Part shown: piece by piece, positions 1 to 64,000 of the stretch
Layout of the letters: every line of letters starts with the position of its first letter
Numbering within the stretch: position 1 is the first letter of the stretch
Source of the DNA: Flavisolibacter longurius
GTDB lineage: Bacteria; Bacteroidota; Bacteroidia; Chitinophagales; Chitinophagaceae
Assembly (NCBI GenBank): GCA_013327885.1
Contig: JABUMY010000015.1
Coordinates: 93,506 to 157,505, forward strand
Direction: 5' to 3'
Length of the DNA stretch: 64,000 bases
Translations under genes and position numbers: made by a program
The notes under the pieces: generated by a model
Seen by the model: only the letters and a program-made list of their open reading frames with translations
What the model was told of the DNA's origin: nothing
Databases searched by the model: none

Positions 1-92
1 TTGCTTTCTTAAATAATTATAGCGGGAAAACAACGGCTGGGCTTCTACCAATTACCTGTTGCCCATTGCTGGTTGCAAATTGCCAATTGGCA

Positions 93-704
93 TTACTTCA
101 CTTCCATGGCAAACAGGCTCTGGTCTTCCATAAAGCCTTCCAGTTCATCGCCAACAACCGCTTCGCCAACACCTGCCGGCGTACCGGTAAAAATGAGGTC
201 GCCTATGTTGATGGAAAAGAAATTGGAGATATAAGAAACAATGTAGTCGAAGGAAAAGATCATTTCGTCTGACCCGCCCTGCTGCACCAGTTCCTTGTTT
301 TTATAAAGAGCAAACTTTACGTCGTTCTTGTTCTTTAACCCGGTCACCGGCACCCACTTTCCTACAACAGCCGAGTTATCCCAGGCCTTGGCCCTTTCCC
401 AGGGAAGTCCTTTTTGCTTTAATTCGGTTTGAATATCGCGGGCTGTAAAATCAATGCCCACCGTAACGGCGTCGTAATATTTGCTGGCAAATTTTTCCTG
501 GATGTATTTACCGTTCTTCGCAATGCGCAGCACCAGTTCAGCTTCGTAGTGCAACTCATTGGTAAATTCGGGGTAATAAAACGGCGTGTGAGGTTGAAGC
601 AAGGCACTTTTGGGCTTCATAAAAATCACAGGTTCATCAGGTACTTCGTTGTTAAGCTCCTTGGCATGGTCCGCATAATTCCGGCCTACGCAAAAAATTT
701 TCAT
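93..704 (-). CDS. Fumarylacetoacetate hydrolase-family protein
   Basis: Predicted metal-dependent hydrolase or isomerase of the FAH superfamily, acting on acylpyruvate-like compounds; the substrate cannot be told from sequence. At about 204 residues it is the short single-domain form. Visible family segments are FCVGRNYADHAKEL at the N-terminus, the metal-binding glutamates in LHYEAELVLRI, GIDFTARD in the middle and IFTGTPAGVG near the C-terminus. I chose the ATG at 702-704 because family members begin directly with the CVGRNY segment; an in-frame ATG nine codons upstream is less likely. It lies 153 bp downstream of pth on the same strand, but nothing suggests a functional link. Confidence 0.9.
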   Translation of the reverse strand: MKIFCVGRNYADHAKELNNEVPDEPVIFMKPKSALLQPHTPFYYPEFTNELHYEAELVLRIAKNGKYIQEKFASKYYDAVTVGIDFTARDIQTELKQKGLPWERAKAWDNSAVVGKWVPVTGLKNKNDVKFALYKNKELVQQGGSDEMIFSFDYIVSYISNFFSINIGDLIFTGTPAGVGEAVVGDELEGFMEDQSLFAMEVK

Positions 705-857
705 ATTTGAATGGTTTAAGTGGAATAACAAAGGATACTAACGCCGGACTGGGTAGTTAATCCTTTTTATTTCGCGGGTTCATCAAAAGAAAATCGGATT
801 TTTTGCAGGCAACCTGCGGTGGTTAGACGTCCAAAGTAAGGAAATAAATTTTTATCC

Positions 858-1436
858 TCACAAACTTATCTCAATATTATTATATTTATTCATAGTGTTG
901 CTGATGCCTGCGGCCGCATAGGATTCAATCACCTCAACGCTCAAGGCAATTTTTTTCGCCACCAGCGGCTCTTCTTCTTTCAGCCATTTTCCCAACACAA
1001 AATCTGCCTGTGCACCTTTGGGATAGTTGTTGCCGATGCCAAAGCGCAGCTTGGGATAAGCCGTTGTACCCAACAGTTCCTGCAGGCTTTTTAATCCGTT
1101 ATGGCCACCATCGCTGCCACCGGCGCGGATGCGAAGACGTGTCAGGGGCAGGGCCACATCATCCACAATTACCAGGATGTTTTCCAGGGCGATCTTTTCT
1201 TTGTCCATCCAGTATTTTACGGCCTTGCCGCTAAGGTTCATATACGTAGTAGGACAAATACAAACAAAGATCTTCCCCTTCCATTTTAGTTCTGCCACGT
1301 AGGCCAACCGATCCTGCCGAAGGGCGCCGCCGTGCTTTTGCACAAAGGCCATCACCACATCAAAGCCAATATTGTGACGGGTATGCGCATACTCCGCTCC
1401 TACATTTCCCAAGCCAACGATCAAAAACTTAACCAC
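858..1436 (-). CDS. pth: Peptidyl-tRNA hydrolase
   Basis: Cleaves the ester bond of peptidyl-tRNAs that drop off the ribosome and so recycles tRNA in the cytoplasm. The 192 residues match the usual length. The N-terminal GLGNVG segment, the catalytic histidine in TRHNIGF (about residue 21), the VDDVALP segment with the catalytic aspartate and the GGSDGGHNGLKSL substrate-binding loop are all present. It stands alone behind the terminator that closes the prs-rplY unit, so it probably has its own promoter. The neighbouring L25 and Prs genes make the common bacterial prs-rplY-pth order. Confidence 0.97.
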   Translation of the reverse strand: MVKFLIVGLGNVGAEYAHTRHNIGFDVVMAFVQKHGGALRQDRLAYVAELKWKGKIFVCICPTTYMNLSGKAVKYWMDKEKIALENILVIVDDVALPLTRLRIRAGGSDGGHNGLKSLQELLGTTAYPKLRFGIGNNYPKGAQADFVLGKWLKEEEPLVAKKIALSVEVIESYAAAGISNTMNKYNNIEISL

Positions 1437-1618
1437 TGATTACCACGATTTAAAGGGATGAATATTATTCTTTTTACGAACAGCCCTTCGGCTACACGAA
1501 ACGCAGCGAAAGGAAGACGCAAGTAAAACAAATATTTACAACGGTTCTACGTTGCTTTCTAATTTTCTATCCGGATAAAACAATTGTCATTCCAGCATGT
1601 TGAATGGAGTCAAAACAA

Positions 1619-1650
1619 AACAGGATTGTTTCTTCCGAAACAATCCTGTT
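1619..1650 (-). terminator. Terminator of prs-rplY
   Basis: A perfect 14-bp inverted repeat (AACAGGATTGTTTC and its complement) around a 4-nt loop lies 31 bp past the rplY stop. Read on the minus strand it is followed by a T-rich stretch, as expected of an intrinsic terminator. Confidence 0.85.
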
Positions 1651-1680
1651 AATCTGTTCAAGAATCCAGCAGATCCACGG

Positions 1681-2271
1681 TTATTTTTTCTTACCGGGAG
1701 CAGCAGCGGCAGCTTCTTCCTGGCGCAGGGCACGGGTTGTTACTACCGATACAATGGGAATACGAGGAGAGTTTACAAACTCATAGTTCTCGTCTTTCAC
1801 ATCCTGCACACGCAGGTTCTCACCAATCTCCAGTGCGTCTACGCTCACTTCGATTTGTTCACGCAGGTGCTTTGGATAGGTCTTTACTTTCAGCGATTTC
1901 ATTTTCGGTACCAAACGGCCACCGGCACGAACACCTGAAGCCACACCGGTAAACTTCAATGGAATCTGGGCGACTACTTTTTTGTCTTCAACCAGTTCCA
2001 GCAGGTCTACGTGGATCAGCTGATCGGAAACTTTATCAAACTGCAGGTCTTTCAAAATGCAGCGATAGGTTTTTCCGTCAACGGTCACTTCTGCCAGTTG
2101 GAAGTTTGGTGTATACACAAGGCCTTTGAAAGCCTTGGCCGGAGCAGAAAAATTAATTTCCTGTGCACCCCCGTAAATTACACCAGGCACCAGGTCCTGA
2201 GAGCGAAGCTGGCGGGTGGCTGACTTGCCATGTTCGGTCCTCAGTTGTCCTTCGATTGTAATTGTCTTCAT
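1681..2271 (-). CDS. rplY: 50S ribosomal protein L25/general stress protein Ctc
   Basis: 5S-rRNA-binding ribosomal protein of the long Ctc type. The N-terminal L25 domain (about residues 1-92, with KSATRQLRSQDLVPGVIYGG) is followed by the beta-rich TL5/Ctc C-terminal domain (about 95-180, with PLKFTGVASGVRAGG). The tail of about 15 residues is Ala-rich and ends in lysines. It follows prs by 95 bp on the same strand and is closed by a strong terminator, so the two are probably one transcription unit. Confidence 0.96.
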   Translation of the reverse strand: MKTITIEGQLRTEHGKSATRQLRSQDLVPGVIYGGAQEINFSAPAKAFKGLVYTPNFQLAEVTVDGKTYRCILKDLQFDKVSDQLIHVDLLELVEDKKVVAQIPLKFTGVASGVRAGGRLVPKMKSLKVKTYPKHLREQIEVSVDALEIGENLRVQDVKDENYEFVNSPRIPIVSVVTTRALRQEEAAAAAPGKKK

Positions 2272-2302
2272 TTTATTGAGTGTTTAATTTAAACGTTTAC
2301 AT

Positions 2303-2324
2303 GTTTACCGTTTACCGTTTACCG
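2303..2324. repeat. Short tandem GTTTACC repeat
   Basis: Three adjoining copies of a GTTTACC heptamer lie in the short gap between prs and rplY, next to a second run of imperfect AACTGCAAACTG-like words (about 2335-2365). No function is evident. Confidence 0.6.
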
Positions 2325-2366
2325 TTGAAAGAACCAACTGCAAACTGTGAACTGCAAACTTTGAAC

Positions 2367-3320
2367 TTACTTGTCCCTTCCCTGCGAGTGAAAGAACAGG
2401 TTGTTGATGCTCTTGTTCTCGTAGGCGTGGCGGATGGCCACGGCAAAAAGATCGGCCGTAGTGATGCAGCGGATCTTTGATGACTCCTGCTTCAGCGGAA
2501 TCGTATCGCAAACCACCAGTTCTTCCAGTACACTTTCTTCAATGTTCTGGTAAGCTTTGCCACTCAGCACCGGGTGGGTGATCATGGCTCTTACACTGCG
2601 GGCACCTTTTTCTTTTAAAAGAGCGGCTGCTTTTTTCAGCGTTCCTGCCGTATCGCAGATGTCGTCGATAATAACGATATCGCGGTTGGTAACGTCTCCA
2701 ATCACCACCATGCTTGAGATCTCATTGGCCCGCTTCCGGTGCTTGTCGCAAATCACCATTTCGGCTTCAAAATAGGTGGCGATCTCACGAATGCGGTTGG
2801 TGGCGCCTACGTCAGGGGCCGCAAAAGTAAGGTTTTCGAGGCGTAATTGTGTTATATAAGGTATAAAAACGGCCGAAGAGTCGAGGTGGTCCACCGGTAT
2901 GTCGAAGTAGGCCTGGATTTGGGGAGCATGCAGGTCCATGGTAATGATACGGTCGGCACCGGCAGCGGTGAGCATATTGGCAATCAGCTTAGAGCCAATG
3001 GCCACCCGGGGGCGGTCTTTCCGGTCCTGGCGGGCATACCCGTAGTAGGGCATCACCACAATGATCCTTCCGGCAGAAGCCCGGCGGGCCGCGTCGATCA
3101 TGAGCAGCAGCTCCATCAGGTTATCGGCAGGCGCATAGGTGCTTTGCACCAGGAAAACAGAATCACCGCGGATACTTTCTAAAAAAATGGGCTGAATCTC
3201 GCCGTCGCTGAACTTTTGGATATTGATCTTACCTAACTGGCAGCCGTAGCTTTTACAGATTTGCTCTGCCAGGTTTTGCGAGCCGGTGCCCGCAAAAATT
3301 TTGGCGTTCGGAGTGTTCAT
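2367..3320 (-). CDS. prs: Ribose-phosphate pyrophosphokinase
   Basis: Makes PRPP from ribose 5-phosphate and ATP, the entry metabolite for purine, pyrimidine, histidine and NAD synthesis. The 317 residues match bacterial class I enzymes. Visible signatures are FSDGEIQP near the N-terminus, the ATP/flexible-loop region YYGYARQDRKDRPR, the metal site MDLHAPQIQAYFDIPVDHL, and the PRPP-binding loop IVIIDDICDTAGTL. It heads the prs-rplY unit. A TATCTTCG string about 20 bp upstream of the ATG resembles a Bacteroidota -7 box with one mismatch. Confidence 0.97.
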   Translation of the reverse strand: MNTPNAKIFAGTGSQNLAEQICKSYGCQLGKINIQKFSDGEIQPIFLESIRGDSVFLVQSTYAPADNLMELLLMIDAARRASAGRIIVVMPYYGYARQDRKDRPRVAIGSKLIANMLTAAGADRIITMDLHAPQIQAYFDIPVDHLDSSAVFIPYITQLRLENLTFAAPDVGATNRIREIATYFEAEMVICDKHRKRANEISSMVVIGDVTNRDIVIIDDICDTAGTLKKAAALLKEKGARSVRAMITHPVLSGKAYQNIEESVLEELVVCDTIPLKQESSKIRCITTADLFAVAIRHAYENKSINNLFFHSQGRDK

Positions 3321-3382
3321 AAATGAAAATGTGCGGCGAAGATAGGCAGAAGCCTAGCAAAGATTTTCAGCCCGGCCCAAAT

Positions 3383-3568
3383 TTACTTTAGGGCCGTCAG
3401 TCTTTCCGCTTTGGGCACATCTGTACCGGCCATTGTTTCGGTGTTGTGCAGGCTGTTGTAGATAGTGGTACAAACAAACAAGGCCAGCACGACAGAAATA
3501 AAATAAATCATTACCATAAAAAGGAAAGGGTGCAGGGCACCAAACGTAGAGTAAGATTTGCGGTTCAT
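3383..3568 (-). CDS. Small single-pass membrane protein, unknown
   Basis: A 61-residue predicted protein with one hydrophobic segment (about residues 15-38, FLFMVMIYFISVVLALFVCT) and a polar C-terminal tail. I do not recognise a family. It lies alone between prs (minus) and radC (plus, divergent). Support comes from the clean transmembrane pattern and ATG start; coding status is not certain. Confidence 0.5.
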   Translation of the reverse strand: MNRKSYSTFGALHPFLFMVMIYFISVVLALFVCTTIYNSLHNTETMAGTDVPKAERLTALK

Positions 3569-3632
3569 AAGCTTCGGTTTAGGTATTCAAAGGATTGTTG
3601 ACAAAGCCAAAAATAAACACTAAACTTGGGTG

Positions 3633-4325
3633 ATGCAAGGCCAGAACTACTCAATTAAACAGTGGGCAAAAGACGACAGGCCCCGCGAAAAACTACTTGA
3701 AAAAGGGGCTGCGGTTTTGAGCAATTCAGAACTTTTAGCCATCCTGATTCTGAATGGAAGCGGCGGCCGCAGCGCCGTAGAACTGGCGCAGGATGTATTG
3801 CGACTGGGAAAGGACAACCTCAATGAGCTGGGCAAACTGTCCATAAAAGAACTGACAAAGATCAAAGGCATCGGCGAAGCCAAAGCCATCACCATAGCGG
3901 CGGCATTGGAGTTGGGCCGCCGGCGTTATGCAGCCGCCTCGCTGGAAAAGCCGGTGGTCAGCAGCAGCCTGGATGTGGCCACCTACATGCAAACCAAGCT
4001 CCGCGACTACAAGCACGAGGTTTTTGCCGTGCTCTTTTTAAACCGGGCCAACAAGATCAATGACTTCCGGATCATCAGCGAAGGCGGCATTACCGGTACC
4101 GTTGCCGATCCGCGGATCATTTTAAAACGAGCGCTGGAAGAAGATGCCGTTAGCCTGATCCTTTGCCACAACCACCCATCGGGCAGCCTAAAGCCCAGCC
4201 GCGCCGATGAAGACCTGACCCTGAAGATCAAGGAAGCCTCCAAATATTTTGACATCAAAGTGCTGGACCACATTATTGTAAGCGAAGATGGTTATTACAG
4301 TTTTGCGGATGAGGGAATCTTGTAG
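3633..4325 (+). CDS. radC: RadC-family JAB domain protein
   Basis: Member of the RadC/YicR family. The family's true role is unsettled despite its old link to DNA repair. The N-terminal part (about residues 1-100) holds helix-hairpin-helix-like segments (LSIKELTKIKGIGEAKAITI). The C-terminal JAB/MPN domain carries the complete metal-binding motif HNHPSG followed by S and D (LCHNHPSGSLKPSRADED). The 230-residue length is typical. GTG at 3630 and ATG at 3633 are adjacent; ATG is preferred. A TAAACTTG string immediately upstream resembles a -7 box. Confidence 0.93.
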   Translation: MQGQNYSIKQWAKDDRPREKLLEKGAAVLSNSELLAILILNGSGGRSAVELAQDVLRLGKDNLNELGKLSIKELTKIKGIGEAKAITIAAALELGRRRYAAASLEKPVVSSSLDVATYMQTKLRDYKHEVFAVLFLNRANKINDFRIISEGGITGTVADPRIILKRALEEDAVSLILCHNHPSGSLKPSRADEDLTLKIKEASKYFDIKVLDHIIVSEDGYYSFADEGIL

Positions 4326-4514
4326 TGAATGGTGAATGGTGAGTTTGGGTCGTTTACATTTGGCTATTTGCGTTTTAACTACGGCAGCGTAAGAACAGCG
4401 TTGCATGATCAGAATGCGAATCGTATTGATCTATCATCATAGCAACCAAACTACCCAGTTGCAATAACTGCCTTTTGCAAAATTTCATCCACATTTTTGG
4501 CGCTGAAGGCGCCC

Positions 4515-4641
4515 CGTGTTTATAGAAAGTTTATCAACCCAATTGAATTAGCTCTGAAGGAGCTTCGTGTTACCTGACCCAGAAACACGAGGCACCTTCG
4601 GAGCCCAATTGTTTTTCTTTAGAAGATTTACTATAAACACG
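4515..4641. repeat. Nested inverted-repeat element
   Basis: In the 404-bp gap between radC and the next gene, an outer 11-bp perfect inverted repeat (CGTGTTTATAG at 4515-4525, complement at 4631-4641) encloses a second imperfect one (GAAGGAGCTTCGTGTT at about 4556-4571 with AACACGAGGCACCTTC at 4584-4599). GGCGCC- and CTCCGGAG-type hairpins flank it. It looks like a short repeat element able to form a cruciform, not a gene. The rest of the gap holds nothing I can name. Confidence 0.7.
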
Positions 4642-4729
4642 TGGCTCCTCCGGAGCCGGTTAGTTTTTCACGTTGCAGCCTTTAGAGTGCGGCCTATTTC
4701 AGCCCGACCCACAAAGGCCAGGAGTTGGC

Positions 4730-5416
4730 TTATTGCAGCACTGTAGTCAGGTAACGAAAAAGCGACTGCAGGTCTTCTTCTTTTTTAAAATCAATCTTGT
4801 TTGCATCGAGGTAGCTGCTGATCTCTTTTTCTTTTTTTCCAAATACCCGGGCAAGGTTCTTTTTGTTCACCGGGTAAAACTCGTTGCGGTCGCCAATGAA
4901 ATAATAGGTCTTCCGCACCAGCGTAAGATCTTCTTTTATCACCAGCTTTACCGTAGTGCGGCTGTTGGCATAGGAGCCAAAGGTATTGGCACCTGAGTAG
5001 GTGGGCTGATTGAAAGCGCCGAGTTTTTTGGAATCAGACAGTTCAACAAACTGCCTGCGGGTGAGTTTTTTAGTTTGAAAAGAAGCCAGTTGTTCGTGAT
5101 AGCCTTCGGCGTAATAGAAGGTATCTTTCCCAATGGCTACATGCTTAATATCCACCTCGTCGGCCAGCGAAAGTGTGTCGCCGGAAGAAGTTATAAAATC
5201 CATTTCGCCTTGCAGGTAATTATAATTTAGTTTGGCTGCGGAAGTTCTGCCATCCCGAAACGATACAATACCAGCCATAAAGCTTGGGTATCTGTAAACG
5301 TCGGTAAACGACATTACCTCCGAGATTTCCTGGTTGGCTTTTATATAGTAAACTTTTTCCTGTGCGCTTAGCGACAGGGACAAACCCATGAAAATAAGTG
5401 CAATGAGCGATTTCAT
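4730..5416 (-). CDS. Secreted protein of unknown function
   Basis: About 228 residues beginning with a signal peptide (MKSLIALIFMGLSLSLSAQ, cleavage after SAQ), hence probably periplasmic or outer-membrane associated. The mature part is rich in Lys, Tyr and Asp with no domain I recognise; the RYPSFMAGIVSFRDGRTS and YYFIGDRNEFYPVNKKN segments look like beta strands of a small adhesin-like fold. I chose the internal ATG at 5414-5416 because it starts the signal peptide; a longer reading frame from 5482 would overlap the DUF3467 gene and precede the signal with a proline/arginine-rich stretch. Confidence 0.75.
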   Translation of the reverse strand: MKSLIALIFMGLSLSLSAQEKVYYIKANQEISEVMSFTDVYRYPSFMAGIVSFRDGRTSAAKLNYNYLQGEMDFITSSGDTLSLADEVDIKHVAIGKDTFYYAEGYHEQLASFQTKKLTRRQFVELSDSKKLGAFNQPTYSGANTFGSYANSRTTVKLVIKEDLTLVRKTYYFIGDRNEFYPVNKKNLARVFGKKEKEISSYLDANKIDFKKEEDLQSLFRYLTTVLQ

Positions 5417-5456
5417 TGCACCAATATAGCGTTTATCCTGCATATACAAAAGACGG

Positions 5457-5765
5457 TCAGGCCTGTGCGGTGGGGCCGCCAAAACTCAGCGGGATCTGGA
5501 TTTCTTCCAGGTCTTTGATAGCACCATTGGCAGCTTCATAACGCTGCACATTTTCGGTTAGCGCCTTCATAAAACGCTTGGCATGCTGGGGCGTGAAAAT
5601 GATGCGGCTTTTTACTTTACTCTTAGGGGTGCCCGGCATTACATTGACGAAGTCAATCACAAATTCGGCGTGAGAATGGGTGATGATGGCCAGGTTGGCA
5701 TAGGTTCCCTCAGCTACATCTTCCGTGATCTCTATATTTATCTGGCTTTGTGGTTGTTGTTCCAT
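5457..5765 (-). CDS. DUF3467 protein
   Basis: A 102-residue cytoplasmic protein of the DUF3467 family, widespread in Bacteroidota and of unknown function. The signature segments INIEITEDVAEGTYANLAII, HSHAEFVIDFVNVMPGTPK and SRIIFTPQHAKRFMKAL are all present at the usual full length. It stands 41 bp upstream of the secreted protein on the same strand, so the two may be cotranscribed. Confidence 0.9.
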   Translation of the reverse strand: MEQQPQSQINIEITEDVAEGTYANLAIITHSHAEFVIDFVNVMPGTPKSKVKSRIIFTPQHAKRFMKALTENVQRYEAANGAIKDLEEIQIPLSFGGPTAQA

Positions 5766-5814
5766 TCGTTGTATTTAAATGAGCAAAGGTAAGTTTTAAC
5801 GGTATTGGCAATAA

Positions 5815-5848
5815 AGAAATAAGCCACTCAATTGAGTGGCTTATTTCT
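5815..5848 (-). terminator. Terminator palindrome of the SusC/SusD operon
   Basis: A perfect 34-bp palindrome (arms of 17 bp, core GCCACTCAATTGAGTGGC) 18 bp past the stop of the last gene of the SusC/SusD operon. The A/T-rich outer arms give a T-run on either strand, so it can act as a terminator. Confidence 0.8.
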
Positions 5849-5865
5849 ATCCGAAAAAAATAGTC

Positions 5866-6804
5866 TTATCGGGATTTATTGTATTTGATAACCATCTCGT
5901 ATTCTCTGACAGCACCGGTTGGATTCCAGTGAAAAGCCAGGTAAAACGTTTTGGTGGCCGGATCATAGCGGTTCACTTTTCCTGGCCAGTTTTTAAGGCT
6001 TGGGTTACCGCCGGCTGTCATGGTTACCAGGTTGGTGGCAGGATCTACCGTTGCTCTCAGGTTGTCGATACCGGCAACACCAGAAGTCCCACCCGCCCAA
6101 CGCAGGTTTCCAATCAGAACAGTAGTGGCGCCCACAGTAGACAATGTCAGATCAGGGTTGCCTGTTACGCTGCCGCTCAGGGCATCGCCGGCTGCTTCGC
6201 CAGGTGAGTTGTAACGTGTTACAGTACCCGATTGAATGGAGTAAACGCCATCATAGGGGTTTTTCACACCTACATTGTACAAAACATTCTTCATAGCGCC
6301 ACTGATCTGGCCAGTAGAGCCAACTTCGGTGATGCTGTAACCCAGGGCATATTGTTTGGACAGATCGAGTTTGCTTTTGTCCAGGTTCATGCTAAACGTT
6401 TTTACTGTTTCGCCGGGTTGAAATGTGATCGTACCAGGATCGCCACTCAAGGTATACGCTTCTGCCGGTAGTTCAACAAAGCTGCTGCCTGCGTGTGCTG
6501 TATTGTAAGCCGTAATTAAACCATTGTTCTTCGTAACCTTAACCGTTAAGGGCATATTCAACTGGCTTTGGTCCTTCGGGCTCCTGGTGATCGTCATCAG
6601 CTCAAAGGTTTCATTGGCCGGTGCTACATCGCGGAAAACACCAACGATCGCATCACCTCCATTGACAATATTTACAATCTGACCGCGATTGGCATCGCCG
6701 GAATCTTTTGGAAAGATTTCTTTATCTCGTACGCATCCAGACAGTAAGGCTGATGCCATCATTACTGCTGAAGCAACAGAAAACATTTTATTAAGTCGTA
6801 GCAT
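5866..6804 (-). CDS. DUF1735 (BT_3987-type) surface lipoprotein
   Basis: Predicted outer-membrane lipoprotein of about 312 residues. The signal ends in a lipobox (ASALLSGC). The middle (about residues 40-145) matches the DUF1735/BT_3987 N-terminal domain, with YNTAHAGSSFVELPAEAYTL and ITFQPGETVKTFSMNL. The C-terminal half (from NPYDGVYSIQSGTVTRY) is beta-rich and may be a ligand-binding domain. Start at 6804 gives the natural signal peptide. It is third in the operon, 28 bp after the SusD-like gene. By analogy with such loci it may be an accessory surface glycan- or peptide-binding protein; the ligand is unknown. Confidence 0.85.
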   Translation of the reverse strand: MLRLNKMFSVASAVMMASALLSGCVRDKEIFPKDSGDANRGQIVNIVNGGDAIVGVFRDVAPANETFELMTITRSPKDQSQLNMPLTVKVTKNNGLITAYNTAHAGSSFVELPAEAYTLSGDPGTITFQPGETVKTFSMNLDKSKLDLSKQYALGYSITEVGSTGQISGAMKNVLYNVGVKNPYDGVYSIQSGTVTRYNSPGEAAGDALSGSVTGNPDLTLSTVGATTVLIGNLRWAGGTSGVAGIDNLRATVDPATNLVTMTAGGNPSLKNWPGKVNRYDPATKTFYLAFHWNPTGAVREYEMVIKYNKSR

Positions 6805-6832
6805 AGTTTCTTTTTTTACAGTTCGTTTTGAA

Positions 6833-8287
6833 TTATTTATCCCACCAAATTCTGCCATATGGCGAATTATCGATATTGCCTACGCTATACCGTTTGGCTG
6901 CTTCTTTTGCTGCATTTGAATTCAGGTTGAAGTCATTTGAACCATAGGGGAAACGTCGTGGAATCCCAGCCGTTCCGGTATTAGCAGCAGGCGTAAGTGT
7001 TGGGAATCCTGTTCTGCGATAAACATTCCATCCTTCCAGCCCATTGGGGAACCATGACACCCACTCTTCTTTGGCAATTGTCTCCAGGCTCGTAGGCGGA
7101 AATGACGCAATGTAAGAACCAAAAGTTCCTGCATTGTAAACACCCCACTGCTGCCAGCTACGCTGTACGCCATTGCTATAGGCAGTGGCCACATTTTCAG
7201 TAGTAAGGGTGCGGAAGGCGGCTTCGGCACGGGCTAACCACATATGAGCAGCGGTAATAATTGGCAAGGCAGAGCTGGAACTATTCCAGGCAGAGCCAAT
7301 AACCCTCGCCCAGTTAGGTGTAGAGTTGTTAAAGGCTGTTGCCTGGTCGCGGGTAAGACCATAGGGGAAACCAACATTGGTTGTTGCCAGGGAAGTGATA
7401 CGTGGGTCGTTCGAGCCGTTAAGCTGGTTTACAAACGTTTGGCTAACTGCATAGTCTTTACGCTGTGTTACATTATAATAGTTGTAGAACACATTCGGAA
7501 AGTTTCCACCGGGGTAAACGATGGCTGCATTGTCGGCATTTTCTTCGATTACGCCAGCCGTAACAGCAGCAGAAAACTCAGTGGCCGCAGAGCCCTGGTT
7601 AGCCTTTACCATGTTGAGTGCAAGCAGTGCCCGCAAAGAGTTAGCGTACTTTATCCAGCGGCTCATGTTGCCACCATAAAGCAAATCTCCCTGCACGCCA
7701 CCAGCACTTACATTGATTTGGGCAGCGGCTTCTTTCAGTTCTGTGATAAGAGCCGGGTAAATGGTTTCCTGTTTGTCATAAACAACCTCGCCGGTTTCTC
7801 CTTTCAAAGCCTGTGTGTAGGGAACATCACCTACCATATCCGTTAAAAACTTGAAATAATGCACTTTCAGAATACGGGCAATCGCGATCTGGTTGGCATT
7901 GTTTCCGTAAGCGGCTGCTTTGGAAGCAGTGGCCGCGTCTGAGTTGTAGTTGATGATCGTTTGCAGATCGTACAGGGGCCCGGAGTAATAGGTATCCCAG
8001 TTAAAGGTTGGTGTGGCGTACCGCGAAGTTTCGGTGTACTGTGTTTCGGAGAAATACTGTACATATAAACCGGCAACGGTATTGGCACCGCCCTGATCCC
8101 ATACGATGTTGTTACCAAAGTTGGCCAGCACATTGGTCAGCAGGGCCGACATGGGCGGCTCTGTTACCCGGCTTGGATCGGAGTTAAGGTCTCCAAAGCC
8201 ATCTATTTTACTGCACGATGGTGCCATGGTTATCCCGGCAACAACCGCAAGTCCGTAAAAAATATTTTTGATTCTGATATTCTTCAT
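6833..8287 (-). CDS. SusD/RagB-like nutrient-binding lipoprotein
   Basis: Surface lipoprotein that caps a SusC-type TonB-dependent transporter and binds its ligand. It has 484 residues with a lipoprotein signal (GITMAPSC), then the N-terminal DGFGDLNSDPSRVTEPP stretch typical of the SusD_2 subgroup. Helical TPR-like repeats (LKVHYFKFLTDMVGDVPYTQ, YANSLRALLALNMVK) follow, and the C-terminus contains AAHMWLARAEAAFR and EWVSWFPNGLEGWNVYRRTG. It sits 9 bp after the SusC gene. No glycoside hydrolase or peptidase is adjacent, so the substrate is not indicated. Confidence 0.95.
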   Translation of the reverse strand: MKNIRIKNIFYGLAVVAGITMAPSCSKIDGFGDLNSDPSRVTEPPMSALLTNVLANFGNNIVWDQGGANTVAGLYVQYFSETQYTETSRYATPTFNWDTYYSGPLYDLQTIINYNSDAATASKAAAYGNNANQIAIARILKVHYFKFLTDMVGDVPYTQALKGETGEVVYDKQETIYPALITELKEAAAQINVSAGGVQGDLLYGGNMSRWIKYANSLRALLALNMVKANQGSAATEFSAAVTAGVIEENADNAAIVYPGGNFPNVFYNYYNVTQRKDYAVSQTFVNQLNGSNDPRITSLATTNVGFPYGLTRDQATAFNNSTPNWARVIGSAWNSSSSALPIITAAHMWLARAEAAFRTLTTENVATAYSNGVQRSWQQWGVYNAGTFGSYIASFPPTSLETIAKEEWVSWFPNGLEGWNVYRRTGFPTLTPAANTGTAGIPRRFPYGSNDFNLNSNAAKEAAKRYSVGNIDNSPYGRIWWDK

Positions 8288-8296
8288 GATGTTCGA

Positions 8297-11200
8297 TTAA
8301 AAGTTGAATTTGAAATTGATTCCAAGGCTTCTGGTGCCAGGCATGTTTCCATCTTCACCCTGCAGGCCAGAGATCTCAGAAGGATCGAAGCTTTCTGTTT
8401 CGCGGTAGAGCAGCAAGGGGTTACGGGCAACCAGCGAAATAGTAGCACCTTTCAGCACATTGCCTACTCTTCCCAGCTTGGTTACGGGTACACGGTAACC
8501 CAGGCTTACTTCTCTCAGTTTCACAAATGACAAACCGTGAACAAAAGGCTCAGCGATCTGGGAATTGTAGAACTGGTGATAATATTCCTGCGCATCAACA
8601 TACATATCAACAGGTGTTTTACCATCTGCAGCGGCAACACCTACAACATGCACACCACCGCCATCAGACACGGCATCTCGTACGTTCATGCCTTTGTCGT
8701 TCGAAGCGGCAGTTGCCTCCAACAAGCCTGAGTAGTGACCCCACATTTCAGACAAGGAGAAGAATTTACCACCGAATTGGTAATCAATGTTGAAATTGAA
8801 GGTAAAGCCTTTGTAGAAGAAGGTATTCACCAAACCACCGGTCATTTTTGGAACAACAGAACCATAGTGCTTGTCAGCATCCGCTACAAACATACCGCTG
8901 GGGCTCAACAGGGGCAAACCATCTTCATTGCGCTTGATACCACCGCCAATCAATTGTCCCCAATCCTGGCCCAGTTCATGGAAGGCACGGGCAAAGCGGG
9001 TACCAAAAGAACCACCGGCTAACAGGAGCCTGTTCTGACCCGGAAGCAGTTCAACGATTGGGTTTTTGATCAGGTAGCCAAAAGTCTTGTTTACTGTCCA
9101 CTCAAAATCCCTGCTTGTCATCACTTTGGCATCCGCCACAATCTCAATCCCTTTTCTGCGGACTTCCGTTGCATTCATCAATACAGATGTATAGCCGCTG
9201 TATGCAGATGTAGAAACGGAGAGCGGAGGATTTTTGGACGTTTCATCGTAGTACGTAAAGTTCAAACCAAAGCGGTTTCTGGCAAATTTAAAATCAAACC
9301 CAGCTTCGTAGGTAGTGATCAACGCACCGGTTACACCAGGTGTGATACCTGCGCCGGGAACCGTTGTCAGGAAGTTGCCATTCCATTGGTTCTGACCGAT
9401 GGTATAAGCAAAGTTGTTCTGGTATACAGTTAACGACAAAGGCTTTTTACCCCAGCTCGCAAACAATTTACCATAGCTCAACCAAGGCAGGGCGTTCTTC
9501 GTCAGGTCGCTAAAGAAGAAACTGGCACCAACCGAAGGAGAAAGCAGGCTGTTGTCACCGGCTGGCAAAGTAGAATACCAGTCGTTACGCAAAGCAAAGT
9601 TCACAGCGAACATGCGGTTCCACTCAATATCACCAAATCCGAAAACAGAGCGAACCTCAGTACCCTGCCGGCGATTGGTGATGGTTGGGTTGGCTTTTGA
9701 GTTGGAGATAGTGTACAGTCCCGGAACGTTCAAACCCTGAACGGTATTAGACTCCGCATCATTGTATCGTGTCTGCAACACGTTACCACCCACGTTGAAG
9801 TTTACATTCAGCTTATTGTTCAGGAACATGCTGGTATAAGAAGCCAGACCCTCATAGTTCATTTCGTTAGAACGGGTAAGACCTGTAGAGTACGTAGCCA
9901 GTTCGCCGGTTTGTGAAGCACTCTGCTCAATTTCCGATGGGATGATATTCTCATAGGTTGTGTTGAGTGAGTTCTTACGAACCGTACCTCTCAGCTTGAA
10001 GTTCTTGTTGATGTTATAGGTCAAGGAAACATCACCAAAAAGCCGGTCGCGTACTTGCTTGTAGTTGATCTGCTCAAAATAGGTATAGAAGTTATACCAG
10101 TAGTTGCCTTTGTACAAATCGGTAGATCCACCGGGGTTGGCTGCCGTGTTCCAGCTTGCATACGTACCAATGGGGGTACGAAGCCTGCTGTGTTCACGCA
10201 TTTTGTCAATGTCCAGGTTACGGTGGAACCACTGGTTAAAACCACCCGCTGATTGGTTAGAGTAACCATCATCAAAGGTTCCTACGATCTGGTAGTTAAC
10301 AAAATTCACAGTAGCTGCAAGCGTCAGGCGAGAGCTCAGGTCCAGTGAAGCCGTTGTGAAAAGAGTATGCTTGTTTGCACGGGTGTTGGGCAACATGCCT
10401 TTGATACCATTATTGGTATACGAAACCCGTGTGTTAAAGCCTTGTCCTGTTTTAGAAAAAGAGACGTTGGTAACGTTGGTAACACCGGTATTCCAGAAAT
10501 CACGCATGTTATCGGGCTGTCCTACCAGCGGAACAGATTTTCCAAAATCAGCCGATCCGGGAATCCATGCATACCAGGGAAGGTATTGCTGTCCCACCAT
10601 TCTTGGTCCCCAGGAAGCATCATCGGTCATGTCATGGTAGTAACCACCACTCAAGGCCTGCCACTCTTGCGGCATGCCGGGAGCCCAGGTAAACTGCCTT
10701 AATTCCGGTGCAGAACCACCAGCATATAAATTTTGATATTTAGGCAGGATGTAAACCTTATCGAAGGTGATACCCTGGTTTACCTCAATACCGGTTGTAT
10801 TTCTTTCGCCTCTTTTACGGGTAGTGATCATTACGGCACCACCACTGGCTCTTTCACCCAACAGAGCGGTTGCGTTGGCACCTTTCAGTACCGTAACGCT
10901 TTCAATATCATCGGGGTTGAGGTCAAACGAGTTTACGGGAGTTCCGTCCACTACGTACAGGGCTCCCACATCACCGCCAATGGCAAGACCACCGCGCAAA
11001 CGCAGAGAACCTTGTTCACTCAGCCGGATGGGCGACTGGCCACGGAACTGCGCACCGGCTACTTTACCAGCCAAAGCACTGTTTACATTGGTTTGTGGAA
11101 TAATGGCAAGCTGCTCACGTTCAACAGTTTGCGCACTATAAGGTGTAATACGTTGCGAACGCTTCACACCAAATGCGGTGGTTACAACAACCTCCTGCAT

Positions 11201-11488
11201 TTGTGCATCCACTACGGGAAGCGTAACGCTAACAGTGTTACCAGATACGGTAACGGTTTGTGGTTGGTGACCTGTGGCGGTCACCTGCAAACGGGCATTC
11301 TCAGCCACCTTCAGTGTAAAAACACCGTTGGCATCGGCAGTTGCCGCATTTGTTTTTCCAACTTCATTTACGGTAGCAAAAGGAACAGGATTTCCCCGTT
11401 CATCACGGACGGTACCGGTAACGGTACGTTGTGCAAACACCAACATGCTGCATGCAAGCAGCAGTAGCAGGGCTACAATTTTTCTCAT
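8297..11488 (-). CDS. SusC/RagA TonB-linked outer-membrane transporter
   Basis: TonB-dependent outer-membrane channel of about 1063 residues. In order: signal peptide (MRKIVALLLLLACSMLVFA), a carboxypeptidase-regulatory-like domain (about 20-100, TGTVRDERGNPVPFATV), the plug (QEVVVTTAFGVKRSQ, LRLRGGLAIGGDVGALYVVD, VLKGANATALLGERASGG), then a long 22-strand-type barrel ending in the terminal-Phe sequence INFKFNF. I chose ATG 11486-11488 because it starts the signal peptide. First gene of the operon with the SusD-like and DUF1735 lipoproteins. The 176-bp upstream gap should hold the promoter; I see no sigma/anti-sigma pair nearby. Confidence 0.96.
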   Translation of the reverse strand: MRKIVALLLLLACSMLVFAQRTVTGTVRDERGNPVPFATVNEVGKTNAATADANGVFTLKVAENARLQVTATGHQPQTVTVSGNTVSVTLPVVDAQMQEVVVTTAFGVKRSQRITPYSAQTVEREQLAIIPQTNVNSALAGKVAGAQFRGQSPIRLSEQGSLRLRGGLAIGGDVGALYVVDGTPVNSFDLNPDDIESVTVLKGANATALLGERASGGAVMITTRKRGERNTTGIEVNQGITFDKVYILPKYQNLYAGGSAPELRQFTWAPGMPQEWQALSGGYYHDMTDDASWGPRMVGQQYLPWYAWIPGSADFGKSVPLVGQPDNMRDFWNTGVTNVTNVSFSKTGQGFNTRVSYTNNGIKGMLPNTRANKHTLFTTASLDLSSRLTLAATVNFVNYQIVGTFDDGYSNQSAGGFNQWFHRNLDIDKMREHSRLRTPIGTYASWNTAANPGGSTDLYKGNYWYNFYTYFEQINYKQVRDRLFGDVSLTYNINKNFKLRGTVRKNSLNTTYENIIPSEIEQSASQTGELATYSTGLTRSNEMNYEGLASYTSMFLNNKLNVNFNVGGNVLQTRYNDAESNTVQGLNVPGLYTISNSKANPTITNRRQGTEVRSVFGFGDIEWNRMFAVNFALRNDWYSTLPAGDNSLLSPSVGASFFFSDLTKNALPWLSYGKLFASWGKKPLSLTVYQNNFAYTIGQNQWNGNFLTTVPGAGITPGVTGALITTYEAGFDFKFARNRFGLNFTYYDETSKNPPLSVSTSAYSGYTSVLMNATEVRRKGIEIVADAKVMTSRDFEWTVNKTFGYLIKNPIVELLPGQNRLLLAGGSFGTRFARAFHELGQDWGQLIGGGIKRNEDGLPLLSPSGMFVADADKHYGSVVPKMTGGLVNTFFYKGFTFNFNIDYQFGGKFFSLSEMWGHYSGLLEATAASNDKGMNVRDAVSDGGGVHVVGVAAADGKTPVDMYVDAQEYYHQFYNSQIAEPFVHGLSFVKLREVSLGYRVPVTKLGRVGNVLKGATISLVARNPLLLYRETESFDPSEISGLQGEDGNMPGTRSLGINFKFNF

Positions 11489-11664
11489 GTACTTTTTTTT
11501 AGAGTTTATTTTCTGACACGACAGGGGTGGGAACCCGCCGCAGAACACAAAAGAGACAGTCTTCTCCTTCAATGCGCTGCGCCAAGTTATGTTTTTTTTA
11601 ACACCAACCTAAAAAAATCCAAAAAATTACAATTGGTAGATAAAAATGATGAGTGGAAACAATT

Positions 11665-13671
11665 TCAGAAGAGCCATTGAATCTGGGTTTTTAGATCCGT
11701 TCGGCTATTCCCATCGATGAGATCGAGCCCTGAACCAATAGTTTCTTTATTATAATAGGCTGTATGGGCAAGGCGGAGCCAAAATGTTAGCTGCTTCGCT
11801 AATCGCACGGAGCCATTCAGGTAAAGTCGTACGCCTTTGTCGAAAAAAGCCGGCGTTGAGAAGCTGTAAAGCACATCACTTTCATAAGTATAAATCCGGC
11901 TATTGAAGCCACCGGTTTCAAAATATTGTACCCTTCCGTTCAACCTGAGCTTCGGCTGCAGCTCCCAGGCACATTCGGCATAAGCAAGAAAACCCTCTTC
12001 CTTTGGCGCTTCACCATCCTGGAACCAAAGCATTTCTGTGCGGGTTTTCAATGTAAGTTTTGCATTGAGCCCAGTTACCAGGTGAAGGCGCAGGCTTGTC
12101 CGCTCCTGTGCCACAGGAAAATTGATCACGGAGCCGGAGCCGTTCAGCGGCTTGTTTTCGGTGCGGAATCGCAGGTAAACCTCGGTCCGCTTGTTTGGCG
12201 TATGGGTGAGTTGCGCCAGGTAATCCTGCCCTCTTGTAGGTGCCGATACCCTGAACTTAATAAAAGGAAAACTGAAATGATCTGCGTAAGCCGAAAGCTG
12301 CCATCCGTTGGCCGGCCGAACCTGGATGCCGGTATAAAAACCGGTTTCATTGGAGGGTAATGTGCTTTCCGTAAAGGCGTTGCCAAACGGCGACTGGCAC
12401 TCTTTTGAAAGATTGCGGTAAAAAAGAGAAAGGTCCACTTTCGGGTCGATGCTCAGCAAGGCTCCCTGTACCAGGGCTGTATGGAAAGACGCATCGGTGG
12501 CCCACTCGCCAAAGAGGTGGATATTTTTATAGGTATAACTATAGTCAATACTTGCCAGGAAATGATTTTTGCCCGCAAGGGCAAAGCGGTTATACGGTTC
12601 GTCTCTTTTTTGCAGCGGCAGTGAAAAGCGGTGGGTAACGGCATTCAGGCCCAACTTAAAGCCCGGTTGCTGAAAGGAAAGATTGCCGCCAGCAGAATAA
12701 TGAGTGATGCGGTAGCGGTCTGCCACTTCAGAAACCGTACGGTAATATCCCGACGTTCCAAACGCCGTAAACCGGTTGACGGAATCCACTTCGAGGTTGC
12801 CGCTTATTTTTTTGTACGAAACAAAACCTGTCGCCTCCAGCCTGCCCAACCGCACGGTAGCCGCCCCTCCCCTGCTGAAATAAAATTCTCCGGCCGAACG
12901 GTAAGGAAGCAAAACCGGCAACTGCCGCTTGGTATTGACCACATCGGCACTTTTGCCAAAGGCCATCGACTGCCAATGCGTAAGTCCCTGTCCCAGGTTC
13001 ACGGCATAATCGCCAAGCGCCAGCGCTTTCACACGACCCAGGTTGCGGGCAAAAAAGTGCACCGAATAAAAATCAAATCCCAGCTTTTGAGCCCCTTTAA
13101 AAAACTGTTCGCCGGCATCTTTGTCGGCTACAAGGCCATAATACAACAGGTTCTTGTATTGATAATTGGTGCGGAACTGCAATTGATTGCGATTGCCAAG
13201 GTAGTGGGTTGATCGACTTTTATCATAGCCTTTGGCTTTCTGAAGCACACGACTCAACCGGAAAATGGCCATGCGGCTGCCACCCTTAAAGCGGGCAGCC
13301 AGGGCCTCGCCGGCACTTTGTGGATCGCCCACCCGCACAAATGGCAGCAACTTCTGAATTGTCAACAGGTCAAAGCCGGGAACAGCCTGCAATTCATAAA
13401 TCGACAACAGGTTTCCCAAAACAGCGCGGTGACGCACCAGGCTTTGTATCTGCAGGGCACTGAGCAGGCGCAGTTGCGCCAGTTCTTCGGCGCCGGCCTC
13501 GTTCAGATTCAGCGGATGTTTTTGATAAAAAGAGAGTTGCTGCAGCAAGGCGTCATCTTCCACCGCCTCGTCGGCAAGGTTTTCCAGTTGTTGCTCGGTA
13601 GTGGCAGGCAAATCCTGTCCATTGGCCAGCAGCCCGATGGCAAAAGCCAATATGGTCAAAAGACCTTTCAT
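11665..13671 (-). CDS. Helix-hairpin-helix outer-membrane barrel-like protein
   Basis: A 668-residue exported protein (signal MKGLLTILAFAIGLLANGQ). Residues about 50-112 carry paired helix-hairpin-helix segments of the ComEA type (NLNEAGAEELAQLRLLSALQ, IYELQAVPGFDLLTIQKLLP). The remaining 550 residues are alternating aromatic/polar strands ending in TQIQWLF, as in an outer-membrane barrel. Such HhH-barrel proteins are recurrent in Bacteroidota and of unknown function; a DNA- or protein-handling role is only suggested by the HhH part. Its start overlaps the stop of the upstream 13668-14489 gene by 4 bp (ATGA), implying translational coupling. Confidence 0.82.
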   Translation of the reverse strand: MKGLLTILAFAIGLLANGQDLPATTEQQLENLADEAVEDDALLQQLSFYQKHPLNLNEAGAEELAQLRLLSALQIQSLVRHRAVLGNLLSIYELQAVPGFDLLTIQKLLPFVRVGDPQSAGEALAARFKGGSRMAIFRLSRVLQKAKGYDKSRSTHYLGNRNQLQFRTNYQYKNLLYYGLVADKDAGEQFFKGAQKLGFDFYSVHFFARNLGRVKALALGDYAVNLGQGLTHWQSMAFGKSADVVNTKRQLPVLLPYRSAGEFYFSRGGAATVRLGRLEATGFVSYKKISGNLEVDSVNRFTAFGTSGYYRTVSEVADRYRITHYSAGGNLSFQQPGFKLGLNAVTHRFSLPLQKRDEPYNRFALAGKNHFLASIDYSYTYKNIHLFGEWATDASFHTALVQGALLSIDPKVDLSLFYRNLSKECQSPFGNAFTESTLPSNETGFYTGIQVRPANGWQLSAYADHFSFPFIKFRVSAPTRGQDYLAQLTHTPNKRTEVYLRFRTENKPLNGSGSVINFPVAQERTSLRLHLVTGLNAKLTLKTRTEMLWFQDGEAPKEEGFLAYAECAWELQPKLRLNGRVQYFETGGFNSRIYTYESDVLYSFSTPAFFDKGVRLYLNGSVRLAKQLTFWLRLAHTAYYNKETIGSGLDLIDGNSRTDLKTQIQWLF

Positions 13672-14489
13672 TTTTTTTCAGCATAAAGCAGTAACAAGCC
13701 CGGCGTGGTGCCCAGGTAGGGATGAACAGAAACGGTAACATCTACGCGGAAGCGGTTCATCTGAAAACCAAATCCCAGGTAATACAGTCCCGTGGCGGAG
13801 CGGACGCCTGCCCTGGCCACCAGCTTTTCCGCAAGTACATAATGAATTCCGGCATTGATGCTTACTGGCACATCTTCGGTCTTTTCTGCTTCCGCAGCCA
13901 GGAAAACCTGCGGTGAAACATCGTAACCAAGTCCCAGCGTATAAACGGCCGGCAATTTCTCCCCCTTATTCTTTCCCCACGAAACGCCAACAGGGTTGGA
14001 AGCCTGCAGACCGGCCGACAACTGTGATGACAACCGCAGCAAGACAGCGGCATCAAAACCCACGGTGGAAGCTTTGCCGTAACCGGCTGCTTTCAGCGAA
14101 AAATAATTGAACTGAACACCCACCGCCAGGTTGCTACCCAACTCCCGGCCATAGGCAATTCCGGCAGACGATTCATTGTAAGCAGCACTGCCGGCATAGT
14201 CGCCCTTCCAGGCAAAGTTTCCGGAAGTTGTGGGCAGCACAACGGAAGCCTGTAAGGTGGTCAGTGCATTAAGGAGAAAACGTTTTTCGGTATACATTCC
14301 TGCAGAAAAAGGTTGGGTGGTACCCAGTGCGCCCAGGTTTCCGCAGGAAGAAAAGGCATCCCTAAACTGGTGGCTATAACCTGTGAGGCGAACATAGGTT
14401 GCCGAAACAGAGGTGCGCAGCGTTTGCGCATCGGCAGCAGTGAGCAACGAAAGAAATGCATACAGGTAGCAGCAGCGAAGCATAAGCAA
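13668..14489 (-). CDS. Outer-membrane barrel protein, unknown
   Basis: A 273-residue predicted outer-membrane protein with an N-terminal signal (CCYLYAFLSLLTAADAQ) and repeated amphipathic strands (SSAGIAYGRELGSNLAVGVQ, FLAAEAEKTEDVPVSINAGI). The architecture recalls PorV/PorQ or FadL-like 14-strand barrels, but I cannot assign a family. It is cotranscribed with the HhH barrel protein through a 4-bp stop/start overlap, which suggests that the two form one envelope complex. Confidence 0.75.
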   Translation of the reverse strand: MLMLRCCYLYAFLSLLTAADAQTLRTSVSATYVRLTGYSHQFRDAFSSCGNLGALGTTQPFSAGMYTEKRFLLNALTTLQASVVLPTTSGNFAWKGDYAGSAAYNESSAGIAYGRELGSNLAVGVQFNYFSLKAAGYGKASTVGFDAAVLLRLSSQLSAGLQASNPVGVSWGKNKGEKLPAVYTLGLGYDVSPQVFLAAEAEKTEDVPVSINAGIHYVLAEKLVARAGVRSATGLYYLGFGFQMNRFRVDVTVSVHPYLGTTPGLLLLYAEKK

Positions 14490-14585
14490 TTAGTCTTTTG
14501 AAGATATAACTATTCTGTTTTATATAAAAATGGTTTCCGAATCTGAAAGGAATGTTAGAAGCATTAACGGCAGGAACCATCCACC

Positions 14586-14593
14586 TATCTTTG
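14586..14593 (+). promoter_or_regulatory. TATCTTTG -7 box before folD
   Basis: Exact match to the Bacteroidota -7 consensus TAnnTTTG, ending only 4 nt before the folD ATG. If used, the transcript would be leaderless or nearly so. Confidence 0.5.
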
Positions 14594-14597
14594 CGCC

Positions 14598-15479
14598 ATG
14601 CAAGTTTTGAACGGCAAGGAAACAGCTCAGGCAATAAAAGATGCATTGAAAATAGAAGTGGCACAACTCTCCTCAAGAGGCAACCCCGTGCCCCACCTGG
14701 TGGCCATTTTGGTAGGAACAAACGGGGCCAGCGAAACCTACGTAGCTTCCAAAGTAAAAGCCTGCCAGGAAGTTGGCTTTAAGTCAACGCTTATTCGCCT
14801 CGAAGAGGACATAACTGAATTGAAACTCCTGGAGATCATCCGTGGCCTCAATGCTGATCCGGAAGTGGACGGCATCCTGGTACAACTGCCCCTGCCGAAG
14901 CATATTTCCGACGAGGAAGTGATCAACACCATCGACCCTTTAAAAGATGTGGATGGCTTTCATCCCAGCAATGTTGGCCGCATGGTACAGGGACAACCCA
15001 CCTTTGTACCGGCAACACCTTATGGTATTATGCTGATGCTGGAGCATTATAAAATTGAAACCAAAGGCAAGCACGCCGTGGTCATTGGCCGCAGCAATAT
15101 CGTGGGTCGGCCGATGAGCATTTTGCTAAGCGGCGCCACCAATCCCGGCAACTGTACGGTCACCATTTGCCACTCCAGCACCGTCAACCTGAAAGAGATC
15201 TGCCAATCGGCCGACATTATCGTTGCCGCCCTTGGCCGGCCAGCTTTTGTAACCGAAGACATGGTAAAAGACGGCGCCGTTGTGATAGATGTGGGTATTA
15301 CCCGGATTGAAGATGCCACCAAGAAAAGCGGTTACCGCATTAGTGGTGATGTGGATTATTCCAACGTAGCCCCCAAGTGTTCTTTTATCACGCCGGTGCC
15401 CGGCGGCGTTGGCCCCATGACCATTGCCGCCCTGATGAAAAATACGTTTCGTGCCTGCGCCTTAAAGAATTATGAATAG
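14598..15479 (+). CDS. folD: Methylenetetrahydrofolate dehydrogenase/cyclohydrolase FolD
   Basis: Bifunctional cytoplasmic enzyme that interconverts 5,10-methylene-, 5,10-methenyl- and 10-formyl-tetrahydrofolate. The 293-residue length is normal. Signature segments are [17 protein letters not shown] with the catalytic lysine, [12 protein letters not shown] with the catalytic Gln, [11 protein letters not shown], the NADP-binding [14 protein letters not shown], and the C-terminal [18 protein letters not shown]. The ATG at 14598 directly precedes the conserved start. It overlaps queE by 8 bp, so the two are likely one operon. Confidence 0.97.
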
Positions 15480-16134
15480 TGTGAACGAAAACCGTGTATA
15501 CGATAGCGTTATTTCGCCTGCGCAAAACAGCACCGGCATTACCCTGCCGGTAATGGAGCATTTTTATACCCTACAGGGCGAAGGTGTGCACCAGGGAAAA
15601 GCCGCTTATTTCATCCGACTTGGCGGCTGTGATGTGGGCTGCGTTTGGTGCGATGTAAAAGAAAGCTGGGATGCCGGCAAGCACCCATTGTATGCTGTAG
15701 AAGAATTGGTAAGTACCGTCAAAGCCACGCCTGCACAGATCGTGGTAATCACGGGCGGCGAACCTTTGCTTCATGACCTTGCTGTATTGACAACTGCCTT
15801 GCACAAGGCTGGGCTCCGGGTGCACATTGAGACCTCTGGTTCTTCTCCTCTTTCCGGTGAATTGGATTGGATCACGCTTTCGCCGAAAAAATTCAAAGCG
15901 CCACTGGCAGAAGTGTTGCCCTTTGCCAGCGAGCTAAAGATCGTTGTCTTCAACAAATCGGATTTTGCCTGGGCAGAGACCTGGGCCGCACAGGTGTCGC
16001 CGGAATGCCGCTTGTTTTTGCAACCCGAATGGTCGAAGCGGGACCAGATGACGCCTTTGATCGTTGACTACATCAAGGAAAATCCCCAATGGCAGCTTTC
16101 GCTGCAGGTGCACAAGTATATTAACGTTCCGTAG
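15472..16134 (+). CDS. queE: 7-carboxy-7-deazaguanine synthase QueE
   Basis: Radical-SAM enzyme that contracts the ring of 6-carboxytetrahydropterin to 7-carboxy-7-deazaguanine for queuosine and related 7-deazaguanines. The cluster motif CDVGCVWC (CX3CX2C) is present at about residue 53, as in the queE family. It is preceded by [20 protein letters not shown] and followed by the SAM-binding [10 protein letters not shown]. At 220 residues it is of normal length. It overlaps folD by 8 bp. The ATG at 15472 may be a few codons upstream of the true start, since the family core begins near LPVMEHFYT. Confidence 0.95.
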
Positions 16135-16177
16135 GGTGCCGCAGCCTGAATAAATCTTATTTTTAGAAAAAGGTTTT

Positions 16178-16387
16178 ATGGAGGTTGTACCTGGCAAACT
16201 CACCAATGCGCAGCTTGAGTTATTAAAACTTTTTAGCCGCCCAATGACTGATGAAGAAGTAAAAGAGCTAAGGACAGTTTTGGCAAATCATTATGCCAAA
16301 AAGGCAACTGAAGAAATAGACCGGTTGTGGGACGAAAGAGGATATACACAGCAAACAATGGATCAGTGGCTGAAAGAAAACTCATGA
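16178..16387 (+). CDS. Probable antitoxin partner of PIN toxin
   Basis: A 69-residue acidic, helical protein (LTNAQLELLKLFSRPMTDEEVKELR, then RLWDERGYTQQTMDQWLKEN). It ends 3 bp before a PIN-domain gene, the classic arrangement of a type II toxin-antitoxin pair. Similar short proteins beginning with a leucine-rich NAQ.ELLKLF segment accompany PIN genes in Bacteroidota. I see no standard DNA-binding motif, so the antitoxin call rests on context. Confidence 0.75.
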   Translation: MEVVPGKLTNAQLELLKLFSRPMTDEEVKELRTVLANHYAKKATEEIDRLWDERGYTQQTMDQWLKENS

Positions 16388-16390
16388 AAA

Positions 16391-16801
16391 ATGAATGTAG
16401 TACTGGATACAAATGTGCTACTTGTTTCGTTTTCGATGAGATCCCGGTCACGCTGGCTTATTGAATCTTTTTTAGCAGGCAGATTCACGCTTTCCGTCAC
16501 TTCTGAAATTATCCATGAATATGAAGAAAAGTTCTGTGAACATTGGAATCAATTGGCAGCCGAAAATGTGATCCGAACAATCTTGGAGTCGCCCCATACA
16601 CAATTCATAAACATCTATTTTAAATTCAATTTACTACCCGATGAAGACGACAATAAATTTGCAGATTGTGCCATTGCCTCCAACGCAGACTATCTCATCA
16701 CCGAAGACAGAGATTTTACGATTCTGAAAACCATTTCCTTTCCCAAGGTTCATATAAGAACTTTATCTGAATTTGAACAGGTTTTAGAAAACCAAAGATG
16801 A
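16391..16801 (+). CDS. PIN-domain toxin, putative type II TA
   Basis: A 136-residue PIN-fold ribonuclease of the PIN-family TA group. The four acidic residues expected in the metal site are visible: Asp in VLDTNVLL (about residue 6), Glu in SEIIHEYEE, Asp in DEDDNKFADCAI and Asp in ITEDRDF. PIN toxins typically cut RNA unless bound by the antitoxin encoded just upstream. It sits 3 bp after the probable antitoxin. Its stop overlaps an ATG at 16798 (ATGA), so the following OmpA-family gene may be partly coupled. Confidence 0.88.
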   Translation: MNVVLDTNVLLVSFSMRSRSRWLIESFLAGRFTLSVTSEIIHEYEEKFCEHWNQLAAENVIRTILESPHTQFINIYFKFNLLPDEDDNKFADCAIASNADYLITEDRDFTILKTISFPKVHIRTLSEFEQVLENQR

Positions 16802-16809
16802 TTCTTTCT

Positions 16810-18717
16810 ATGAAAAACATATTTACAGGCTTACTCATACTTTGTTGCATTGCTGCTTCTGCCCAAACAGACATCACCAAAATCGACAAAAAAGCCGTTG
16901 CCTTTTACGAACAGGCCCTGGCGTTAATTGACGCAGCCAAGTATAAGGAAGCAATTGCTGCTTTGCAACAAGCCATTGGCCGCGATGATCAATACATTGA
17001 CGCTTACCTTTCCATGGCCGGCGTTTATGGCCAGCTAAAAGATTACAAGCAAAGTGCGGCCACCTACGAAAAAGCAATGGCGATGGATGCTGCTTATACG
17101 GCCGACTATGCCCTGCCTTATTCCATCAACCTGGCCGGCAATGGCGAGTTTGAAAAAGCCTTGCAGGTAGTGAACACACTGCTACAAAAACCCAACCTGC
17201 ATCCCAATACAAAAAAAGCGGCCGAATACCGGCAAAAGACCTTTCAGTTTGCGGTTGATTATGCCAAAACGAAAGGCCAGTCTGCCTATGTTTTCTCGCC
17301 AAAGAACCTGGGCGATGCCGTGAACTCGGCAGAATCAGAGTACTTTCCTTCCATGCCTATCGAAGGCAAACTGCTGGTGTTTACCCGGCGGCTGAACAAC
17401 TTCAACGAGGACTTTTTTGCGGCAGAAAAGGGCGGCGATATCTGGGAGAAATCGGTTCGCCTGCCCGGGCAGATCAACACACCGCAAAACGAAGGTGCCC
17501 AGAACATTTCGCAGGATGGCAACTGGCTGGTGTTTACGGGCTGCAACCGTCCCGATGGCCAGGGAAGCTGCGATATTTATATTTCCTACAAAACACCCGA
17601 AGGCTGGTCGCCGGCCTTTAACCTCGGTGGCAAGGTCAACTCCGACCAGTGGGAATCGCAACCCTCCCTTTCACCCGACAAGCGTCATCTTTATTTTGCC
17701 AGCAGGCGCTTTGGCGGCTTAGGAGGAAGCGATATTTATGTATCAACCCTGCTGCCCAGCGGCAAATGGAGCGAACCCGAAAATTTAGGTCCCGGCATCA
17801 ACACGGCTGGTGACGAATCCACACCGTTTATTCATGCCGACAACCAAACCCTGTTCTTTGCCTCCAATGGTTTGCCAGGGTATGGCGGCGAAGATCTTTT
17901 CGTAGTGCGCAAAGGAGCTGATGGTACCTGGGGCAAGCCTGAAAATTTGGGTTATCCTATTAATACTATCGATCACGAAGGTTCCTTGTTTATTGCGGCT
18001 GATGGCAAATCGGCTTATTATGCCAGTGACCGCAGCGACAGCAAAGGTGGACTGGATATTTACTCCTTTGAATTGCGGGAAGATGTGCGCCCTGCCAAAA
18101 CACTTTGGGTAAAAGGAAAAGTGTTCGACAACAAAACAAATAATGGTTTGCCATCTTCCGTTGAATTGATAGACCTGGCGTCAAAACAAACCCTTTCCAA
18201 AGTACAAACCGACGAAACCGGCAATTACCTGATTACACTGCCGGTGGGAAAAGACTATGCGTTTAACGTGGCACGGAAAGGTTACCTTTTTTACTCAGAT
18301 AACTATTCGCTGAAAAACAAAGCGGCAGATTCTACCTACCAAAAAGACATTCCCTTGCAGCCGATTGAAGTAGAAGCCGGAATTGTACTGCGCAACCTGT
18401 TTTTTGAAACGGCCAAATACGACATCAAACCCGAATCGGAAGTGGAACTGGACAAAGTCGTGCAGTTCCTGCAGGAAAATCCAACGGTTAAAATTCAGCT
18501 TGAAGGACATACCGATAATGTGGGTGCGGCGGCTGATAACGAAAAACTGTCATCTGCCCGGGCTTATGCTGTTGTCAACTACCTGGTGCGTAAAGGCATC
18601 AAGGGCACTCGCCTGGTGGCAAAAGGTTTTGGCGCCAGCAAACCCATTGCCGACAACAAAACAGAAGAAGGCCGGTCGCAGAATCGTCGCACGGAATTGC
18701 GCATTCTTGAAAAATAG
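16810..18717 (+). CDS. PorE-like TPR/PD40/OmpA envelope protein
   Basis: About 635 residues with a signal peptide (MKNIFTGLLILCCIAASAQ). In order: TPR repeats (about 25-150), a PD40 beta-propeller (about 165-410, with GGSDIYVS, GGEDLFVV and GGLDIYSF), a carboxypeptidase-regulatory-like domain (about 425-505) and a C-terminal OmpA peptidoglycan-binding domain (FFETAKYDIKPES, LEGHTDNVGAA). This is the domain order of PorE, which tethers the type IX secretion machinery to peptidoglycan. Unlike PorE it shows a plain signal rather than a lipobox. ATG 16810 starts the signal; an in-frame ATG at 16798 overlaps the PIN gene stop. A paralogue rather than PorE itself cannot be excluded. Confidence 0.85.
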   Translation: MKNIFTGLLILCCIAASAQTDITKIDKKAVAFYEQALALIDAAKYKEAIAALQQAIGRDDQYIDAYLSMAGVYGQLKDYKQSAATYEKAMAMDAAYTADYALPYSINLAGNGEFEKALQVVNTLLQKPNLHPNTKKAAEYRQKTFQFAVDYAKTKGQSAYVFSPKNLGDAVNSAESEYFPSMPIEGKLLVFTRRLNNFNEDFFAAEKGGDIWEKSVRLPGQINTPQNEGAQNISQDGNWLVFTGCNRPDGQGSCDIYISYKTPEGWSPAFNLGGKVNSDQWESQPSLSPDKRHLYFASRRFGGLGGSDIYVSTLLPSGKWSEPENLGPGINTAGDESTPFIHADNQTLFFASNGLPGYGGEDLFVVRKGADGTWGKPENLGYPINTIDHEGSLFIAADGKSAYYASDRSDSKGGLDIYSFELREDVRPAKTLWVKGKVFDNKTNNGLPSSVELIDLASKQTLSKVQTDETGNYLITLPVGKDYAFNVARKGYLFYSDNYSLKNKAADSTYQKDIPLQPIEVEAGIVLRNLFFETAKYDIKPESEVELDKVVQFLQENPTVKIQLEGHTDNVGAAADNEKLSSARAYAVVNYLVRKGIKGTRLVAKGFGASKPIADNKTEEGRSQNRRTELRILEK

Positions 18718-18729
18718 ATGACAGGCAAC

Positions 18730-18776
18730 GGATAACTGATAACAGTTTTTTTCTATCTTACCGTTATCAGTTATCC
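18730..18776. terminator. Inverted repeat between OmpA-family gene and dprA
   Basis: A 14-bp perfect inverted repeat (GGATAACTGATAAC at 18730-18743, complement at 18763-18776) with T-rich loop sequence. It starts 13 bp past the OmpA-family stop and ends 6 bp before dprA. It may be a terminator or part of an intergenic repeat family. Confidence 0.55.
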
Positions 18777-18782
18777 TCACCA

Positions 18783-19883
18783 ATGCATTCCGAACTGCTT
18801 TACCAACTTGCCTTAACCCTTGTGCCCAACATTGGCGACGTTCACGCCAAAACCCTTGTGCAACATTTTGGCGATGCCACCTCCATTTTTAAAGCAAAAC
18901 AAATCCACCTGGAAAAGGTCGAGGGCATTGGCGAGATAAGGGCCAAAGCCATTAAGCAGTTTGATGATTTTCACCTGGCCGAAACCGAACTGCAGTTTAT
19001 TGAGAAGTACAAGATCAAACCGATTTTTCTTACCGATGCTGCCTACCCCCAGCGCCTACTGAACTGTTACGATTCGCCCACGCTTCTTTTTTACAAAGGC
19101 ACGGCCGACCTGAATGCGCCAAAGGCGGTAGCCATTGTTGGCACACGCAGCAATACCGATTATGGCAAGTCTTTCACCGAAGCCTTGGTAAAAGACCTGG
19201 CGGCAGAAGGCGTAGTGGTTGTCAGCGGGCTTGCCTTTGGCATCGACGCCATTGCCCACAAAGCATCGATCAAAAACGGCGTTTCCACTATCGGTGTGGT
19301 GGGGCATGGCCTGAACAAGATCTACCCATCGCAGCATGCTGGCCTGGCCAAAGAAATGATCGCTGCCGGTGGCGGCCTGCTTTCCGAATTCTTTCACAAC
19401 ATTAAACCGGACAAACATAATTTTCCGTTGCGCAACCGCATTGTGGCGGGCATGAGCGACGCAACAATTTTGGTGGAGACAGCCATAAAAGGCGGGAGCA
19501 TGATCACCGCAAAACTGGCCGATGGCTACAACCGCGATGTCTTTGCCGTTCCCGGCCGAACCACCGACAAGGTAAGCGCCGGGTGCAATCACCTGATCAA
19601 ATACAACAAAGCCATTTTGCTGACCGATGCTGCCGAATTGCTGGACGTGATGGGATGGAAAGAAAAAAAGGCAACGCCTAAAAAGCAGCGGGAACTTTTT
19701 ATTGAGCTTTCACCCGAAGAAGATACCGTGTTTAAGCTGCTGCAAGCAAGGGAAGCAGCGCACATCGATGAGATCAATGCCATCAGTGCGTTAAGCAGCA
19801 GCACGGTGGCTGCCGCCATTCTTAACCTGGAGTTGCAAGGCATTGTGCAAAGCCAGCCGGGAAAGATGTACAGGCTCGTATGA
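18783..19883 (+). CDS. dprA: DNA-processing protein DprA
   Basis: Loads RecA onto incoming single-stranded DNA in natural transformation. The 366 residues show the N-terminal SAM/HhH-like region (LEKVEGIGEIRAKAI), the Rossmann-like DprA core (VAIVGTRSNTDYG, VSGLAFGIDAIAHKAS, FPLRNRIVAGMSDATILVE, GGSMITAKLADGYNRDVFAVPG) and a C-terminal winged-helix-like segment (HIDEINAISALSSSTVAAAI). All expected core motifs are intact. It stands alone with an intergenic repeat after it. Confidence 0.96.
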   Translation: MHSELLYQLALTLVPNIGDVHAKTLVQHFGDATSIFKAKQIHLEKVEGIGEIRAKAIKQFDDFHLAETELQFIEKYKIKPIFLTDAAYPQRLLNCYDSPTLLFYKGTADLNAPKAVAIVGTRSNTDYGKSFTEALVKDLAAEGVVVVSGLAFGIDAIAHKASIKNGVSTIGVVGHGLNKIYPSQHAGLAKEMIAAGGGLLSEFFHNIKPDKHNFPLRNRIVAGMSDATILVETAIKGGSMITAKLADGYNRDVFAVPGRTTDKVSAGCNHLIKYNKAILLTDAAELLDVMGWKEKKATPKKQRELFIELSPEEDTVFKLLQAREAAHIDEINAISALSSSTVAAAILNLELQGIVQSQPGKMYRLV

Positions 19884-19892
19884 ACCAGACTG

Positions 19893-21594
<1,702 letters not shown>

Positions 21595-21595
21595 C

Positions 21596-21877
21596 GGCCC
21601 CCTGTCCCCCGGTGGGGGAACTTAGATCGCTTATACTTTTCTATTCGCATCTTTTCTTACAGCAAAATGTTTTTTCATTTGCAGAAAAGGATGAAAGGCC
21701 ACTCACTTATAAAACATAAACGGCGAGAATCGGTACCACATCATAACAATACATAAAAAGAAAAATGCCTGTTTTTATAACGGGCATTTTTAATTGATAG
21801 AATGGTCTTGCTGAGGAAAAGGCTGCATCTAAAAAAGATATTCCGGCCTAAGTTCCCCCACCGGGGGACAGGGGGCC
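21596..21877. repeat. Perfect 30-bp inverted repeat pair
   Basis: The 30 bases at 21596-21625 (containing CTGTCCCCCGGTGGGGGAA) recur in perfect inverted orientation at 21848-21877. The left copy starts 1 bp after the guaB stop. The right copy encodes the last nine residues and the stop of the convergent S4-domain gene. The 222 bp between them contain the terminator and nothing else I can name. Confidence 0.9.
21761..21791. terminator. Bidirectional terminator guaB/S4 gene
   Basis: AAAAATGCCTGT (21761-21772) pairs with ACGGGCATTTTT (21780-21791) with one wobble. A-run before and T-run after let it stop transcription from both convergent genes. Confidence 0.85.
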
Positions 21878-22270
21878 ATCCTCCCCAAAAAATTCGTCTA
21901 TTTCTCTTCGTTGTTTCTTGGTAGGTCGTCCCACTTTGCTGGGGCGTTTGCCGGTATAAAAAGAAACCGCCTGGAAGTTGGAACGGTCAATTTCTTCTGC
22001 AGGCGTCAGGTCAATATAATAGTTGATGGCTTCGGAATACGCCACGCGGTTGTGCAACAAGCCGGTGACTTTGATGATCCATTTTTTGGCTTCGGTTTTT
22101 ACTTCGTATTCGTCGCCAATACTCACGCTTTTTGCTGCTTTTACACCCGTGCCATTCTGCTTTACTTTCCCTGTATCGCAGGCGGCTGCCGCCAGGGTTC
22201 TGGTTTTAAAAAGCCGAATGGACCAGAGGTATTTATCTAACCGCAACTTTTCTTTTACTTCTTTTTTCAC
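21848..22270 (-). CDS. S4-domain RNA-binding protein (Hsp15-like)
   Basis: A 140-residue protein whose N-terminal S4 domain (LRLDKYLWSIRLFKTRTLAA, then KVKQNGTGVKAAKSVSIGD) matches the Hsp15/HslR family, which binds 50S subunits carrying nascent chains. The C-terminal part is basic (KRPSKVGRPTKKQRREIDEF). The last residues, GPLSPGGGT, and the stop codon lie wholly inside the 30-bp inverted repeat described at 21596-21877, so the native C-terminus has probably been replaced or extended by the repeat. It overlaps the upstream membrane-protein gene by 4 bp (ATGA). Confidence 0.88.
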   Translation of the reverse strand: MKKEVKEKLRLDKYLWSIRLFKTRTLAAAACDTGKVKQNGTGVKAAKSVSIGDEYEVKTEAKKWIIKVTGLLHNRVAYSEAINYYIDLTPAEEIDRSNFQAVSFYTGKRPSKVGRPTKKQRREIDEFFGEDGPLSPGGGT

Positions 22271-22704
22271 ACTAGTTCTTTTTGACTGTTTTGCAATCGA
22301 TAGAGAATATCCTGGTAGATCAGTTTACGCACTTCCCGTTCTGTTTTCCGGAAACGGTAGAAAAGCGAATAATAAGCTGTCACCACAAAAAACAGCAGCA
22401 CCATACCACTGATGAAGAGCAGGCTGAGGACTGCCTTTATCCAGTTCTCCGAAAACTTTTCCGCGTAATCGCTGGCAATAAACACAACGGTCAGCGAAAG
22501 AAAAAACGCATCGATCCAAATCCAGCGCACCAGTTTCTTTTTTTGCTGCACCAGGTTTTTCCAGGCCGGCAAATGCGCATAGGTAGTGGAATCAATACCA
22601 AACGAAAGCTTGCCCTTTTGGGTGATCTCCTTTAGGTCTGCTTCCTTTTCCATTTCAGCTAACCGCTGCTGTAAATATTGCTCCAATCCCAAGTGCTGCT
22701 CCAT
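22267..22704 (-). CDS. Two-TM membrane protein, unknown
   Basis: A 145-residue protein with a charged N-terminal third, two hydrophobic segments (about residues 64-78 and 90-113, AVLSLLFISGMVLLFFVVTA), then a basic tail (YRFRKTEREVRKL). I do not recognise the family. The 4-bp overlap with the S4 gene indicates one operon. Confidence 0.7.
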   Translation of the reverse strand: MEQHLGLEQYLQQRLAEMEKEADLKEITQKGKLSFGIDSTTYAHLPAWKNLVQQKKKLVRWIWIDAFFLSLTVVFIASDYAEKFSENWIKAVLSLLFISGMVLLFFVVTAYYSLFYRFRKTEREVRKLIYQDILYRLQNSQKELV

Positions 22705-22745
22705 ATGTAACGGATGAATTCACTAAATTAGAAAAAACTTTTGCC

Positions 22746-23108
22746 ATGAAATGGCTGCTGATTCTTCTGCTGGCAACATCATGCCCGGTTCTGTTAATGG
22801 CCCAGGAAGAAAGTTCCGAAGTACCGAAAAACAATGATACCGTTTCGGTACAGATTTCACTGCAGGAAAAGCCTTCAGCAGGTGAAACGCCCCAGCAAAA
22901 CGAAATGGATTATTCTACACTTCGTCCGAAAAACCTGCAACCCGGCGTTAACCGGCTGGCGTTAGACGGAACACCCTGCCTTGTTCCCGACGCCGATAAA
23001 ACAATTGCCATACCCAACGCCTGGAAAGGCCCGCTGCGGATTCCGTTTAAAAAGAAAAAACCAGCAGCATCGTACAACGAAACGAACAACAACCCGGTCT
23101 TATTTTAA
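22746..23108 (+). CDS. Small secreted protein, paralogue A
   Basis: A 120-residue exported protein (signal MKWLLILLLATSCPVLLMAQ; no clear lipobox at the cysteine). Its C-terminal half, PGVNRLALDGTPCLVPD then TIAIPNAWKG and PF, matches the next gene closely (PGIHRLPQDGMPCIVPD, TVAIPNTWRG, PF). The conserved core has a single cysteine in a G-x-P-C-x-V-P-D setting. I know no named family with this motif. The two genes are 46 bp apart and may be one transcript. Confidence 0.7.
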   Translation: MKWLLILLLATSCPVLLMAQEESSEVPKNNDTVSVQISLQEKPSAGETPQQNEMDYSTLRPKNLQPGVNRLALDGTPCLVPDADKTIAIPNAWKGPLRIPFKKKKPAASYNETNNNPVLF

Positions 23109-23154
23109 ACCAACCTGCATTTAAGTTCAGTTTATTCGCACTAAAATTATTGCT

Positions 23155-23565
23155 ATGAAACGACTGCTCTATTTTCTGTTTTCTTGTACGACGCCTACTG
23201 TAGCCAAAGCCCAATTGCTTTCCGGTGAAGTAGAAAAATACCAGCTGGACGCCACTTATCGGAATCGTGTCATTCAAAAATTACAAGCGCTAAGAAAGCA
23301 GAGCGATACCAACATTGTAAAGACGCCAACTCTGCCCCTTTATTTGGTAAATCCCAAACCCGGTATTCACCGCCTGCCGCAGGATGGTATGCCCTGTATT
23401 GTTCCGGACATGAATGCAACAGTTGCCATCCCCAATACCTGGCGTGGCGAAAAAAAGGTCCCGTTCCGCGGTGCACAACCCAGTATTCCCAATCCCGCAA
23501 AGCCATCCCGGTTGGCACCTTCGCGGCCCCTGTTAACCTATCCTGATACTGACAAAACAAAATAA
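23155..23565 (+). CDS. Small secreted protein, paralogue B
   Basis: A 136-residue protein with a signal-like N-terminus (MKRLLYFLFSCTTPTVAKAQ) and the same C-terminal core as the preceding gene: PGxxRLxxDGxPCxVPD, then IPNxWxG and a PF pair. The N-terminal halves of the two differ, so this is a divergent tandem duplication. The tail is proline-rich. It is followed directly by a terminator. Confidence 0.7.
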   Translation: MKRLLYFLFSCTTPTVAKAQLLSGEVEKYQLDATYRNRVIQKLQALRKQSDTNIVKTPTLPLYLVNPKPGIHRLPQDGMPCIVPDMNATVAIPNTWRGEKKVPFRGAQPSIPNPAKPSRLAPSRPLLTYPDTDKTK

Positions 23566-23573
23566 CCCCCATA

Positions 23574-23607
23574 AAAAAAGAGACCTGCCAAAACAAGTCT
23601 CTTTTTT
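23574..23607. terminator. Bidirectional terminator
   Basis: AAAAAAGAGAC (23574-23584) and GTCTCTTTTTT (23597-23607) form a perfect 11-bp stem with a 12-nt loop. It lies between the small secreted protein gene (plus) and the M20 gene (minus), which converge here. Confidence 0.85.
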
Positions 23608-23731
23608 CTTTTCCCCCTTTTCTCCTCTTATACCCATTTCAAATAAGCATTTTGGTATGGCAGCCGCCGAAACCTGCGCCGGGAGCCTTTTTACCACTTG
23701 CCAATTGCCTGTTGCCTATTGCCAATTGGTA

Positions 23732-25099
23732 TTAGCCCTGGGCAAAAAACTTATGGAAGTAAGGGATCGTTTCGATGCCTTTGTAATAATTCTCCAGGTT
23801 GTATTTTTCGTTGGGCGAATGCAGGTTGTCGTTATCCAATCCAAAGCCCATGAACACGATCTTGATGCCGAGTTCTTTTTCCAGGATGGAACAGATAGGA
23901 ATAGAACCGCCGCCACGCACCGGCACGGGATCTTTCCCGAATGTTGTTTGAATGGCTTTGGCAGCCGCTTTGTAACCGTTGCTGTCGATGGGTGTCATGT
24001 ACGGTTCGCCACCGTGGTGCAAGGCTGCTTTAACCGTTACCGATGCCGGTGCAGCCTTTTCGAAATAGTCGATCAACAGCTTTGTTATGTTGTCCGAAGA
24101 CTGGTTGGGCACCAGGCGTGCTGAAACCTTTGCATACGCCTTCGATGGCAGCACCGTTTTAGCACCTTCGCCGGTATAACCACCCCAAATGCCATTCACC
24201 TCAATAGTAGGGCGAATGCCCGTTCGTTCGTTGGTAGAAAACCCTTTTTCACCCCAGAGTTCTTGCACACCCAATTCAGCTTTGTATTCCTGCTCATCAA
24301 ACGGTGCTTTTGCCATCAGTTCCCGCTCTTCGGCTGTTGCTACAGCCACATCATCATAAAACCCGGGAATGGTCACATGGTTATTTTCGTCGTGAAGACC
24401 GGCTATCATCTGGCAAAGAATGGTGATGGGATTGGCCACGGCACCGCCGTAAGTTCCGCTGTGCAGGTCGCGGTTGGCACCGGTCACTTCTACCTCTATG
24501 TAAGAAAGACCGCGTACACCAATGTCAAGCGAAGGATTTTCCATGCTGATCATAGAACTGTCGCTGATAAGAATCACATCCGCTTTTAGCATCTCTTTGT
24601 TCTGCCGTACAAAATCGGCCAGGTTGGGTGAGCCTACTTCTTCTTCTCCTTCGATCAGGAATTTGACATTGGTTTCCAGGCTGCCGGTTTTCACCATAGT
24701 TTCCAACGCCTTTACGTGCATATAAAACTGTCCTTTGTCATCGGCGCTGCCGCGGGCATATACTTTTCCTTCTTTGATCACGGGCTCAAATGGGCCGCTG
24801 TGCCACAGTTCCAGCGGATCGGCGGGTTGCACATCGTAGTGACCATACACCAGCACCGTGGGTTTTGAGGGATCAATGATTTTCTCGCCATAAACAACCG
24901 GGTGACCGGCGGTTTCCATAACGTCTGCTTTGTCGCAACCAGAGTCCAGCAAACGTTGCTGCACCAGGCTTGCGCATTTGCGCATATCGTCTTTGTGTTC
25001 GCTTTTTGCACTGATAGAGGGAATGCGGAGAAGCTCCAGCATTTCATCCAGGAATCGTTGCTCGTGTTGTTTCTGATAATCTTTCCACGCTGTTTGCAT
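23732..25099 (-). CDS. M20-family dipeptidase
   Basis: Zinc aminopeptidase/dipeptidase of the M20 family, CNDP-like subgroup, probably cytoplasmic. The 455 residues include the metal-site segments VYGHYDVQPADPLELW (His), ARGSADDKGQFYMHVKAL (Asp), LIEGEEEVGSPN (catalytic Glu) and the C-terminal MGFGLDNDNLHSPNE (His). The substrate is not specified by sequence. It stands alone and ends at a bidirectional terminator. Confidence 0.94.
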   Translation of the reverse strand: MQTAWKDYQKQHEQRFLDEMLELLRIPSISAKSEHKDDMRKCASLVQQRLLDSGCDKADVMETAGHPVVYGEKIIDPSKPTVLVYGHYDVQPADPLELWHSGPFEPVIKEGKVYARGSADDKGQFYMHVKALETMVKTGSLETNVKFLIEGEEEVGSPNLADFVRQNKEMLKADVILISDSSMISMENPSLDIGVRGLSYIEVEVTGANRDLHSGTYGGAVANPITILCQMIAGLHDENNHVTIPGFYDDVAVATAEERELMAKAPFDEQEYKAELGVQELWGEKGFSTNERTGIRPTIEVNGIWGGYTGEGAKTVLPSKAYAKVSARLVPNQSSDNITKLLIDYFEKAAPASVTVKAALHHGGEPYMTPIDSNGYKAAAKAIQTTFGKDPVPVRGGGSIPICSILEKELGIKIVFMGFGLDNDNLHSPNEKYNLENYYKGIETIPYFHKFFAQG

Positions 25100-25190
25100 A
25101 TCGTTAGAATTGAGGGCTAAAATTAGGGATAGTTCGGGTTGTAAACCGCAGAGAAAGGAGAAGCGGAGGGTTTCGCAGAAAAAATGATTC

Positions 25191-25257
25191 GAACCACGGA
25201 GACAGGAAGAGAGGGAGTAACACAGTGGATCTCGGTGTCCCTGTGTCTTCGTGGTTC
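25191..25257. repeat. Intergenic inverted repeat
   Basis: GAACCACGGAGACA (25191-25204) pairs with TGTCTTCGTGGTTC (25244-25257), one wobble, in the 348-bp gap between the M20 and desaturase genes. CACGG/GACACAGGG words of this kind recur in Bacteroidota intergenic DNA. No gene is visible in the gap. Confidence 0.6.
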
Positions 25258-25347
25258 AAAAAAAAGCTGAATAGAATTACCAGCCGCACAAGTGTGCGAC
25301 GCAACGGGAGTCTAATGGATATTCTTCCGCCGGTAACCAAAAGAAAA

Positions 25348-25375
25348 AGCCTCCGCCAAAAAACTGGCAGAGGCT
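25348..25375 (-). terminator. Terminator of the desaturase gene
   Basis: AGCCTCCGCCA (25348-25358) pairs with TGGCAGAGGCT (25365-25375), one mismatch, 72 bp past the desaturase stop. Read on the minus strand the stem is followed by a T-run. Confidence 0.8.
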
Positions 25376-25414
25376 AAAAATGTATCGTGGAAAAGCAAGG
25401 GTCTGTGCTTGGGT

Positions 25415-25454
25415 CACCCCTCCACCGGAGGGGACGGGGGAGGCCCTTTAGGCC
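25415..25454. repeat. GC-rich repeat overlapping desaturase stop
   Basis: CACCCCTCCACCGGAGGGG followed by ACGGGGGAGGCCCTTTAGGCC is a variant of the C/G-block element near guaB. It contains the desaturase stop codon (25448-25450), as the guaB-side repeat contains the stop of the S4 gene. Confidence 0.6.
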
Positions 25455-26191
25455 GCCTGTAAGCTATTGTTCACCTTAATCACACCCAGCTTATTCAGCA
25501 TCAGGATCAGCGGGTAACAAGGATCAAACTCGCCCTTCTTTGCGGCAAAATTGCTGCGGCTGGGATGTACGTGGTGGTTGTTGTGATACCCTTCGCCAAA
25601 CATCAGCCAGTCTACTTTAAAGAGGTTGCGGGACGTGTTGTCGGTTTCAAAATTCACATCGCCATACTTGTGTGCATACCAGTTGATGATCACACCGTGC
25701 AAAGGGCCCATGACGGCGTGAACGGGTACCAGCAAAAGAAACCAGGCCGAGGGTGCAAACAGCAGGTACAATGCAATGTAAACGCCGATCCAGAAAATGC
25801 GGGAAACCCAACTGCTGGCAAACATGTCAAACTTTTTCCAGCTGGGAACATTTTTGGTGAAGCGGGGCTCAATGGCGGTACGTTCGTATAAAATATCGGA
25901 ATAAATGTTTTTGGTGCGCCACATCATCGCAAACAGGTTCTTGTCGTACGAAGGCGAATGCGGGTCAAGTTCCGTATCGGTATACGCATGGTGAATGCGG
26001 TGCATAATGCCATAAGCTCTTGGGCTCAGGTAGGAGGAACCCTGCGTAAGCCAGGAAAAGAAAAAGAAGAAACGCTCCCAGCCTTTGTTCATGTCAAACG
26101 CCTTGTGGGCGGCATAGCGGTGTTGAAAAAAGGTTTGCGAAAAAAGAGACAGGTACCAGTGCAGTACAAAAAAAAGAATAACAAAAATCAC
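25448..26191 (-). CDS. Acyl-CoA/fatty acid desaturase
   Basis: Membrane di-iron desaturase introducing a double bond in fatty acyl chains. At 247 residues it is shorter than many Delta-9 enzymes. All histidine boxes are present: HRYAAH (about residue 24), HRIHH (about 64) and HNNHH (about 205). Hydrophobic segments lie at about 1-16 and 135-160. The protein seems to start very close to the first membrane segment. Its stop lies inside a GC-rich repeat, so the last residues (SLQAA) may be repeat-derived. Confidence 0.92.
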   Translation of the reverse strand: MIFVILFFVLHWYLSLFSQTFFQHRYAAHKAFDMNKGWERFFFFFSWLTQGSSYLSPRAYGIMHRIHHAYTDTELDPHSPSYDKNLFAMMWRTKNIYSDILYERTAIEPRFTKNVPSWKKFDMFASSWVSRIFWIGVYIALYLLFAPSAWFLLLVPVHAVMGPLHGVIINWYAHKYGDVNFETDNTSRNLFKVDWLMFGEGYHNNHHVHPSRSNFAAKKGEFDPCYPLILMLNKLGVIKVNNSLQAA

Positions 26192-26373
26192 GGCTGAAAA
26201 ATTGAATTAACGATTAACATTCATCTACAAATCTTGCGCCATCCAAAGCGAGGCAGATTGGAGAAATTAACCCCGCGAAAGTAAGTTATCATGCGCAACG
26301 AAACATGTTAAGACTCTGTTTTTAGGTAACCTTTCCTTAACAAGATAGATTTTCGCAGGTGCGGGTATTCCAG

Positions 26374-26381
26374 TACATTTG
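26374..26381 (+). promoter_or_regulatory. TACATTTG -7 box of the RRM gene
   Basis: Exact TAnnTTTG match 123 bp before the RRM-protein ATG in a 313-bp gap. Transcription from here would give an unusually long leader of about 115 nt, as seen for cold-shock-type RNA-binding proteins. The rest of the gap shows no gene. Confidence 0.45.
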
Positions 26382-26504
26382 TCGTGTTAATGAGCATCGC
26401 ATTAGGTTAAGTGTTGAAATCATCTGCTACGTTTTTTCCGCTGTACGTTTCACCCTTTGCTTTCTTGCCTCGACTCAGATTATTAAAATTTATCAAAAGA
26501 AAGT

Positions 26505-26843
26505 ATGAACATTTACGTTTCTAACTTGAGCTTCAACATTCAGGATGAAGACTTGAGAGAATTCTTCGCCGAGTACGGTGATGTTACCTCCGCAAAAGTT
26601 ATCACAGACAAATTCACTGGCAAAAGCCGCGGCTTTGGCTTTGTGGAAATGAGCGATGATGAAGCAGCGAAAAAAGCCATTGCAGAACTGGACCAGGCTT
26701 CTGTAGACAACAGAACCATCCGTGTAATGGAAGCAAAACCCAAAGAAGACAAACCTAGCCGTAGCGGCGGTGGTGGCGGCTTCCGCAGCAATGGCGGCGG
26801 TGGCTTCAACGGCGGCGGCGGTGGTTTCAAGAAAAGATATTAA
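26505..26843 (+). CDS. Glycine-rich RRM RNA-binding protein
   Basis: A 112-residue cytoplasmic RNA chaperone-like protein. One RRM occupies residues 1-80, with RNP2 IYVSNL and RNP1 SRGFGFVEM both intact. A Gly-rich tail (GGGGGF blocks, about 85-109) ends in KKRY. This is the typical cyanobacterial/Bacteroidota Rbp type, often cold-induced. It stands alone with a long leader and a strong terminator, suggesting high, regulated expression. Confidence 0.95.
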   Translation: MNIYVSNLSFNIQDEDLREFFAEYGDVTSAKVITDKFTGKSRGFGFVEMSDDEAAKKAIAELDQASVDNRTIRVMEAKPKEDKPSRSGGGGGFRSNGGGGFNGGGGGFKKRY

Positions 26844-26866
26844 TTGTATCCGCTTCGAAAGAAAAG

Positions 26867-26892
26867 TCCCTGCTTCGGCGGGGATTTTTTTT
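26867..26892 (+). terminator. Terminator of the RRM gene
   Basis: TCCCTGC, a TTCG loop and GCGGGGA form a 7-bp stem followed by a run of seven or more Ts, 23 bp past the stop. Confidence 0.9.
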
Positions 26893-27057
26893 ACGTGAGA
26901 CGACAAACGAGAGACGTGAAATAGCAGCCTCACGATTTGTTTATTTCTTTAACGATAGTTCGTTTCTTCGTTTCACTGGATACACCTTTCAACCCATTTT
27001 CTTGTTTTCACGACTCACATCTGACGTTTCCTGTCTGACGTCTCTCGTCTCACGTCC
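26893..27057. repeat. Degenerate ACGTGAGACG-type inverted repeats
   Basis: Between the convergent RRM and PAP2 genes, ACGTGAGACG (26893-26902) and following GAGAGACGTGA words recur in inverted form near 27024-27057 (GACGTCTCTCGTCTCACGT). The pieces are themselves built of short GACGT/GAGAC units. No gene is visible. Confidence 0.6.
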
Positions 27058-28011
27058 TTAGAACCTGTACACAAATCCCGGCGTGATCACGCCCTGGTTA
27101 AAGGCTACGGTAACGTTTAGTTTGGGCTTTTGTGCTTTGGCAGTTCTTTGGCTTGCAAAGCGACGATAATTTTTCACCACTTGTTTGCCGGTAAGAAATC
27201 CCAGTGCGGCGCCGGCCACCACGTCGGTCAGCCAGTGCTTGTTTTCGGTAAGCCGGCTTACCCCAACAAGGCTGGCAGCAGAATAGGCAACAACTGGTAT
27301 CCAAGGCTTGTTCTTGTACGTTTCAGAAAATACCGTAGCCACGGCAAAAGCAGCCGTAGTATGACCCGATGGAAAGGAGCTGCCAACCCGGTCTTCGCGG
27401 CGCTCCCGCAGCACATAAACAGGACCATGAAAAATGGGCTCCGGACCACCTTTTGCGGAACTGATGATAAACGGCCGTTGCCGTCCGGCTATTAATTTTA
27501 CGGTTCGCTCCAGCAGGCCGCTGGTAATAAAAGCCTGTACAGAAAGCAGCGTTGTTGTCTGCAGCTTTTCCTTCTTCAGCAAAAAGCTATAGGCGCCCAA
27601 TGCTCCCATTGCATACACCACATAGGGTCCGCCAAACCGGGTTACCTGGTGACTAACATCAACCAATCCCTGGTTAGTATTGCGCATGTCAAGCGCCAGT
27701 TCCTGTACGGGCCTGTCGGCAAACGAAAGGGCGCCCAAGACCAGGGCAAACTTTCCGGCAGCGGCCCAATCTCGCCCCGACATATGAAACGGTTTCAAAA
27801 AAGCTTCTTTAATGCTGCCGGCCTGCAGGTGCAGAAATTCTTTCGCTGTAAGGTTGTACTCTTCAGAAGTGGAGAGTGGTGCAAGCGAATCCGAAGGCAG
27901 GCCATTTAATATGATTGAGTCGCCAGGTTTCGTGGCCACGGAATCAGCCTGCTGGCTAAAACTATAGGTAAAGCAAAAAAGCAGGGGAAACAGGAAAGAG
28001 AATCTTCTCAT
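27058..28011 (-). CDS. PAP2-family phosphatase
   Basis: Exported or membrane-bound type 2 phosphatidic acid phosphatase, 317 residues, with a signal peptide (MRRFSFLFPLLFCFTYSFSQ). The three catalytic motifs are intact: KLIAGRQRP, FPSGHTTAAFA and SRLTENKHWLTD. Hydrophobic segments around them place the active site in the membrane plane. Likely substrates are lipid phosphates such as undecaprenyl pyrophosphate or phosphatidic acid. I chose the second of two nearby ATGs (28009-28011), which gives a compact signal. Divergent from dinB. Confidence 0.9.
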   Translation of the reverse strand: MRRFSFLFPLLFCFTYSFSQQADSVATKPGDSIILNGLPSDSLAPLSTSEEYNLTAKEFLHLQAGSIKEAFLKPFHMSGRDWAAAGKFALVLGALSFADRPVQELALDMRNTNQGLVDVSHQVTRFGGPYVVYAMGALGAYSFLLKKEKLQTTTLLSVQAFITSGLLERTVKLIAGRQRPFIISSAKGGPEPIFHGPVYVLRERREDRVGSSFPSGHTTAAFAVATVFSETYKNKPWIPVVAYSAASLVGVSRLTENKHWLTDVVAGAALGFLTGKQVVKNYRRFASQRTAKAQKPKLNVTVAFNQGVITPGFVYRF

Positions 28012-28104
28012 AAACATCCGGGGTTTTTCATACGACTGGCCATTAGCAGCTTTGGCAAAAGCCACAACTTATTCATAACGACCGAAAATAATATTTCTTG
28101 CCCT

Positions 28105-28112
28105 TACTTTTG
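28105..28112 (+). promoter_or_regulatory. TACTTTTG -7 box before dinB
   Basis: Exact TAnnTTTG match ending 4 nt before the dinB GTG start, the same close spacing as at folD and guaB. Confidence 0.45.
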
Positions 28113-28116
28113 GAAG

Positions 28117-29301
28117 GTGAATCTTCCTCCCCGCTTTATTGCTCATTTTGACCTGGACGCCTTCTTTGTTTCGGTGGAAATATTGAAGGATCCCTCCCTC
28201 AAGGGCAAGCCTATTATTGTGGGCGGCGACGGGCAGCGCGGCATTGTGGCCGCCTGCAGTTACGAAGCCAGGAATTTTGGCATCCAAAGTGCCATGCCCT
28301 CATTAACCGCCAAGCGGCTTTGTCCGCATGCTACGTTTGTGAAAGGCAGTTACCACGACTACAGCCGGTATTCACGCCTGGTGACGCAAATCATTGCCGA
28401 TGCGGTACCGCTTTACGAAAAAGCTTCCATCGACGAGTTTTATGTTGACCTGACAGGCATGGACAAATTTTTCGGCGTAAGCCAATACACCGGCGAGCTT
28501 CGCGAAAAGATCATTCGCGAAACAGGCCTGCCTATCTCCTATGGATTGTCAGCAAATAAGCTTGTCAGCAAAATGGCCACCAACGAGGCCAAACCCAATG
28601 GCTTTAAAGAAGTGCCGCACGGGAAAGAAACGGAATTTTTATGGCCATTAACAGTTGACAAAATTCCTATGGTGGGCAAGCAAACCCAGGAGACCCTGCA
28701 TACCATTGGCATCCACCGCATCGAACAACTGGCCAAAACACCGGTGGAGCAACTGGAATATGTATTTGGGAAATGGGGAAGAAAACTCTGGGAAAAAGCA
28801 CACGGCGTGTACGATTCGCCAGTGGAGCCTTACAGCGAGCAAAAGTCGCTCTCGCATGAAAATACATTTCGGGAAGACAGCCAGGATATTGCTTTTCTGA
28901 ATAAAGAACTGGTTCGGCTGACAGAAAAAAACGCATATGACCTGCGGAAAGAAGAAAAGCTTGCGGGCTGTGTAACGGTAAAGATCCGGTACGACGATTT
29001 TACCACAGTGTCGAAACAGGAAATGGTGGATTACACGGCGCTGGACAATGTGCTTACCGAAAAAGTAAAAGCGCTGTTTGCCAAGCTTTACAAGAAGGGG
29101 CAAAAAGTACGGTTACTTGGCGTTAAGTTCAGTCACCTTGTACCGATGTCATTTCAAATGAATCTTTTTGATAAATCGGTAGAAAAGCTTCAACTGTTCA
29201 AGGCCGTCGATACCATTAAAGACCAGTTTGGCAGTGGCGTTATCATGAAAGCAACCGGGCTTACCGGCAAAAAAAAGGACGGAACGCCAGGCAATGCATA
29301 G
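28117..29301 (+). CDS. dinB: DNA polymerase IV
   Basis: Error-prone Y-family polymerase for translesion synthesis, 394 residues. Catalytic carboxylates are in AHFDLDAFFVSVE and KASIDEFYVDL. The fingers segment CSYEARNFGIQSAMPSLTAKRLCPHA and the little-finger domain (about 240-350) are present. The C-terminus carries QMNLFD, which fits a beta-clamp-binding motif. GTG at 28117 is the start because it precedes the conserved core and no ATG lies nearer. Confidence 0.96.
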   Translation: MNLPPRFIAHFDLDAFFVSVEILKDPSLKGKPIIVGGDGQRGIVAACSYEARNFGIQSAMPSLTAKRLCPHATFVKGSYHDYSRYSRLVTQIIADAVPLYEKASIDEFYVDLTGMDKFFGVSQYTGELREKIIRETGLPISYGLSANKLVSKMATNEAKPNGFKEVPHGKETEFLWPLTVDKIPMVGKQTQETLHTIGIHRIEQLAKTPVEQLEYVFGKWGRKLWEKAHGVYDSPVEPYSEQKSLSHENTFREDSQDIAFLNKELVRLTEKNAYDLRKEEKLAGCVTVKIRYDDFTTVSKQEMVDYTALDNVLTEKVKALFAKLYKKGQKVRLLGVKFSHLVPMSFQMNLFDKSVEKLQLFKAVDTIKDQFGSGVIMKATGLTGKKKDGTPGNA

Positions 29302-29352
29302 CCGTAGGGCAAAGGCATCGCTGCCTTCACGCTTCATCACTAAGCAAAAAAA

Positions 29353-29401
29353 TATGCATTTATTGTAACTGTCCCGAAGGCAAGCAAACAATAAATGCAT
29401 A
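29353..29401. terminator. 14-bp inverted repeat after dinB
   Basis: TATGCATTTATTGT (29353-29366) and ACAATAAATGCATA (29388-29401) pair perfectly around a 21-nt loop between dinB and a convergent small gene. It may be a terminator, although no clear T-run follows. Confidence 0.5.
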
Positions 29402-29439
29402 GTCTGTGGTGATACACTGCCAACGGCAGGTACCTGTCA

Positions 29440-29706
29440 TTAGGATGACAGCTGGTACGTAAGCTTGGAAACGTTCATGTCGTTAACCAAACCATAGGTT
29501 TCAACAACTTCTTCCGCATTTAAAATAACGGCGTTGAAATCGTTGCAAGCCATCCGTGCTTCTTTTTCAGAACAGTTGCAGAGAACAGTCAGATCATTGA
29601 GATTAACTTCCCAATAAGAGGCTTTTGCATACTTCCTGAAAGCAAGGAGGTAAATGGAACTGGTGAACTTTAAAAGGGTTTTTTTCATGTCTTTAGCTTT
29701 TTTCAT
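29440..29706 (-). CDS. Small protein of unknown function
   Basis: An 88-residue protein with a basic N-terminus (KKAKDMKKTLLKFTSSIYLLAF) and a polar remainder (LNDLTVLCNCSEKEARMACND, VVETYGLVNDMNVSKLTYQL). I recognise no family. A second ATG six codons in is an equal candidate start. Coding potential looks real from residue composition but is unproven. Confidence 0.5.
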   Translation of the reverse strand: MKKAKDMKKTLLKFTSSIYLLAFRKYAKASYWEVNLNDLTVLCNCSEKEARMACNDFNAVILNAEEVVETYGLVNDMNVSKLTYQLSS

Positions 29707-30253
29707 AAGGTCTCAATGCGGATATTGAAAGCTAAAAGACTTTTCAGGGGATAACTTGGACGTGGTTAGGGCGATGAGGGACAAAGATAATGTTTAAATC
29801 CTAAGTAACAACACTTAGTAAAAAAACGTTTCATTTCTTTTCGCCAAAGCTTTAAAAGTGGCTTTTTGTCGCTTGATCACCGGTAGAAATCCAGCCCGTG
29901 CTCTAGCAAAGGGCTACGAACGGCCCTTACAAGGTTCCTGCTTACGGCTACTAAAAAAATCCGGAACGGGCAAATCCTTCGCAATTTTACGAGTCGTATT
30001 CCCCGTTCTTGCTGCATAAATGTTTCTTCCCATGTTTTCAATTTAGTCATTCCACTATGCAACAACCATGCTTACCCCATTACTCACTAACGATAAAATT
30101 AGCAATGCTGTGAATAAACCTGTGCATAACCCCGATTTTCCGGCGGGTAAAATGTGAAAAACGGCAAGCACTCCCTCCTTCTTCTGGCATAAATCTGGCT
30201 TCAGTGGAAAAAGCGAGTGCACCGGTGAAATGGGATAATTCAACACAGAGCGT
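29707..30253. other. Gene-poor gap
   Basis: About 550 bp with no credible gene. Short open frames on the minus strand have Arg/Leu-rich, low-quality translations. An ambiguous AT-rich run lies near 29790-29850. This marks the left approach to the accessory block. Confidence 0.5.
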
Positions 30254-30415
30254 ATGCCGTTCAAAAGAAGCTATATGAAATCGATACAGGAGCCTGCCGT
30301 CTCCAAGCAGGACCGATCTGCCATTAAGATTCTGCTTATTTTCTTGGTAACCTCTTTGCTGACAACAGCCGTGATCGTGTACTTTGTCAACCTGTTGTTG
30401 CGGGTGGGATCGTGA
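30254..30415 (+). CDS. 53-residue single-pass membrane protein candidate
   Basis: Translates to a short basic head (MPFKRSYMKSIQEP), a polar linker with KQDRSAIK, one strongly hydrophobic segment (LLIFLVTSLLTTAVIVYFV) and a short NLLLRVGS tail. The head-linker-membrane layout is typical of real small membrane proteins. A second in-frame ATG lies at 30275. No family is recognised and there is no neighbour on the same strand. Confidence 0.4.
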   Translation: MPFKRSYMKSIQEPAVSKQDRSAIKILLIFLVTSLLTTAVIVYFVNLLLRVGS

Positions 30416-31111
30416 GGGGACATATTTGTGGGGAAGAGAGCGATGCCGGAAAATTCTAAAATTTATTGGGACATTTTCTCCATCTACGAAACAGTAATCA
30501 GGTAAAATAAAATAGCCAGGAACCGTGATGATTTCTGGCGATTGATAGTGTAGAAGCGGGTTGTACCAGGTCGAACTTCATTAAGGGCCTTAAGCTTATT
30601 GAAGACTATATGCAAGTGGGCAGGTATTGAGAAGGTTTCTATTTGAACTAAAAAAAAGTCGTGGAAACGTATGTTCATTTTTATTGAGTGTACACGTTAC
30701 GTGAACAGGAGTAAAAAATGAACATACCCTTTCGAGGACAAAAGCTTGTGGATCCAGATCTATTTTTTAGTTCCAACGATTCAAATCATTTCACATCGTT
30801 TTCGGCTCAAATCGTCTCATTTTTTTATCCGCGCATTGTAAGCAATTGAGCCGATGATGAGCCCATTTAGCACTTTTTGAACCGATCTGGATGCAATTGA
30901 TGCATTTATGATTCAATCTTGGGTAAAAATACTTGGGCTGGATTTTGCATTTATGGGTTCAGATGCCATTCCATATGTTCCCATTTTGCGCTTTTTTGGA
31001 CCTATGCCGAATGAGATGTACCCATTTTAGACATTTTGGGTACATATAAAGCACCTAATGTACCCATTTTGGCATTTTAAGAACTTCTCTTCGCTAAAAA
31101 GAAATCAGCGA
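30416..31111. repeat. Gap with degenerate CCCATTTT repeats
   Basis: No gene is visible in these 696 bp. Four related units begin CCCATTTA or CCCATTTT at 30862, 30980, 31021 and 31063, each followed by a GCACTTTTTG- or GCGCTTTTTTGG-like run. The last three are 41 and 42 bp apart and two are preceded by ATGTA. Upstream, looser ATTTCACATCG/CAAATCGTCTCATTT words occur. The array ends about 30 bp from the stop of the primase-helicase gene. Confidence 0.55.
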
Positions 31112-34105
31112 TTAGGCCAATCGTTCTTCCATCATATCTTTCCAAAGAACAAAGCCCTTTTGTGCATTGGAATAATCATGAAGAATGCGGCTGAAATTCT
31201 CTGGCTTCGAATCAAGAAACACCTGCCGGCCCTGGTTACGAATAATTTGAAGTTGGGCATCAATTTCTTTCAGCTTTGAGGGCAATAATGATGAGCTCTT
31301 ATGGAAATGCCACAAATAGGTAGCTTCTTCGGTATCCAATGTTTCCAGTATAATGTGGTATTGTTCTGTTCCGGTAATCAAAAACACAAACGAAAAAGGA
31401 CGAAGAACAAAACGAATCTTCAGCAAATTACCAGCATGCCTTTCAGCAAGGTAGCGAAGCTGCTTATAGTGCCTGAACTGGTTGTTCTTCAGTAAATCAT
31501 CCAAAAGCTCTTCGCCGGTTTCATAGATCTGGTGGCCGGATTGAACCTGTGTGATGTCGAGAAGATTACCCTTTCTTTCCAGGACCTGGTCGTTCAAAAT
31601 GTGTTTGGAGACGAATCGAAAGCGCATCCCTTCAATCACTTCCCTGTTGATTCTTTTAATATCTTCCGAATCTGCAGATTGCGAAACCAATTTGCTATTC
31701 TCAAATTCAGCATGGATCGAGACACTTACATTCTTTGATTTCAAAGCTTTTTCAAAATATGGCTTTAATACGTCAAACTCTGGGCGGATCTCATCATTTT
31801 CGATTTCAAATTCTAAAGTTGCCGCCGTTTCAGCAGCCTCGTATTGAAACGCTAAACTGGCATATTTGAACACCAGTGACTCAATTGGCACCTTTATTTC
31901 TTTTTCAATGGTGATGATATCCCTCGTCTCTGGAGATTCTTCTTTGGGATCATCAAATAAGGTTGCCTGACGTTGCAGCTTTCTGTAGTAGGTATTTCTT
32001 TTAAGAAAGAGCTTATTCAGGTAATCAATTTTACTATCTCTATAGTCATAGATTATAGGATGGATTTCAGAGCGCTGAATTCGGCCGATGTACTGAATCA
32101 ACTTTCCTTCGAAGGAGAAAGGATAAACCAAAAACAAAGTGCCAGCATTGTTTAAATCAGTTCCTTCTCCAAAATACTGGCCAGTTGTAATGAGTGCCTG
32201 GTAAGCTCCTTCTTTAACCAACTTCCATTTTCCGGCCCGGCTGCTTTCGCTATCCTCTCCGCTCAACGTCACTACTTCATATGATTGCTTCAGGTATTGA
32301 TTAAGAGAATCAATATGCTCCTTTCGCTCTGTAAGAATGACAGCCTTCTTCCCGGAATTTAATTCCTCAACTATATCTTTTAAAATCAATTTATTTCTTG
32401 CCGAATCATGCACCAAAATTTTTGAAAGAGTTTCAAACTTGTCTGTTTTGGCGTTAAACGGAACATCCAGTTCCGTATTGCGGATTATTACTTTTGGCTG
32501 CTTAGCTTCGCCTATATCCTGGGACTTGATTTCAGCGATGATTTCTCCCAAATGGATAAAAATCAGTTTGCCGTCATTGTATTTCCTGAAGGGAGTTGCT
32601 GTCAGGCCATACTGGTAGTAACTGTTCAATTGGGCAATGGTGTTTCTGTACGACTCGGCCGGTATATGATGGCACTCATCTATAATGATGGTTCCAAAAG
32701 CATTGGTCACTCCACTTTGTTCCGCTTTTTCTAATTCTTTCGCCAGTGTTTGAATGGTAGCCACCGTGAGCCTTTTCCCAATCTTCGACTTCCCCTGTCC
32801 TATTTTGCCGATTTCATTTTGGGGGATTTGGAGAAAGGTCTGAGCCCGTTCAATCCATTGCTCCATTAATTGTTTACGGTGCACAATAATCAGAGCGGGT
32901 TGTTGTTTTTCTGCGATGATATTTAGCGCAATGATTGTTTTACCGGCGCCGGGTGGAGCTACAATTACTCCCAAGTCTTTTTTTGCTGCAGCTACAACGG
33001 CTACTTCCTGGTGTTCTCTTAAAGCTGCCGCAAACTGAAAAGAGATACTTTCCTTTTTCCGGCGGTAGTCTTTAAAATCAATAGCCATACCCTTCTCTCT
33101 ACAAAACCGAAGGAGCTTACCGGCAAACCCTTTTGGCAAGAAAACTTCGTCATCCCTCTCCTCAATAAGCTTGAAATAACGTTCTGTGCCAAACGTACTT
33201 TTGCCGATTTTCTTTTTAATGATAAATGCTGTATTGGTGAAATTCAATTCTTCCTTCAGGTAATTTATGAGCAGAATAGGTATTTCGTTTCGCTTTAGTT
33301 TCAGGCAATTGGTAAGAGCAATCACCATTGCTCCGCCAGGGGCTTGCGTGAAGCATGTATCGCTTGATACTTCTTTCCCGGTTAAAGTTCTGAGTACTTC
33401 GTCTAACTTTTCTACACTCGCCTTTTTTACACCTGACAAAAATGCCCACTGGTCTTCAAAAGGATTCAAGGTTTCCGGATCAATAAAACAACCATTTCCT
33501 TGCCCAACCGATGGGCCATGTAAAGGCAGGGCAATCAGGTTCCCCAGTCCTTTTCCGGAAAGGGTGTCCTGATTGGGAAATAACCTGTCAAAACTCGATG
33601 TCTTGTCAAAGGCCGATAAGATGTCTGATTCGCGTAGTAGAGAAAGCATGATTTTCCGGCTCTTACTCGCCGGATAAGGACGCTCGAAAAAGACCCATAC
33701 ATGCCCTCCTTTTCCAGAACGGGAGCGCTCTAAATAAGCAGGGACACCTTTGGCTGCGCAGACCTTCAGAAAGCTCCTGCATTCTTTTGCCCAGTTCTCT
33801 TTATCAAAATCTGCTGCAATAAACCAGGATGTGTTATCAGTCAGTAGCGGGTATAATCCTATATGCTGCTTTCCGTTTAAATGTTTTGGAATCTGCTCAT
33901 CGGTCAACGGCAGATAGCTCTTTTCGGTGAAGGTTTGAAACGTGCCACCTTTCAATACATGCGCTTTATACCGATATGGGTCATAAAAGTAGGCCGGCAT
34001 ATAGCCACTTTTGGTTCCTTTCTCCCAGCGAATGGCAAATAAATCTTCTCTTCCTTTGAAGAGGGAGCGAAAAAGTGATATATGGTTGCTGCTATTATCA
34101 GACAT
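31112..34105 (-). CDS. Primase-helicase fusion (TOTE conflict-system-like)
   Basis: A 997-residue cytoplasmic protein. Residues about 10-240 look like an archaeo-eukaryotic primase domain: the acidic pair in FIAADFDKENW (99-101) and the SRSGKGGHVWVFFE motif (His about 135). Residues about 360-690 are a superfamily II helicase: VAPPGAGKT (Walker A, about 382-390), IIIDECHH (about 473-480), LTATPFRK and motif VI QYIGRIQR (about 681-688). The C-terminal 300 residues are unassigned; the end has YHIILETLDTEEATYLWHF. This primase-helicase pairing is known from TOTE conflict systems and some mobile elements (assignment from memory). Codirectional with HipBST, 225 bp downstream of it. Confidence 0.85.
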   Translation of the reverse strand: MSDNSSNHISLFRSLFKGREDLFAIRWEKGTKSGYMPAYFYDPYRYKAHVLKGGTFQTFTEKSYLPLTDEQIPKHLNGKQHIGLYPLLTDNTSWFIAADFDKENWAKECRSFLKVCAAKGVPAYLERSRSGKGGHVWVFFERPYPASKSRKIMLSLLRESDILSAFDKTSSFDRLFPNQDTLSGKGLGNLIALPLHGPSVGQGNGCFIDPETLNPFEDQWAFLSGVKKASVEKLDEVLRTLTGKEVSSDTCFTQAPGGAMVIALTNCLKLKRNEIPILLINYLKEELNFTNTAFIIKKKIGKSTFGTERYFKLIEERDDEVFLPKGFAGKLLRFCREKGMAIDFKDYRRKKESISFQFAAALREHQEVAVVAAAKKDLGVIVAPPGAGKTIIALNIIAEKQQPALIIVHRKQLMEQWIERAQTFLQIPQNEIGKIGQGKSKIGKRLTVATIQTLAKELEKAEQSGVTNAFGTIIIDECHHIPAESYRNTIAQLNSYYQYGLTATPFRKYNDGKLIFIHLGEIIAEIKSQDIGEAKQPKVIIRNTELDVPFNAKTDKFETLSKILVHDSARNKLILKDIVEELNSGKKAVILTERKEHIDSLNQYLKQSYEVVTLSGEDSESSRAGKWKLVKEGAYQALITTGQYFGEGTDLNNAGTLFLVYPFSFEGKLIQYIGRIQRSEIHPIIYDYRDSKIDYLNKLFLKRNTYYRKLQRQATLFDDPKEESPETRDIITIEKEIKVPIESLVFKYASLAFQYEAAETAATLEFEIENDEIRPEFDVLKPYFEKALKSKNVSVSIHAEFENSKLVSQSADSEDIKRINREVIEGMRFRFVSKHILNDQVLERKGNLLDITQVQSGHQIYETGEELLDDLLKNNQFRHYKQLRYLAERHAGNLLKIRFVLRPFSFVFLITGTEQYHIILETLDTEEATYLWHFHKSSSLLPSKLKEIDAQLQIIRNQGRQVFLDSKPENFSRILHDYSNAQKGFVLWKDMMEERLA

Positions 34106-34330
34106 CTTTATGCATTCAATTCCTGTTATTGTTAGTTAGTCATAATTGAATAGACTAATAATTATGAACAGTTGACATTTGATATGTTCTGTTTGCCGCT
34201 GAGGCCTGTACTACCTGTTTCTTGTGCTTATTCGCGATTGCTTTACCGCCGTCATCTTTTGCATTCAAGTCCATAGCCGTTAGTCGATGCAGAATTGGTT
34301 GCTCTAATCGTTATCTTCATCGGAAACCAA

Positions 34331-35287
34331 TTATAAATTCAGCTTCGCAGCTTTTTCTTTTATCAAAAGTTTATATTGATCTTTCAATTCCACCGGAAGA
34401 AAACTTATCGCTATAAACTGTATCCATTTCTCAATGCTGGTAGAAAATTTTTGATAAAGGTTTTCTATTGCCTTCTCATCCAGGATTTTAAAAGAGAATA
34501 AAACTGCATCAAAATCTTTCCGCCCTAATTTTCTTTTTTTCCCATTAAGATTCAATGCCAGTTCCTCGGTATCTCCTTTTACAATTAGCGCAGAAGCTAC
34601 CATATCATACGCGGGTGCTAAAACATAGCCAGTTTGTGATTGTTTGATTAAAGAGAAATTCTTCAAATGCATATCGGCATTCCCGGTTAAAAAAGAAAAG
34701 ATAACCTGCTCGAAGAAGTTGATCAGATCTAATCCTGGATTTTCAGAATATTTTAGAATAGCTTTTGCTATTTGTTCATACGACCCTTTGTATTTGTCTT
34801 CTGTCAACCGTTCTGTTAACTGGCACATATCTTCCATGTGCAACTTTGTTTTCTTCGCCCTGTCAATTCGTTTGGTAATGTAGGCAAGGCTTCCATTTTG
34901 CAACCTGATAAGAGAATGGGGTACTGTTGCAATACCTGACAGCTCCGCTAAGTGCATCGTCAGGTCTTCAACTTCCGGCAAGTGCGGGTATTGTTTTGTA
35001 GCAGGTTTCAATATATAGCCACCCCACAGGCCAACAATGGTAAACCTCCCGAGGTTTTTGGTTTCTGTATCACCTTTAGATGGTTTTTCAATATCAAGCG
35101 AAAGTTTGGGCTGTACACCGGTAACCGCTATTTGGCTTTTTATCACTTTCTCGCCCAATTCAAGCATTTGTTCTTCTGTGTAGGGCAACACAGGAGGCTG
35201 TGGTTTCCCAAACATCTTACGGCTACAGGCAGGATGGAAGTCAATCTGACCGGGCTCCAGTTTTTTATAGCAATATAAACAGCGCAT
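34331..35287 (-). CDS. hipT: HipT-like Ser/Thr kinase toxin
   Basis: A 318-residue HipA-family kinase lacking the N-subdomain 1 of long HipA, hence HipT-like. An N-terminal CLYCYKKL...HPACSRK segment could bind zinc. The Gly-rich loop region reads IAVTGVQPKLSL; catalytic and metal segments are FLTGNADMHLKNFSLI and LAPAYDMVAS. Known HipT toxins phosphorylate an aminoacyl-tRNA synthetase and halt growth. Its ATG overlaps the upstream HipS stop by one base (TAATG), which completes a HipB-HipS-HipT operon. Confidence 0.9.
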   Translation of the reverse strand: MRCLYCYKKLEPGQIDFHPACSRKMFGKPQPPVLPYTEEQMLELGEKVIKSQIAVTGVQPKLSLDIEKPSKGDTETKNLGRFTIVGLWGGYILKPATKQYPHLPEVEDLTMHLAELSGIATVPHSLIRLQNGSLAYITKRIDRAKKTKLHMEDMCQLTERLTEDKYKGSYEQIAKAILKYSENPGLDLINFFEQVIFSFLTGNADMHLKNFSLIKQSQTGYVLAPAYDMVASALIVKGDTEELALNLNGKKRKLGRKDFDAVLFSFKILDEKAIENLYQKFSTSIEKWIQFIAISFLPVELKDQYKLLIKEKAAKLNL

Positions 35288-35616
35288 TATCCTTCTATAT
35301 TTTGTGTTTCAACTATACTCACCGCTCCAATGCAATCGCGGCAACAGACCAGTAGCAATCCCATTCTGTCCCGCTGGTTCAGTTTCCAGTTTTGTTCTGC
35401 TACTTCCAGGAGCCAACCCTCCGGTATCAGTCCATCAAAGAAGGGAAACATTACTGAACTAACATACCCTTTATCTGACAGTGGAAGCGTTAGACTTACC
35501 GCTTCGGCGCCCATCATTTGTAAATAATCCCGGTCATAAATAAAGTGGTACCCATCTTCGGTTTCAGATAGGTATCCTGCCAGTTTATCCTGCATAAAAA
35601 CATTAGCTTTCCTCAT
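35287..35616 (-). CDS. hipS: HipS-like protein (HipA N-terminal subdomain)
   Basis: A 109-residue stand-alone version of the HipA N-subdomain 1 (VFMQDKLAGYLSETEDGYHF, LTLPLSDKGY, FFDGLIPEGWLLE, DRMGLLLVC). In HipBST systems this protein is the antitoxin for HipT. It overlaps hipB by 14 bp and hipT by one base, implying tight translational coupling. Confidence 0.9.
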   Translation of the reverse strand: MRKANVFMQDKLAGYLSETEDGYHFIYDRDYLQMMGAEAVSLTLPLSDKGYVSSVMFPFFDGLIPEGWLLEVAEQNWKLNQRDRMGLLLVCCRDCIGAVSIVETQNIEG

Positions 35617-35836
35617 TAATCAATGTTTGACGGTTTATGGGCACAGGGCCTAACTCGTGCCCAAATAATTTAAGCACCTGATTTACTTTATCCATTCGTA
35701 ATGATGTTTTTCCTTGCTCCAGTTCTCTAATAAAACGAAGGCCTACCCCGGCTTTCTCTGCAAGTTCAGGCTGTGTGAGTTGCGCCTGCTTTCGTTTTTC
35801 TTTTAAAAATTCCGGCAATCTTCTAGTTAGGTTCAT
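35603..35836 (-). CDS. hipB: HipB-like XRE repressor
   Basis: A 77-residue DNA-binding protein with one XRE helix-turn-helix (about residues 10-66: RKQAQLTQPELAEKAGVGLR then FIRELEQGKTSLRMDKV). In HipBST it represses the operon and helps control HipT. The gene begins 2 bp from the first of three operator-like inverted repeats, as expected for autoregulation. Confidence 0.92.
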   Translation of the reverse strand: MNLTRRLPEFLKEKRKQAQLTQPELAEKAGVGLRFIRELEQGKTSLRMDKVNQVLKLFGHELGPVPINRQTLINEES

Positions 35837-35838
35837 AT

Positions 35839-35936
35839 TATACCCTTTGAGGTATAAAATTAATGCATTTACTTTAATTACACCCTATAAGGTATAAAAT
35901 ACCTAAATTATTGAATAATGTACCCAAAAGGGTATA
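35839..35936. promoter_or_regulatory. Three HipB operator-like repeats at 40-bp spacing
   Basis: TATACC-N6-GGTATA at 35839-35856, TACACC-N6-GGTATA at 35879-35896 and TGTACC-N6-GGTATA at 35919-35936. Each site is 18 bp and starts exactly 40 bp after the previous one, close to four helical turns, so all face the same side of the DNA. They lie between hipB and the divergent recombinase gene and are the obvious HipB binding sites. Confidence 0.8.
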
Positions 35937-35963
35937 AATAAACGAATAATACTTGGGATTCTA

Positions 35964-37442
35964 ATGAAAAGTTCAATATATTGCACGAAAGTAATAAGCG
36001 GGGGTACTTATGAAAGTGCCCAAACCGATGAACGCAAAGAGTTTAATAACATGCTGTCCTTCGTCAAGAAAACGAGGGACAAAATCTCCTACATCGTTGT
36101 TTACAGCGTGGACAGGTTTAGCCGTTCCGGAGCCAATGCGATCTATATTGCTCAACAGCTCAAAAAGGAAGGTGTGACCATTCTTTCCGTTACCCAGCCA
36201 ACTGACACATCTACCGCCAGCGGGTCGCTTCAACAAAATATCCAGTTCATATTTAGTGAATACGACAATCAGCTAAGGCGGGAAAAATGTATTACAGGCA
36301 TTAAGGAAGCCCTACTGAGAGGCGATTGGTGCCAGGGCCCACCTCTTGGTTACGAACGTGGCAAGGTAAACGGAAAGAAGTCATGGGTCGTGAACAAACA
36401 AGGGAAACTGCTCCAAAAGGCATTCATGTGGAAGGCAATGGAACAAGTTTCCAATGAAGAGGCAAGACAAAGACTGGCAAAGCTAGGGCTCAGGATTTCC
36501 CATCAACAGATGTCTTCCATTTTTCGCAATCCATTTTATTGTGGTCTGCTATCGCATAATCTGCTGGAAGGACAGGTGGTAGAAGGAGCTCACGAAAAGC
36601 TCATTTCAAAAGAGGTCTTTTTAAAAGTGAATGAAGTGCAGAATCGAAATGCTTATGGCTATACGACCACAGAAGAAAACGATGCTATCCCTTTAAAACG
36701 ATTCTTACGCTGTGAAACCTGTGGCTGCTTTTTGAGAGGCTATTTGGTAAAAGCAAAGGGTATTCATTATTATAAATGCAATACCAAAGGCTGCAACTGC
36801 AATAGGAATGCTGAAGAACTTCATGATCAGTTTACTCATATCCTGGAGCAATACTCTTTAAATTCCAGCTCTTTAGCACCACTTATTAAACAGCAAACAC
36901 TGGCAACTTACTTTAAGTTAACAGAAGAAGGAGAGGATGATGCGTCCATTTATGAAAACAGGCTGAAAGAGATTGATCACAACATTGAAAGACAAAAAAC
37001 AAGGCTCAAAAAGGAAGAAATACCTTATGAGCTTTACCTGGAATTTGTGGCGGATTTTGAAAAAGAAAAGAAGAAAATAAAGGAAGAATTGACACCAGGC
37101 TCACAAGGGGTGTCGAACCCTGAATTGTGTGTTGAATTTGCCGTTACTTATTCCAGCAAACTCGCTCCGGTGTGGAGTTCTGCGAGTTACACCGATAAAC
37201 AAAGGCTTCAATTTTTGCTCTTTCCGGAAGGAATTTTCTATAACCGGGCGGAAGACAGGTGTCGAACCACAGGGCTAAATGATGCTTTCGCCTACTTTGC
37301 AGTCCAGGAGCGGCTTTTACAGAAAAGTAAAAGCCGCACTTCTCTGAAAAATTTCGAGAGTGCGGCTTGGGTAGAGGTGACGGAACAATTATCGAACTCT
37401 TTACTAGAAGATTTGATTACTTTTTGCAATTTAGAGCATTGA
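35964..37442 (+). pseudogene. Large serine recombinase lacking catalytic N-terminus
   Basis: The 492-residue frame matches large serine integrases from mid-resolvase domain onward: VVYSVDRFSRSGANAI and SEYDNQLRREKCITGIKEAL, then the recombinase domain (PPLGYERGKVNGKKSWVVN, FRNPFYCGLLSH), a zinc ribbon (CETCGCFL then CNTKGCNC) and a coiled coil (about 320-370). The first 40-50 residues of the family, holding the nucleophilic serine in a YxRVS-type motif, are absent. In-frame sequence upstream hits a stop within about 30 bp. It cannot be a normal recombinase as encoded. A hairpin (AAGCCGCACT, 37331-37368) lies inside its 3' end. Confidence 0.8.
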
Positions 37443-37570
37443 TAATGAGCAATTAACGTTTATATGAAATTCTATTTTTCTGGTTCGATATACACTCCAA
37501 CAGCTATCAATTTCATTTTTCATATTTGCTCGTACATTATGAAAATCAGAGTTAGTCATGTTCACACTAT

Positions 37571-37771
37571 TTGAAAAATCTTGCTCCTAAACTATGTAAT
37601 GACTTCGATATATCGCAGGTCGAAGTGCTCGATTCTGCCATTGCCAGTGTTCACATTCATGAAAAATGCGGGTTTCGGCTCATGGGGCGTCGGGAACGGA
37701 TCGCACAGCAAAATGGTGTGTGGCGTGATACCATGATCCTGGAGCGCCGCAGTAAGATTGTAGGATATTAA
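37571..37771 (+). pseudogene. C-terminal fragment of GNAT acetyltransferase (ArsN-like)
   Basis: The 66-residue frame contains only the end of a phosphinothricin-acetyltransferase-type GNAT domain: ASVHIHEKCGFRLMGRRERI, then NGVWRDTMILERR. The acetyl-CoA-binding loop and first two thirds are missing; homology begins about 37630. Such GNATs (ArsN) are common in arsenic operons, and ACR3 follows 16 bp later. I infer that an ars operon was truncated here when the recombinase-bearing block was inserted or rearranged. Confidence 0.75.
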
Positions 37772-37787
37772 AACAAGTATATAGAAA

Positions 37788-38885
37788 ATGTCAGCAAACC
37801 ACTGTGCTCCCGCCGTGGAGCGGAAACGCTTAGGTTTTTTAGATCGCTACCTTACCCTCTGGATCTTTCTTGCGATGGGTGTGGGTGTAGCCATTGGTTA
37901 TTTTTTTCCTTCATCCTCTGGAGTCATCAACTCTTTCTCCAGCGGCACTACAAACATACCGCTGGCGGTTGGCCTGATCCTGATGATGTACCCACCCTTT
38001 GCCAAGGTGCGCTATGAGCAGCTGGGTGAGGTCTTCCGCAACACCAAGGTGCTGGGTGTGTCCCTGCTACTTAACTGGATCATCGGGCCGATCCTGATGT
38101 TTATCCTGGCCATTGTATTCCTCAACGGCTACCCCGAATACATGGTGGGCTTGATCCTGATTGGGCTGGCCCGTTGTATTGCCATGGTGATCGTGTGGAA
38201 CGAACTGGCGGAAGGAAATCGTGAATACGCTGCGGGGCTGGTGGCACTGAACAGCATCTTCCAAGTACTCTTGTATAGCGTGTATGCCTATGTGTTCATC
38301 ACACTGCTCCCGCCGCTGTTTGGCATCACTGGCTCCGAAGTGAATGTGTCCATTGGTGACATTGCCGAAAGTGTGGCCATCTACCTGGGAATCCCCTTTG
38401 TGGCGGGGCTGCTGACCCGCCTGGTGCTCCGTAAAGCGAAAGGTGAAGCCTGGTACCAAGAGAAGTTTATCCCCTTTATTTCACCCATCACCCTGATCGC
38501 CCTGCTGTTCACCATCGTGGTGATGTTTAGCCTCAAAGGAGAAATGATTGTACGCATCCCACTGGACGTGGTACGGATCGCCATTCCGCTGGTGATCTAC
38601 TTTGCCATCATGTTCCTTGTCAGCTTCTTTATTGGGAAGAAAATGGGTGCCGACTACTCCCGTAACGCCTCCATCGCCTTTACCGCCGCTGGGAACAATT
38701 TTGAGCTTGCAATTGCGGTCGCCATTGGTGTCTTTGGTATCAACAGTGGTCAAGCCTTTGCGGGTGTGATCGGTCCGCTGGTGGAAGTACCTGCCCTGAT
38801 TGCCTTGGTGAATGTCGCCTTTTGGCTCCGCAAAAAATACTACTCACCATCGACCTCGAAAGAACCCATTCCTACAAAAGCATAA
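37788..38885 (+). CDS. acr3: ACR3-family arsenite efflux permease
   Basis: A 365-residue membrane transporter with about ten hydrophobic segments. ACR3 signatures are [49 protein letters not shown] with the essential cysteine, and [15 protein letters not shown] near the C-terminus. It exports As(III) from the cytoplasm. It follows the ArsN-like remnant and precedes a metallophosphoesterase by 10 bp. Codon use is visibly more GC-rich than in the neighbouring HipBST block, pointing to separate acquisition. Confidence 0.95.
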
Positions 38886-38895
38886 ACCATCAACA

Positions 38896-39669
38896 ATGAG
38901 AATAGCCATGTTCAGTGACATTCACGCCAACCTTCCAGCACTGGAAGCTTGTTTGAAAAGCATCGAAGAACAAAAGCCCGACGCCATCTACTGCTTGGGT
39001 GATCTGGTGGGTTACAATAGCTGGCCCAATGAAGTGATTAACGAGATCAGGCGGCGGGGCATCCCAACCATTGCTGGTAACTACGACCAAGGCATCGGCC
39101 TGATGTCGGATGAATGCGGATGCGCCTACAAGACTGATGCGGAAAAAGACATGGGTAAAATATCCATCTCCTATACCAACTCCCTGGTAAAGCCCGATGA
39201 GCGTTGGTACCTCCGAACACTTCCCGCCCACATCAGTGTGGAGTTTCAGTTAAATAATGACAAGCTCAATCTACTGCTGGTGCACGGATCACCACGAAAG
39301 ATCAACGAGTATCTGTTCGAAGATCGAGATGAAAAGAGCCTTCTTCGCATCATGGAAGGTGGCGACGCCGACATCCTGTGCTTCGGCCATACCCACAAAC
39401 CTTATCACCGTGTGCTCCCAACAGATCCTGGTGAGAACCCACATTTCCGTCATGCCATCAATATAGGATCTGTCGGTAAGCCAAAGGACGGTGATCCCCG
39501 TGGATGTTATGTGATCCTGTCCATTAACCAAGATAGCTCTATCACCAGCAAAGAGACTGTTCAGGTGGAGTTTATCCGCTTCGAATACGATGTAGAGAAA
39601 GCCGCTCGGGCCGTGGAGGAAAGCCCACTGCCAAATGAGTATGCAGACATGCTAAGGAAAGGTTATTGA
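38896..39669 (+). CDS. Metallophosphoesterase
   Basis: A 257-residue calcineurin-like phosphoesterase of the YfcE/DHANLPAL type. Metal-site motifs are all present: FSDIHANLPAL, CLGDLVGYN, AGNYDQ, LVHGSPR and CFGHTHKPY. The ATG at 38896-38898 precedes the MFSDIH start by four residues; longer frames overlap acr3. Such genes recur in Bacteroidota ars clusters but their role in arsenic resistance is unclear. It is 10 bp after acr3, so cotranscribed. Confidence 0.92.
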   Translation: MRIAMFSDIHANLPALEACLKSIEEQKPDAIYCLGDLVGYNSWPNEVINEIRRRGIPTIAGNYDQGIGLMSDECGCAYKTDAEKDMGKISISYTNSLVKPDERWYLRTLPAHISVEFQLNNDKLNLLLVHGSPRKINEYLFEDRDEKSLLRIMEGGDADILCFGHTHKPYHRVLPTDPGENPHFRHAINIGSVGKPKDGDPRGCYVILSINQDSSITSKETVQVEFIRFEYDVEKAARAVEESPLPNEYADMLRKGY

Positions 39670-39981
39670 TCCAGTATTTAAAATCAATAGTGTTAAACAA
39701 CTCATAGAAGTAACATTAGGAGACAGTTTTGATACTAAGGCAGAAGGTGAAGTCAACCGGTTTCAGCCTCGCAAGGGATAAGTTAGTTTTGAAATGACTA
39801 CCGTGGGTCCAACATAATATTAGAGAGCGATATAGAATTGATTAAGCAAAAAAGAGGATTGAAATTCTACGTCCTGATCAAGGTTTTAAAAGTTGCCTAA
39901 AAATCAGTTTTGGGAATAAGGAGTTTTGTATATCTTGTTCGAAACTAACCTAATAAGATTTCTATAACCCTTGCCTGTTAC
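39670..39981. other. Gap between ars cluster and GT2 gene
   Basis: 312 bp with no reading frame of note. A TATATCTTGTTC string near 39929 is a loose match to the -7 box and may belong to the GT2 promoter. Confidence 0.4.
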
Positions 39982-41274
39982 ATGAAGAAAGTTGCTGATG
40001 AACTCTGTTCACAATATGTCATTCACCACATCGATCTTAGCCATTCAACCCATTTTCCTGGCCATCCTGATTACTCACATGGCAATTACGTTGTTTTTTG
40101 GTGGGATACTATCGCTCTTGGACACCTGTATACTGAACCTTATCAATCGTTCACCCAAAAAGAGTTTAGCAATTGGGTAGTTGAGGCAATTGAGGCCACG
40201 GTTCAATCATACGCTGAAAATGCGCAAGTTAATCAGGAAGCGTGGCAGGAATTAATGGTCTTAGGTTTTAATAACTGGCAGCGTTGGATGGTTACTGTTT
40301 TTTCCCCCTTTCAAAGGAATGCGCAAATAACAAGCGTACCTGTCTCGGTGGTGATTTGTACCCGTAACCGGGCAAATCAACTCAGAAAATGCCTTCAGTC
40401 GCTGCAGTACCAGGCTTGTGCACCTCAGGAGATCCTCGTGGTTGACAATGCACCTTTAGATGACAGCACAAGGATGGTAGTAAAGGAGTTTGAAAATGTC
40501 CGGTATATAGTAGAAACTAAGCCAGGACTTGATTTTGCCCGTAATTCCGGAGCCCGAAATGCAAAATGTCCAGTGGTGGCCTATGCAGATGATGATGTGG
40601 AGGTGCATCCTCTTTGGGCCTACCGAGTGTGGGAAACGTTTCAGGATCCTAGCGTTTTTGGTATGACAGGGCTTGTGATTGCAAAAGAACTGAATACCAA
40701 AGCCCAGGTACTATTTGAAAAAAAATTCAGCTTTAACCGTGGTTATGTTGACAAACGCTATGATAGCGCTTTTTTTAAGAGCAGTTTAGCCAGCCCCGAT
40801 TGGCGGCTTGGCCCCGGCGCCAATATGGCTTTTCGCAAAGAAGTTTTTGAAAAAGTGGGATATTTTGATGAACTCTTGGACGTAGGACCAGGGGCAGCGG
40901 GCTGTGATGGCGATTCGGAGATGTACTTCCGGGTGCTCAATGGTGGTTATACTATGTGTTATAATCCAAGAGCCATTTCTTTTCACAAACATCGAAAAGA
41001 GTTGCCGGAGCTAAAAAAGCAAGTCTATGATTATTACCGGGGCTGGTCAGCAGCGGCGTTGGTGCAACAACAAATGAATCACCGGGCCAATTACACTAGG
41101 CTTGTATTCAAGCGGTATCCCTACCATTGTCTGCTAAAAATAATCAAGGGCTTTCCAAATTATCGTGGCTGGCTGTATGAAACCATGTGGATAGAGATGA
41201 AAGGCTATCTCTCTGGCTTGTATTTTTATGTCAAAAACAGAAACCGGTTTGGCAACCAGCAGCGGACCGGATGA
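39982..41274 (+). CDS. Family 2 glycosyltransferase
   Basis: A 430-residue GT-A enzyme. Residues 1-115 form an N-terminal extension of unknown role. The GT2 domain starts at VSVVICTRNRANQLRKCLQS, has the metal-binding DxD in VAYADDDVEVHP and an acceptor-side LGPGANMAFRKEVFE then CDGDSEMYFRVLNGG. No transmembrane segment is evident, so it is probably cytoplasmic or peripheral. No polysaccharide genes are nearby; the acceptor is unknown. Confidence 0.9.
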   Translation: MKKVADELCSQYVIHHIDLSHSTHFPGHPDYSHGNYVVFWWDTIALGHLYTEPYQSFTQKEFSNWVVEAIEATVQSYAENAQVNQEAWQELMVLGFNNWQRWMVTVFSPFQRNAQITSVPVSVVICTRNRANQLRKCLQSLQYQACAPQEILVVDNAPLDDSTRMVVKEFENVRYIVETKPGLDFARNSGARNAKCPVVAYADDDVEVHPLWAYRVWETFQDPSVFGMTGLVIAKELNTKAQVLFEKKFSFNRGYVDKRYDSAFFKSSLASPDWRLGPGANMAFRKEVFEKVGYFDELLDVGPGAAGCDGDSEMYFRVLNGGYTMCYNPRAISFHKHRKELPELKKQVYDYYRGWSAAALVQQQMNHRANYTRLVFKRYPYHCLLKIIKGFPNYRGWLYETMWIEMKGYLSGLYFYVKNRNRFGNQQRTG

Positions 41275-41340
41275 TAGTACAAATAAACCACCACTTCGTA
41301 GCTTAATAAACAAAACTAAGATGTCAAAGGCCGATCAACA

Positions 41341-41363
41341 TTGTCACACTTTGTGTGTGACAA
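41341..41363. promoter_or_regulatory. Operator-like palindrome before DUF305 gene
   Basis: TTGTCACAC (41341-41349) and GTGTGACAA (41355-41363) form a 9-bp perfect inverted repeat with a 5-bp centre, 153 bp before the DUF305 start. Size and symmetry fit a dimeric repressor site. No regulator gene is in the adjoining cluster. Confidence 0.5.
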
Positions 41364-41515
41364 ATATAGGTTTATGCTAAACTGCAGTTGGCGGTAAACG
41401 CGACAATTATCTGAACATTTTGGAATAACTATAGCCGTGCTTGGCATTACCAAATGTTAAGGTCGCAGGACCCTTGGAACAATTTTTACAGCTCCTGTTT
41501 CAAATCATTAAAAAA

Positions 41516-42160
41516 ATGAGACAGTTCCTTATATCCCTCAGCCTAAGTATTGCTGCTGTTGCCTGCAATTCTAATTCCGATACTTCTGGAAATCAATCTG
41601 ATACAATAAATAATGCAGTTTTAGACACCACCGAAACCAATACGGCCGGGCAAAATCACATGAAAGCAATGCATGATGCCATGAACAACAGTATGCAACA
41701 AATGCATAGCATGAAACCTTCTGGCGATCCGGATTATGATTTTGCCATGATGATGAAGCATCACCACCAGGGAGCTATTGATATGGCAAAGGTGGAGGTT
41801 GCGGGTGGAGCTGACGCACAATTGAAACAGATCGCACAGAAAATGATTGACGACCAGCAAAAAGATAACACCCTGTTTGACCAGTACATACAGGGAACGC
41901 AACCAAGTGGCAGTTCAGACTACGGGCAAAAGGCAATGGGTATGATGACGCCTATGAGCGATATAAAAATGGATGGCAGCTCACTGGATGCCATGTTTGC
42001 CAGCATGATGATACCGCACCATCAGGATGCAGTAAAAATGGCAAAAGAGTATCTTCAAGTGGGCAAAAATGCAGAGATGCGAAAAATAGCACAAGGTGTA
42101 GTAGAAAGTCAGCCCAAAGAAATCCAAGAGTTGCAGAACTGGCTATCAACCCATAAATAA
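41516..42160 (+). CDS. DUF305 lipoprotein
   Basis: About 214 residues with a lipoprotein signal (MRQFLISLSLSIAAVAC). The DUF305 domain is ferritin-like and shows its paired His-rich motifs: FAMMMKHHHQGAIDMAKVE and ASMMIPHHQDAVKMAKEYL. Members often sit in copper-resistance clusters and may bind metal in the periplasm. ATG 41516 starts the signal; an upstream in-frame ATG is unlikely. It opens the metal-resistance block. Confidence 0.9.
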   Translation: MRQFLISLSLSIAAVACNSNSDTSGNQSDTINNAVLDTTETNTAGQNHMKAMHDAMNNSMQQMHSMKPSGDPDYDFAMMMKHHHQGAIDMAKVEVAGGADAQLKQIAQKMIDDQQKDNTLFDQYIQGTQPSGSSDYGQKAMGMMTPMSDIKMDGSSLDAMFASMMIPHHQDAVKMAKEYLQVGKNAEMRKIAQGVVESQPKEIQELQNWLSTHK

Positions 42161-42226
42161 TGGGTAAAATCGGTATTTTGTAAAACCTTTCCAAAATTGT
42201 GTAAAAGGTTTCAGTTTTTTAACCTT

Positions 42227-42234
42227 TACCTTTG
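42227..42234 (+). promoter_or_regulatory. TACCTTTG -7 box before HYC_CC_PP gene
   Basis: Exact TAnnTTTG match ending 9 nt before the GTG start at 42244. It is a likely promoter for the copper cluster downstream. Confidence 0.45.
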
Positions 42235-42243
42235 CCGGTAGCT

Positions 42244-42639
42244 GTGAAAAAGTTTTTGGCAACCATATTAGCCGTTTTGTACTTTGCTACCACCACCGGA
42301 GCTACGGTACACATGCATTATTGCATGGATAAGCTGGTTGAATTAAAACTATGGCACAGCGAAAAAGACCAGTGCAGCAACTGCGGCATGGAAAAAAGCC
42401 AGCAAGATAATGGCTGTTGCAAGGACGAGCACAAACAGGTAAAGCTCGAAAACGATCATTATAAAACTGGTGTTGCGTTTCAGGCTATGCAATTAACTGC
42501 ATTGGCTTTACCGGTTTATTTCAACGACATTCCACCTGTAATATTTTCCTCCGTTACAGAAGAAAATCCCCGGAGCCATGCTCCTCCCCGAAGTGGCGAC
42601 ATAGCCATTTACAAACGCAACTGCGTTTTCCGTATTTAA
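42244..42639 (+). CDS. HYC_CC_PP family protein
   Basis: About 131 residues with a signal-like N-terminus (KKFLATILAVLYFATTTGAT), then HMHYCMDKL, the CSNCGM and CC pairs (NGCCKDEHKQ) and a C-terminal PP (APPRSGD). These are the features that give the HYC_CC_PP family its name. It occurs next to copper efflux genes in Bacteroidota and is presumably a periplasmic metal-binding protein. GTG at 42244 is preferred over TTG at 42232 because it starts the signal directly. Confidence 0.85.
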   Translation: MKKFLATILAVLYFATTTGATVHMHYCMDKLVELKLWHSEKDQCSNCGMEKSQQDNGCCKDEHKQVKLENDHYKTGVAFQAMQLTALALPVYFNDIPPVIFSSVTEENPRSHAPPRSGDIAIYKRNCVFRI

Positions 42640-42733
42640 GATTTGCTTCATTATTGTAGCCGGACATTCCCTATGTCGGGCTAATGGCATTTCTATTTGT
42701 TGATACGCATATTCTTCTCAAAAAAATATACTC

Positions 42734-43081
42734 ATGAAATCATTTAGATTTCTGCTCTTATCAGCATCGATGTTTGCTTCATCTTCCTTGGTAGCACAAT
42801 CGTCCGAAGTAAAAACAGATACCATTAAAGTAGCCGGTGAGTGTGGCATGTGTAAAAACCGTATTCAAAAAGCATTAAAACTGGAAGGTATTTCAGAAGC
42901 AATATGGGATACAGAAACCAAATTCCTTACAATTACCTATAGTCCTGATAAAATCAGAAACAACGAAATTCAAAAAAAAGTTGCTGCGGTAGGTCACGAC
43001 ACAGAAAAATACAAGGCTGAAGATGCTGTGTATAGCAAGCTGCCTAGCTGCTGCAGATACGAAAGAAAAGAAAAAAATTAA
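42734..43081 (+). CDS. Exported heavy-metal-associated (HMA) protein
   Basis: A 115-residue periplasmic protein: signal peptide (MKSFRFLLLSASMFASSSLVAQ), then one HMA ferredoxin-like domain with the metal site GECGMCKNRIQKAL and a second cysteine pair near the end (LPSCCRYER). It probably captures Cu(I) or Ag(I) in the periplasm for the pump encoded downstream. 17 bp before the DUF3347 gene. Confidence 0.92.
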   Translation: MKSFRFLLLSASMFASSSLVAQSSEVKTDTIKVAGECGMCKNRIQKALKLEGISEAIWDTETKFLTITYSPDKIRNNEIQKKVAAVGHDTEKYKAEDAVYSKLPSCCRYERKEKN

Positions 43082-43098
43082 TTCAAAAAACTTCAAAC

Positions 43099-43707
43099 AT
43101 GAAACAAGTAATAATATCTCTGTTCGCTGTCATTGCTTTTGCCAGCTGCGCCAATGACAATAAAAACGGCCATTCAAACCACGATACATCAAAAGCTGCC
43201 GAAACTACAACTGAAGCCCCTGCGGAAGTGAAACAAATAAAGCCTGCCTTTGCTAATCTTGATGGCTCCGTTTCATCTCACATCAAAGAAGTTTTCGACC
43301 ATTACATTCACGTAAAGACAGCCCTGGTGAACAGTGATCCGGCAGAAGCAAAAAATGGTGCCAATGCAATGCTGCAGGTGATAAAAAACTTCGACAAATC
43401 TCTTTTACCGGCCGAACAGAAAGCCGCCTATGACGAAACGATTGGCAGCATCCGTTCAACGGCTGGCAACATTGCCGCCAACGACGACTTGGAAAAGCAA
43501 CGGGAGCATTTTGCAGCGCTTTCCAACGAAGCGTATAAACTGGCCAAGTCCTTTGGTGCCGGCAAAACGGTCTATCACGAGCATTGCCCGATGGCCCTGA
43601 ACGACAAAGGCGCTATGTGGCTGAGCGAAACCAAAGAGATAAAGAACCCTTACTATGGCGAGAAGATGATGACTTGCGGTACGGTAGAAGAAGTCATCGA
43701 AAAATAA
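43099..43707 (+). CDS. DUF3347 lipoprotein
   Basis: A 202-residue lipoprotein (signal ending FASCAND) followed by a His-rich linker and the DUF3347 domain (SHIKEVFDHYIHVKTALVNS, AAYDETIGSIRSTAGNIA, YHEHCPMALNDKGAMWLS, PYYGEKMMTCGTVEEVI). DUF3347 is often fused to or beside CusB-type adaptors. The HCPMA and MMTCG segments suggest Cys/His/Met metal binding. It is 9 bp before cusA. Confidence 0.92.
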   Translation: MKQVIISLFAVIAFASCANDNKNGHSNHDTSKAAETTTEAPAEVKQIKPAFANLDGSVSSHIKEVFDHYIHVKTALVNSDPAEAKNGANAMLQVIKNFDKSLLPAEQKAAYDETIGSIRSTAGNIAANDDLEKQREHFAALSNEAYKLAKSFGAGKTVYHEHCPMALNDKGAMWLSETKEIKNPYYGEKMMTCGTVEEVIEK

Positions 43708-43716
43708 ACGCTGTCA

Positions 43717-44991
43717 ATGATCAACCGTTTAATCGATTTCTCGTTACGCAACCGCTTCATTGTCCTGCTGGTGGCTGCCGGTATCACAGCCTACGGCATT
43801 TATGCCGTGAAGACCACCCCGGTTGATGCCATTCCCGATCTGTCGGAGAACCAGGTGATCATTTTCACCGAATGGATGGGCCGGAGCCCGCAGCTCGTGG
43901 AAGACCAGATTACCTATCCGCTGGTAAGCAACCTGCAGGGCATACCGAAAGTGAAGAACATCCGTGCAAACAGCATGTTCGGGATGAGCTTCGTCTTTGT
44001 CATCTTCGATGATGATGTAGACATTTATTGGGCCCGCACCCGTGTGCTGGAACGGCTCAACTACGCACAACGGTTATTGCCCGAAGGCATTGCCCCTACG
44101 TTAGGTCCCGATGGTACAGGGTTGGGACATATCTACTGGTATACCCTCGATGCACCGGGTTATGATCTGGGAGAATTAAGAGCCCTGCAGGATTGGTACA
44201 TACGGTTTGCCCTTCAAACAGTGGAAGGCGTAAGCGAAGTGGCCTCTTTCGGCGGTTTTCAAAAGCAGTACCAGGTCATTATAGACCCGTTGAAGCTCCA
44301 GTATTACAACATCCCCATCATGGATGTTGTCAACAAGATCAAAGCCAACAACAATGATGTGGGCGGCAGCAAATTCGAACAGGCCGACATCGGGTATATC
44401 ATCCGGGGACTGGGCTTTATCAAAGACCTCCGGCAGTTAGAAGAAATTTCTGTCGCTACCCTGGATGGTGTTCCAGTACGCATCAAGGACATTGGTTCGG
44501 TGCAAATGGGCGGTGAGCTACGCCTGGGCATTATCGAGGAGAACGGCGAGGGTGAAAAAGTGGGTGGCATCGTGGTGATGCGGTACGGTGAAAATGCCAA
44601 AGACGTGATTGACCGCATAAAAGTGAAAATAGCGGATGTGGAAAAAGGGTTGCCGCCGGGTGTAAAGTTCAGCGTTGCGTATGACCGGTCCGACCTCATA
44701 GAAGCCACCATTGCTACCCTGAAAGATGCGGTGATTGAAGAAATCATCATCGTTGCCATCGTGCTGTTCATATTCCTCTTGCACATACGCAGTGCCCTGG
44801 TAGTGGTGATCACCATTCCGCTGTCAGTGCTGATTGCTTTTATCCTGATGAAAGCCTTTGGGATCACCTCCAACATCATGTCGTTGGCAGGCGTGGCACT
44901 GGCTGTAGGCGACCTGGTAGACGCCGGAATTGTAATGGTTGAAAATGCAATGAAAACATTAAGCGGTGAAACAGACGACATACATGACTAA
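43717..44991 (+). CDS. cusA: CusA-type RND pump, N-terminal part (split gene)
   Basis: First 424 residues of a heavy-metal RND inner-membrane pump: TM1 (about 10-28), the periplasmic porter region (VSNLQGIPKVKNIRANSMFG, GPDGTGLGHIYWYTL), then TM2-TM4 with the proton-relay acids in VGDLVDAGIVMVEN. The frame then stops at TAA 44989-44991. The remainder continues in another frame from 44966, so the pump is split in the cytoplasmic loop after TM4. ATGACTAA at 44984-44991 could allow termination-reinitiation, or it may be a frameshift mutation or sequencing error. Confidence 0.88.
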   Translation: MINRLIDFSLRNRFIVLLVAAGITAYGIYAVKTTPVDAIPDLSENQVIIFTEWMGRSPQLVEDQITYPLVSNLQGIPKVKNIRANSMFGMSFVFVIFDDDVDIYWARTRVLERLNYAQRLLPEGIAPTLGPDGTGLGHIYWYTLDAPGYDLGELRALQDWYIRFALQTVEGVSEVASFGGFQKQYQVIIDPLKLQYYNIPIMDVVNKIKANNNDVGGSKFEQADIGYIIRGLGFIKDLRQLEEISVATLDGVPVRIKDIGSVQMGGELRLGIIEENGEGEKVGGIVVMRYGENAKDVIDRIKVKIADVEKGLPPGVKFSVAYDRSDLIEATIATLKDAVIEEIIIVAIVLFIFLLHIRSALVVVITIPLSVLIAFILMKAFGITSNIMSLAGVALAVGDLVDAGIVMVENAMKTLSGETDDIHD

Positions 44992-46879
44992 GCAGGAAAG
45001 GGAGCAGAAAATCGAAAGCTCGTCAAAGCTGGTGGCAAAGGCTGTGGTCAGTGCTATCCTAATTACGCTGGTTTCTTTCAGCCCCATCCTCTTTTTGGAA
45101 GGCCAGGAAAAAAAGATGTTCTCGCCACTGGTGTGGACGAAAACATTTGCCATGATCGGCTCCATGTTCGCAGCCGTCATTGTAGTGCCGGTATTGATGG
45201 TGTATTTGCTGAAAGGAAAGGTGAAGCCGGAAAGCAAACACCCGGTATCCCGGTTCTTTATCTTCCTGTATTCCCCCATTCTTCGCTGGTGCCTTCAATG
45301 GAAGAAAACCACGATTGCGATTGCTTTTGCGCTGGTGCTGTTAAGTATCCCGCTGGTGATGCAGTTGGGCAGGGAGTTTATGCCGCCCCTGGACGAAGGT
45401 TCTTTACTCTTCATGCCTGTGACAATGCCCGATGTCTCCAACTCGGAAATCAAACGGATCATGCAGGTACAGGATAAGCTGATGCTCACCGTACCGGAAG
45501 TGCAGAATGTGCTGGGCAAAGCGGGACGGGCAAACACAGCTACGGACAATGCACCCATCAGTATGATTGAAACCATCATACTGCTGAAACCACAATCCGA
45601 ATGGCGGGTAGGACTCACCAAGAACGACATCATCAATGAACTGAACAGCAAACTACAGATACCGGGTGTGATCAATGGCTGGACGCAACCTATCATCAAT
45701 CGCATCAACATGCTTTCTACCGGTATCCGTACCGATGTTGGGGTTAAGATATATGGACAAAGCCTTGATACCATCAATCGCCTGGCTCAGGAGTTCAAAC
45801 GAACCTTGCAGGGAACCGAGGGCATTGCCGACCTGTACGTAGAGCCTATCACCGGCGGCCGGTATGTTGACATCAATATCCGGCGGGAAGAATTGGGGCG
45901 GTATGGGTTATCCATTGATGATGTGAACATGTTCATTGAAACAGCCATTGGTGGTGCAGGCATTATCCAAACCGTGGAAGGGCGACGGCGGTTTAGTATC
46001 GCCGTCAGGATGGGACAGGATTTCCGGAGCACTATCGACAAGCTAAAGCAACTTCCCATCATCACCATGAACAGCGGCCCTGTTCCCCTGAGTGCATTGG
46101 CAGATGTGGCCATAACCGAAGGGCCCCCCATGATCACGTCAGAGAATGCCATGTTACGGGGCACTTTACTGTTCAATGTACGGGACAGGGACCTGGGAAG
46201 CACGGTTGACGAAGCAAAGAGAAAACTTGAAGTAGCCATCAGCCGTTTGCCCAAAGGTTATTTTCTTGATTGGAGCGGACAGTACGAAAACCAGATACGG
46301 GCCGAAAACAGGCTAAAGATCATCATGCCGGTAGCATTGCTCATCATTGTGGTCATTCTCTACTTCACATTCAGAAACTTTAGAGAAGTTTCAATTGTGC
46401 TTGCCAGTATCCCGGTTGCGTTAGTCGGTGGCGCCTATTCGTTATACTTCTTTGATGTGAACTTTTCTGTGGCCGTGGCCGTAGGGTTTATTGCCCTCTT
46501 TGGCATTGCGGTGGAAACCGGTGTCCTCATGCTGGTGTACCTGAATAATTCGCTTTATCAAAAAGTACATAGAGCTACAGCGGCAGGCAACCCAATTAAC
46601 AACAAAGTGGTAGAGGATGCGGTGTATGATGGTGCGGTACTGCGGCTTCGCCCCAAGTTGATGACGGTGATTGTTGATATACTCGGTTTAATGCCCATCT
46701 TACTGGCAACCGGCCCGGGAAGTGATGTGATGAAGCCCATCACGATCCCTTTTGTTTTTGGATTGATTACCTCCACGCTATTCGTCCTAATTGTACTGCC
46801 GGTGATGTATGCCATGATCCGGGAAAGAGAACTGAAAAAACATAATAAACTTCAAATACAGGAGATGGCAAATGAATAA
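44966..46879 (+). CDS. cusA: CusA-type RND pump, C-terminal part (split gene)
   Basis: Remaining 630-odd residues of the pump: FSPILFLEGQEKKMFSPLVW and the following TM segments, the second porter region (REFMPPLDEGSLLFMPVTMP, RTDVGVKIYGQ, IGGAGIIQTVEGRRRF) and the final TM bundle (RLRPKLMTVIVDILGLMPIL, FVLIVLPVMYAM). Starts available are GTG 44966 or, more likely if translated separately, ATG 44984, which overlaps the stop of the N-terminal part. Together the two parts give the roughly 1050 residues of a normal CusA/CzcA. The stop overlaps the TolC start by 8 bp. Confidence 0.88.
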   Translation: MKQTTYMTKQEREQKIESSSKLVAKAVVSAILITLVSFSPILFLEGQEKKMFSPLVWTKTFAMIGSMFAAVIVVPVLMVYLLKGKVKPESKHPVSRFFIFLYSPILRWCLQWKKTTIAIAFALVLLSIPLVMQLGREFMPPLDEGSLLFMPVTMPDVSNSEIKRIMQVQDKLMLTVPEVQNVLGKAGRANTATDNAPISMIETIILLKPQSEWRVGLTKNDIINELNSKLQIPGVINGWTQPIINRINMLSTGIRTDVGVKIYGQSLDTINRLAQEFKRTLQGTEGIADLYVEPITGGRYVDINIRREELGRYGLSIDDVNMFIETAIGGAGIIQTVEGRRRFSIAVRMGQDFRSTIDKLKQLPIITMNSGPVPLSALADVAITEGPPMITSENAMLRGTLLFNVRDRDLGSTVDEAKRKLEVAISRLPKGYFLDWSGQYENQIRAENRLKIIMPVALLIIVVILYFTFRNFREVSIVLASIPVALVGGAYSLYFFDVNFSVAVAVGFIALFGIAVETGVLMLVYLNNSLYQKVHRATAAGNPINNKVVEDAVYDGAVLRLRPKLMTVIVDILGLMPILLATGPGSDVMKPITIPFVFGLITSTLFVLIVLPVMYAMIRERELKKHNKLQIQEMANE

Positions 46880-48149
46880 ACAACAGAACTACCGCCGCCT
46901 ATTGAAGTATGCGTTCATTGCTGTGCTGCTGGTGAACTCTTTTTGGGCCACGGCACAAACAAGATTAGCAACCATACTCGATAGCATCGAACGCTACAAC
47001 CCGGTCAGCCGGATGTACGAAGCAGACATTCGTTCCATGGATGAAGCGGCAAAAGGCGCTAAAAGCTGGATGCCACCCGAAGTAGGGGCCGGTTTTTTTA
47101 TGACCCCTTATAACCCCCAGCGGTGGAAAAAAATGAACGACATGGAACCGGGCATGGGCAGCTTCGCTATTTCTGTCCAGCAAATGATACCCAACCGGCG
47201 AAAGTTGAATGCCGATGCCGCTTATATGCAAAGCATGTCGGGTGCCGCCAGGGAACAGCGCAAAGCAGCCCTGAACGACCTGTATGCACAGGCAAAGAAA
47301 GCTTACTACGAATGGGTGATCATTGAAAAGAAAAAGGCGGTGCTCGACGAAAATGAAAAGGTGTTGGACTTTATGATCAAGAATGCCGAGATCCGTTACC
47401 GCAATGGGTTGGAGAAACTCAATGCCTACTATAAAGCAAAAGCAGCGTTGGGTAACATCCAGAACATGCGGCTAATGTATGATAACGAAAGCAGGCAGCG
47501 GCGCATCCTGATCAATTCCCTCATGTACAGGAATACGGAGACTGGTTTCTCCATTGATACAACTATCCGCCTGAAAGACTACGCCGCTTTTGTTTTCGAC
47601 AGTGCTTTTTTTCTTCAGAACAGGAGCGACCTCAGAGCCCTCGAAAGAGAAGTGCTGACAAACGAGCTGCGAACAGAAGCAGAGCGGCTAAACCTCAAAC
47701 CGCAGTTCGGGATTCGCTTTGAGCACATGTTTGCTTTTGGCGCACAACCGCAACAGTTTACATTAATGGGCATGGTGCGGCTGCCTTTTGTTTCCTGGGC
47801 TTCCCGCATGACAAAAGCAAACATGGAGAGTTACCGCTGGCGGGCGGAGGCCCTCAACAGCCAGCGTCAGATGATCGTCAATGAAGCCCGTGGCATGGCG
47901 TACGGCATGCGTACGGAACTGGAAACAAAAAGAAAGCAGATCAGGCTATACGAGGCCAATATCATTCCGGCACTTCGCAACAACTACAAAACCATGTTGC
48001 TTGGTTACGAGCAAAATACAGAAGAACTATTCATGTTGTTTGATGCCTGGGAAACGCTGAACATGACACAGGTAGAATATCTTGACCAACTGCAACAGTT
48101 ACTCACGTTACAGGTGGAGTTGGAACGAATACTTGAAATACGGGAATAA
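46872..48149 (+). CDS. TolC-family outer-membrane efflux protein
   Basis: A 425-residue outer-membrane channel of the heavy-metal RND type, with signal peptide (AFIAVLLVNSFWATAQT) and long helical repeats (SMDEAAKGAKSWMPPEVGAG, AQAKKAYYEWVIIEKKKAVL). It should form the exit duct for the CusA pump. It overlaps cusA by 8 bp and the next gene by 1 bp. Methionines are numerous, as in copper-handling proteins. Confidence 0.92.
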   Translation: MNKQQNYRRLLKYAFIAVLLVNSFWATAQTRLATILDSIERYNPVSRMYEADIRSMDEAAKGAKSWMPPEVGAGFFMTPYNPQRWKKMNDMEPGMGSFAISVQQMIPNRRKLNADAAYMQSMSGAAREQRKAALNDLYAQAKKAYYEWVIIEKKKAVLDENEKVLDFMIKNAEIRYRNGLEKLNAYYKAKAALGNIQNMRLMYDNESRQRRILINSLMYRNTETGFSIDTTIRLKDYAAFVFDSAFFLQNRSDLRALEREVLTNELRTEAERLNLKPQFGIRFEHMFAFGAQPQQFTLMGMVRLPFVSWASRMTKANMESYRWRAEALNSQRQMIVNEARGMAYGMRTELETKRKQIRLYEANIIPALRNNYKTMLLGYEQNTEELFMLFDAWETLNMTQVEYLDQLQQLLTLQVELERILEIRE

Positions 48150-49408
48150 TGAAACGGTTGAATTACCATATTGTTCTACTACTGGCACTCACTGTTGTTA
48201 TGAGTACCGTTGCCTGCAACAACGAAAGCGGGGCTGATCATGCGACACATGAAGGGCAACAGGAGGTTTACATCTGTCCGATGCACCCCGAGATCATTCG
48301 CAATGCACCCGGCGCTTGCCCTATCTGTGGGATGGACCTGGTAAAAAAAGAAACAGGTTCCGAAGCGGTAAAAGATGTGCAGTTGGAAGCCCTGCTGAAA
48401 CCTGTGAATGCCTTTGTGATAACGACAATCGACGTAACCACGGTAGAACAGCGGGAAGAAGACATTGAGCTGGATGTAGTAGGTACGGTGGCCTACGACA
48501 CCCGCCAGGCAGGTGCCATCTCTTCAAGGGTAAACGGACGGATTGAAAAGCTGTATGTGCGCTACAAATACCAGCCGGTACAGAAGGGACAACGCATTAT
48601 GGACATCTACAGTCCCGAACTGATGACCGCACAACAAAACCTGCTATTCCTTTTGCGCAACGATGGGGACAATATGTCGCTGATCAGCGCAGCCAAAGAC
48701 AGGTTGCGGCTTCTTGGAATGACGGCCGGTCAGGTGACAACTTTGGTCCGTACCGGAAAGTCCGTCTATTCAGTGCCCGTTTTTAGCAACTATAACGGGT
48801 TTGTTACCGATATTAACACAACGGCCAACACAGCCCGTTCCGGTGGCATGCAACAGCCACCATCAACAGGACAGGCCTTAGCCATAAAAGAAGGCATGTA
48901 TGTGCAAAGCGGGCAGGCTGTATTTACGGTATATGATCAAAGCAGGGCATGGATACTGTTAGACATTTACCCGGAACAACAAACCCTGGTGCAGGTAGGT
49001 AACCCGGTCAGAATCGTACCCGAAACGGCACCTGCGGAAAACTTCAGGGCTACCATTGACTACATCGAGCCCATATTCAGAACGGACAAAAAAACGGTAG
49101 CAGCCAGGGTATATTTTAACAATGCAGCCCGAAAATTACCCATCGGCAGCCGGGTAACGGCCAACGTGTTTTCCAAACCCAAGGAGGCCTGGTGGCTGCC
49201 AAAAGAAGCCGTCCTGTCATTGGGCAGAGATAAGATTGTTTTTAAAAAAGAAGGCCTCGGATTCAGAGCACATAAGATAACAACAGGTATTGCGGTCAAT
49301 CGTCACGTACAGATTTTAACGGGCCTGCAAAAAGAGGATAGTGTGGCGGTGAATGCTCAGTACCTGGTAGACAATGAAGCCTTCATTAAAGCAACAACCA
49401 ATGAATAA
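48149..49408 (+). CDS. RND periplasmic adaptor 1 with metal-binding domain
   Basis: A 419-residue membrane-fusion lipoprotein (signal ending VACNNES). Residues about 40-68 form a heavy-metal-binding domain (YICPMHPEIIRNAPGACPIC then GMDL), followed by the barrel-sandwich and beta-barrel parts of a CusB-like adaptor (ISSRVNGRIEKLYVRYKYQP, VLSLGRDKIVFKKEGLGF). It couples the pump to TolC and may hand over metal. Its ATG overlaps the TolC stop by one base. Confidence 0.92.
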   Translation: MKRLNYHIVLLLALTVVMSTVACNNESGADHATHEGQQEVYICPMHPEIIRNAPGACPICGMDLVKKETGSEAVKDVQLEALLKPVNAFVITTIDVTTVEQREEDIELDVVGTVAYDTRQAGAISSRVNGRIEKLYVRYKYQPVQKGQRIMDIYSPELMTAQQNLLFLLRNDGDNMSLISAAKDRLRLLGMTAGQVTTLVRTGKSVYSVPVFSNYNGFVTDINTTANTARSGGMQQPPSTGQALAIKEGMYVQSGQAVFTVYDQSRAWILLDIYPEQQTLVQVGNPVRIVPETAPAENFRATIDYIEPIFRTDKKTVAARVYFNNAARKLPIGSRVTANVFSKPKEAWWLPKEAVLSLGRDKIVFKKEGLGFRAHKITTGIAVNRHVQILTGLQKEDSVAVNAQYLVDNEAFIKATTNE

Positions 49409-50591
49409 ACTATGCATAATACTTCTTTCTCTGGTACTTCTTGCTTCCTGCGGTGGGAAGAAAGTGGCAACCGACAGTGATATTTTTTACACCTGCTCCA
49501 TGGATCCGCAGGTGGTATCGGATAAGCCGGGCAATTGTCCCATCTGCGGTATGCCGCTGACGGCGGTAAAGAAAAGTTCCGTCGTCAATACGGATGATAT
49601 AGAACTAAGCGACCAGCAAATTCAGTTGGGCAACATCCGGACGGATACTATTGCAGAAGCCAGCATTGATAATACCCTTGAGCTAACGGGAACGCTAAGT
49701 ATGAATGCAGCACAAACGGCATCGGTAAGTGCACGTGTCATGGGACGCATCGAACGGCTGTATGTAAAAACCACAGGAAATTATATAGCCAAAGGAGCGC
49801 CGGTTTTTGAAATTTACAGCGAAGAACTCAACAACGCCAAACAGGAATACCTATCCGCTTTGCAACGCAGAAGCCTTTTTAACGAACAATCCGTAATTGA
49901 CTTTGACCAGCTGATTAAAAGTGCAAGGACAAAGCTGCGCTTGTGGGGCATGACGGAGGGCCAGATTAAGGCCCTGGAAACACAAAAACAGGCACCCCTT
50001 ACCACCACCTACTACAGCACCGAAAGCGGTTATGTGACTTCGGTTGATGTAACAGAAGGAGGCTATGTAATGGAAGGCGGTACGGTTTTGCAGTTAGCCA
50101 ACTTATCAACACTTTGGGCAGAGGCACAGGTCTATTCGTCGCAGTTATACCGGATACCACGCGGTGCATTGGCAACCGTGGAAGTGCCGGGAGTGGCAGA
50201 ACCCATCACGGGCCGGATTGAATTTGCCAACCCCGAAGTACCCACAGAAACAAGAATCAACCTGCTGCGGGTAGTGGTTCCTAACCAGGGCAATAAGCTG
50301 CGGCCGGGTATGTCAACAATCGTGAAAGTGCAAACGGCCAGCCGTAACTCGCTGACACTTCCTACCGATGCCATCATCCGGGAGGCCGATGCAGCCATTG
50401 TATGGGTGCAAACCGGAAAGAACAAGTTCAAAAGCAGGATGGTGACAACGGGCCTGGAAAGTGACGGCCTGACGGAAATCCAATCAGGACTAACAGCGGG
50501 TGACGTCGTTGTGGTAAGTGGTACCTACCTGCTGCATAGTGAATATACATTTAAACGTGGTTCTGACCCTATGGCAGGGCATAACCATTAA
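49401..50591 (+). CDS. RND periplasmic adaptor 2 with metal-binding domain
   Basis: A second CusB-type adaptor, about 396 residues, lipoprotein signal MNKLCIILLSLVLLASC. It too has the metal-binding domain (FYTCSMDPQVVSDKPGNCPI, CGMPL) and the adaptor core (VSARVMGRIERLYVKTTGNY, PTDAIIREADAAIVWVQTG). It overlaps adaptor 1 by 8 bp (ATGAATAA). The two share layout but differ clearly in sequence, so this is an old duplication; a mixed-adaptor pump is plausible. Confidence 0.92.
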   Translation: MNKLCIILLSLVLLASCGGKKVATDSDIFYTCSMDPQVVSDKPGNCPICGMPLTAVKKSSVVNTDDIELSDQQIQLGNIRTDTIAEASIDNTLELTGTLSMNAAQTASVSARVMGRIERLYVKTTGNYIAKGAPVFEIYSEELNNAKQEYLSALQRRSLFNEQSVIDFDQLIKSARTKLRLWGMTEGQIKALETQKQAPLTTTYYSTESGYVTSVDVTEGGYVMEGGTVLQLANLSTLWAEAQVYSSQLYRIPRGALATVEVPGVAEPITGRIEFANPEVPTETRINLLRVVVPNQGNKLRPGMSTIVKVQTASRNSLTLPTDAIIREADAAIVWVQTGKNKFKSRMVTTGLESDGLTEIQSGLTAGDVVVVSGTYLLHSEYTFKRGSDPMAGHNH

Positions 50592-50610
50592 TACCTAAAA
50601 CACAAAAAAA

Positions 50611-51171
50611 ATGAAATACACTTTAATTACTTTATTGCTTGTTACACTGCTTGGGTTCTCTGCACAGGCACAGAAAGAAGAAGTTTGCTACAACCCCAAC
50701 CTCGTTAAAGACACAACGAAGAAGAGTATTAAATCCATGGCTGTTGGTACCGTGGGCAGTGACACAATCGCCATCACCTATCACTCTCCCGGTGTACGCA
50801 AAAGAATTATCTGGGGTGGGCTGGTGCCTTTTGATGAAGTATGGGTCACTGGGGCACATGATGCGACAACAGTAACCTTTGTCAAGCCTGTAGTAATTGA
50901 TGGGAAAACTGTGCCGGCGGGTAAATACGCTTTTTTCACCATTCCGGGGAATGAGGAATGGACGCTTATTCTCAATAAACACTGGAAGCAGCACCTGGCT
51001 TCGGAGTATGATGAAAAAGACGATGTGGTAAGGGTAAAAGTGAAACCAACAAAAGTGCCGCATACCGAGCGTTTGCAGTATTTCATCGAAGAAGCAAAAG
51101 ACAATTCAGCAAGGTTAGTGATGGCATGGGAGAGAGTGAAGGTCACCTTACCGTTTACCGTTCAGCAATAA
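50611..51171 (+). CDS. DUF2911 secreted protein
   Basis: A 186-residue exported protein (signal MKYTLITLLLVTLLGFSAQA) with the DUF2911 domain (ITYHSPGVRKRIIWGGLVPF, ITGAHDATTVTF-like VWVTGAHDATTVTF, AGKYAFFTIPGNEEWTLILN). Function unknown. It follows adaptor 2 by 19 bp, so it is part of the copper transcript; whether it binds metal is not evident. Confidence 0.92.
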   Translation: MKYTLITLLLVTLLGFSAQAQKEEVCYNPNLVKDTTKKSIKSMAVGTVGSDTIAITYHSPGVRKRIIWGGLVPFDEVWVTGAHDATTVTFVKPVVIDGKTVPAGKYAFFTIPGNEEWTLILNKHWKQHLASEYDEKDDVVRVKVKPTKVPHTERLQYFIEEAKDNSARLVMAWERVKVTLPFTVQQ

Positions 51172-51182
51172 AACCTGGAGGG

Positions 51183-51455
51183 ATGCACACCCGAAATGAA
51201 AGTAAAAAATTGGCACAATCAGCTTCTGCATTAGGTGCAGCTTTACTTGGGTTTGGCTTGGGTGCAGGAATCAGCAACTTGCTATTGCTATTGTTAATTA
51301 TTATTGGCGGTATTATTCATGTTGCAGGCATGTACGTACTGCAATTGAAAGAGGGGTCGGCAAAAACCGGAAGCATTGCAAAAATGCTATGGATAACAGC
51401 ATGGATATGCCTTTTATCATTGACTGCTTTGATCACTTACCTCCTAATAAAATAG
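51183..51455 (+). CDS. Small three-TM membrane protein, unknown
   Basis: About 90 residues, basic at the N-terminus (MHTRNESKKLAQSAS), with hydrophobic segments at about 15-30, 32-52 (LLLLLLIIIGGIIHVAGMYV) and 68-88. I recognise no family. ATG 51183 lies 11 bp after the DUF2911 stop, and the gene ends 3 bp before the CopB-type ATPase, so it is embedded in the operon and may assist that ATPase. Confidence 0.7.
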   Translation: MHTRNESKKLAQSASALGAALLGFGLGAGISNLLLLLLIIIGGIIHVAGMYVLQLKEGSAKTGSIAKMLWITAWICLLSLTALITYLLIK

Positions 51456-51458
51456 TTT

Positions 51459-53543
51459 ATGGAACACTCACAACATAGCAACCATTCGCATCATGAGCAT
51501 GGTCATCATGAACATAAGCATCACCACCATCAACCTGAAACGAAGAATCAGCATCACAGTGATGGCACAAAGCATCATCATCATGATGATCATTCTATGC
51601 ATGATAAACATGCAGGGCATCATACGGAAGACTTCCTGAAACGCTTCTGGATTTGTTTGGTGATTACCATTCCTGTTTTATTGCTTTCCCACATGATACA
51701 GGAGTGGTTCAACTTTAGCATCCGGTTTACCGGTGATAAGTATGTGTTGCTCCTTTTAGGTACAATCATCTACTTCTACGGAGGAATGCCATTCCTGAAA
51801 GGATTGGTGACAGAGATAAAGCACAATGCAGTAGGCATGATGACGTTGGTCGCTTTAGCGATTACCGTAGCGTATGTGTACAGTGTAGCGATCGTATTTG
51901 GCTTGCCGGGCATGGACTTTTTTTGGGAGCTTGCCACCCTTATTGACATCATGCTCTTAGGTCACTGGATCGAAATGAGATCAGCAATGGCAGCTTCCAA
52001 TGCATTGCAATCGCTGGTGGCTTTACTGCCTTCTGATGTGCATGTTGAGCGTAACGGTGTGGTGACCGATATAGATATTCAGGAACTGAAAAAAGAGGAT
52101 GTAGCGATCATTAAACCGGGAGAAAAAGTGCCTGCCGATGGTATAGTCTTAGAAGGTAGTTCTTTTGTCAATGAAAGCATGTTGACGGGTGAAAGTGTGC
52201 CGGTGAAGAAAGAGAAAGATGCAAGCGTAATAGCAGGTGCTATTAACGGCGATGGTTCGCTAAGAATTAAAGTTATAGGCACAGGTAAAGACAGTTACCT
52301 CAACAAAGTCATTACATTGGTTCAATCGGCACAAAGCGCAAAGTCAAAGACACAGAACCTTGCAGATAAAGTTGCCAAATGGCTAACAATTGTCTCAATT
52401 GTTGTAGGCATTGTAACGTTCCTTGTCTGGTATGCACAGCACGATTTAGCGTTTGCCTTAGAGCGAATGGTAACCGTGATGGTAACATCATGTCCTCATG
52501 CATTGGGCGTTGCTATTCCCTTGGTCGTTGCTATATCAACTACTGCATCTGCTACGCATGGTTTGCTGATAAGAAACAGAACAGCTTTTGAGAATGCAAG
52601 GAAACTAACGACAATAATCTTTGATAAAACAGGAACACTTACCAAGGGATCACACGAAGTGCAAAAAATAATCAGCATTTCTGATACTTTCAGCAACGAC
52701 GAAATACTGCAATATGCAGCAGCCATACAACAACATTCGGAGCATTACATTGCAAGAGGCATACTAAAAACGTTGAAAGAAAAGAATCTGCAACTATGGC
52801 AATCTTCCGATTTCAATTACATGCAGGGTGTAGGCGTAACGGGTACAGTAAACGGAAAGAAAGTGGTTGCCGCAGGTCCTAATTATTTTGCTAAGGAAAA
52901 CAGGCGACTTCCCGGCATTCCTTCAGATGTAGATCAAAGCGCAGAGACAGTAAACTTTCTGATGGTAGATGATGAACCGATAGGCATCATTACTTTAGCC
53001 GACACTATCAGGGAAAGTTCTGCAGAAGCAATTGAGCAGTTAAAGCAAATGAACATTAAATCATTCCTGCTAACCGGTGACAATGAAAAGATTGCAGCGT
53101 CTGTGTCAAACAAGCTGGGAATGGATGGCTACCTGGCAAATGTTCTTCCACATCAAAAGCAGGAGAAAATTACAGCGTTTCAGAATGAGGGTGAAATTGT
53201 TGCCATGACAGGTGATGGCGTAAATGATGCACCTGCATTGGCGCAGGCAGATGTAGGTATCGCAGTTGGATCGGGAACAGATGTCGCTGCCGAAACAGCC
53301 GATATTATTTTAGTCAACAGTGATCCAAAAGATGTTGTACAGTTGATAGACTTTGGCAGAAAAACCTATCGTAAAATGATACAAAACCTTGCCTGGGCAG
53401 TTGGCTACAACGTGATTGCAATACCGTTGGCAGCAGGTGTGCTGTATCCATACTTCACATTAAGTCCGGCTATGGGTGCGGTGCTAATGAGTTTAAGCAC
53501 CGTTGTTGTGGCGATAAATGCAAAACTGTTAAGGTTAAAATAA
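51459..53543 (+). CDS. copB: CopB-type copper P-type ATPase with His-rich leader
   Basis: A 694-residue P1B-ATPase exporting copper or silver. The first 55 residues contain 24 histidines. The transmembrane metal site is the CPH motif in TSCPHALGVA (P1B-3 class, as in CopB), in contrast to the CPC of CopA. Further signatures are MLTGESVPV, FDKTGTLTKG, LLTGDNEK and TGDGVNDAPALAQADVGIA. No N-terminal HMA domain is present. The last gene of the copper cluster; 149 bp of non-coding DNA separates it from a transposase remnant. Confidence 0.95.
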   Translation: MEHSQHSNHSHHEHGHHEHKHHHHQPETKNQHHSDGTKHHHHDDHSMHDKHAGHHTEDFLKRFWICLVITIPVLLLSHMIQEWFNFSIRFTGDKYVLLLLGTIIYFYGGMPFLKGLVTEIKHNAVGMMTLVALAITVAYVYSVAIVFGLPGMDFFWELATLIDIMLLGHWIEMRSAMAASNALQSLVALLPSDVHVERNGVVTDIDIQELKKEDVAIIKPGEKVPADGIVLEGSSFVNESMLTGESVPVKKEKDASVIAGAINGDGSLRIKVIGTGKDSYLNKVITLVQSAQSAKSKTQNLADKVAKWLTIVSIVVGIVTFLVWYAQHDLAFALERMVTVMVTSCPHALGVAIPLVVAISTTASATHGLLIRNRTAFENARKLTTIIFDKTGTLTKGSHEVQKIISISDTFSNDEILQYAAAIQQHSEHYIARGILKTLKEKNLQLWQSSDFNYMQGVGVTGTVNGKKVVAAGPNYFAKENRRLPGIPSDVDQSAETVNFLMVDDEPIGIITLADTIRESSAEAIEQLKQMNIKSFLLTGDNEKIAASVSNKLGMDGYLANVLPHQKQEKITAFQNEGEIVAMTGDGVNDAPALAQADVGIAVGSGTDVAAETADIILVNSDPKDVVQLIDFGRKTYRKMIQNLAWAVGYNVIAIPLAAGVLYPYFTLSPAMGAVLMSLSTVVVAINAKLLRLK

Positions 53544-53692
53544 TTTAGATAGCTTCTTCTTCTTGTTCTTCTTTGTGGAAATAGATTTTTCAATAGCCGT
53601 TTTGGAATCTGAGCTGGGTCAGGGTTTCAATGGGTGCATGACAAATTGCACTTTTTGAAAAAGGTTGGAATTTTGAGAAAACCCTTTTCAAG

Positions 53693-54092
53693 ATGAAAGA
53701 GCAAGAACGCAGCCGGATCAAGGAAGCGATTATGCAACGCTTATCCGAAGAGGTAGATTTGTGGCTTGACCAAGAGCCTACCCTGACCTCGGGTTATGAC
53801 TACGAAACAGAATTTATCGGTTTGGGAAGACGCCTCAACCGCATTGTACTGGAAGAGAGCCTGGGAAAGGTACCGAAGAGCCGAAACGGTAAAAAAAAAT
53901 TCTGACCTGTTTTGGTAAGATGAGCATCTCCAGGCAACACCCGCTTTGTCAGCACACCCACTGTTTTGGCATCACCAGCAAACTGCAGGAGATTGTCTGT
54001 TTGTTAGCCCAGGACTATGTCTTTGCCCAGGCAGCGGAGGTCCTCACCGAGCTGCTGGGGCTTTCCCTGAGTGCCAAACAGATTCAACGCCT
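53693..54092 (+). pseudogene. Transposase 5' remnant (ISKra4-like, tentative)
   Basis: Two consecutive frames read as one broken protein: residues ending KSRNGKKKF stop at 53905, and in another frame TCFGKMSISRQHPLCQHTHC, then LQEIVCLLAQDYVFAQAAEV and LGLSLSAKQIQRL continue. The shift lies at or just after an A9 run (about 53889). The LGLSLSAKQIQR segment recalls the N-terminal part of ISKra4-type transposases. Homology stops abruptly at about 54092, where a YcxB-like sequence begins in a different frame. Confidence 0.65.
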
Positions 54093-54470
54093 CTGGCCTG
54101 GGGCGCTCTGCTCTTTTTTCTACTCTACCAGGTGGCCAGACGCATCAAAACAAAGCGGGACCTCCGGCGCGAGATCGAAGAGGACCTGGCCCTGGCAAAG
54201 CAGTACTACCTGTCCTTTAACGAAGAAGGGTTGCAAATCAGTGCCGGTGATTTTACAACCGATCTTTCCTGGCGCTATTTCTTTGCCCGCCTGGAAACAC
54301 CAACGATCTTGCTGTTGTTCTATAAAGAAGGAAAGTATGCCTTTAACGCCTTTACGGCTTCAGAGATCGGCTCTGGTAATCTGGACCGACTAAAGGCCCT
54401 GGCAAAAGAAAAGCTGCCCTTGCTCAGTGAACGCATTCACCTGAAAGACCGCATCAAAAAACAGCAGTAA
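54093..54470 (+). pseudogene. N-terminally truncated YcxB-like protein
   Basis: From about 54093 the frame reads LAWGALLFFLLYQVARRIKT (one membrane segment) followed by a YcxB-type C-terminal domain (YYLSFNEEGLQISAGDF, LSWRYFFARLETPTILLLFY, NAFTASEIGSGNLDRLKAL). The first membrane segment of the family is missing. The in-frame sequence upstream to 53946 is only an out-of-frame reading of the transposase remnant. The IS evidently landed in or beside this gene and deleted its start. Confidence 0.7.
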
Positions 54471-54528
54471 AAGGGTAAACCAAGCCAGGATCTGTACGGA
54501 AAGATTGGCAAGGATTGAAAAAGAGGCT

Positions 54529-54945
54529 TTACTGCTTTTGGGTTCCAGGAGTTGGCACTTGCCCAGCCGGCACCTCTTCATCGTAAAGGATGGATAATTG
54601 CGAAGGGTTGCTAATAACAATCTGGGGCTTTCCTCTGTAGAGTTCCACCCGCCCACTGACCTTGGCAAAGCCATTGACATAGGGTTTTTCTTCGGGCGCA
54701 TAATTCAGCAGTTTGCGCACATCACCCCAGATAACGATGGTGAGCAACTGGTCCGGAAAGGCGCCACCCACGTTAATAAAGGTGGGTGTGTTCTTCGCTG
54801 ATTCGAGATACCGAACCCCATGTATTTTTCCCTTCACCGTTACGCTGTCACCTACATGGCTGACCAGTTCATCGAGCTTGATTTCTTTTTGTGCCAGTGT
54901 CGTAAGGGATAATGTGAGCGCTAAAACGGTAAGCAGCTGTTTCAT
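54529..54945 (-). CDS. Exported OB-fold-like protein, unknown
   Basis: About 138 residues with a signal peptide (MKQLLTVLALTLSLTTLAQ) and a beta-rich core (VGDSVTVKGKIHGVRYLESA, TFINVGGAFPDQLLTIVIWG, GKPQIVISNPSQL) with the pattern of an OB fold, as in exported nucleic-acid-binding-like proteins. ATG 54943-54945 starts the signal; the longer frame overlaps the neighbouring gene. The C-terminal tail is Pro/Gln-rich. Confidence 0.8.
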   Translation of the reverse strand: MKQLLTVLALTLSLTTLAQKEIKLDELVSHVGDSVTVKGKIHGVRYLESAKNTPTFINVGGAFPDQLLTIVIWGDVRKLLNYAPEEKPYVNGFAKVSGRVELYRGKPQIVISNPSQLSILYDEEVPAGQVPTPGTQKQ

Positions 54946-54961
54946 GAGGGCAAGGTAATCA

Positions 54962-55192
54962 TTAGTTTCGTTGACGGCTAAAATACAGACCCAGCTTTGT
55001 ACGGGACGTAAAAGGACTGAAGCCATCGATTTCATTGCTGAACTTATTGTAATAGACCTCTACATAGAAAGCATCTACTTTATAGAGGGCTATGGTGTGG
55101 CCAATCTCATTTCGGGTCATCACAAAGTTACCCTGCCAGGTGGCCTCTGCCTGTCCATCGTCTGAAAGTGCTATGAATTCATACAGCGTCAC
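54962..55192 (-). CDS. Small conserved-looking hypothetical protein
   Basis: A 76-residue protein: LYEFIALSDDGQAEATWQGN, then EIGHTIALYKVDAFYVEVYY and FSPFTSRTKL. The pattern resembles a small, common Bacteroidota family of unknown function whose members have a YEF...W.G...LYK...FYVEVYY layout (recalled, not searched). It ends 16 bp before the OB-fold gene on the same strand. Confidence 0.65.
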   Translation of the reverse strand: MTLYEFIALSDDGQAEATWQGNFVMTRNEIGHTIALYKVDAFYVEVYYNKFSNEIDGFSPFTSRTKLGLYFSRQRN

Positions 55193-55616
55193 CGCATTAA
55201 GATAAAGGGTGTTTGACTTTTCTGCAAGCGCACAGCCACTCCTCAGAGTCCATCAACTTCTGTAGTGAGAGTGGTTTTCTTTAGCTATTCCTTTCCGCTA
55301 AAATGCTGAATCGTTTGATGGCGTTGTTATAAACTCTTTATCATTCCGGCTCGGACCGGGAGACAAAAAAAACAACCTGTAACCTTCCATCCAGGTACGC
55401 TACGCTATTCCACAAAACGGGAAATAAAAAGTTTTTTCTATTCAAATCCCACTAACAATCAATTAACTAACAGCATTGTGCACATGGCAGGCTTTTCCTG
55501 TTAGTTAGCGGTTGAAAAATAGTGAGTAAACGCCCTACCCCTTGACCGGCAAGGCGTTGCAGCCACCTGCCCTTTTCGATGCTCATCCGTGGCACAGAAT
55601 TGCTCCCGGTGGAGAT
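55193..55616. other. Gap upstream of ligD
   Basis: About 420 bp without a credible gene. Frames crossing it have no conserved segments. It could hold the ligD promoter and possibly the lost phosphoesterase part of ligD, but I see no remnant of it. Confidence 0.4.
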
Positions 55617-57728
55617 ATGCCAATAAGAAAACGCAGCAAAACCACTCCCCAGGAACCGCCGTCTTCTTCAAAGCAAAACAGGGTCCAGCGGCACCGGTTG
55701 CAGAAAGATTCAGCATCACCAAATGCTGGTTCAGATGCCATCACCATTGACCTGAACCGGGGGAAAGATTACGCCTGGATCCTGGAGCAAATCAAACGCG
55801 AGTTCCCACACAAAAAAAAGACAGGGATGCCCAGGCGATTAAAGCCAATGCTCGCCTCCGCCACCGCAGAACCCTTTAATGATGCAGCCTGGCAGTTTGA
55901 GATCAAGTGGGATGGGTACCGTGCGCTGGCCTACATGGAGAACAGCAAGGTGGATCTCCGCTCCCGCAACAACCTTTCGTTTTGCCACAAGTTCCCGGGG
56001 CTGGCAGAAGAGCTCCGCCGCTGGCCTGTCAATGCTGTTATCGACGGTGAGATCGTTATTCTGTCGGCAGAAGGAAAAGCTGATTTTGGCGCCTTGCAGG
56101 CCTGGCAGGAAGCACCGCAGGGTGAGCTTCTCTTCTTTGCCTTTGACCTGCTTTGGATTGCGGGCATTGACCTGCGCAAAGAACCACTCACTGTTCGCAG
56201 GGCAGTCCTGCGCAGGATCATTCCTGAAAGCGGTGCCATTCGCTTTAGTGACAGCATTGAAACCTACGGCACTGATTTTTTCAGGGCCGCCAAAGAAAAC
56301 GGCCTTGAAGGCATTATTGCCAAACGAATGGACGCGCCGTACGAGGACTCAAAACGCTCCCACAACTGGTATAAGATCAAAGCCGAAAAACGCCAGGAAG
56401 CCGTGATCTGCGGCTATGCAAAAAAAAAGGACACCGACCGGCTTTTCTCTTCCCTCCTGCTGGGTATTCCAACAGCAAATGGCTTTACCTATAGCGGCCT
56501 GGTGGGTTCGGGGTTCTCCACCAAACTGCAAGAAGACCTGCTCCGCAAAATGGCGCCTTTGCAAACAAAAGTCTGCCCCTTTGCTCGTGTGCCGAAGATA
56601 CCGGCTGCCGTGAAGTGGGTGCGGCCGTCGCTGCTCTGCGAACTAAAGTTTACAGACGTAACAAAAGACGGGCTGCTGCGGCATCCGGTTTTCCTTGGCT
56701 TACGCCCCGATAAAACCCTTGCGCAGTATAACGCCGATGAAAACTCAGTTCCAGTTCCAATTCAAATTCTATCCAACCCCACTGATGCCGCAGCGACAGA
56801 AAAGCTGATTACCGGTAAAGAAGCCTCCCTTCAAGTGGAGGTGGAAGGCAGGGCCCTGCAACTGACCAACCTTGGCAAACTGTACTGGCCAAAGCGCCGC
56901 ATCACCAAGGGTGACCTGCTTAATTATTACCACCACGTAGCTCCCTATATGCTTCCCTACATGCTGGGCAGGCCTCAGTCCCTGAACCGCTTTCCCAACG
57001 GCATCCACGGCAAGAGCTTTTACCAAAAGAACATGAAAGGAAAAGTGGAGCCATGGCTCTCCACGTTTGAACGCAGCAGCGGGGATGGCGAAGGAAAAGA
57101 CTTTCTGGTTTGCACCGGCGAGGCTTCGCTGCTTTACATGGCCAATCTTGGCTGCATCGAGATGAACCCCTGGCACTCCCGGGTAGAGACACCGCACTAT
57201 CCCGACTGGTGCGTGATTGACCTGGATCCCGGTGCGATCCTTTTTGATAAAGTCATTGAGACGGCCCTTGTGATCAGGTCCCTGCTGCAAAGCCTGGGCA
57301 TCCCCTCCTACCCAAAAACCTCCGGTTCTACAGGCCTGCACCTTTACATACCCCTGGGTGCAAAATATGGCTATGAACAGTCCCGGCAACTGGCGGAGTT
57401 GCTCGTTACCCTTGTGCACAGCGAGCTGCCCAAAACCACCAGCCTGGAACGAAGCCCGCGAAAGCGAAAAGATAAGATCTACCTGGACTTTTTGCAGAAC
57501 CGGCCGATCCAAACCATCTGCGCACCCTATTCGGTTCGACCCCGTCCCGATGCCACGGTATCAGCACCCCTGCACTGGGAAGAGGTAAAAAAAGGGCTAC
57601 GCATAAAGCAGTTTACCATGACTACGATGGGGGGCCGCCTAAAAAGCGAAGGCGATTTGTTTGGTGGTGTATTGGGCAGCGGCATCGAACTAAACGATGT
57701 GCTGAAGAAACTGGCTGCGCTGGTTTAG
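55617..57728 (+). CDS. ligD: DNA ligase D, LIG-POL form
   Basis: ATP-dependent ligase-polymerase for non-homologous end joining. About 703 residues from ATG 55617. After a basic, Ser/Lys-rich leader (about 1-70) comes the ligase domain with the nucleotide-binding lysine in FEIKWDGYRAL (about 97), VIDGEIVIL and KAEKRQEAVICGY. It continues into the polymerase/primase domain (LGKLYWPKRRITKGDLLNYY, DWCVIDLDPG, KTSGSTGLHLYIPL). The N-terminal 3'-phosphoesterase domain usual in Bacteroidota LigD is absent. Ku follows 139 bp downstream. Confidence 0.93.
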   Translation: MPIRKRSKTTPQEPPSSSKQNRVQRHRLQKDSASPNAGSDAITIDLNRGKDYAWILEQIKREFPHKKKTGMPRRLKPMLASATAEPFNDAAWQFEIKWDGYRALAYMENSKVDLRSRNNLSFCHKFPGLAEELRRWPVNAVIDGEIVILSAEGKADFGALQAWQEAPQGELLFFAFDLLWIAGIDLRKEPLTVRRAVLRRIIPESGAIRFSDSIETYGTDFFRAAKENGLEGIIAKRMDAPYEDSKRSHNWYKIKAEKRQEAVICGYAKKKDTDRLFSSLLLGIPTANGFTYSGLVGSGFSTKLQEDLLRKMAPLQTKVCPFARVPKIPAAVKWVRPSLLCELKFTDVTKDGLLRHPVFLGLRPDKTLAQYNADENSVPVPIQILSNPTDAAATEKLITGKEASLQVEVEGRALQLTNLGKLYWPKRRITKGDLLNYYHHVAPYMLPYMLGRPQSLNRFPNGIHGKSFYQKNMKGKVEPWLSTFERSSGDGEGKDFLVCTGEASLLYMANLGCIEMNPWHSRVETPHYPDWCVIDLDPGAILFDKVIETALVIRSLLQSLGIPSYPKTSGSTGLHLYIPLGAKYGYEQSRQLAELLVTLVHSELPKTTSLERSPRKRKDKIYLDFLQNRPIQTICAPYSVRPRPDATVSAPLHWEEVKKGLRIKQFTMTTMGGRLKSEGDLFGGVLGSGIELNDVLKKLAALV

Positions 57729-57867
57729 ATGTGCGCAAACATGTGTAAAACTGGTGTGTATATCAGGGGTAAAAACCAGCAATGGGGAACAGGGATTGGA
57801 TAATAGAATGCAGTAAACCTGAGAATGTTACAAGGAACCTATTAACAGTAAACCTAAAACGAAAACG

Positions 57868-58641
57868 ATGCGAGCACTTTGGAAAGGATCGATTGGATTT
57901 GGACTGGTGAATATACCGGTAGGCCTTTACACCGCAACGGAAGAAAGCAACCTAACCTTCGTCTCCCTGGATAAAACCTCCAAGGGCAGGATCCGCTATA
58001 AAAAAGTAAGTGAAACCACGGGCAAAGAAGTCAAGGCTGGCGACATTGTAAAAGCCTATGAGTTGGGTGGCCACTTTGTTACTCTCTCTGAAGAAGACTT
58101 TGAAAAAGCCGTGCCCACCAAAAAAGACCACATCGAGATCGTGCAGTTTGTCGATGAAAAACAGATTGATGCCCTTTATTACGAAAAGCCCTACTATCTC
58201 GCACCGGAAAAAGGCGGTGACCGGGCTTATGTCTTGCTCCGGGAAGCCCTGAAAAAAGAAAAAAAGGGGGCCCTGGGCCTGTTTGTTTTTCACAACCGCG
58301 AATGGGTTTGTTTGCTGAAACCCTCTGAAGAAGCCATTGTCCTGCACCGCCTGCGTTTTGCAGAAGAGATCCGGGGTGTGGACGGCCTGCGAATGCCATC
58401 GCTAAGTGTGAAGCCTGAAGAACTCAAGATGGCAACCTCCCTGATCGCACAACTCACCAAGCCTTTCAAACCGGAGCAGTTCAAAGATGAATACTCTGCA
58501 AAGCTGCTTAAACTGATCGAGGCAAAAGCCAAAGGAAAAACAAAGGCCTTTAAACCAATGAAGGTGGTACATACGACACAGACCGAGGACCTGATGGCCA
58601 AACTCAAAGCGTCGCTAAAGCCAGCAAAAAAGGCCTCCTGA
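57868..58641 (+). CDS. ku: Ku protein
   Basis: Homodimeric DNA-end-binding protein that recruits LigD. The 257 residues match bacterial Ku: MRALWKGSIGFGLVNIPVGL at the N-terminus, YYEKPYYLAPEKGGDRAYVL in the core, and a Lys-rich C-terminal tail (KAKGKTKAFKPMKVV, SLKPAKKAS). Codirectional with ligD with a 139-bp gap, forming a two-gene repair module. Confidence 0.97.
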   Translation: MRALWKGSIGFGLVNIPVGLYTATEESNLTFVSLDKTSKGRIRYKKVSETTGKEVKAGDIVKAYELGGHFVTLSEEDFEKAVPTKKDHIEIVQFVDEKQIDALYYEKPYYLAPEKGGDRAYVLLREALKKEKKGALGLFVFHNREWVCLLKPSEEAIVLHRLRFAEEIRGVDGLRMPSLSVKPEELKMATSLIAQLTKPFKPEQFKDEYSAKLLKLIEAKAKGKTKAFKPMKVVHTTQTEDLMAKLKASLKPAKKAS

Positions 58642-58721
58642 CGAAACGTTTTTTATCGTGGTAATAGAAAGGGGTTATTCATTTTTCGTGCAACCGTTAC
58701 CTTGCAGGGGTGCTGCTTAAA

Positions 58722-58928
58722 ATGCTCATAGCGGGTGAAGTGATTGACGCCGTACCCATCGAAGCCCACCGGTTGCACCAGGTGCTGTATCTGGAAGCCA
58801 TGCTACAATGCCTTCGTCAAAAACATGGCGAACGCCTGGAGCAAGCCAGTACAGAAGCGGAGTTTTACCTGGAAGTGGGTTCTAAGATGAATATTACGGG
58901 CTTTGAATCAATTGCTGAACCTGAATGA
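58722..58928 (+). CDS. Small hypothetical protein
   Basis: A 68-residue acidic, helical protein (PIEAHRLHQVLYLEAMLQCL, then EQASTEAEFYLEVG). No family is recognised. It begins 80 bp after ku; GTG at 58710 is an alternative start. Coding status is plausible but unproven. Confidence 0.4.
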   Translation: MLIAGEVIDAVPIEAHRLHQVLYLEAMLQCLRQKHGERLEQASTEAEFYLEVGSKMNITGFESIAEPE

Positions 58929-59179
58929 TGCCAATGCAAACAGTCTGCATTATCACCAGGTTTGGAAATAATGATTTGTATAAGCCAGGGTTGATCGAAA
59001 TAGAAAAAAGGTCCAGCAGGCAGAAGGCAAGTTCACAGAGAAGCTTTTGCAAGGGGCAGGAATAAGTTGTTGGCAGGTCCGTTATAGACACAATGATCTC
59101 TATATTGTTTCCTTGTCTTTTAATCTGATTTTAATTTTTTCGAAGCTCAACAATAAGTACCTTACTAAAAATCTACCAT

Positions 59180-59365
59180 ATGCAGCTTATTTTATCCGTT
59201 GGCGATAAGGTGCTGGACAAGGTGACGATCAATGCAAGAAGAACAAAAGAGGGCGATTACCTTCCCGCACAAAAAAGACTCCTGCTATTCAAACATCAAC
59301 TCTCCATTCTCGCCCTTAAAGGACAGCCTGTCTTCTACCTTCTCGCAAGTTCCAAAATGAAATAG
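59180..59365 (+). CDS. Small hypothetical protein
   Basis: A 61-residue basic protein (MQLILSVGDKVLDKVTINAR, then RLLLFKHQLSILALKG and FYLLASSKMK). No family is recognised. Composition is protein-like and the ATG is clear. It lies alone, 250 bp after the previous small gene. Confidence 0.4.
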   Translation: MQLILSVGDKVLDKVTINARRTKEGDYLPAQKRLLLFKHQLSILALKGQPVFYLLASSKMK

Positions 59366-59480
59366 TGACAGTTGTGTAGGCTCACCAAGCATTTGTTTGC
59401 AAGGGGAAGCCTTTTAACAAACAAAACATGACGCACAAAAGCAAATAGCTTACTCGTGGAGACGAGCTATCGGGAAGCCG

Positions 59481-59720
59481 GTGATCAGTACCCTCGTGAA
59501 CTTCCCGGGCATGCGACAGGTGAACACCAGAGGGATTCACTTAGCCAACAAATGCCTGCTGATGGCAGCCGTGGGTTACAACCTCAAACGGCTGCTCAAA
59601 TGGACGAGAAATGAACCCGAAAACACCGAAAAAAGGCCTTCAAAACTCGCTTTTAGGCTGTGGCAATTCCTGATGCCGCAAGCTACAAAAAGCAGGTCAG
59701 TGGTGGTTGATAGCGGATAA
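59481..59720 (+). pseudogene. C-terminal transposase fragment (DDE type)
   Basis: The frame contains ISTLVNFPGMRQVNTRGIHL then ANKCLLMAAVGYNLKRLLKW, the conserved end of IS1182/IS5-like DDE transposases. The catalytic part is missing and no partner fragment is nearby. It lies just left of the first attC-like half-site and probably destroyed the distal end of the cassette array. Confidence 0.75.
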
Positions 59721-59786
59721 AGATTCAACAGAGTCAAAATAAGCGAAAACAGATTTCTAGTAGTGAGTTGTACAACAGTCACCGCT

Positions 59787-59793
59787 GTTAGCC
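59787..59793 (-). other. attC-like half-site (array end)
   Basis: GTTAGCC preceded by ACCGCT lies 8 bp past the stop of the minus-strand gene 59802-60173, the position of an attC R'' box. The matching TAAC box expected about 133 bp further left is absent; that stretch is the transposase fragment. It looks like the truncated distal end of the cassette array. Confidence 0.5.
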
Positions 59794-59801
59794 GAATCGC
59801 G

Positions 59802-60173
59802 TTACGTAGCTTTTCTTCTAAATCCCAGAACAACACAGACTATTCCAACGCTCATCAATACTCCCATTGCAGCTAGTTCACCTGTTACACTTTCGGCTGG
59901 ATACAAGACGCTATCGACACCATAGTGATACTTCATCAAAATGGTATCGCCAACTTTGTATTCTTTGCAAATGTTTGTGTATGCCTTTTTGAAAAATCGT
60001 TTTTTCTGGAGCTGAAGCTGCATCGAGCTGTTCTTTATTGAACAGTCATTTGGCAACGCTAAAATTCTCATCGGCACGATTTCCCCTTCTTTCTCCACTT
60101 TGGATAAGTCTGTCTTTCCTTTAAACACTAATAAGCTAATCAGTATGACAATAGCGCCTAAGAATTTCGTCAT
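59802..60173 (-). CDS. Cassette gene: two-TM protein, unknown
   Basis: A 123-residue protein with a hydrophobic segment at each end (KFLGAIVILISLLVF and LAAMGVLMSVGIVCVVLGF) and a basic loop with KEYKVGDTILMKYHYGVDSV between them. I recognise no family. It is bounded by attC-like boxes on both sides (59787 and 60196) and so is the most distal cassette of the array. Confidence 0.65.
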   Translation of the reverse strand: MTKFLGAIVILISLLVFKGKTDLSKVEKEGEIVPMRILALPNDCSIKNSSMQLQLQKKRFFKKAYTNICKEYKVGDTILMKYHYGVDSVLYPAESVTGELAAMGVLMSVGIVCVVLGFRRKAT

Positions 60174-60195
60174 GCAACTAAGGGCTGATTTTTTC

Positions 60196-60219
60196 GGCTA
60201 ACGGAGAACAGATTCCAGA
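60196..60219 (-). other. attC-like half-site left of IS110 element
   Basis: GGCTAAC (60196-60202), a 6-nt spacer (GGAGAA) and CAGATTCC. Its partner half is at 61775-61796. Box, spacer length and arm start match the intact sites in this array, notably the 63511 site with its 6-nt GGAACG spacer. Confidence 0.6.
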
Positions 60220-60221
60220 AG

Positions 60222-60306
60222 CCAAGGCTTTAAGTGAACTTCAGCTTCACTTCTGTTCTATTGTTCAATAAAGATATTGTGTTTGGCATTTGTTTGTCAG
60301 CCTTGG
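60222..60306 (+). ncRNA. Candidate bridge RNA region of the IS110 element
   Basis: CCAAGGCT (60222-60229) pairs with AGCCTTGG (60299-60306), enclosing a second hairpin AAGTGAA-N7-TTCACTT (60232-60252). A structured leader immediately upstream of the transposase is where IS110-group elements encode their bridge RNA. Only the pairing is observed; RNA production is inferred. The downstream hairpin region is an alternative location. Confidence 0.4.
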
Positions 60307-60353
60307 TTTTTGAAAGCATCCATGTAAAAGAGTAGCTTACTGTAACTAAAATC

Positions 60354-60361
60354 AAGGAGGT
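60354..60361 (+). promoter_or_regulatory. Strong Shine-Dalgarno before IS110 transposase
   Basis: AAGGAGGT, a full anti-16S match, 5 nt before the ATG at 60367. Almost no other gene in this window has such a site, in keeping with the weak use of Shine-Dalgarno in Bacteroidota. It supports the start and a foreign or promiscuous origin for the element. Confidence 0.75.
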
Positions 60362-60366
60362 AAGTT

Positions 60367-61407
60367 ATGAAACATCTCTTTATCGGACTTGACGTTCGCA
60401 AAAAATCCTGGTCAGTGACGATTCAGGAAGGAAAAGTGGTACTGAAGCGCTTCTCGATGGAGGCAGATGCTGACGCTTTGCTGCACTATGTTCACAAACA
60501 CTATCCCGCCTACGAGGTGGAATGTTGCTATGAGAGCTGCTGCCTTGGCTACCAAATCTACCGCGACTTATCAGCTGAGGGCTGGCAGGTACTGGTGGTC
60601 AATCCAGGCGACATTCCTCGCATCCATAAGCAAAAAAGCAGCAAGACCGATAAAATAGACAGCCGTTACCTCTGTCAACAACTCGCGGCAGGGCAACTCA
60701 AAGGCATCTATGTGCCAAATGAACAGCAGGAACAGTTTCGCAGTCTGTTTCGCCGGCGCAACGATTTGGTGAAGAACCTCCGTAGGATCAAAAGCCACAT
60801 CAAAGGCATGCTGCTGTACTACGGTGTTACGATTCCTGAACACTATGACAATCCCAATTGGAGCAAAGCCTTTCTTCAGTGGCTCACAAAGGTGAAATGG
60901 ACCTATACATCTGCCGGAGAGGCGCTGAAAAGCCGCCTTCACGAATATGCCTTTTTACATAAAGAATACCTACACCTCTCGAATGAACTCCGCAGTTATG
61001 CAAGAAAGTACTACAAAAAGCACTACTATCTTCTCAGGAGTGTTCCGGGCGTGGGGCCATTCATCGCCATTGGCACACTGGCGGAAGTGGGTGATCTGCG
61101 CCGCTTCAAAGGCATAGACCGGCTAAGTAGCTACATTGGATTAGTGCCCTCCCTTTACAGCAGTGGAACAAACTCTTTCACCAAAGGCATCACTGCCCGA
61201 AGCAAGCACCTTCTAAGAAGCTACCTCATTGAAGGCGCCTGGATCGCTGCCAAGAAGGATCCGGAACTGATGCAATACTATCAGGCGCGCAAAGGCGCAG
61301 ATCATAAAAAGCTGATCATCAAAATGGCTTCCAAGACCCTGAACCGGATGTACAGTGTAATTAAAAGAGGTGAACCGTTCCAGGTGAAAGTGCCTGTGCT
61401 TGCATAA
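60367..61407 (+). CDS. IS110-family transposase
   Basis: A 346-residue RNA-guided-type recombinase of the IS110 family. The N-terminal RuvC-like DEDD domain starts FIGLDVRKKSWSV and includes NPGDIPRIHKQKSSKTDKID. The C-terminal Tnp domain has LRSVPGVGPFIAIGTLAEVG, RLSSYIGLVPSLYSSG (with the candidate catalytic serine) and KHLLRSYLIEGAW. Length and both domains are intact, so the element may still be active. The Shine-Dalgarno at 60354 fixes the start. Confidence 0.95.
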   Translation: MKHLFIGLDVRKKSWSVTIQEGKVVLKRFSMEADADALLHYVHKHYPAYEVECCYESCCLGYQIYRDLSAEGWQVLVVNPGDIPRIHKQKSSKTDKIDSRYLCQQLAAGQLKGIYVPNEQQEQFRSLFRRRNDLVKNLRRIKSHIKGMLLYYGVTIPEHYDNPNWSKAFLQWLTKVKWTYTSAGEALKSRLHEYAFLHKEYLHLSNELRSYARKYYKKHYYLLRSVPGVGPFIAIGTLAEVGDLRRFKGIDRLSSYIGLVPSLYSSGTNSFTKGITARSKHLLRSYLIEGAWIAAKKDPELMQYYQARKGADHKKLIIKMASKTLNRMYSVIKRGEPFQVKVPVLA

Positions 61408-61470
61408 ACAATAAATCATTTATTACCTGAGATGTTCTCAAACAAAATGCATGAAATGTTCAACGATAGT

Positions 61471-61702
61471 AGTGGCGGCTGTAAAACATCAGATGCAGTC
61501 CACTCCCGGGGAGCTGCTTTTAGAAAGCATACAGCGCCACTTCCTTTTTATTTCAAGGATGCTTGCAGCGGCACCAGCGGCCGGCTGCTGATAGGATGCT
61601 GAGAAAAAGGTAATAAAGGAAAAAAGAGGGGCCACCACGTCAGCAGATGTGTTTTGCAACTGCAAGAACACCTTTGTGCGTCCATCAGAAAACAACATCT
61701 GC
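61471..61702 (+). ncRNA. Hairpin-rich 3' region of the IS110 element
   Basis: Three potential hairpins in the 380 bp past the transposase stop: AGTGGCGGCTGT (61471-61482) with ACAGCGCCACTT (61531-61542); GCAGCGGC (61565-61572) with GCCGGCTGC (61580-61588), one bulge; GCAGATGTGTTTT (61643-61655) with AAAACAACATCTGC (61689-61702), one bulge. No open frame explains them. IS1111-group elements encode their guide RNA on this side, so this is the second candidate guide-RNA region. Confidence 0.4.
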
Positions 61703-61774
61703 CGCCGCGGTGTACAAAAAATTAGTACGACGTTGAAAATGAAGGTAACTTTAATAATCACCCAGCTATCTCTT

Positions 61775-61796
61775 TACATAGGATCTGATGTTAGCG
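61775..61796 (-). other. attC-like half-site right of IS110 element
   Basis: GTTAGCG (61790-61796) preceded by AT and GGATCTG, the partner of the half at 60196. The arm start CAGATCC (minus strand) matches CAGATTCC on the other side. The gene stop at 61830 lies 33 bp away, as expected of an R'' box. Confidence 0.6.
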
Positions 61797-61829
61797 GCGT
61801 CGTGCTGAAAAATCCGCTGGCATCAGAGA

Positions 61830-62216
61830 TTAGTTTCTACTGCCGGAATAAACCGCTAAGCCAAAAAAGGTAACAATACTGATTGTTCCGTAGAAAACAA
61901 GAATATTGTAAATTCTCTTCTGGGCTTCTTCTGTTCTGCTTGACCACTTATTCTCCATCACATCAACAGAATGATTGTCTTTGTAGATGTACCGTATGTA
62001 AGTTGTAATCTGAAAGACAATAAACAAAACAATAGCCAGCAATTTATTCAAGTGGGCCTTTTGCTGAACTATCCCTTGAAAGGCCATAACGACTGTCAGG
62101 ACGTTCATTGCTTGGAGACCGCCAACAATCCCTGCTGATGTAGATGCCGCTCCTTTCTCGTTGTAATCCGAGTAAAACCGATAAATAGAATAGTATAAAA
62201 AATCAAACAATGTCAT
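61830..62216 (-). CDS. Cassette gene: multi-TM membrane protein, unknown
   Basis: A 128-residue protein with three hydrophobic segments (about 27-48, 58-75, 104-123) after a YYSIYRFYSDYNEKG head. I know no function. Bounded by the IS-interrupted attC-like site on its 3' side and the intact one at 62247-62379 on its 5' side, so it is one cassette. Confidence 0.7.
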   Translation of the reverse strand: MTLFDFLYYSIYRFYSDYNEKGAASTSAGIVGGLQAMNVLTVVMAFQGIVQQKAHLNKLLAIVLFIVFQITTYIRYIYKDNHSVDVMENKWSSRTEEAQKRIYNILVFYGTISIVTFFGLAVYSGSRN

Positions 62217-62246
62217 GGTACAGATAAATCAGAGAGTTTTAGTCGC

Positions 62247-62379
62247 CGCTAACGTTAAAGGTGTTTCTGCCAGTGGTGGCATTTCCTGTTCTGTTGCTGG
62301 CTTAAAGATATTTAGTTCAGTAGAATTTCAAAGTTGATTTACTTCCTGTCGCCACCATTGCAGAAACATTTTGTTAGCG
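62247..62379 (-). other. attC-like recombination site A (133 bp)
   Basis: CGCTAAC (62247-62253) and GTTAGCG (62373-62379) are perfect complements. Inside, TGTTTCTGCCAGTGGTGGC (62262-62280) pairs with the complement of GCCACCATTGCAGAAACA (62351-62368), one extra base in the left arm. Box-to-arm spacers are 8 nt left and 4 nt right. Total 133 bp. The stop codon of the next cassette gene (62374-62376) lies in the right box. Confidence 0.8.
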
Positions 62380-62889
62380 GCTGTTGAAGGCAAAGTAATG
62401 CCAGCCTTTCATTCTGGCGGTGAACCACTGCTTTTCCACCGAAAAGGGAAGCTGAAGTTGAAACCTTTGAGCACCCACGCCAAGGTATTGTCTTTTGCCG
62501 TTTTTTTCTCGAACAAAAAACACTTTACCCATGTCAAGAACATAGGAATACTCACCCAATGGAGGAATGATTTTCTTGGGCTTAGGGAAAGTGTCTACTA
62601 AAACTGTCGGGTGGCACTCACTTTTGCCTACATCCACATAACAGGTACTATCAACATATTGCTCAATCAATTTCACACCTGTCGTATTCGGGCAAAAAAT
62701 CATTCCCTGATTGTCATCTATTGCAACTTCTTTATTTATAAGTGATTTAATAAAGACAACCAGATAGAGATTTTCATTGTCGCCGTCTTTTTTTGTGAAG
62801 CTGGAAAGCTTTATTGAAACCGTATCCATTTGCGCCTTCAATGAGCCCAAAAGACCAATAAATAGCATTGTTAAGAGTAGTCGTATCAT
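62374..62889 (-). CDS. Cassette gene: exported protein, unknown
   Basis: A 171-residue protein with a signal peptide (MIRLLLTMLFIGLLGSLKAQ) and a beta-rich mature part (VSIKLSSFTKKDGDNENLYL, IIPPLGEYSYVLDMGKVFFV). No family recognised. Its stop is formed by the attC-like box GTTAGCG, a common feature of cassette genes. Confidence 0.7.
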   Translation of the reverse strand: MIRLLLTMLFIGLLGSLKAQMDTVSIKLSSFTKKDGDNENLYLVVFIKSLINKEVAIDDNQGMIFCPNTTGVKLIEQYVDSTCYVDVGKSECHPTVLVDTFPKPKKIIPPLGEYSYVLDMGKVFFVREKNGKRQYLGVGAQRFQLQLPFSVEKQWFTARMKGWHYFAFNSR

Positions 62890-62899
62890 AGGCAGTCGC

Positions 62900-63032
62900 C
62901 GCTAACGGAAAGAGGCTTGGCGAAGAAGCGGTATTCATTGGTTTGTCGCTTCAGCCATGCATCTCAGTTGAATTGTGATTTATAATTCAAATGTATTGCT
63001 TCGGCCGCTTTTTTGCCAAGACTTTGTTAGGC
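62900..63032 (-). other. attC-like recombination site B (133 bp)
   Basis: CGCTAAC (62900-62906) and GTTAGGC (63026-63032). Inner arms AGGCTTGGCGAAGAAGCGG (62913-62931) and the complement of CCGCTTTTTTGCCAAGACT (63005-63023) agree at 16 of 19 positions. Total 133 bp. The stop of the 63027-63473 gene lies in the right box. Confidence 0.8.
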
Positions 63033-63473
63033 GTTGGCATTAGTATCGTCAGCCTTTAATTTTTCGTAGAGCCTCTTTAATTCTTTGTTTTCAGTCCATG
63101 CTCCACTTTCTGTCATAGCAATAATGACATAGTTCATAAATTCACTAAGAGACTTTGTTGCTCCTTTTACCGTTGCATCTTTCCAGGGGTGCTTATCTTT
63201 TGGCATTCTGTATTCGATATTGTATGCGTCCGCATTTGCAATGATGCTTACATACCAATCAGCATCGTTGGTCGCTGTTGTAAAGAGTAACAAATGAGCA
63301 TGAGAGGTTCCGCCAAAAATTGTCGTTTCTACAAATGTCTCTTTGATTTTATCGATGACACGAAGCATTGCCTTGCCTAAATCTGAAGAAATCATATTAT
63401 CAGAAGAATCCCATTCCTCATAGAACTCTTCAAGTGTCTGTCGCTTTTGCTCTTTGCAACGGATTAAAGGCAT
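63027..63473 (-). CDS. Cassette gene: cytoplasmic protein, unknown
   Basis: A 148-residue soluble protein (DLGKAMLRVIDKIKETFVET, TSHAHLLLFTTATNDADWYV, AYNIEYRMPKDKHPWKDATV). No family recognised. A full cassette between attC-like sites B and C, with its stop codon inside site B. Confidence 0.7.
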   Translation of the reverse strand: MPLIRCKEQKRQTLEEFYEEWDSSDNMISSDLGKAMLRVIDKIKETFVETTIFGGTSHAHLLLFTTATNDADWYVSIIANADAYNIEYRMPKDKHPWKDATVKGATKSLSEFMNYVIIAMTESGAWTENKELKRLYEKLKADDTNANA

Positions 63474-63510
63474 GTTCTCTGTCGAATTTAAGGAATGTCT
63501 GAAAGCTAAC

Positions 63511-63643
63511 GCCTAACGGAACGGAGCTTTATGCAGCAGGGATATTCCTGTTCTTATGATCCAGCCCTTGTGCTGCCGCAAAATAGATATTCTTTGCTGA
63601 AAACTTGTACTTCCGCCCCTGTTGCAAAAAGCTCATGTTAACG
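63511..63643 (-). other. attC-like recombination site C (133 bp)
   Basis: GCCTAAC (63511-63517) and GTTAACG (63637-63643). Inner arms GAGCTTTATGCAGCAGGG (63524-63541) and the complement of CCCTGTTGCAAAAAGCTC (63617-63634) agree at 16 of 18 positions. Spacers are 6 nt left and 2 nt right. Total 133 bp, identical to sites A and B. GCCTAAC fits the classical RYYYAAC box exactly. Confidence 0.82.
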
Positions 63644-63675
63644 GCGTCGTCGTCCAGACACCTCATTCAAAGTCG

Positions 63676-63945
63676 CTAATCATTGAAGAAGTGTACGAAA
63701 ACAAAGATGTAGAATACGGCGATGGCAGAAAATGAAATGTAATACTGTTCTGACGTGTTCAGTTTTGTCTTTTTCAGGTAAAGCAAATTCAAAAGTATTG
63801 TTATCAGCAGAACCCCAGCTGCTCTTATTATAGGCTTTATCGTACTTCCAGTTCCAAAATACAAGTCAATAGAGACCAGTACACCATAAAGTATAATGGC
63901 CGAAATGAGAGTAAAAGCAAAATGAATGAAGCCTCTAACAATCAT
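63676..63945 (-). CDS. Cassette gene: three-TM membrane protein, unknown
   Basis: An 89-residue hydrophobic protein with segments at about 8-27, 38-56 and 69-87. No family recognised. It lies between site C and the partial site at the window end, in the same orientation as the other cassette genes. Confidence 0.65.
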   Translation of the reverse strand: MIVRGFIHFAFTLISAIILYGVLVSIDLYFGTGSTIKPIIRAAGVLLITILLNLLYLKKTKLNTSEQYYISFSAIAVFYIFVFVHFFND

Positions 63946-63985
63946 ACCGATGTTTAGTTTGTTGACTTAGCAATTAGGATGGTTG

Positions 63986-64000
63986 CAGTCGCCGTTAACG
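63986..64000 (-). other. attC-like half-site at window end
   Basis: CAGTCGCCGTTAACG reaches the window edge; its CGTTAAC box (63993-63999) and the AGTCGCCG flank match the left ends of sites A and B. The array therefore continues beyond 64000. Confidence 0.6.

Follow-up and report, generated by a model that had tools for sequence, protein, structure and literature searches.

Integron surveys target the integrase IntI with its patch, a segment that is described as both unique to IntI and necessary (PMC9668308) and that has been tied to the recognition of folded single strands (PMC4792948; PMC7790495). Whether the patch or the attC sites arose first has been posed as a chicken-and-egg problem (PMC4792948). 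Canonical attC stems (57 to 142 nt) are described with extrahelical bases and an unpaired central spacer (PMC2727003), and members of the IS1111 group that target attC sites are also known (PMC11187229). No integron of a patch-less type was found described in the literature searched, which comprised titles and the starts of abstracts, outside preprints and most subscription journals.

The window, by which we mean the whole 64-kb stretch of DNA analysed here (G000:C6:93506-157505), very probably contains the distal end of a chromosomal integron-type cassette array, linked by contig overlaps to a patch-less tyrosine recombinase that is predicted to cut and join cassettes at hairpin-forming attC-like sites.

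Layout of the cassette array

The window runs to the very end of contig C6 (157,505 bases), and near this end the minus strand encodes five small genes with palindromic sites in between. A sequence-only reading had interpreted this arrangement as an integron-type cassette array, an interpretation that is supported here. The five same-strand genes that it noted were recovered, as were three intact sites with 7-base boxes spanning 133 bp, with the paired arms and asymmetric box-arm spacers that it had described, and two gene stops do fall inside boxes (those of 62374-62889 and 63027-63473). A fourth site is present as two halves around an IS1111-type element (R' 60193-60333; R'' from 61790), and a fifth R'' box, at 59787-59794, is part of a truncated site. 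The features of the region are as follows.

59787..60201, minus strand: distal cassette 1, called from sequence, its attC truncated beyond 59787
59787-59794, minus strand: R'' box of distal cassette 1, CGGCTAAC, matching its own cassette start TTAGCCG
59802..60173, minus strand: cassette gene, 123 aa, no Pfam match
60193..60333, minus strand: attC-like site, R' half, split by the insertion element (model R1, 74.0 bits)
60315..61782, plus strand: IS1111-type insertion element, ends approximate
60322-60337 and 61764-61779: imperfect subterminal inverted repeats of the element
60367..61407, plus strand: IS110-family DEDD transposase, 346 aa (NF033542, 216.7 bits, cut-off 140)
61408..61763, plus strand: non-coding part downstream of the transposase, a candidate guide-RNA region by analogy with the IS1111 layout described in PMC11187229
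61790..61798, minus strand: R'' box of the split site, cassette 2, GCCGCTAAC
61830..62216, minus strand: cassette 2 gene, 128 aa, no Pfam match
62244..62382, minus strand: attC-like site, boxes 62247-62379 (model, 95.2 bits)
62374..62889, minus strand: cassette 3 gene, 171 aa, no Pfam match
62897..63035, minus strand: attC-like site, boxes 62900-63032 (model, 111.6 bits)
63027..63473, minus strand: cassette 4 gene, 148 aa, no Pfam match
63508..63646, minus strand: attC-like site, boxes 63511-63643 (model, 107.6 bits)
63676..63945, minus strand: cassette 5 gene, 89 aa, no Pfam match
63874..64000: the 127 bp that end C6, repeated without change at the start of C23, where the array runs on
63991-63999: R' box of the next attC-like site, inside the 127-bp overlap of C6 and C23

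The end of C6 coincides with the start of C23 and the end of C23 with the start of C25 (127 bp each), and C25 and C21 meet end to end, their final 127 bp being reverse complements of each other. In a whole-genome search, each of these three exact overlaps was unique to its two contigs, and the path C21-C25-C23-window is joined by assembly overlaps, not by reads. Followed from C21, it comprises a recombinase gene, 155 bp, a first GTT boundary (11039) and same-strand cassettes through C25, C23 and the window. Our model detected 1, 5, 14 and 4 attC-like sites in C21, C25, C23 and the window, respectively, in addition to the truncated one at 59787, so that the joined array presents 24 attC-like sites and a truncated one on a single strand, headed by the recombinase and an attI-like junction. 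These overlaps lead to the integrase and attI side, which the sequence-only reading had placed beyond position 64000; the IntI-specific patch that it had suggested looking for is missing from the linked recombinase, which points in the same direction as the cassettes.

In all but one of 40 cassettes, the longest open reading frame follows the cassette strand (39/40); the one that departs from this is the cassette with the insertion element. A Pfam search matched none of the five window cassette genes (0/5), and 42 cassette proteins mapped to 17 Pfam families, which include NTF2-fold and WapI-type immunity proteins, a ParE toxin and NADAR (two proteins). One cassette protein corresponds to the family annotated as Integron Cassette Protein Hfx_Cass5 (PF18287, 2.3e-23), and PADLOC returned one candidate family, with two proteins, among the cassette proteins. 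The window's own cassettes were not detected in 17 other genomes of the genus, with which only their attC parts are shared.

A second copy of the insertion element, 77% identical, is located inside another attC-like site (C11:577815-578827). Both copies occupy the same place, between the R'' box and the arm, and insertion at one place in attC sites, as in the IS1111-attC group, is seen in both copies found in the genome (2/2). As in the members of this group described in PMC11187229 (ISKpn4, ISPst6), the element combines an IS110-family transposase with subterminal inverted repeats and a downstream non-coding part; unlike them, its target here is a new attC type, and it is represented by two copies only.

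The recombinase and its putative sites

The tyrosine recombinase at the head of the array has 387 aa (C21 9720-10883), and the genome encodes two more relatives, in C11 (68% identical) and C49 (42% identical), each of which is directly followed, in its own direction, by a cassette start. The catalytic residues (R243, K268, H332, R335, H358 and Y367) are invariant across 27 aligned recombinases. The three proteins obtained TIGR02249 (IntI) scores of 179.6, 163.8 and 163.2 bits, below the cut-off of 265. Alignment to the Vibrio integrase 2a3v splits at a region in which 2a3v residues 178-246 stand against 25 residues here, and the IntI patch of about 40 residues, between the K motif and HxLRH, is absent. 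The distance between these motifs is 63-68 residues in 75 of the 80 relatives listed (both motifs found), versus 107 residues in canonical IntI, as determined in the 4 of 20 proteins measurable by motif search. The AlphaFold model, which has a mean pLDDT of 84.1 but is poor over the final 16 residues, presents only a short loop at the patch position. Its nearest solved folds are XerA, an archaeal Xer, VchIntIA and XerH, and residues 1 to about 105 constitute an extra N-terminal part outside the fold matches, which is barely covered by the VIA-align rows, spanning model residues 107-377 only. The recombinase was not filed as IntI because two tested IntI features, the patch and the TIGR02249 cut-off, fail.

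Phylogenetic trees grouped the patch-less rows in a separate clade, with an SH-aLRT of 99 in a 77-row tree and a support of 100/99 in a 25-row tree, where canonical IntI rows also clustered (100/99). The patch-less and IntI sides group together against four Xer rows (99/95), and the inner joint of the patch-less side is weaker (88/79). Public names among the 120 relatives listed are XerD or integrase, and none says integron. E-values of 1e-30 or better were obtained by 7480 of 8000 scored candidates, a figure that includes other recombinases.

A detector combining boxes and arms produced four overlapping matches in the 64-kb window, all at the three intact sites. Twenty first-order Markov resamples of the window yielded none each, and 200 resamples of 59787-64000 averaged 0.005 matches (maximum 1). 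Rfam families returned no match in the window at gathering scores. DNA folding z-scores for the minus and plus strands were -4.1 and -4.9 for the first site, -2.2 and -3.8 for the second and a weak -1.4 and -2.0 for the third, and folding strength is about equal on both strands. Given the values of the third site, the fold of a single site is unconvincing by itself; covariation across many sites is convincing for a hairpin.

An attC model built here from 19 sites, as distinct from published attC models, yielded 79 matches in the genome at E up to 1 and 65 at E 1e-6 or better. It also had matches in 24 of 38 relatives and, within the genus, in 16 of 18 genomes, counting this one. Covariation was assessed on an alignment (A3) of 103 sites from 25 chosen sources, a subset of the loci, fitted to the model. 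Changes on both sides were observed in 15 of 17 stem pairs. Of 1727 stem cells, 94.9% are paired, versus 37-43% when the partner is slid by 1 to 3 columns, and 584 have changed on both sides; the count of further pair types was not above that of shuffles (443/500 as high). The spacer asymmetry pointed out in the window sites extends across the 103 sites: the R''-side spacer is 2 nt long in 92 of them, and the R'-side spacer is 6 nt long in 77. The R'' and R' boxes end in AAC and start with GTT, as in canonical attC. The one-sided extrahelical bases of canonical stems are mostly missing, with equal arms in 89 of the 103 sites and one extra base in 14. Two fixed mismatch positions are conserved (A or G opposite C; A opposite C), and the apical part measures 71-77 nt in 81 sites and 134-139 nt in 21.

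It is conceivable that the same recombinase acts on these sites as ordinary double-stranded DNA, in the manner of Xer proteins, with the hairpin being incidental. This would agree with a recombinase that resembles XerA, XerC and XerD about as much as it resembles IntI, with its lack of the patch linked to folded single strands (PMC4792948; PMC7790495), and with stems mostly devoid of one-sided bulges, as in a double-strand mimic. However, arm letters vary and pairing stays in those 584 cells, and sequence-specific binding of a double strand needs no pairing. Furthermore, the core of an Xer site is 6-8 nt long, and the apical parts found here are far above that size. We regard this alternative as improbable.

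Distribution, attI-like DNA and cassette movement

The order seen here, with a recombinase, an attI-like junction and cassettes all on one strand, recurs in many Bacteroidota. A scan of named genomes for relatives of the recombinase identified at least 80 loci. Downstream attC-like sites in the recombinase's own direction are present in 37 of the 80 loci listed, which together contain 140 matches to the attC model, 129 of them downstream on the recombinase's strand. The other 11 comprise two downstream matches on the opposite strand, both of which coincide with sense-strand matches, and two plus-strand and seven minus-strand matches upstream; the sequence searched around these loci amounted to 326 kb downstream versus 599 kb upstream. 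No downstream site was detected in 43 of the 80 loci listed, 29 of which have less than 2 kb of downstream sequence. Among loci with at least 2 kb, 28 of 42 have sites and 14 have none, and leaving aside a third subclade and three short Flavobacteriales rows the proportion is 26 of 28. In Chryseobacterium lacus (L128), from the third subclade, three sites with matching cassette ends lie upstream on the minus strand, indicating that the divergent layout of classical integrons also occurs. One or two upstream minus-strand matches each were also seen in L102, L112 and L125, and none that holds up in L126, L129 and L134.

In 26 of 34 loci, the first cassette start falls exactly in the interval that separates the recombinase from the first attC, and 22 of these 26 starts are located 104-309 nt past the recombinase match. 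In ten aligned loci of the C49 type, the DNA between recombinase and junction is non-coding and conserved between species up to the junction, with conserved attI-like blocks GGATTGTCCTAACGACAATAC and TATATCATATATTTACGTGTT. By position and conservation, a putative attI is found beside the integrase, as in integrons.

Cassettes could also have been moved by a canonical IntI, since lost or acting from elsewhere, with the patch-less recombinase as a bystander, and other classes of the phylum commonly carry a canonical IntI: TIGR02249 was passed in 84 of 296 phylum genomes, 83 outside the window's class and one in the same order, in a draw for which the number from that class is not given and which hence provides no rate for it. 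This scenario is nonetheless very unlikely. The profile search retrieved nothing over the cut-off in this genome and a single pass in 38 relatives (G004), the arrays keep to a single side and strand relative to the patch-less recombinase, and different species share a conserved gap, ranging from 127 bp to 0.3 kb, from recombinase to first cassette. In addition, the attC model had no match in 21 canonical IntI loci (77 kb, with flanks of at most about 1.5 kb). A canonical integron with an undetected IntI was likewise ruled out by the TIGR02249 results in this genome and its relatives.

If excision and insertion take place at G^TT, the start of a cassette is expected to reflect the R'' box of that cassette and not the one of the preceding site. 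The first bases of each cassette were hence compared, over six variable bases, with its own R'' box and with that of the preceding site. This test took 67 of the 79 model rows, leaving out 12 (the ten weakest, with E above 3e-6, C33:71601 and C18:1-131); 7 further rows, with boxes not found, were dropped. In this genome, 37 of 41 neighbouring pairs matched at all six bases (mean 5.63), versus a mean of 3.59 for the preceding site's own boxes and of 3.09 (sd 0.19) for permutations, none of 20,000 of which reached the observed value. The four exceptions are the site split by the insertion element, two long gaps in C1 and one pair with 5/6. Across 20 other named loci, the match was full in 63 of 82 pairs and at least 5/6 in 71, a result reached by none of 5000 permutations, also when shuffled within locus. 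The 19 imperfect pairs include 11 under 5/6; 9 of the 11 span more than 1.4 kb, so that a site may have been missed in these nine.

The sites also occur scattered as singles and pairs, as illustrated by a one-contig genome with 34 matches (G003). In the genome under study, 14 of 19 solo sites, with no upstream neighbour, have an exact complement of their R'' box 360-1956 nt upstream, suggesting that scattered sites are mostly cassettes too. The sequence-only reading had named, as evidence against itself, scattered units with no cassette behaviour; scatter is indeed observed, and the absence of cassette behaviour is contradicted by these 14 sites.

Traces of past movement were identified in several genomes. 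Agriterribacter humi (L077, one contig) has an identical 601-bp cassette twice, at 3964 and 6905; the flanks are unrelated and the edges fall exactly at GTT, and in Paracnuella aquatica the attI-adjacent cassette of one scaffold is an inner cassette of another (93% identity). In the array described here, the first 127 bp of the attI-proximal cassette come after attI in C21 but after another attC in C24, with the break exactly at GTT, and in C26 a different cassette adjoins the end of this cassette's attC, as judged from contig-end comparisons within 94-127 bp. These loci present arrays of cassettes with attC recombination sites, and the sequence comparisons indicate that the cassettes have moved in the past as units bounded at G^TT, both as in integrons. 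The notion that the sites are interspersed palindromic repeats or MITEs devoid of cassette behaviour, which their scatter might invite, has next to no probability, as it is already contradicted by the own-end match, the uniform gene orientation, the edges of duplicated units at GTT and the recombinase-proximal arrays. Overall, there is a strong case that the array works like an integron.

Proposed mechanism and comparison with known systems

Under the proposed mechanism, cassettes would leave as circles by exchange between R' and R'' and enter at attI through recombination between attI and attC. Because pairing is kept while letters change, we infer that the integrase recognises a folded single strand, and the recombinase is predicted to move cassettes in this form. 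The choice of strand may be dictated by the 2:6 spacer asymmetry and the fixed mismatches, which would replace the extrahelical bases read by the I2/patch helix in IntI, and scattered single cassettes may stem from entry at secondary or orphan attI-like sites. A broader proposition, for and against which we see the balance as even, is that these elements constitute a second, sister integron lineage in the Bacteroidota, performing hairpin attC recombination without the I2/patch helix or extrahelical bases, and that this lineage is the missing patch-less IntI ancestor of the literature, living and widespread.

If the recombinase shuffles cassettes as predicted, this is likely to be a widespread kind of integron that standard searches have overlooked. 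The question of the origin of patch and attC sites would then become directly testable through natural patch-less arrays, and a large hidden cassette pool would be added, given the 65 model matches in this genome and the 16 of 18 genomes of the genus with matches. Since the patch and the bulges that it reads are missing together, the rules of strand choice would also be open to comparison.

Among known systems, sedentary chromosomal integrons share with this locus the cassette array, the G^TT boundary, the R'' and R' boxes, an attI-like entry point, palindromic sites of variable apical length, and a content of mostly small uncharacterised genes with immunity and toxin-antitoxin types. They differ in that the integrase here lacks the patch, has an extra N-terminal part of about 105 aa and points toward the cassettes, and in that the stems are mostly devoid of one-sided extrahelical bases. 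The catalytic fold and the motif spacing without a patch are as in XerA, XerC and XerD, and its relatives bear the public names XerD or integrase; unlike the Xer proteins, the recombinase is linked to attI-like sites and cassette arrays and belongs to a separate clade. The orientation of the integrase, transcribed toward attI and in the direction of the cassettes, is that described for the reversed-intI integrons of Treponema (PMC3607928), which are reported there to carry intI genes, whereas the recombinase described here does not pass the IntI model and is missing the patch.

Elements preceding the scattered cassettes

In the genome of Flavisolibacter longurius, the starts of scattered cassettes are directly preceded, on contigs C15, C33 and C50, by an element of ~107 bp. 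Other scattered cassettes of this genome are likewise preceded by a second element, whose arms read TTCTTGCTC / GGAGCAAGAA.

Elements, with positions counted within each locus (L)
L143:~5000-5130, L140:~11249-11353 and L016:8-65, ~107-bp element (own genome, C15, C33, C50)
L072:11209-11320, ~107-bp element
L147:~5522-5591, L145:~4580-4649 and L144 near 8930, second element (own genome)
L148:3934-3999 and L141:9136-9212, second element (own genome)

In Paracnuella aquatica, the ~107-bp element is also found directly 3' of a recombinase from the clade of tyrosine recombinases lacking the IntI patch, and on the basis of this sequence context the ~107-bp copies preceding scattered cassettes look like orphan attI sites.

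Variant site cores and flanking genes

The core GTTAG is replaced by GTAAG at C1:141-1088, C15:58699 and C44:397488 of the F. longurius genome. In the C1 variant, the R'' box of the cassette's own attC-like site (GCTGCTTAC) is still matched by the cassette start (GTAAGCAGC). Past the C1 cassettes (C1:7950-9889) lies a gene that we take, by eye, to encode an IS91-like transposase, accompanied by a short tyrosine recombinase of its own.

In the window, the array is preceded by a gene pair, presumably encoding a LigD-type ligase and Ku as judged by eye (55542-58641). An ORF resembling by eye the end of a transposase (59481-59720) adjoins the truncated distal site, and is a likely cause of its truncation.

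Related recombinases and array layout

Further recombinases were identified in genomes of the same order (loci L152, L153, L154 and L156), all placed outside the patch-less clade. A careful tree positions three of the four closer to this clade than to IntI, and the patch was measured as absent in those of L153 and L156. In Chryseobacterium lacus (L128:2681-5196 and 6289-7116), the array is divergent from the adjoining patch-less recombinase, the same layout as in classical integrons.
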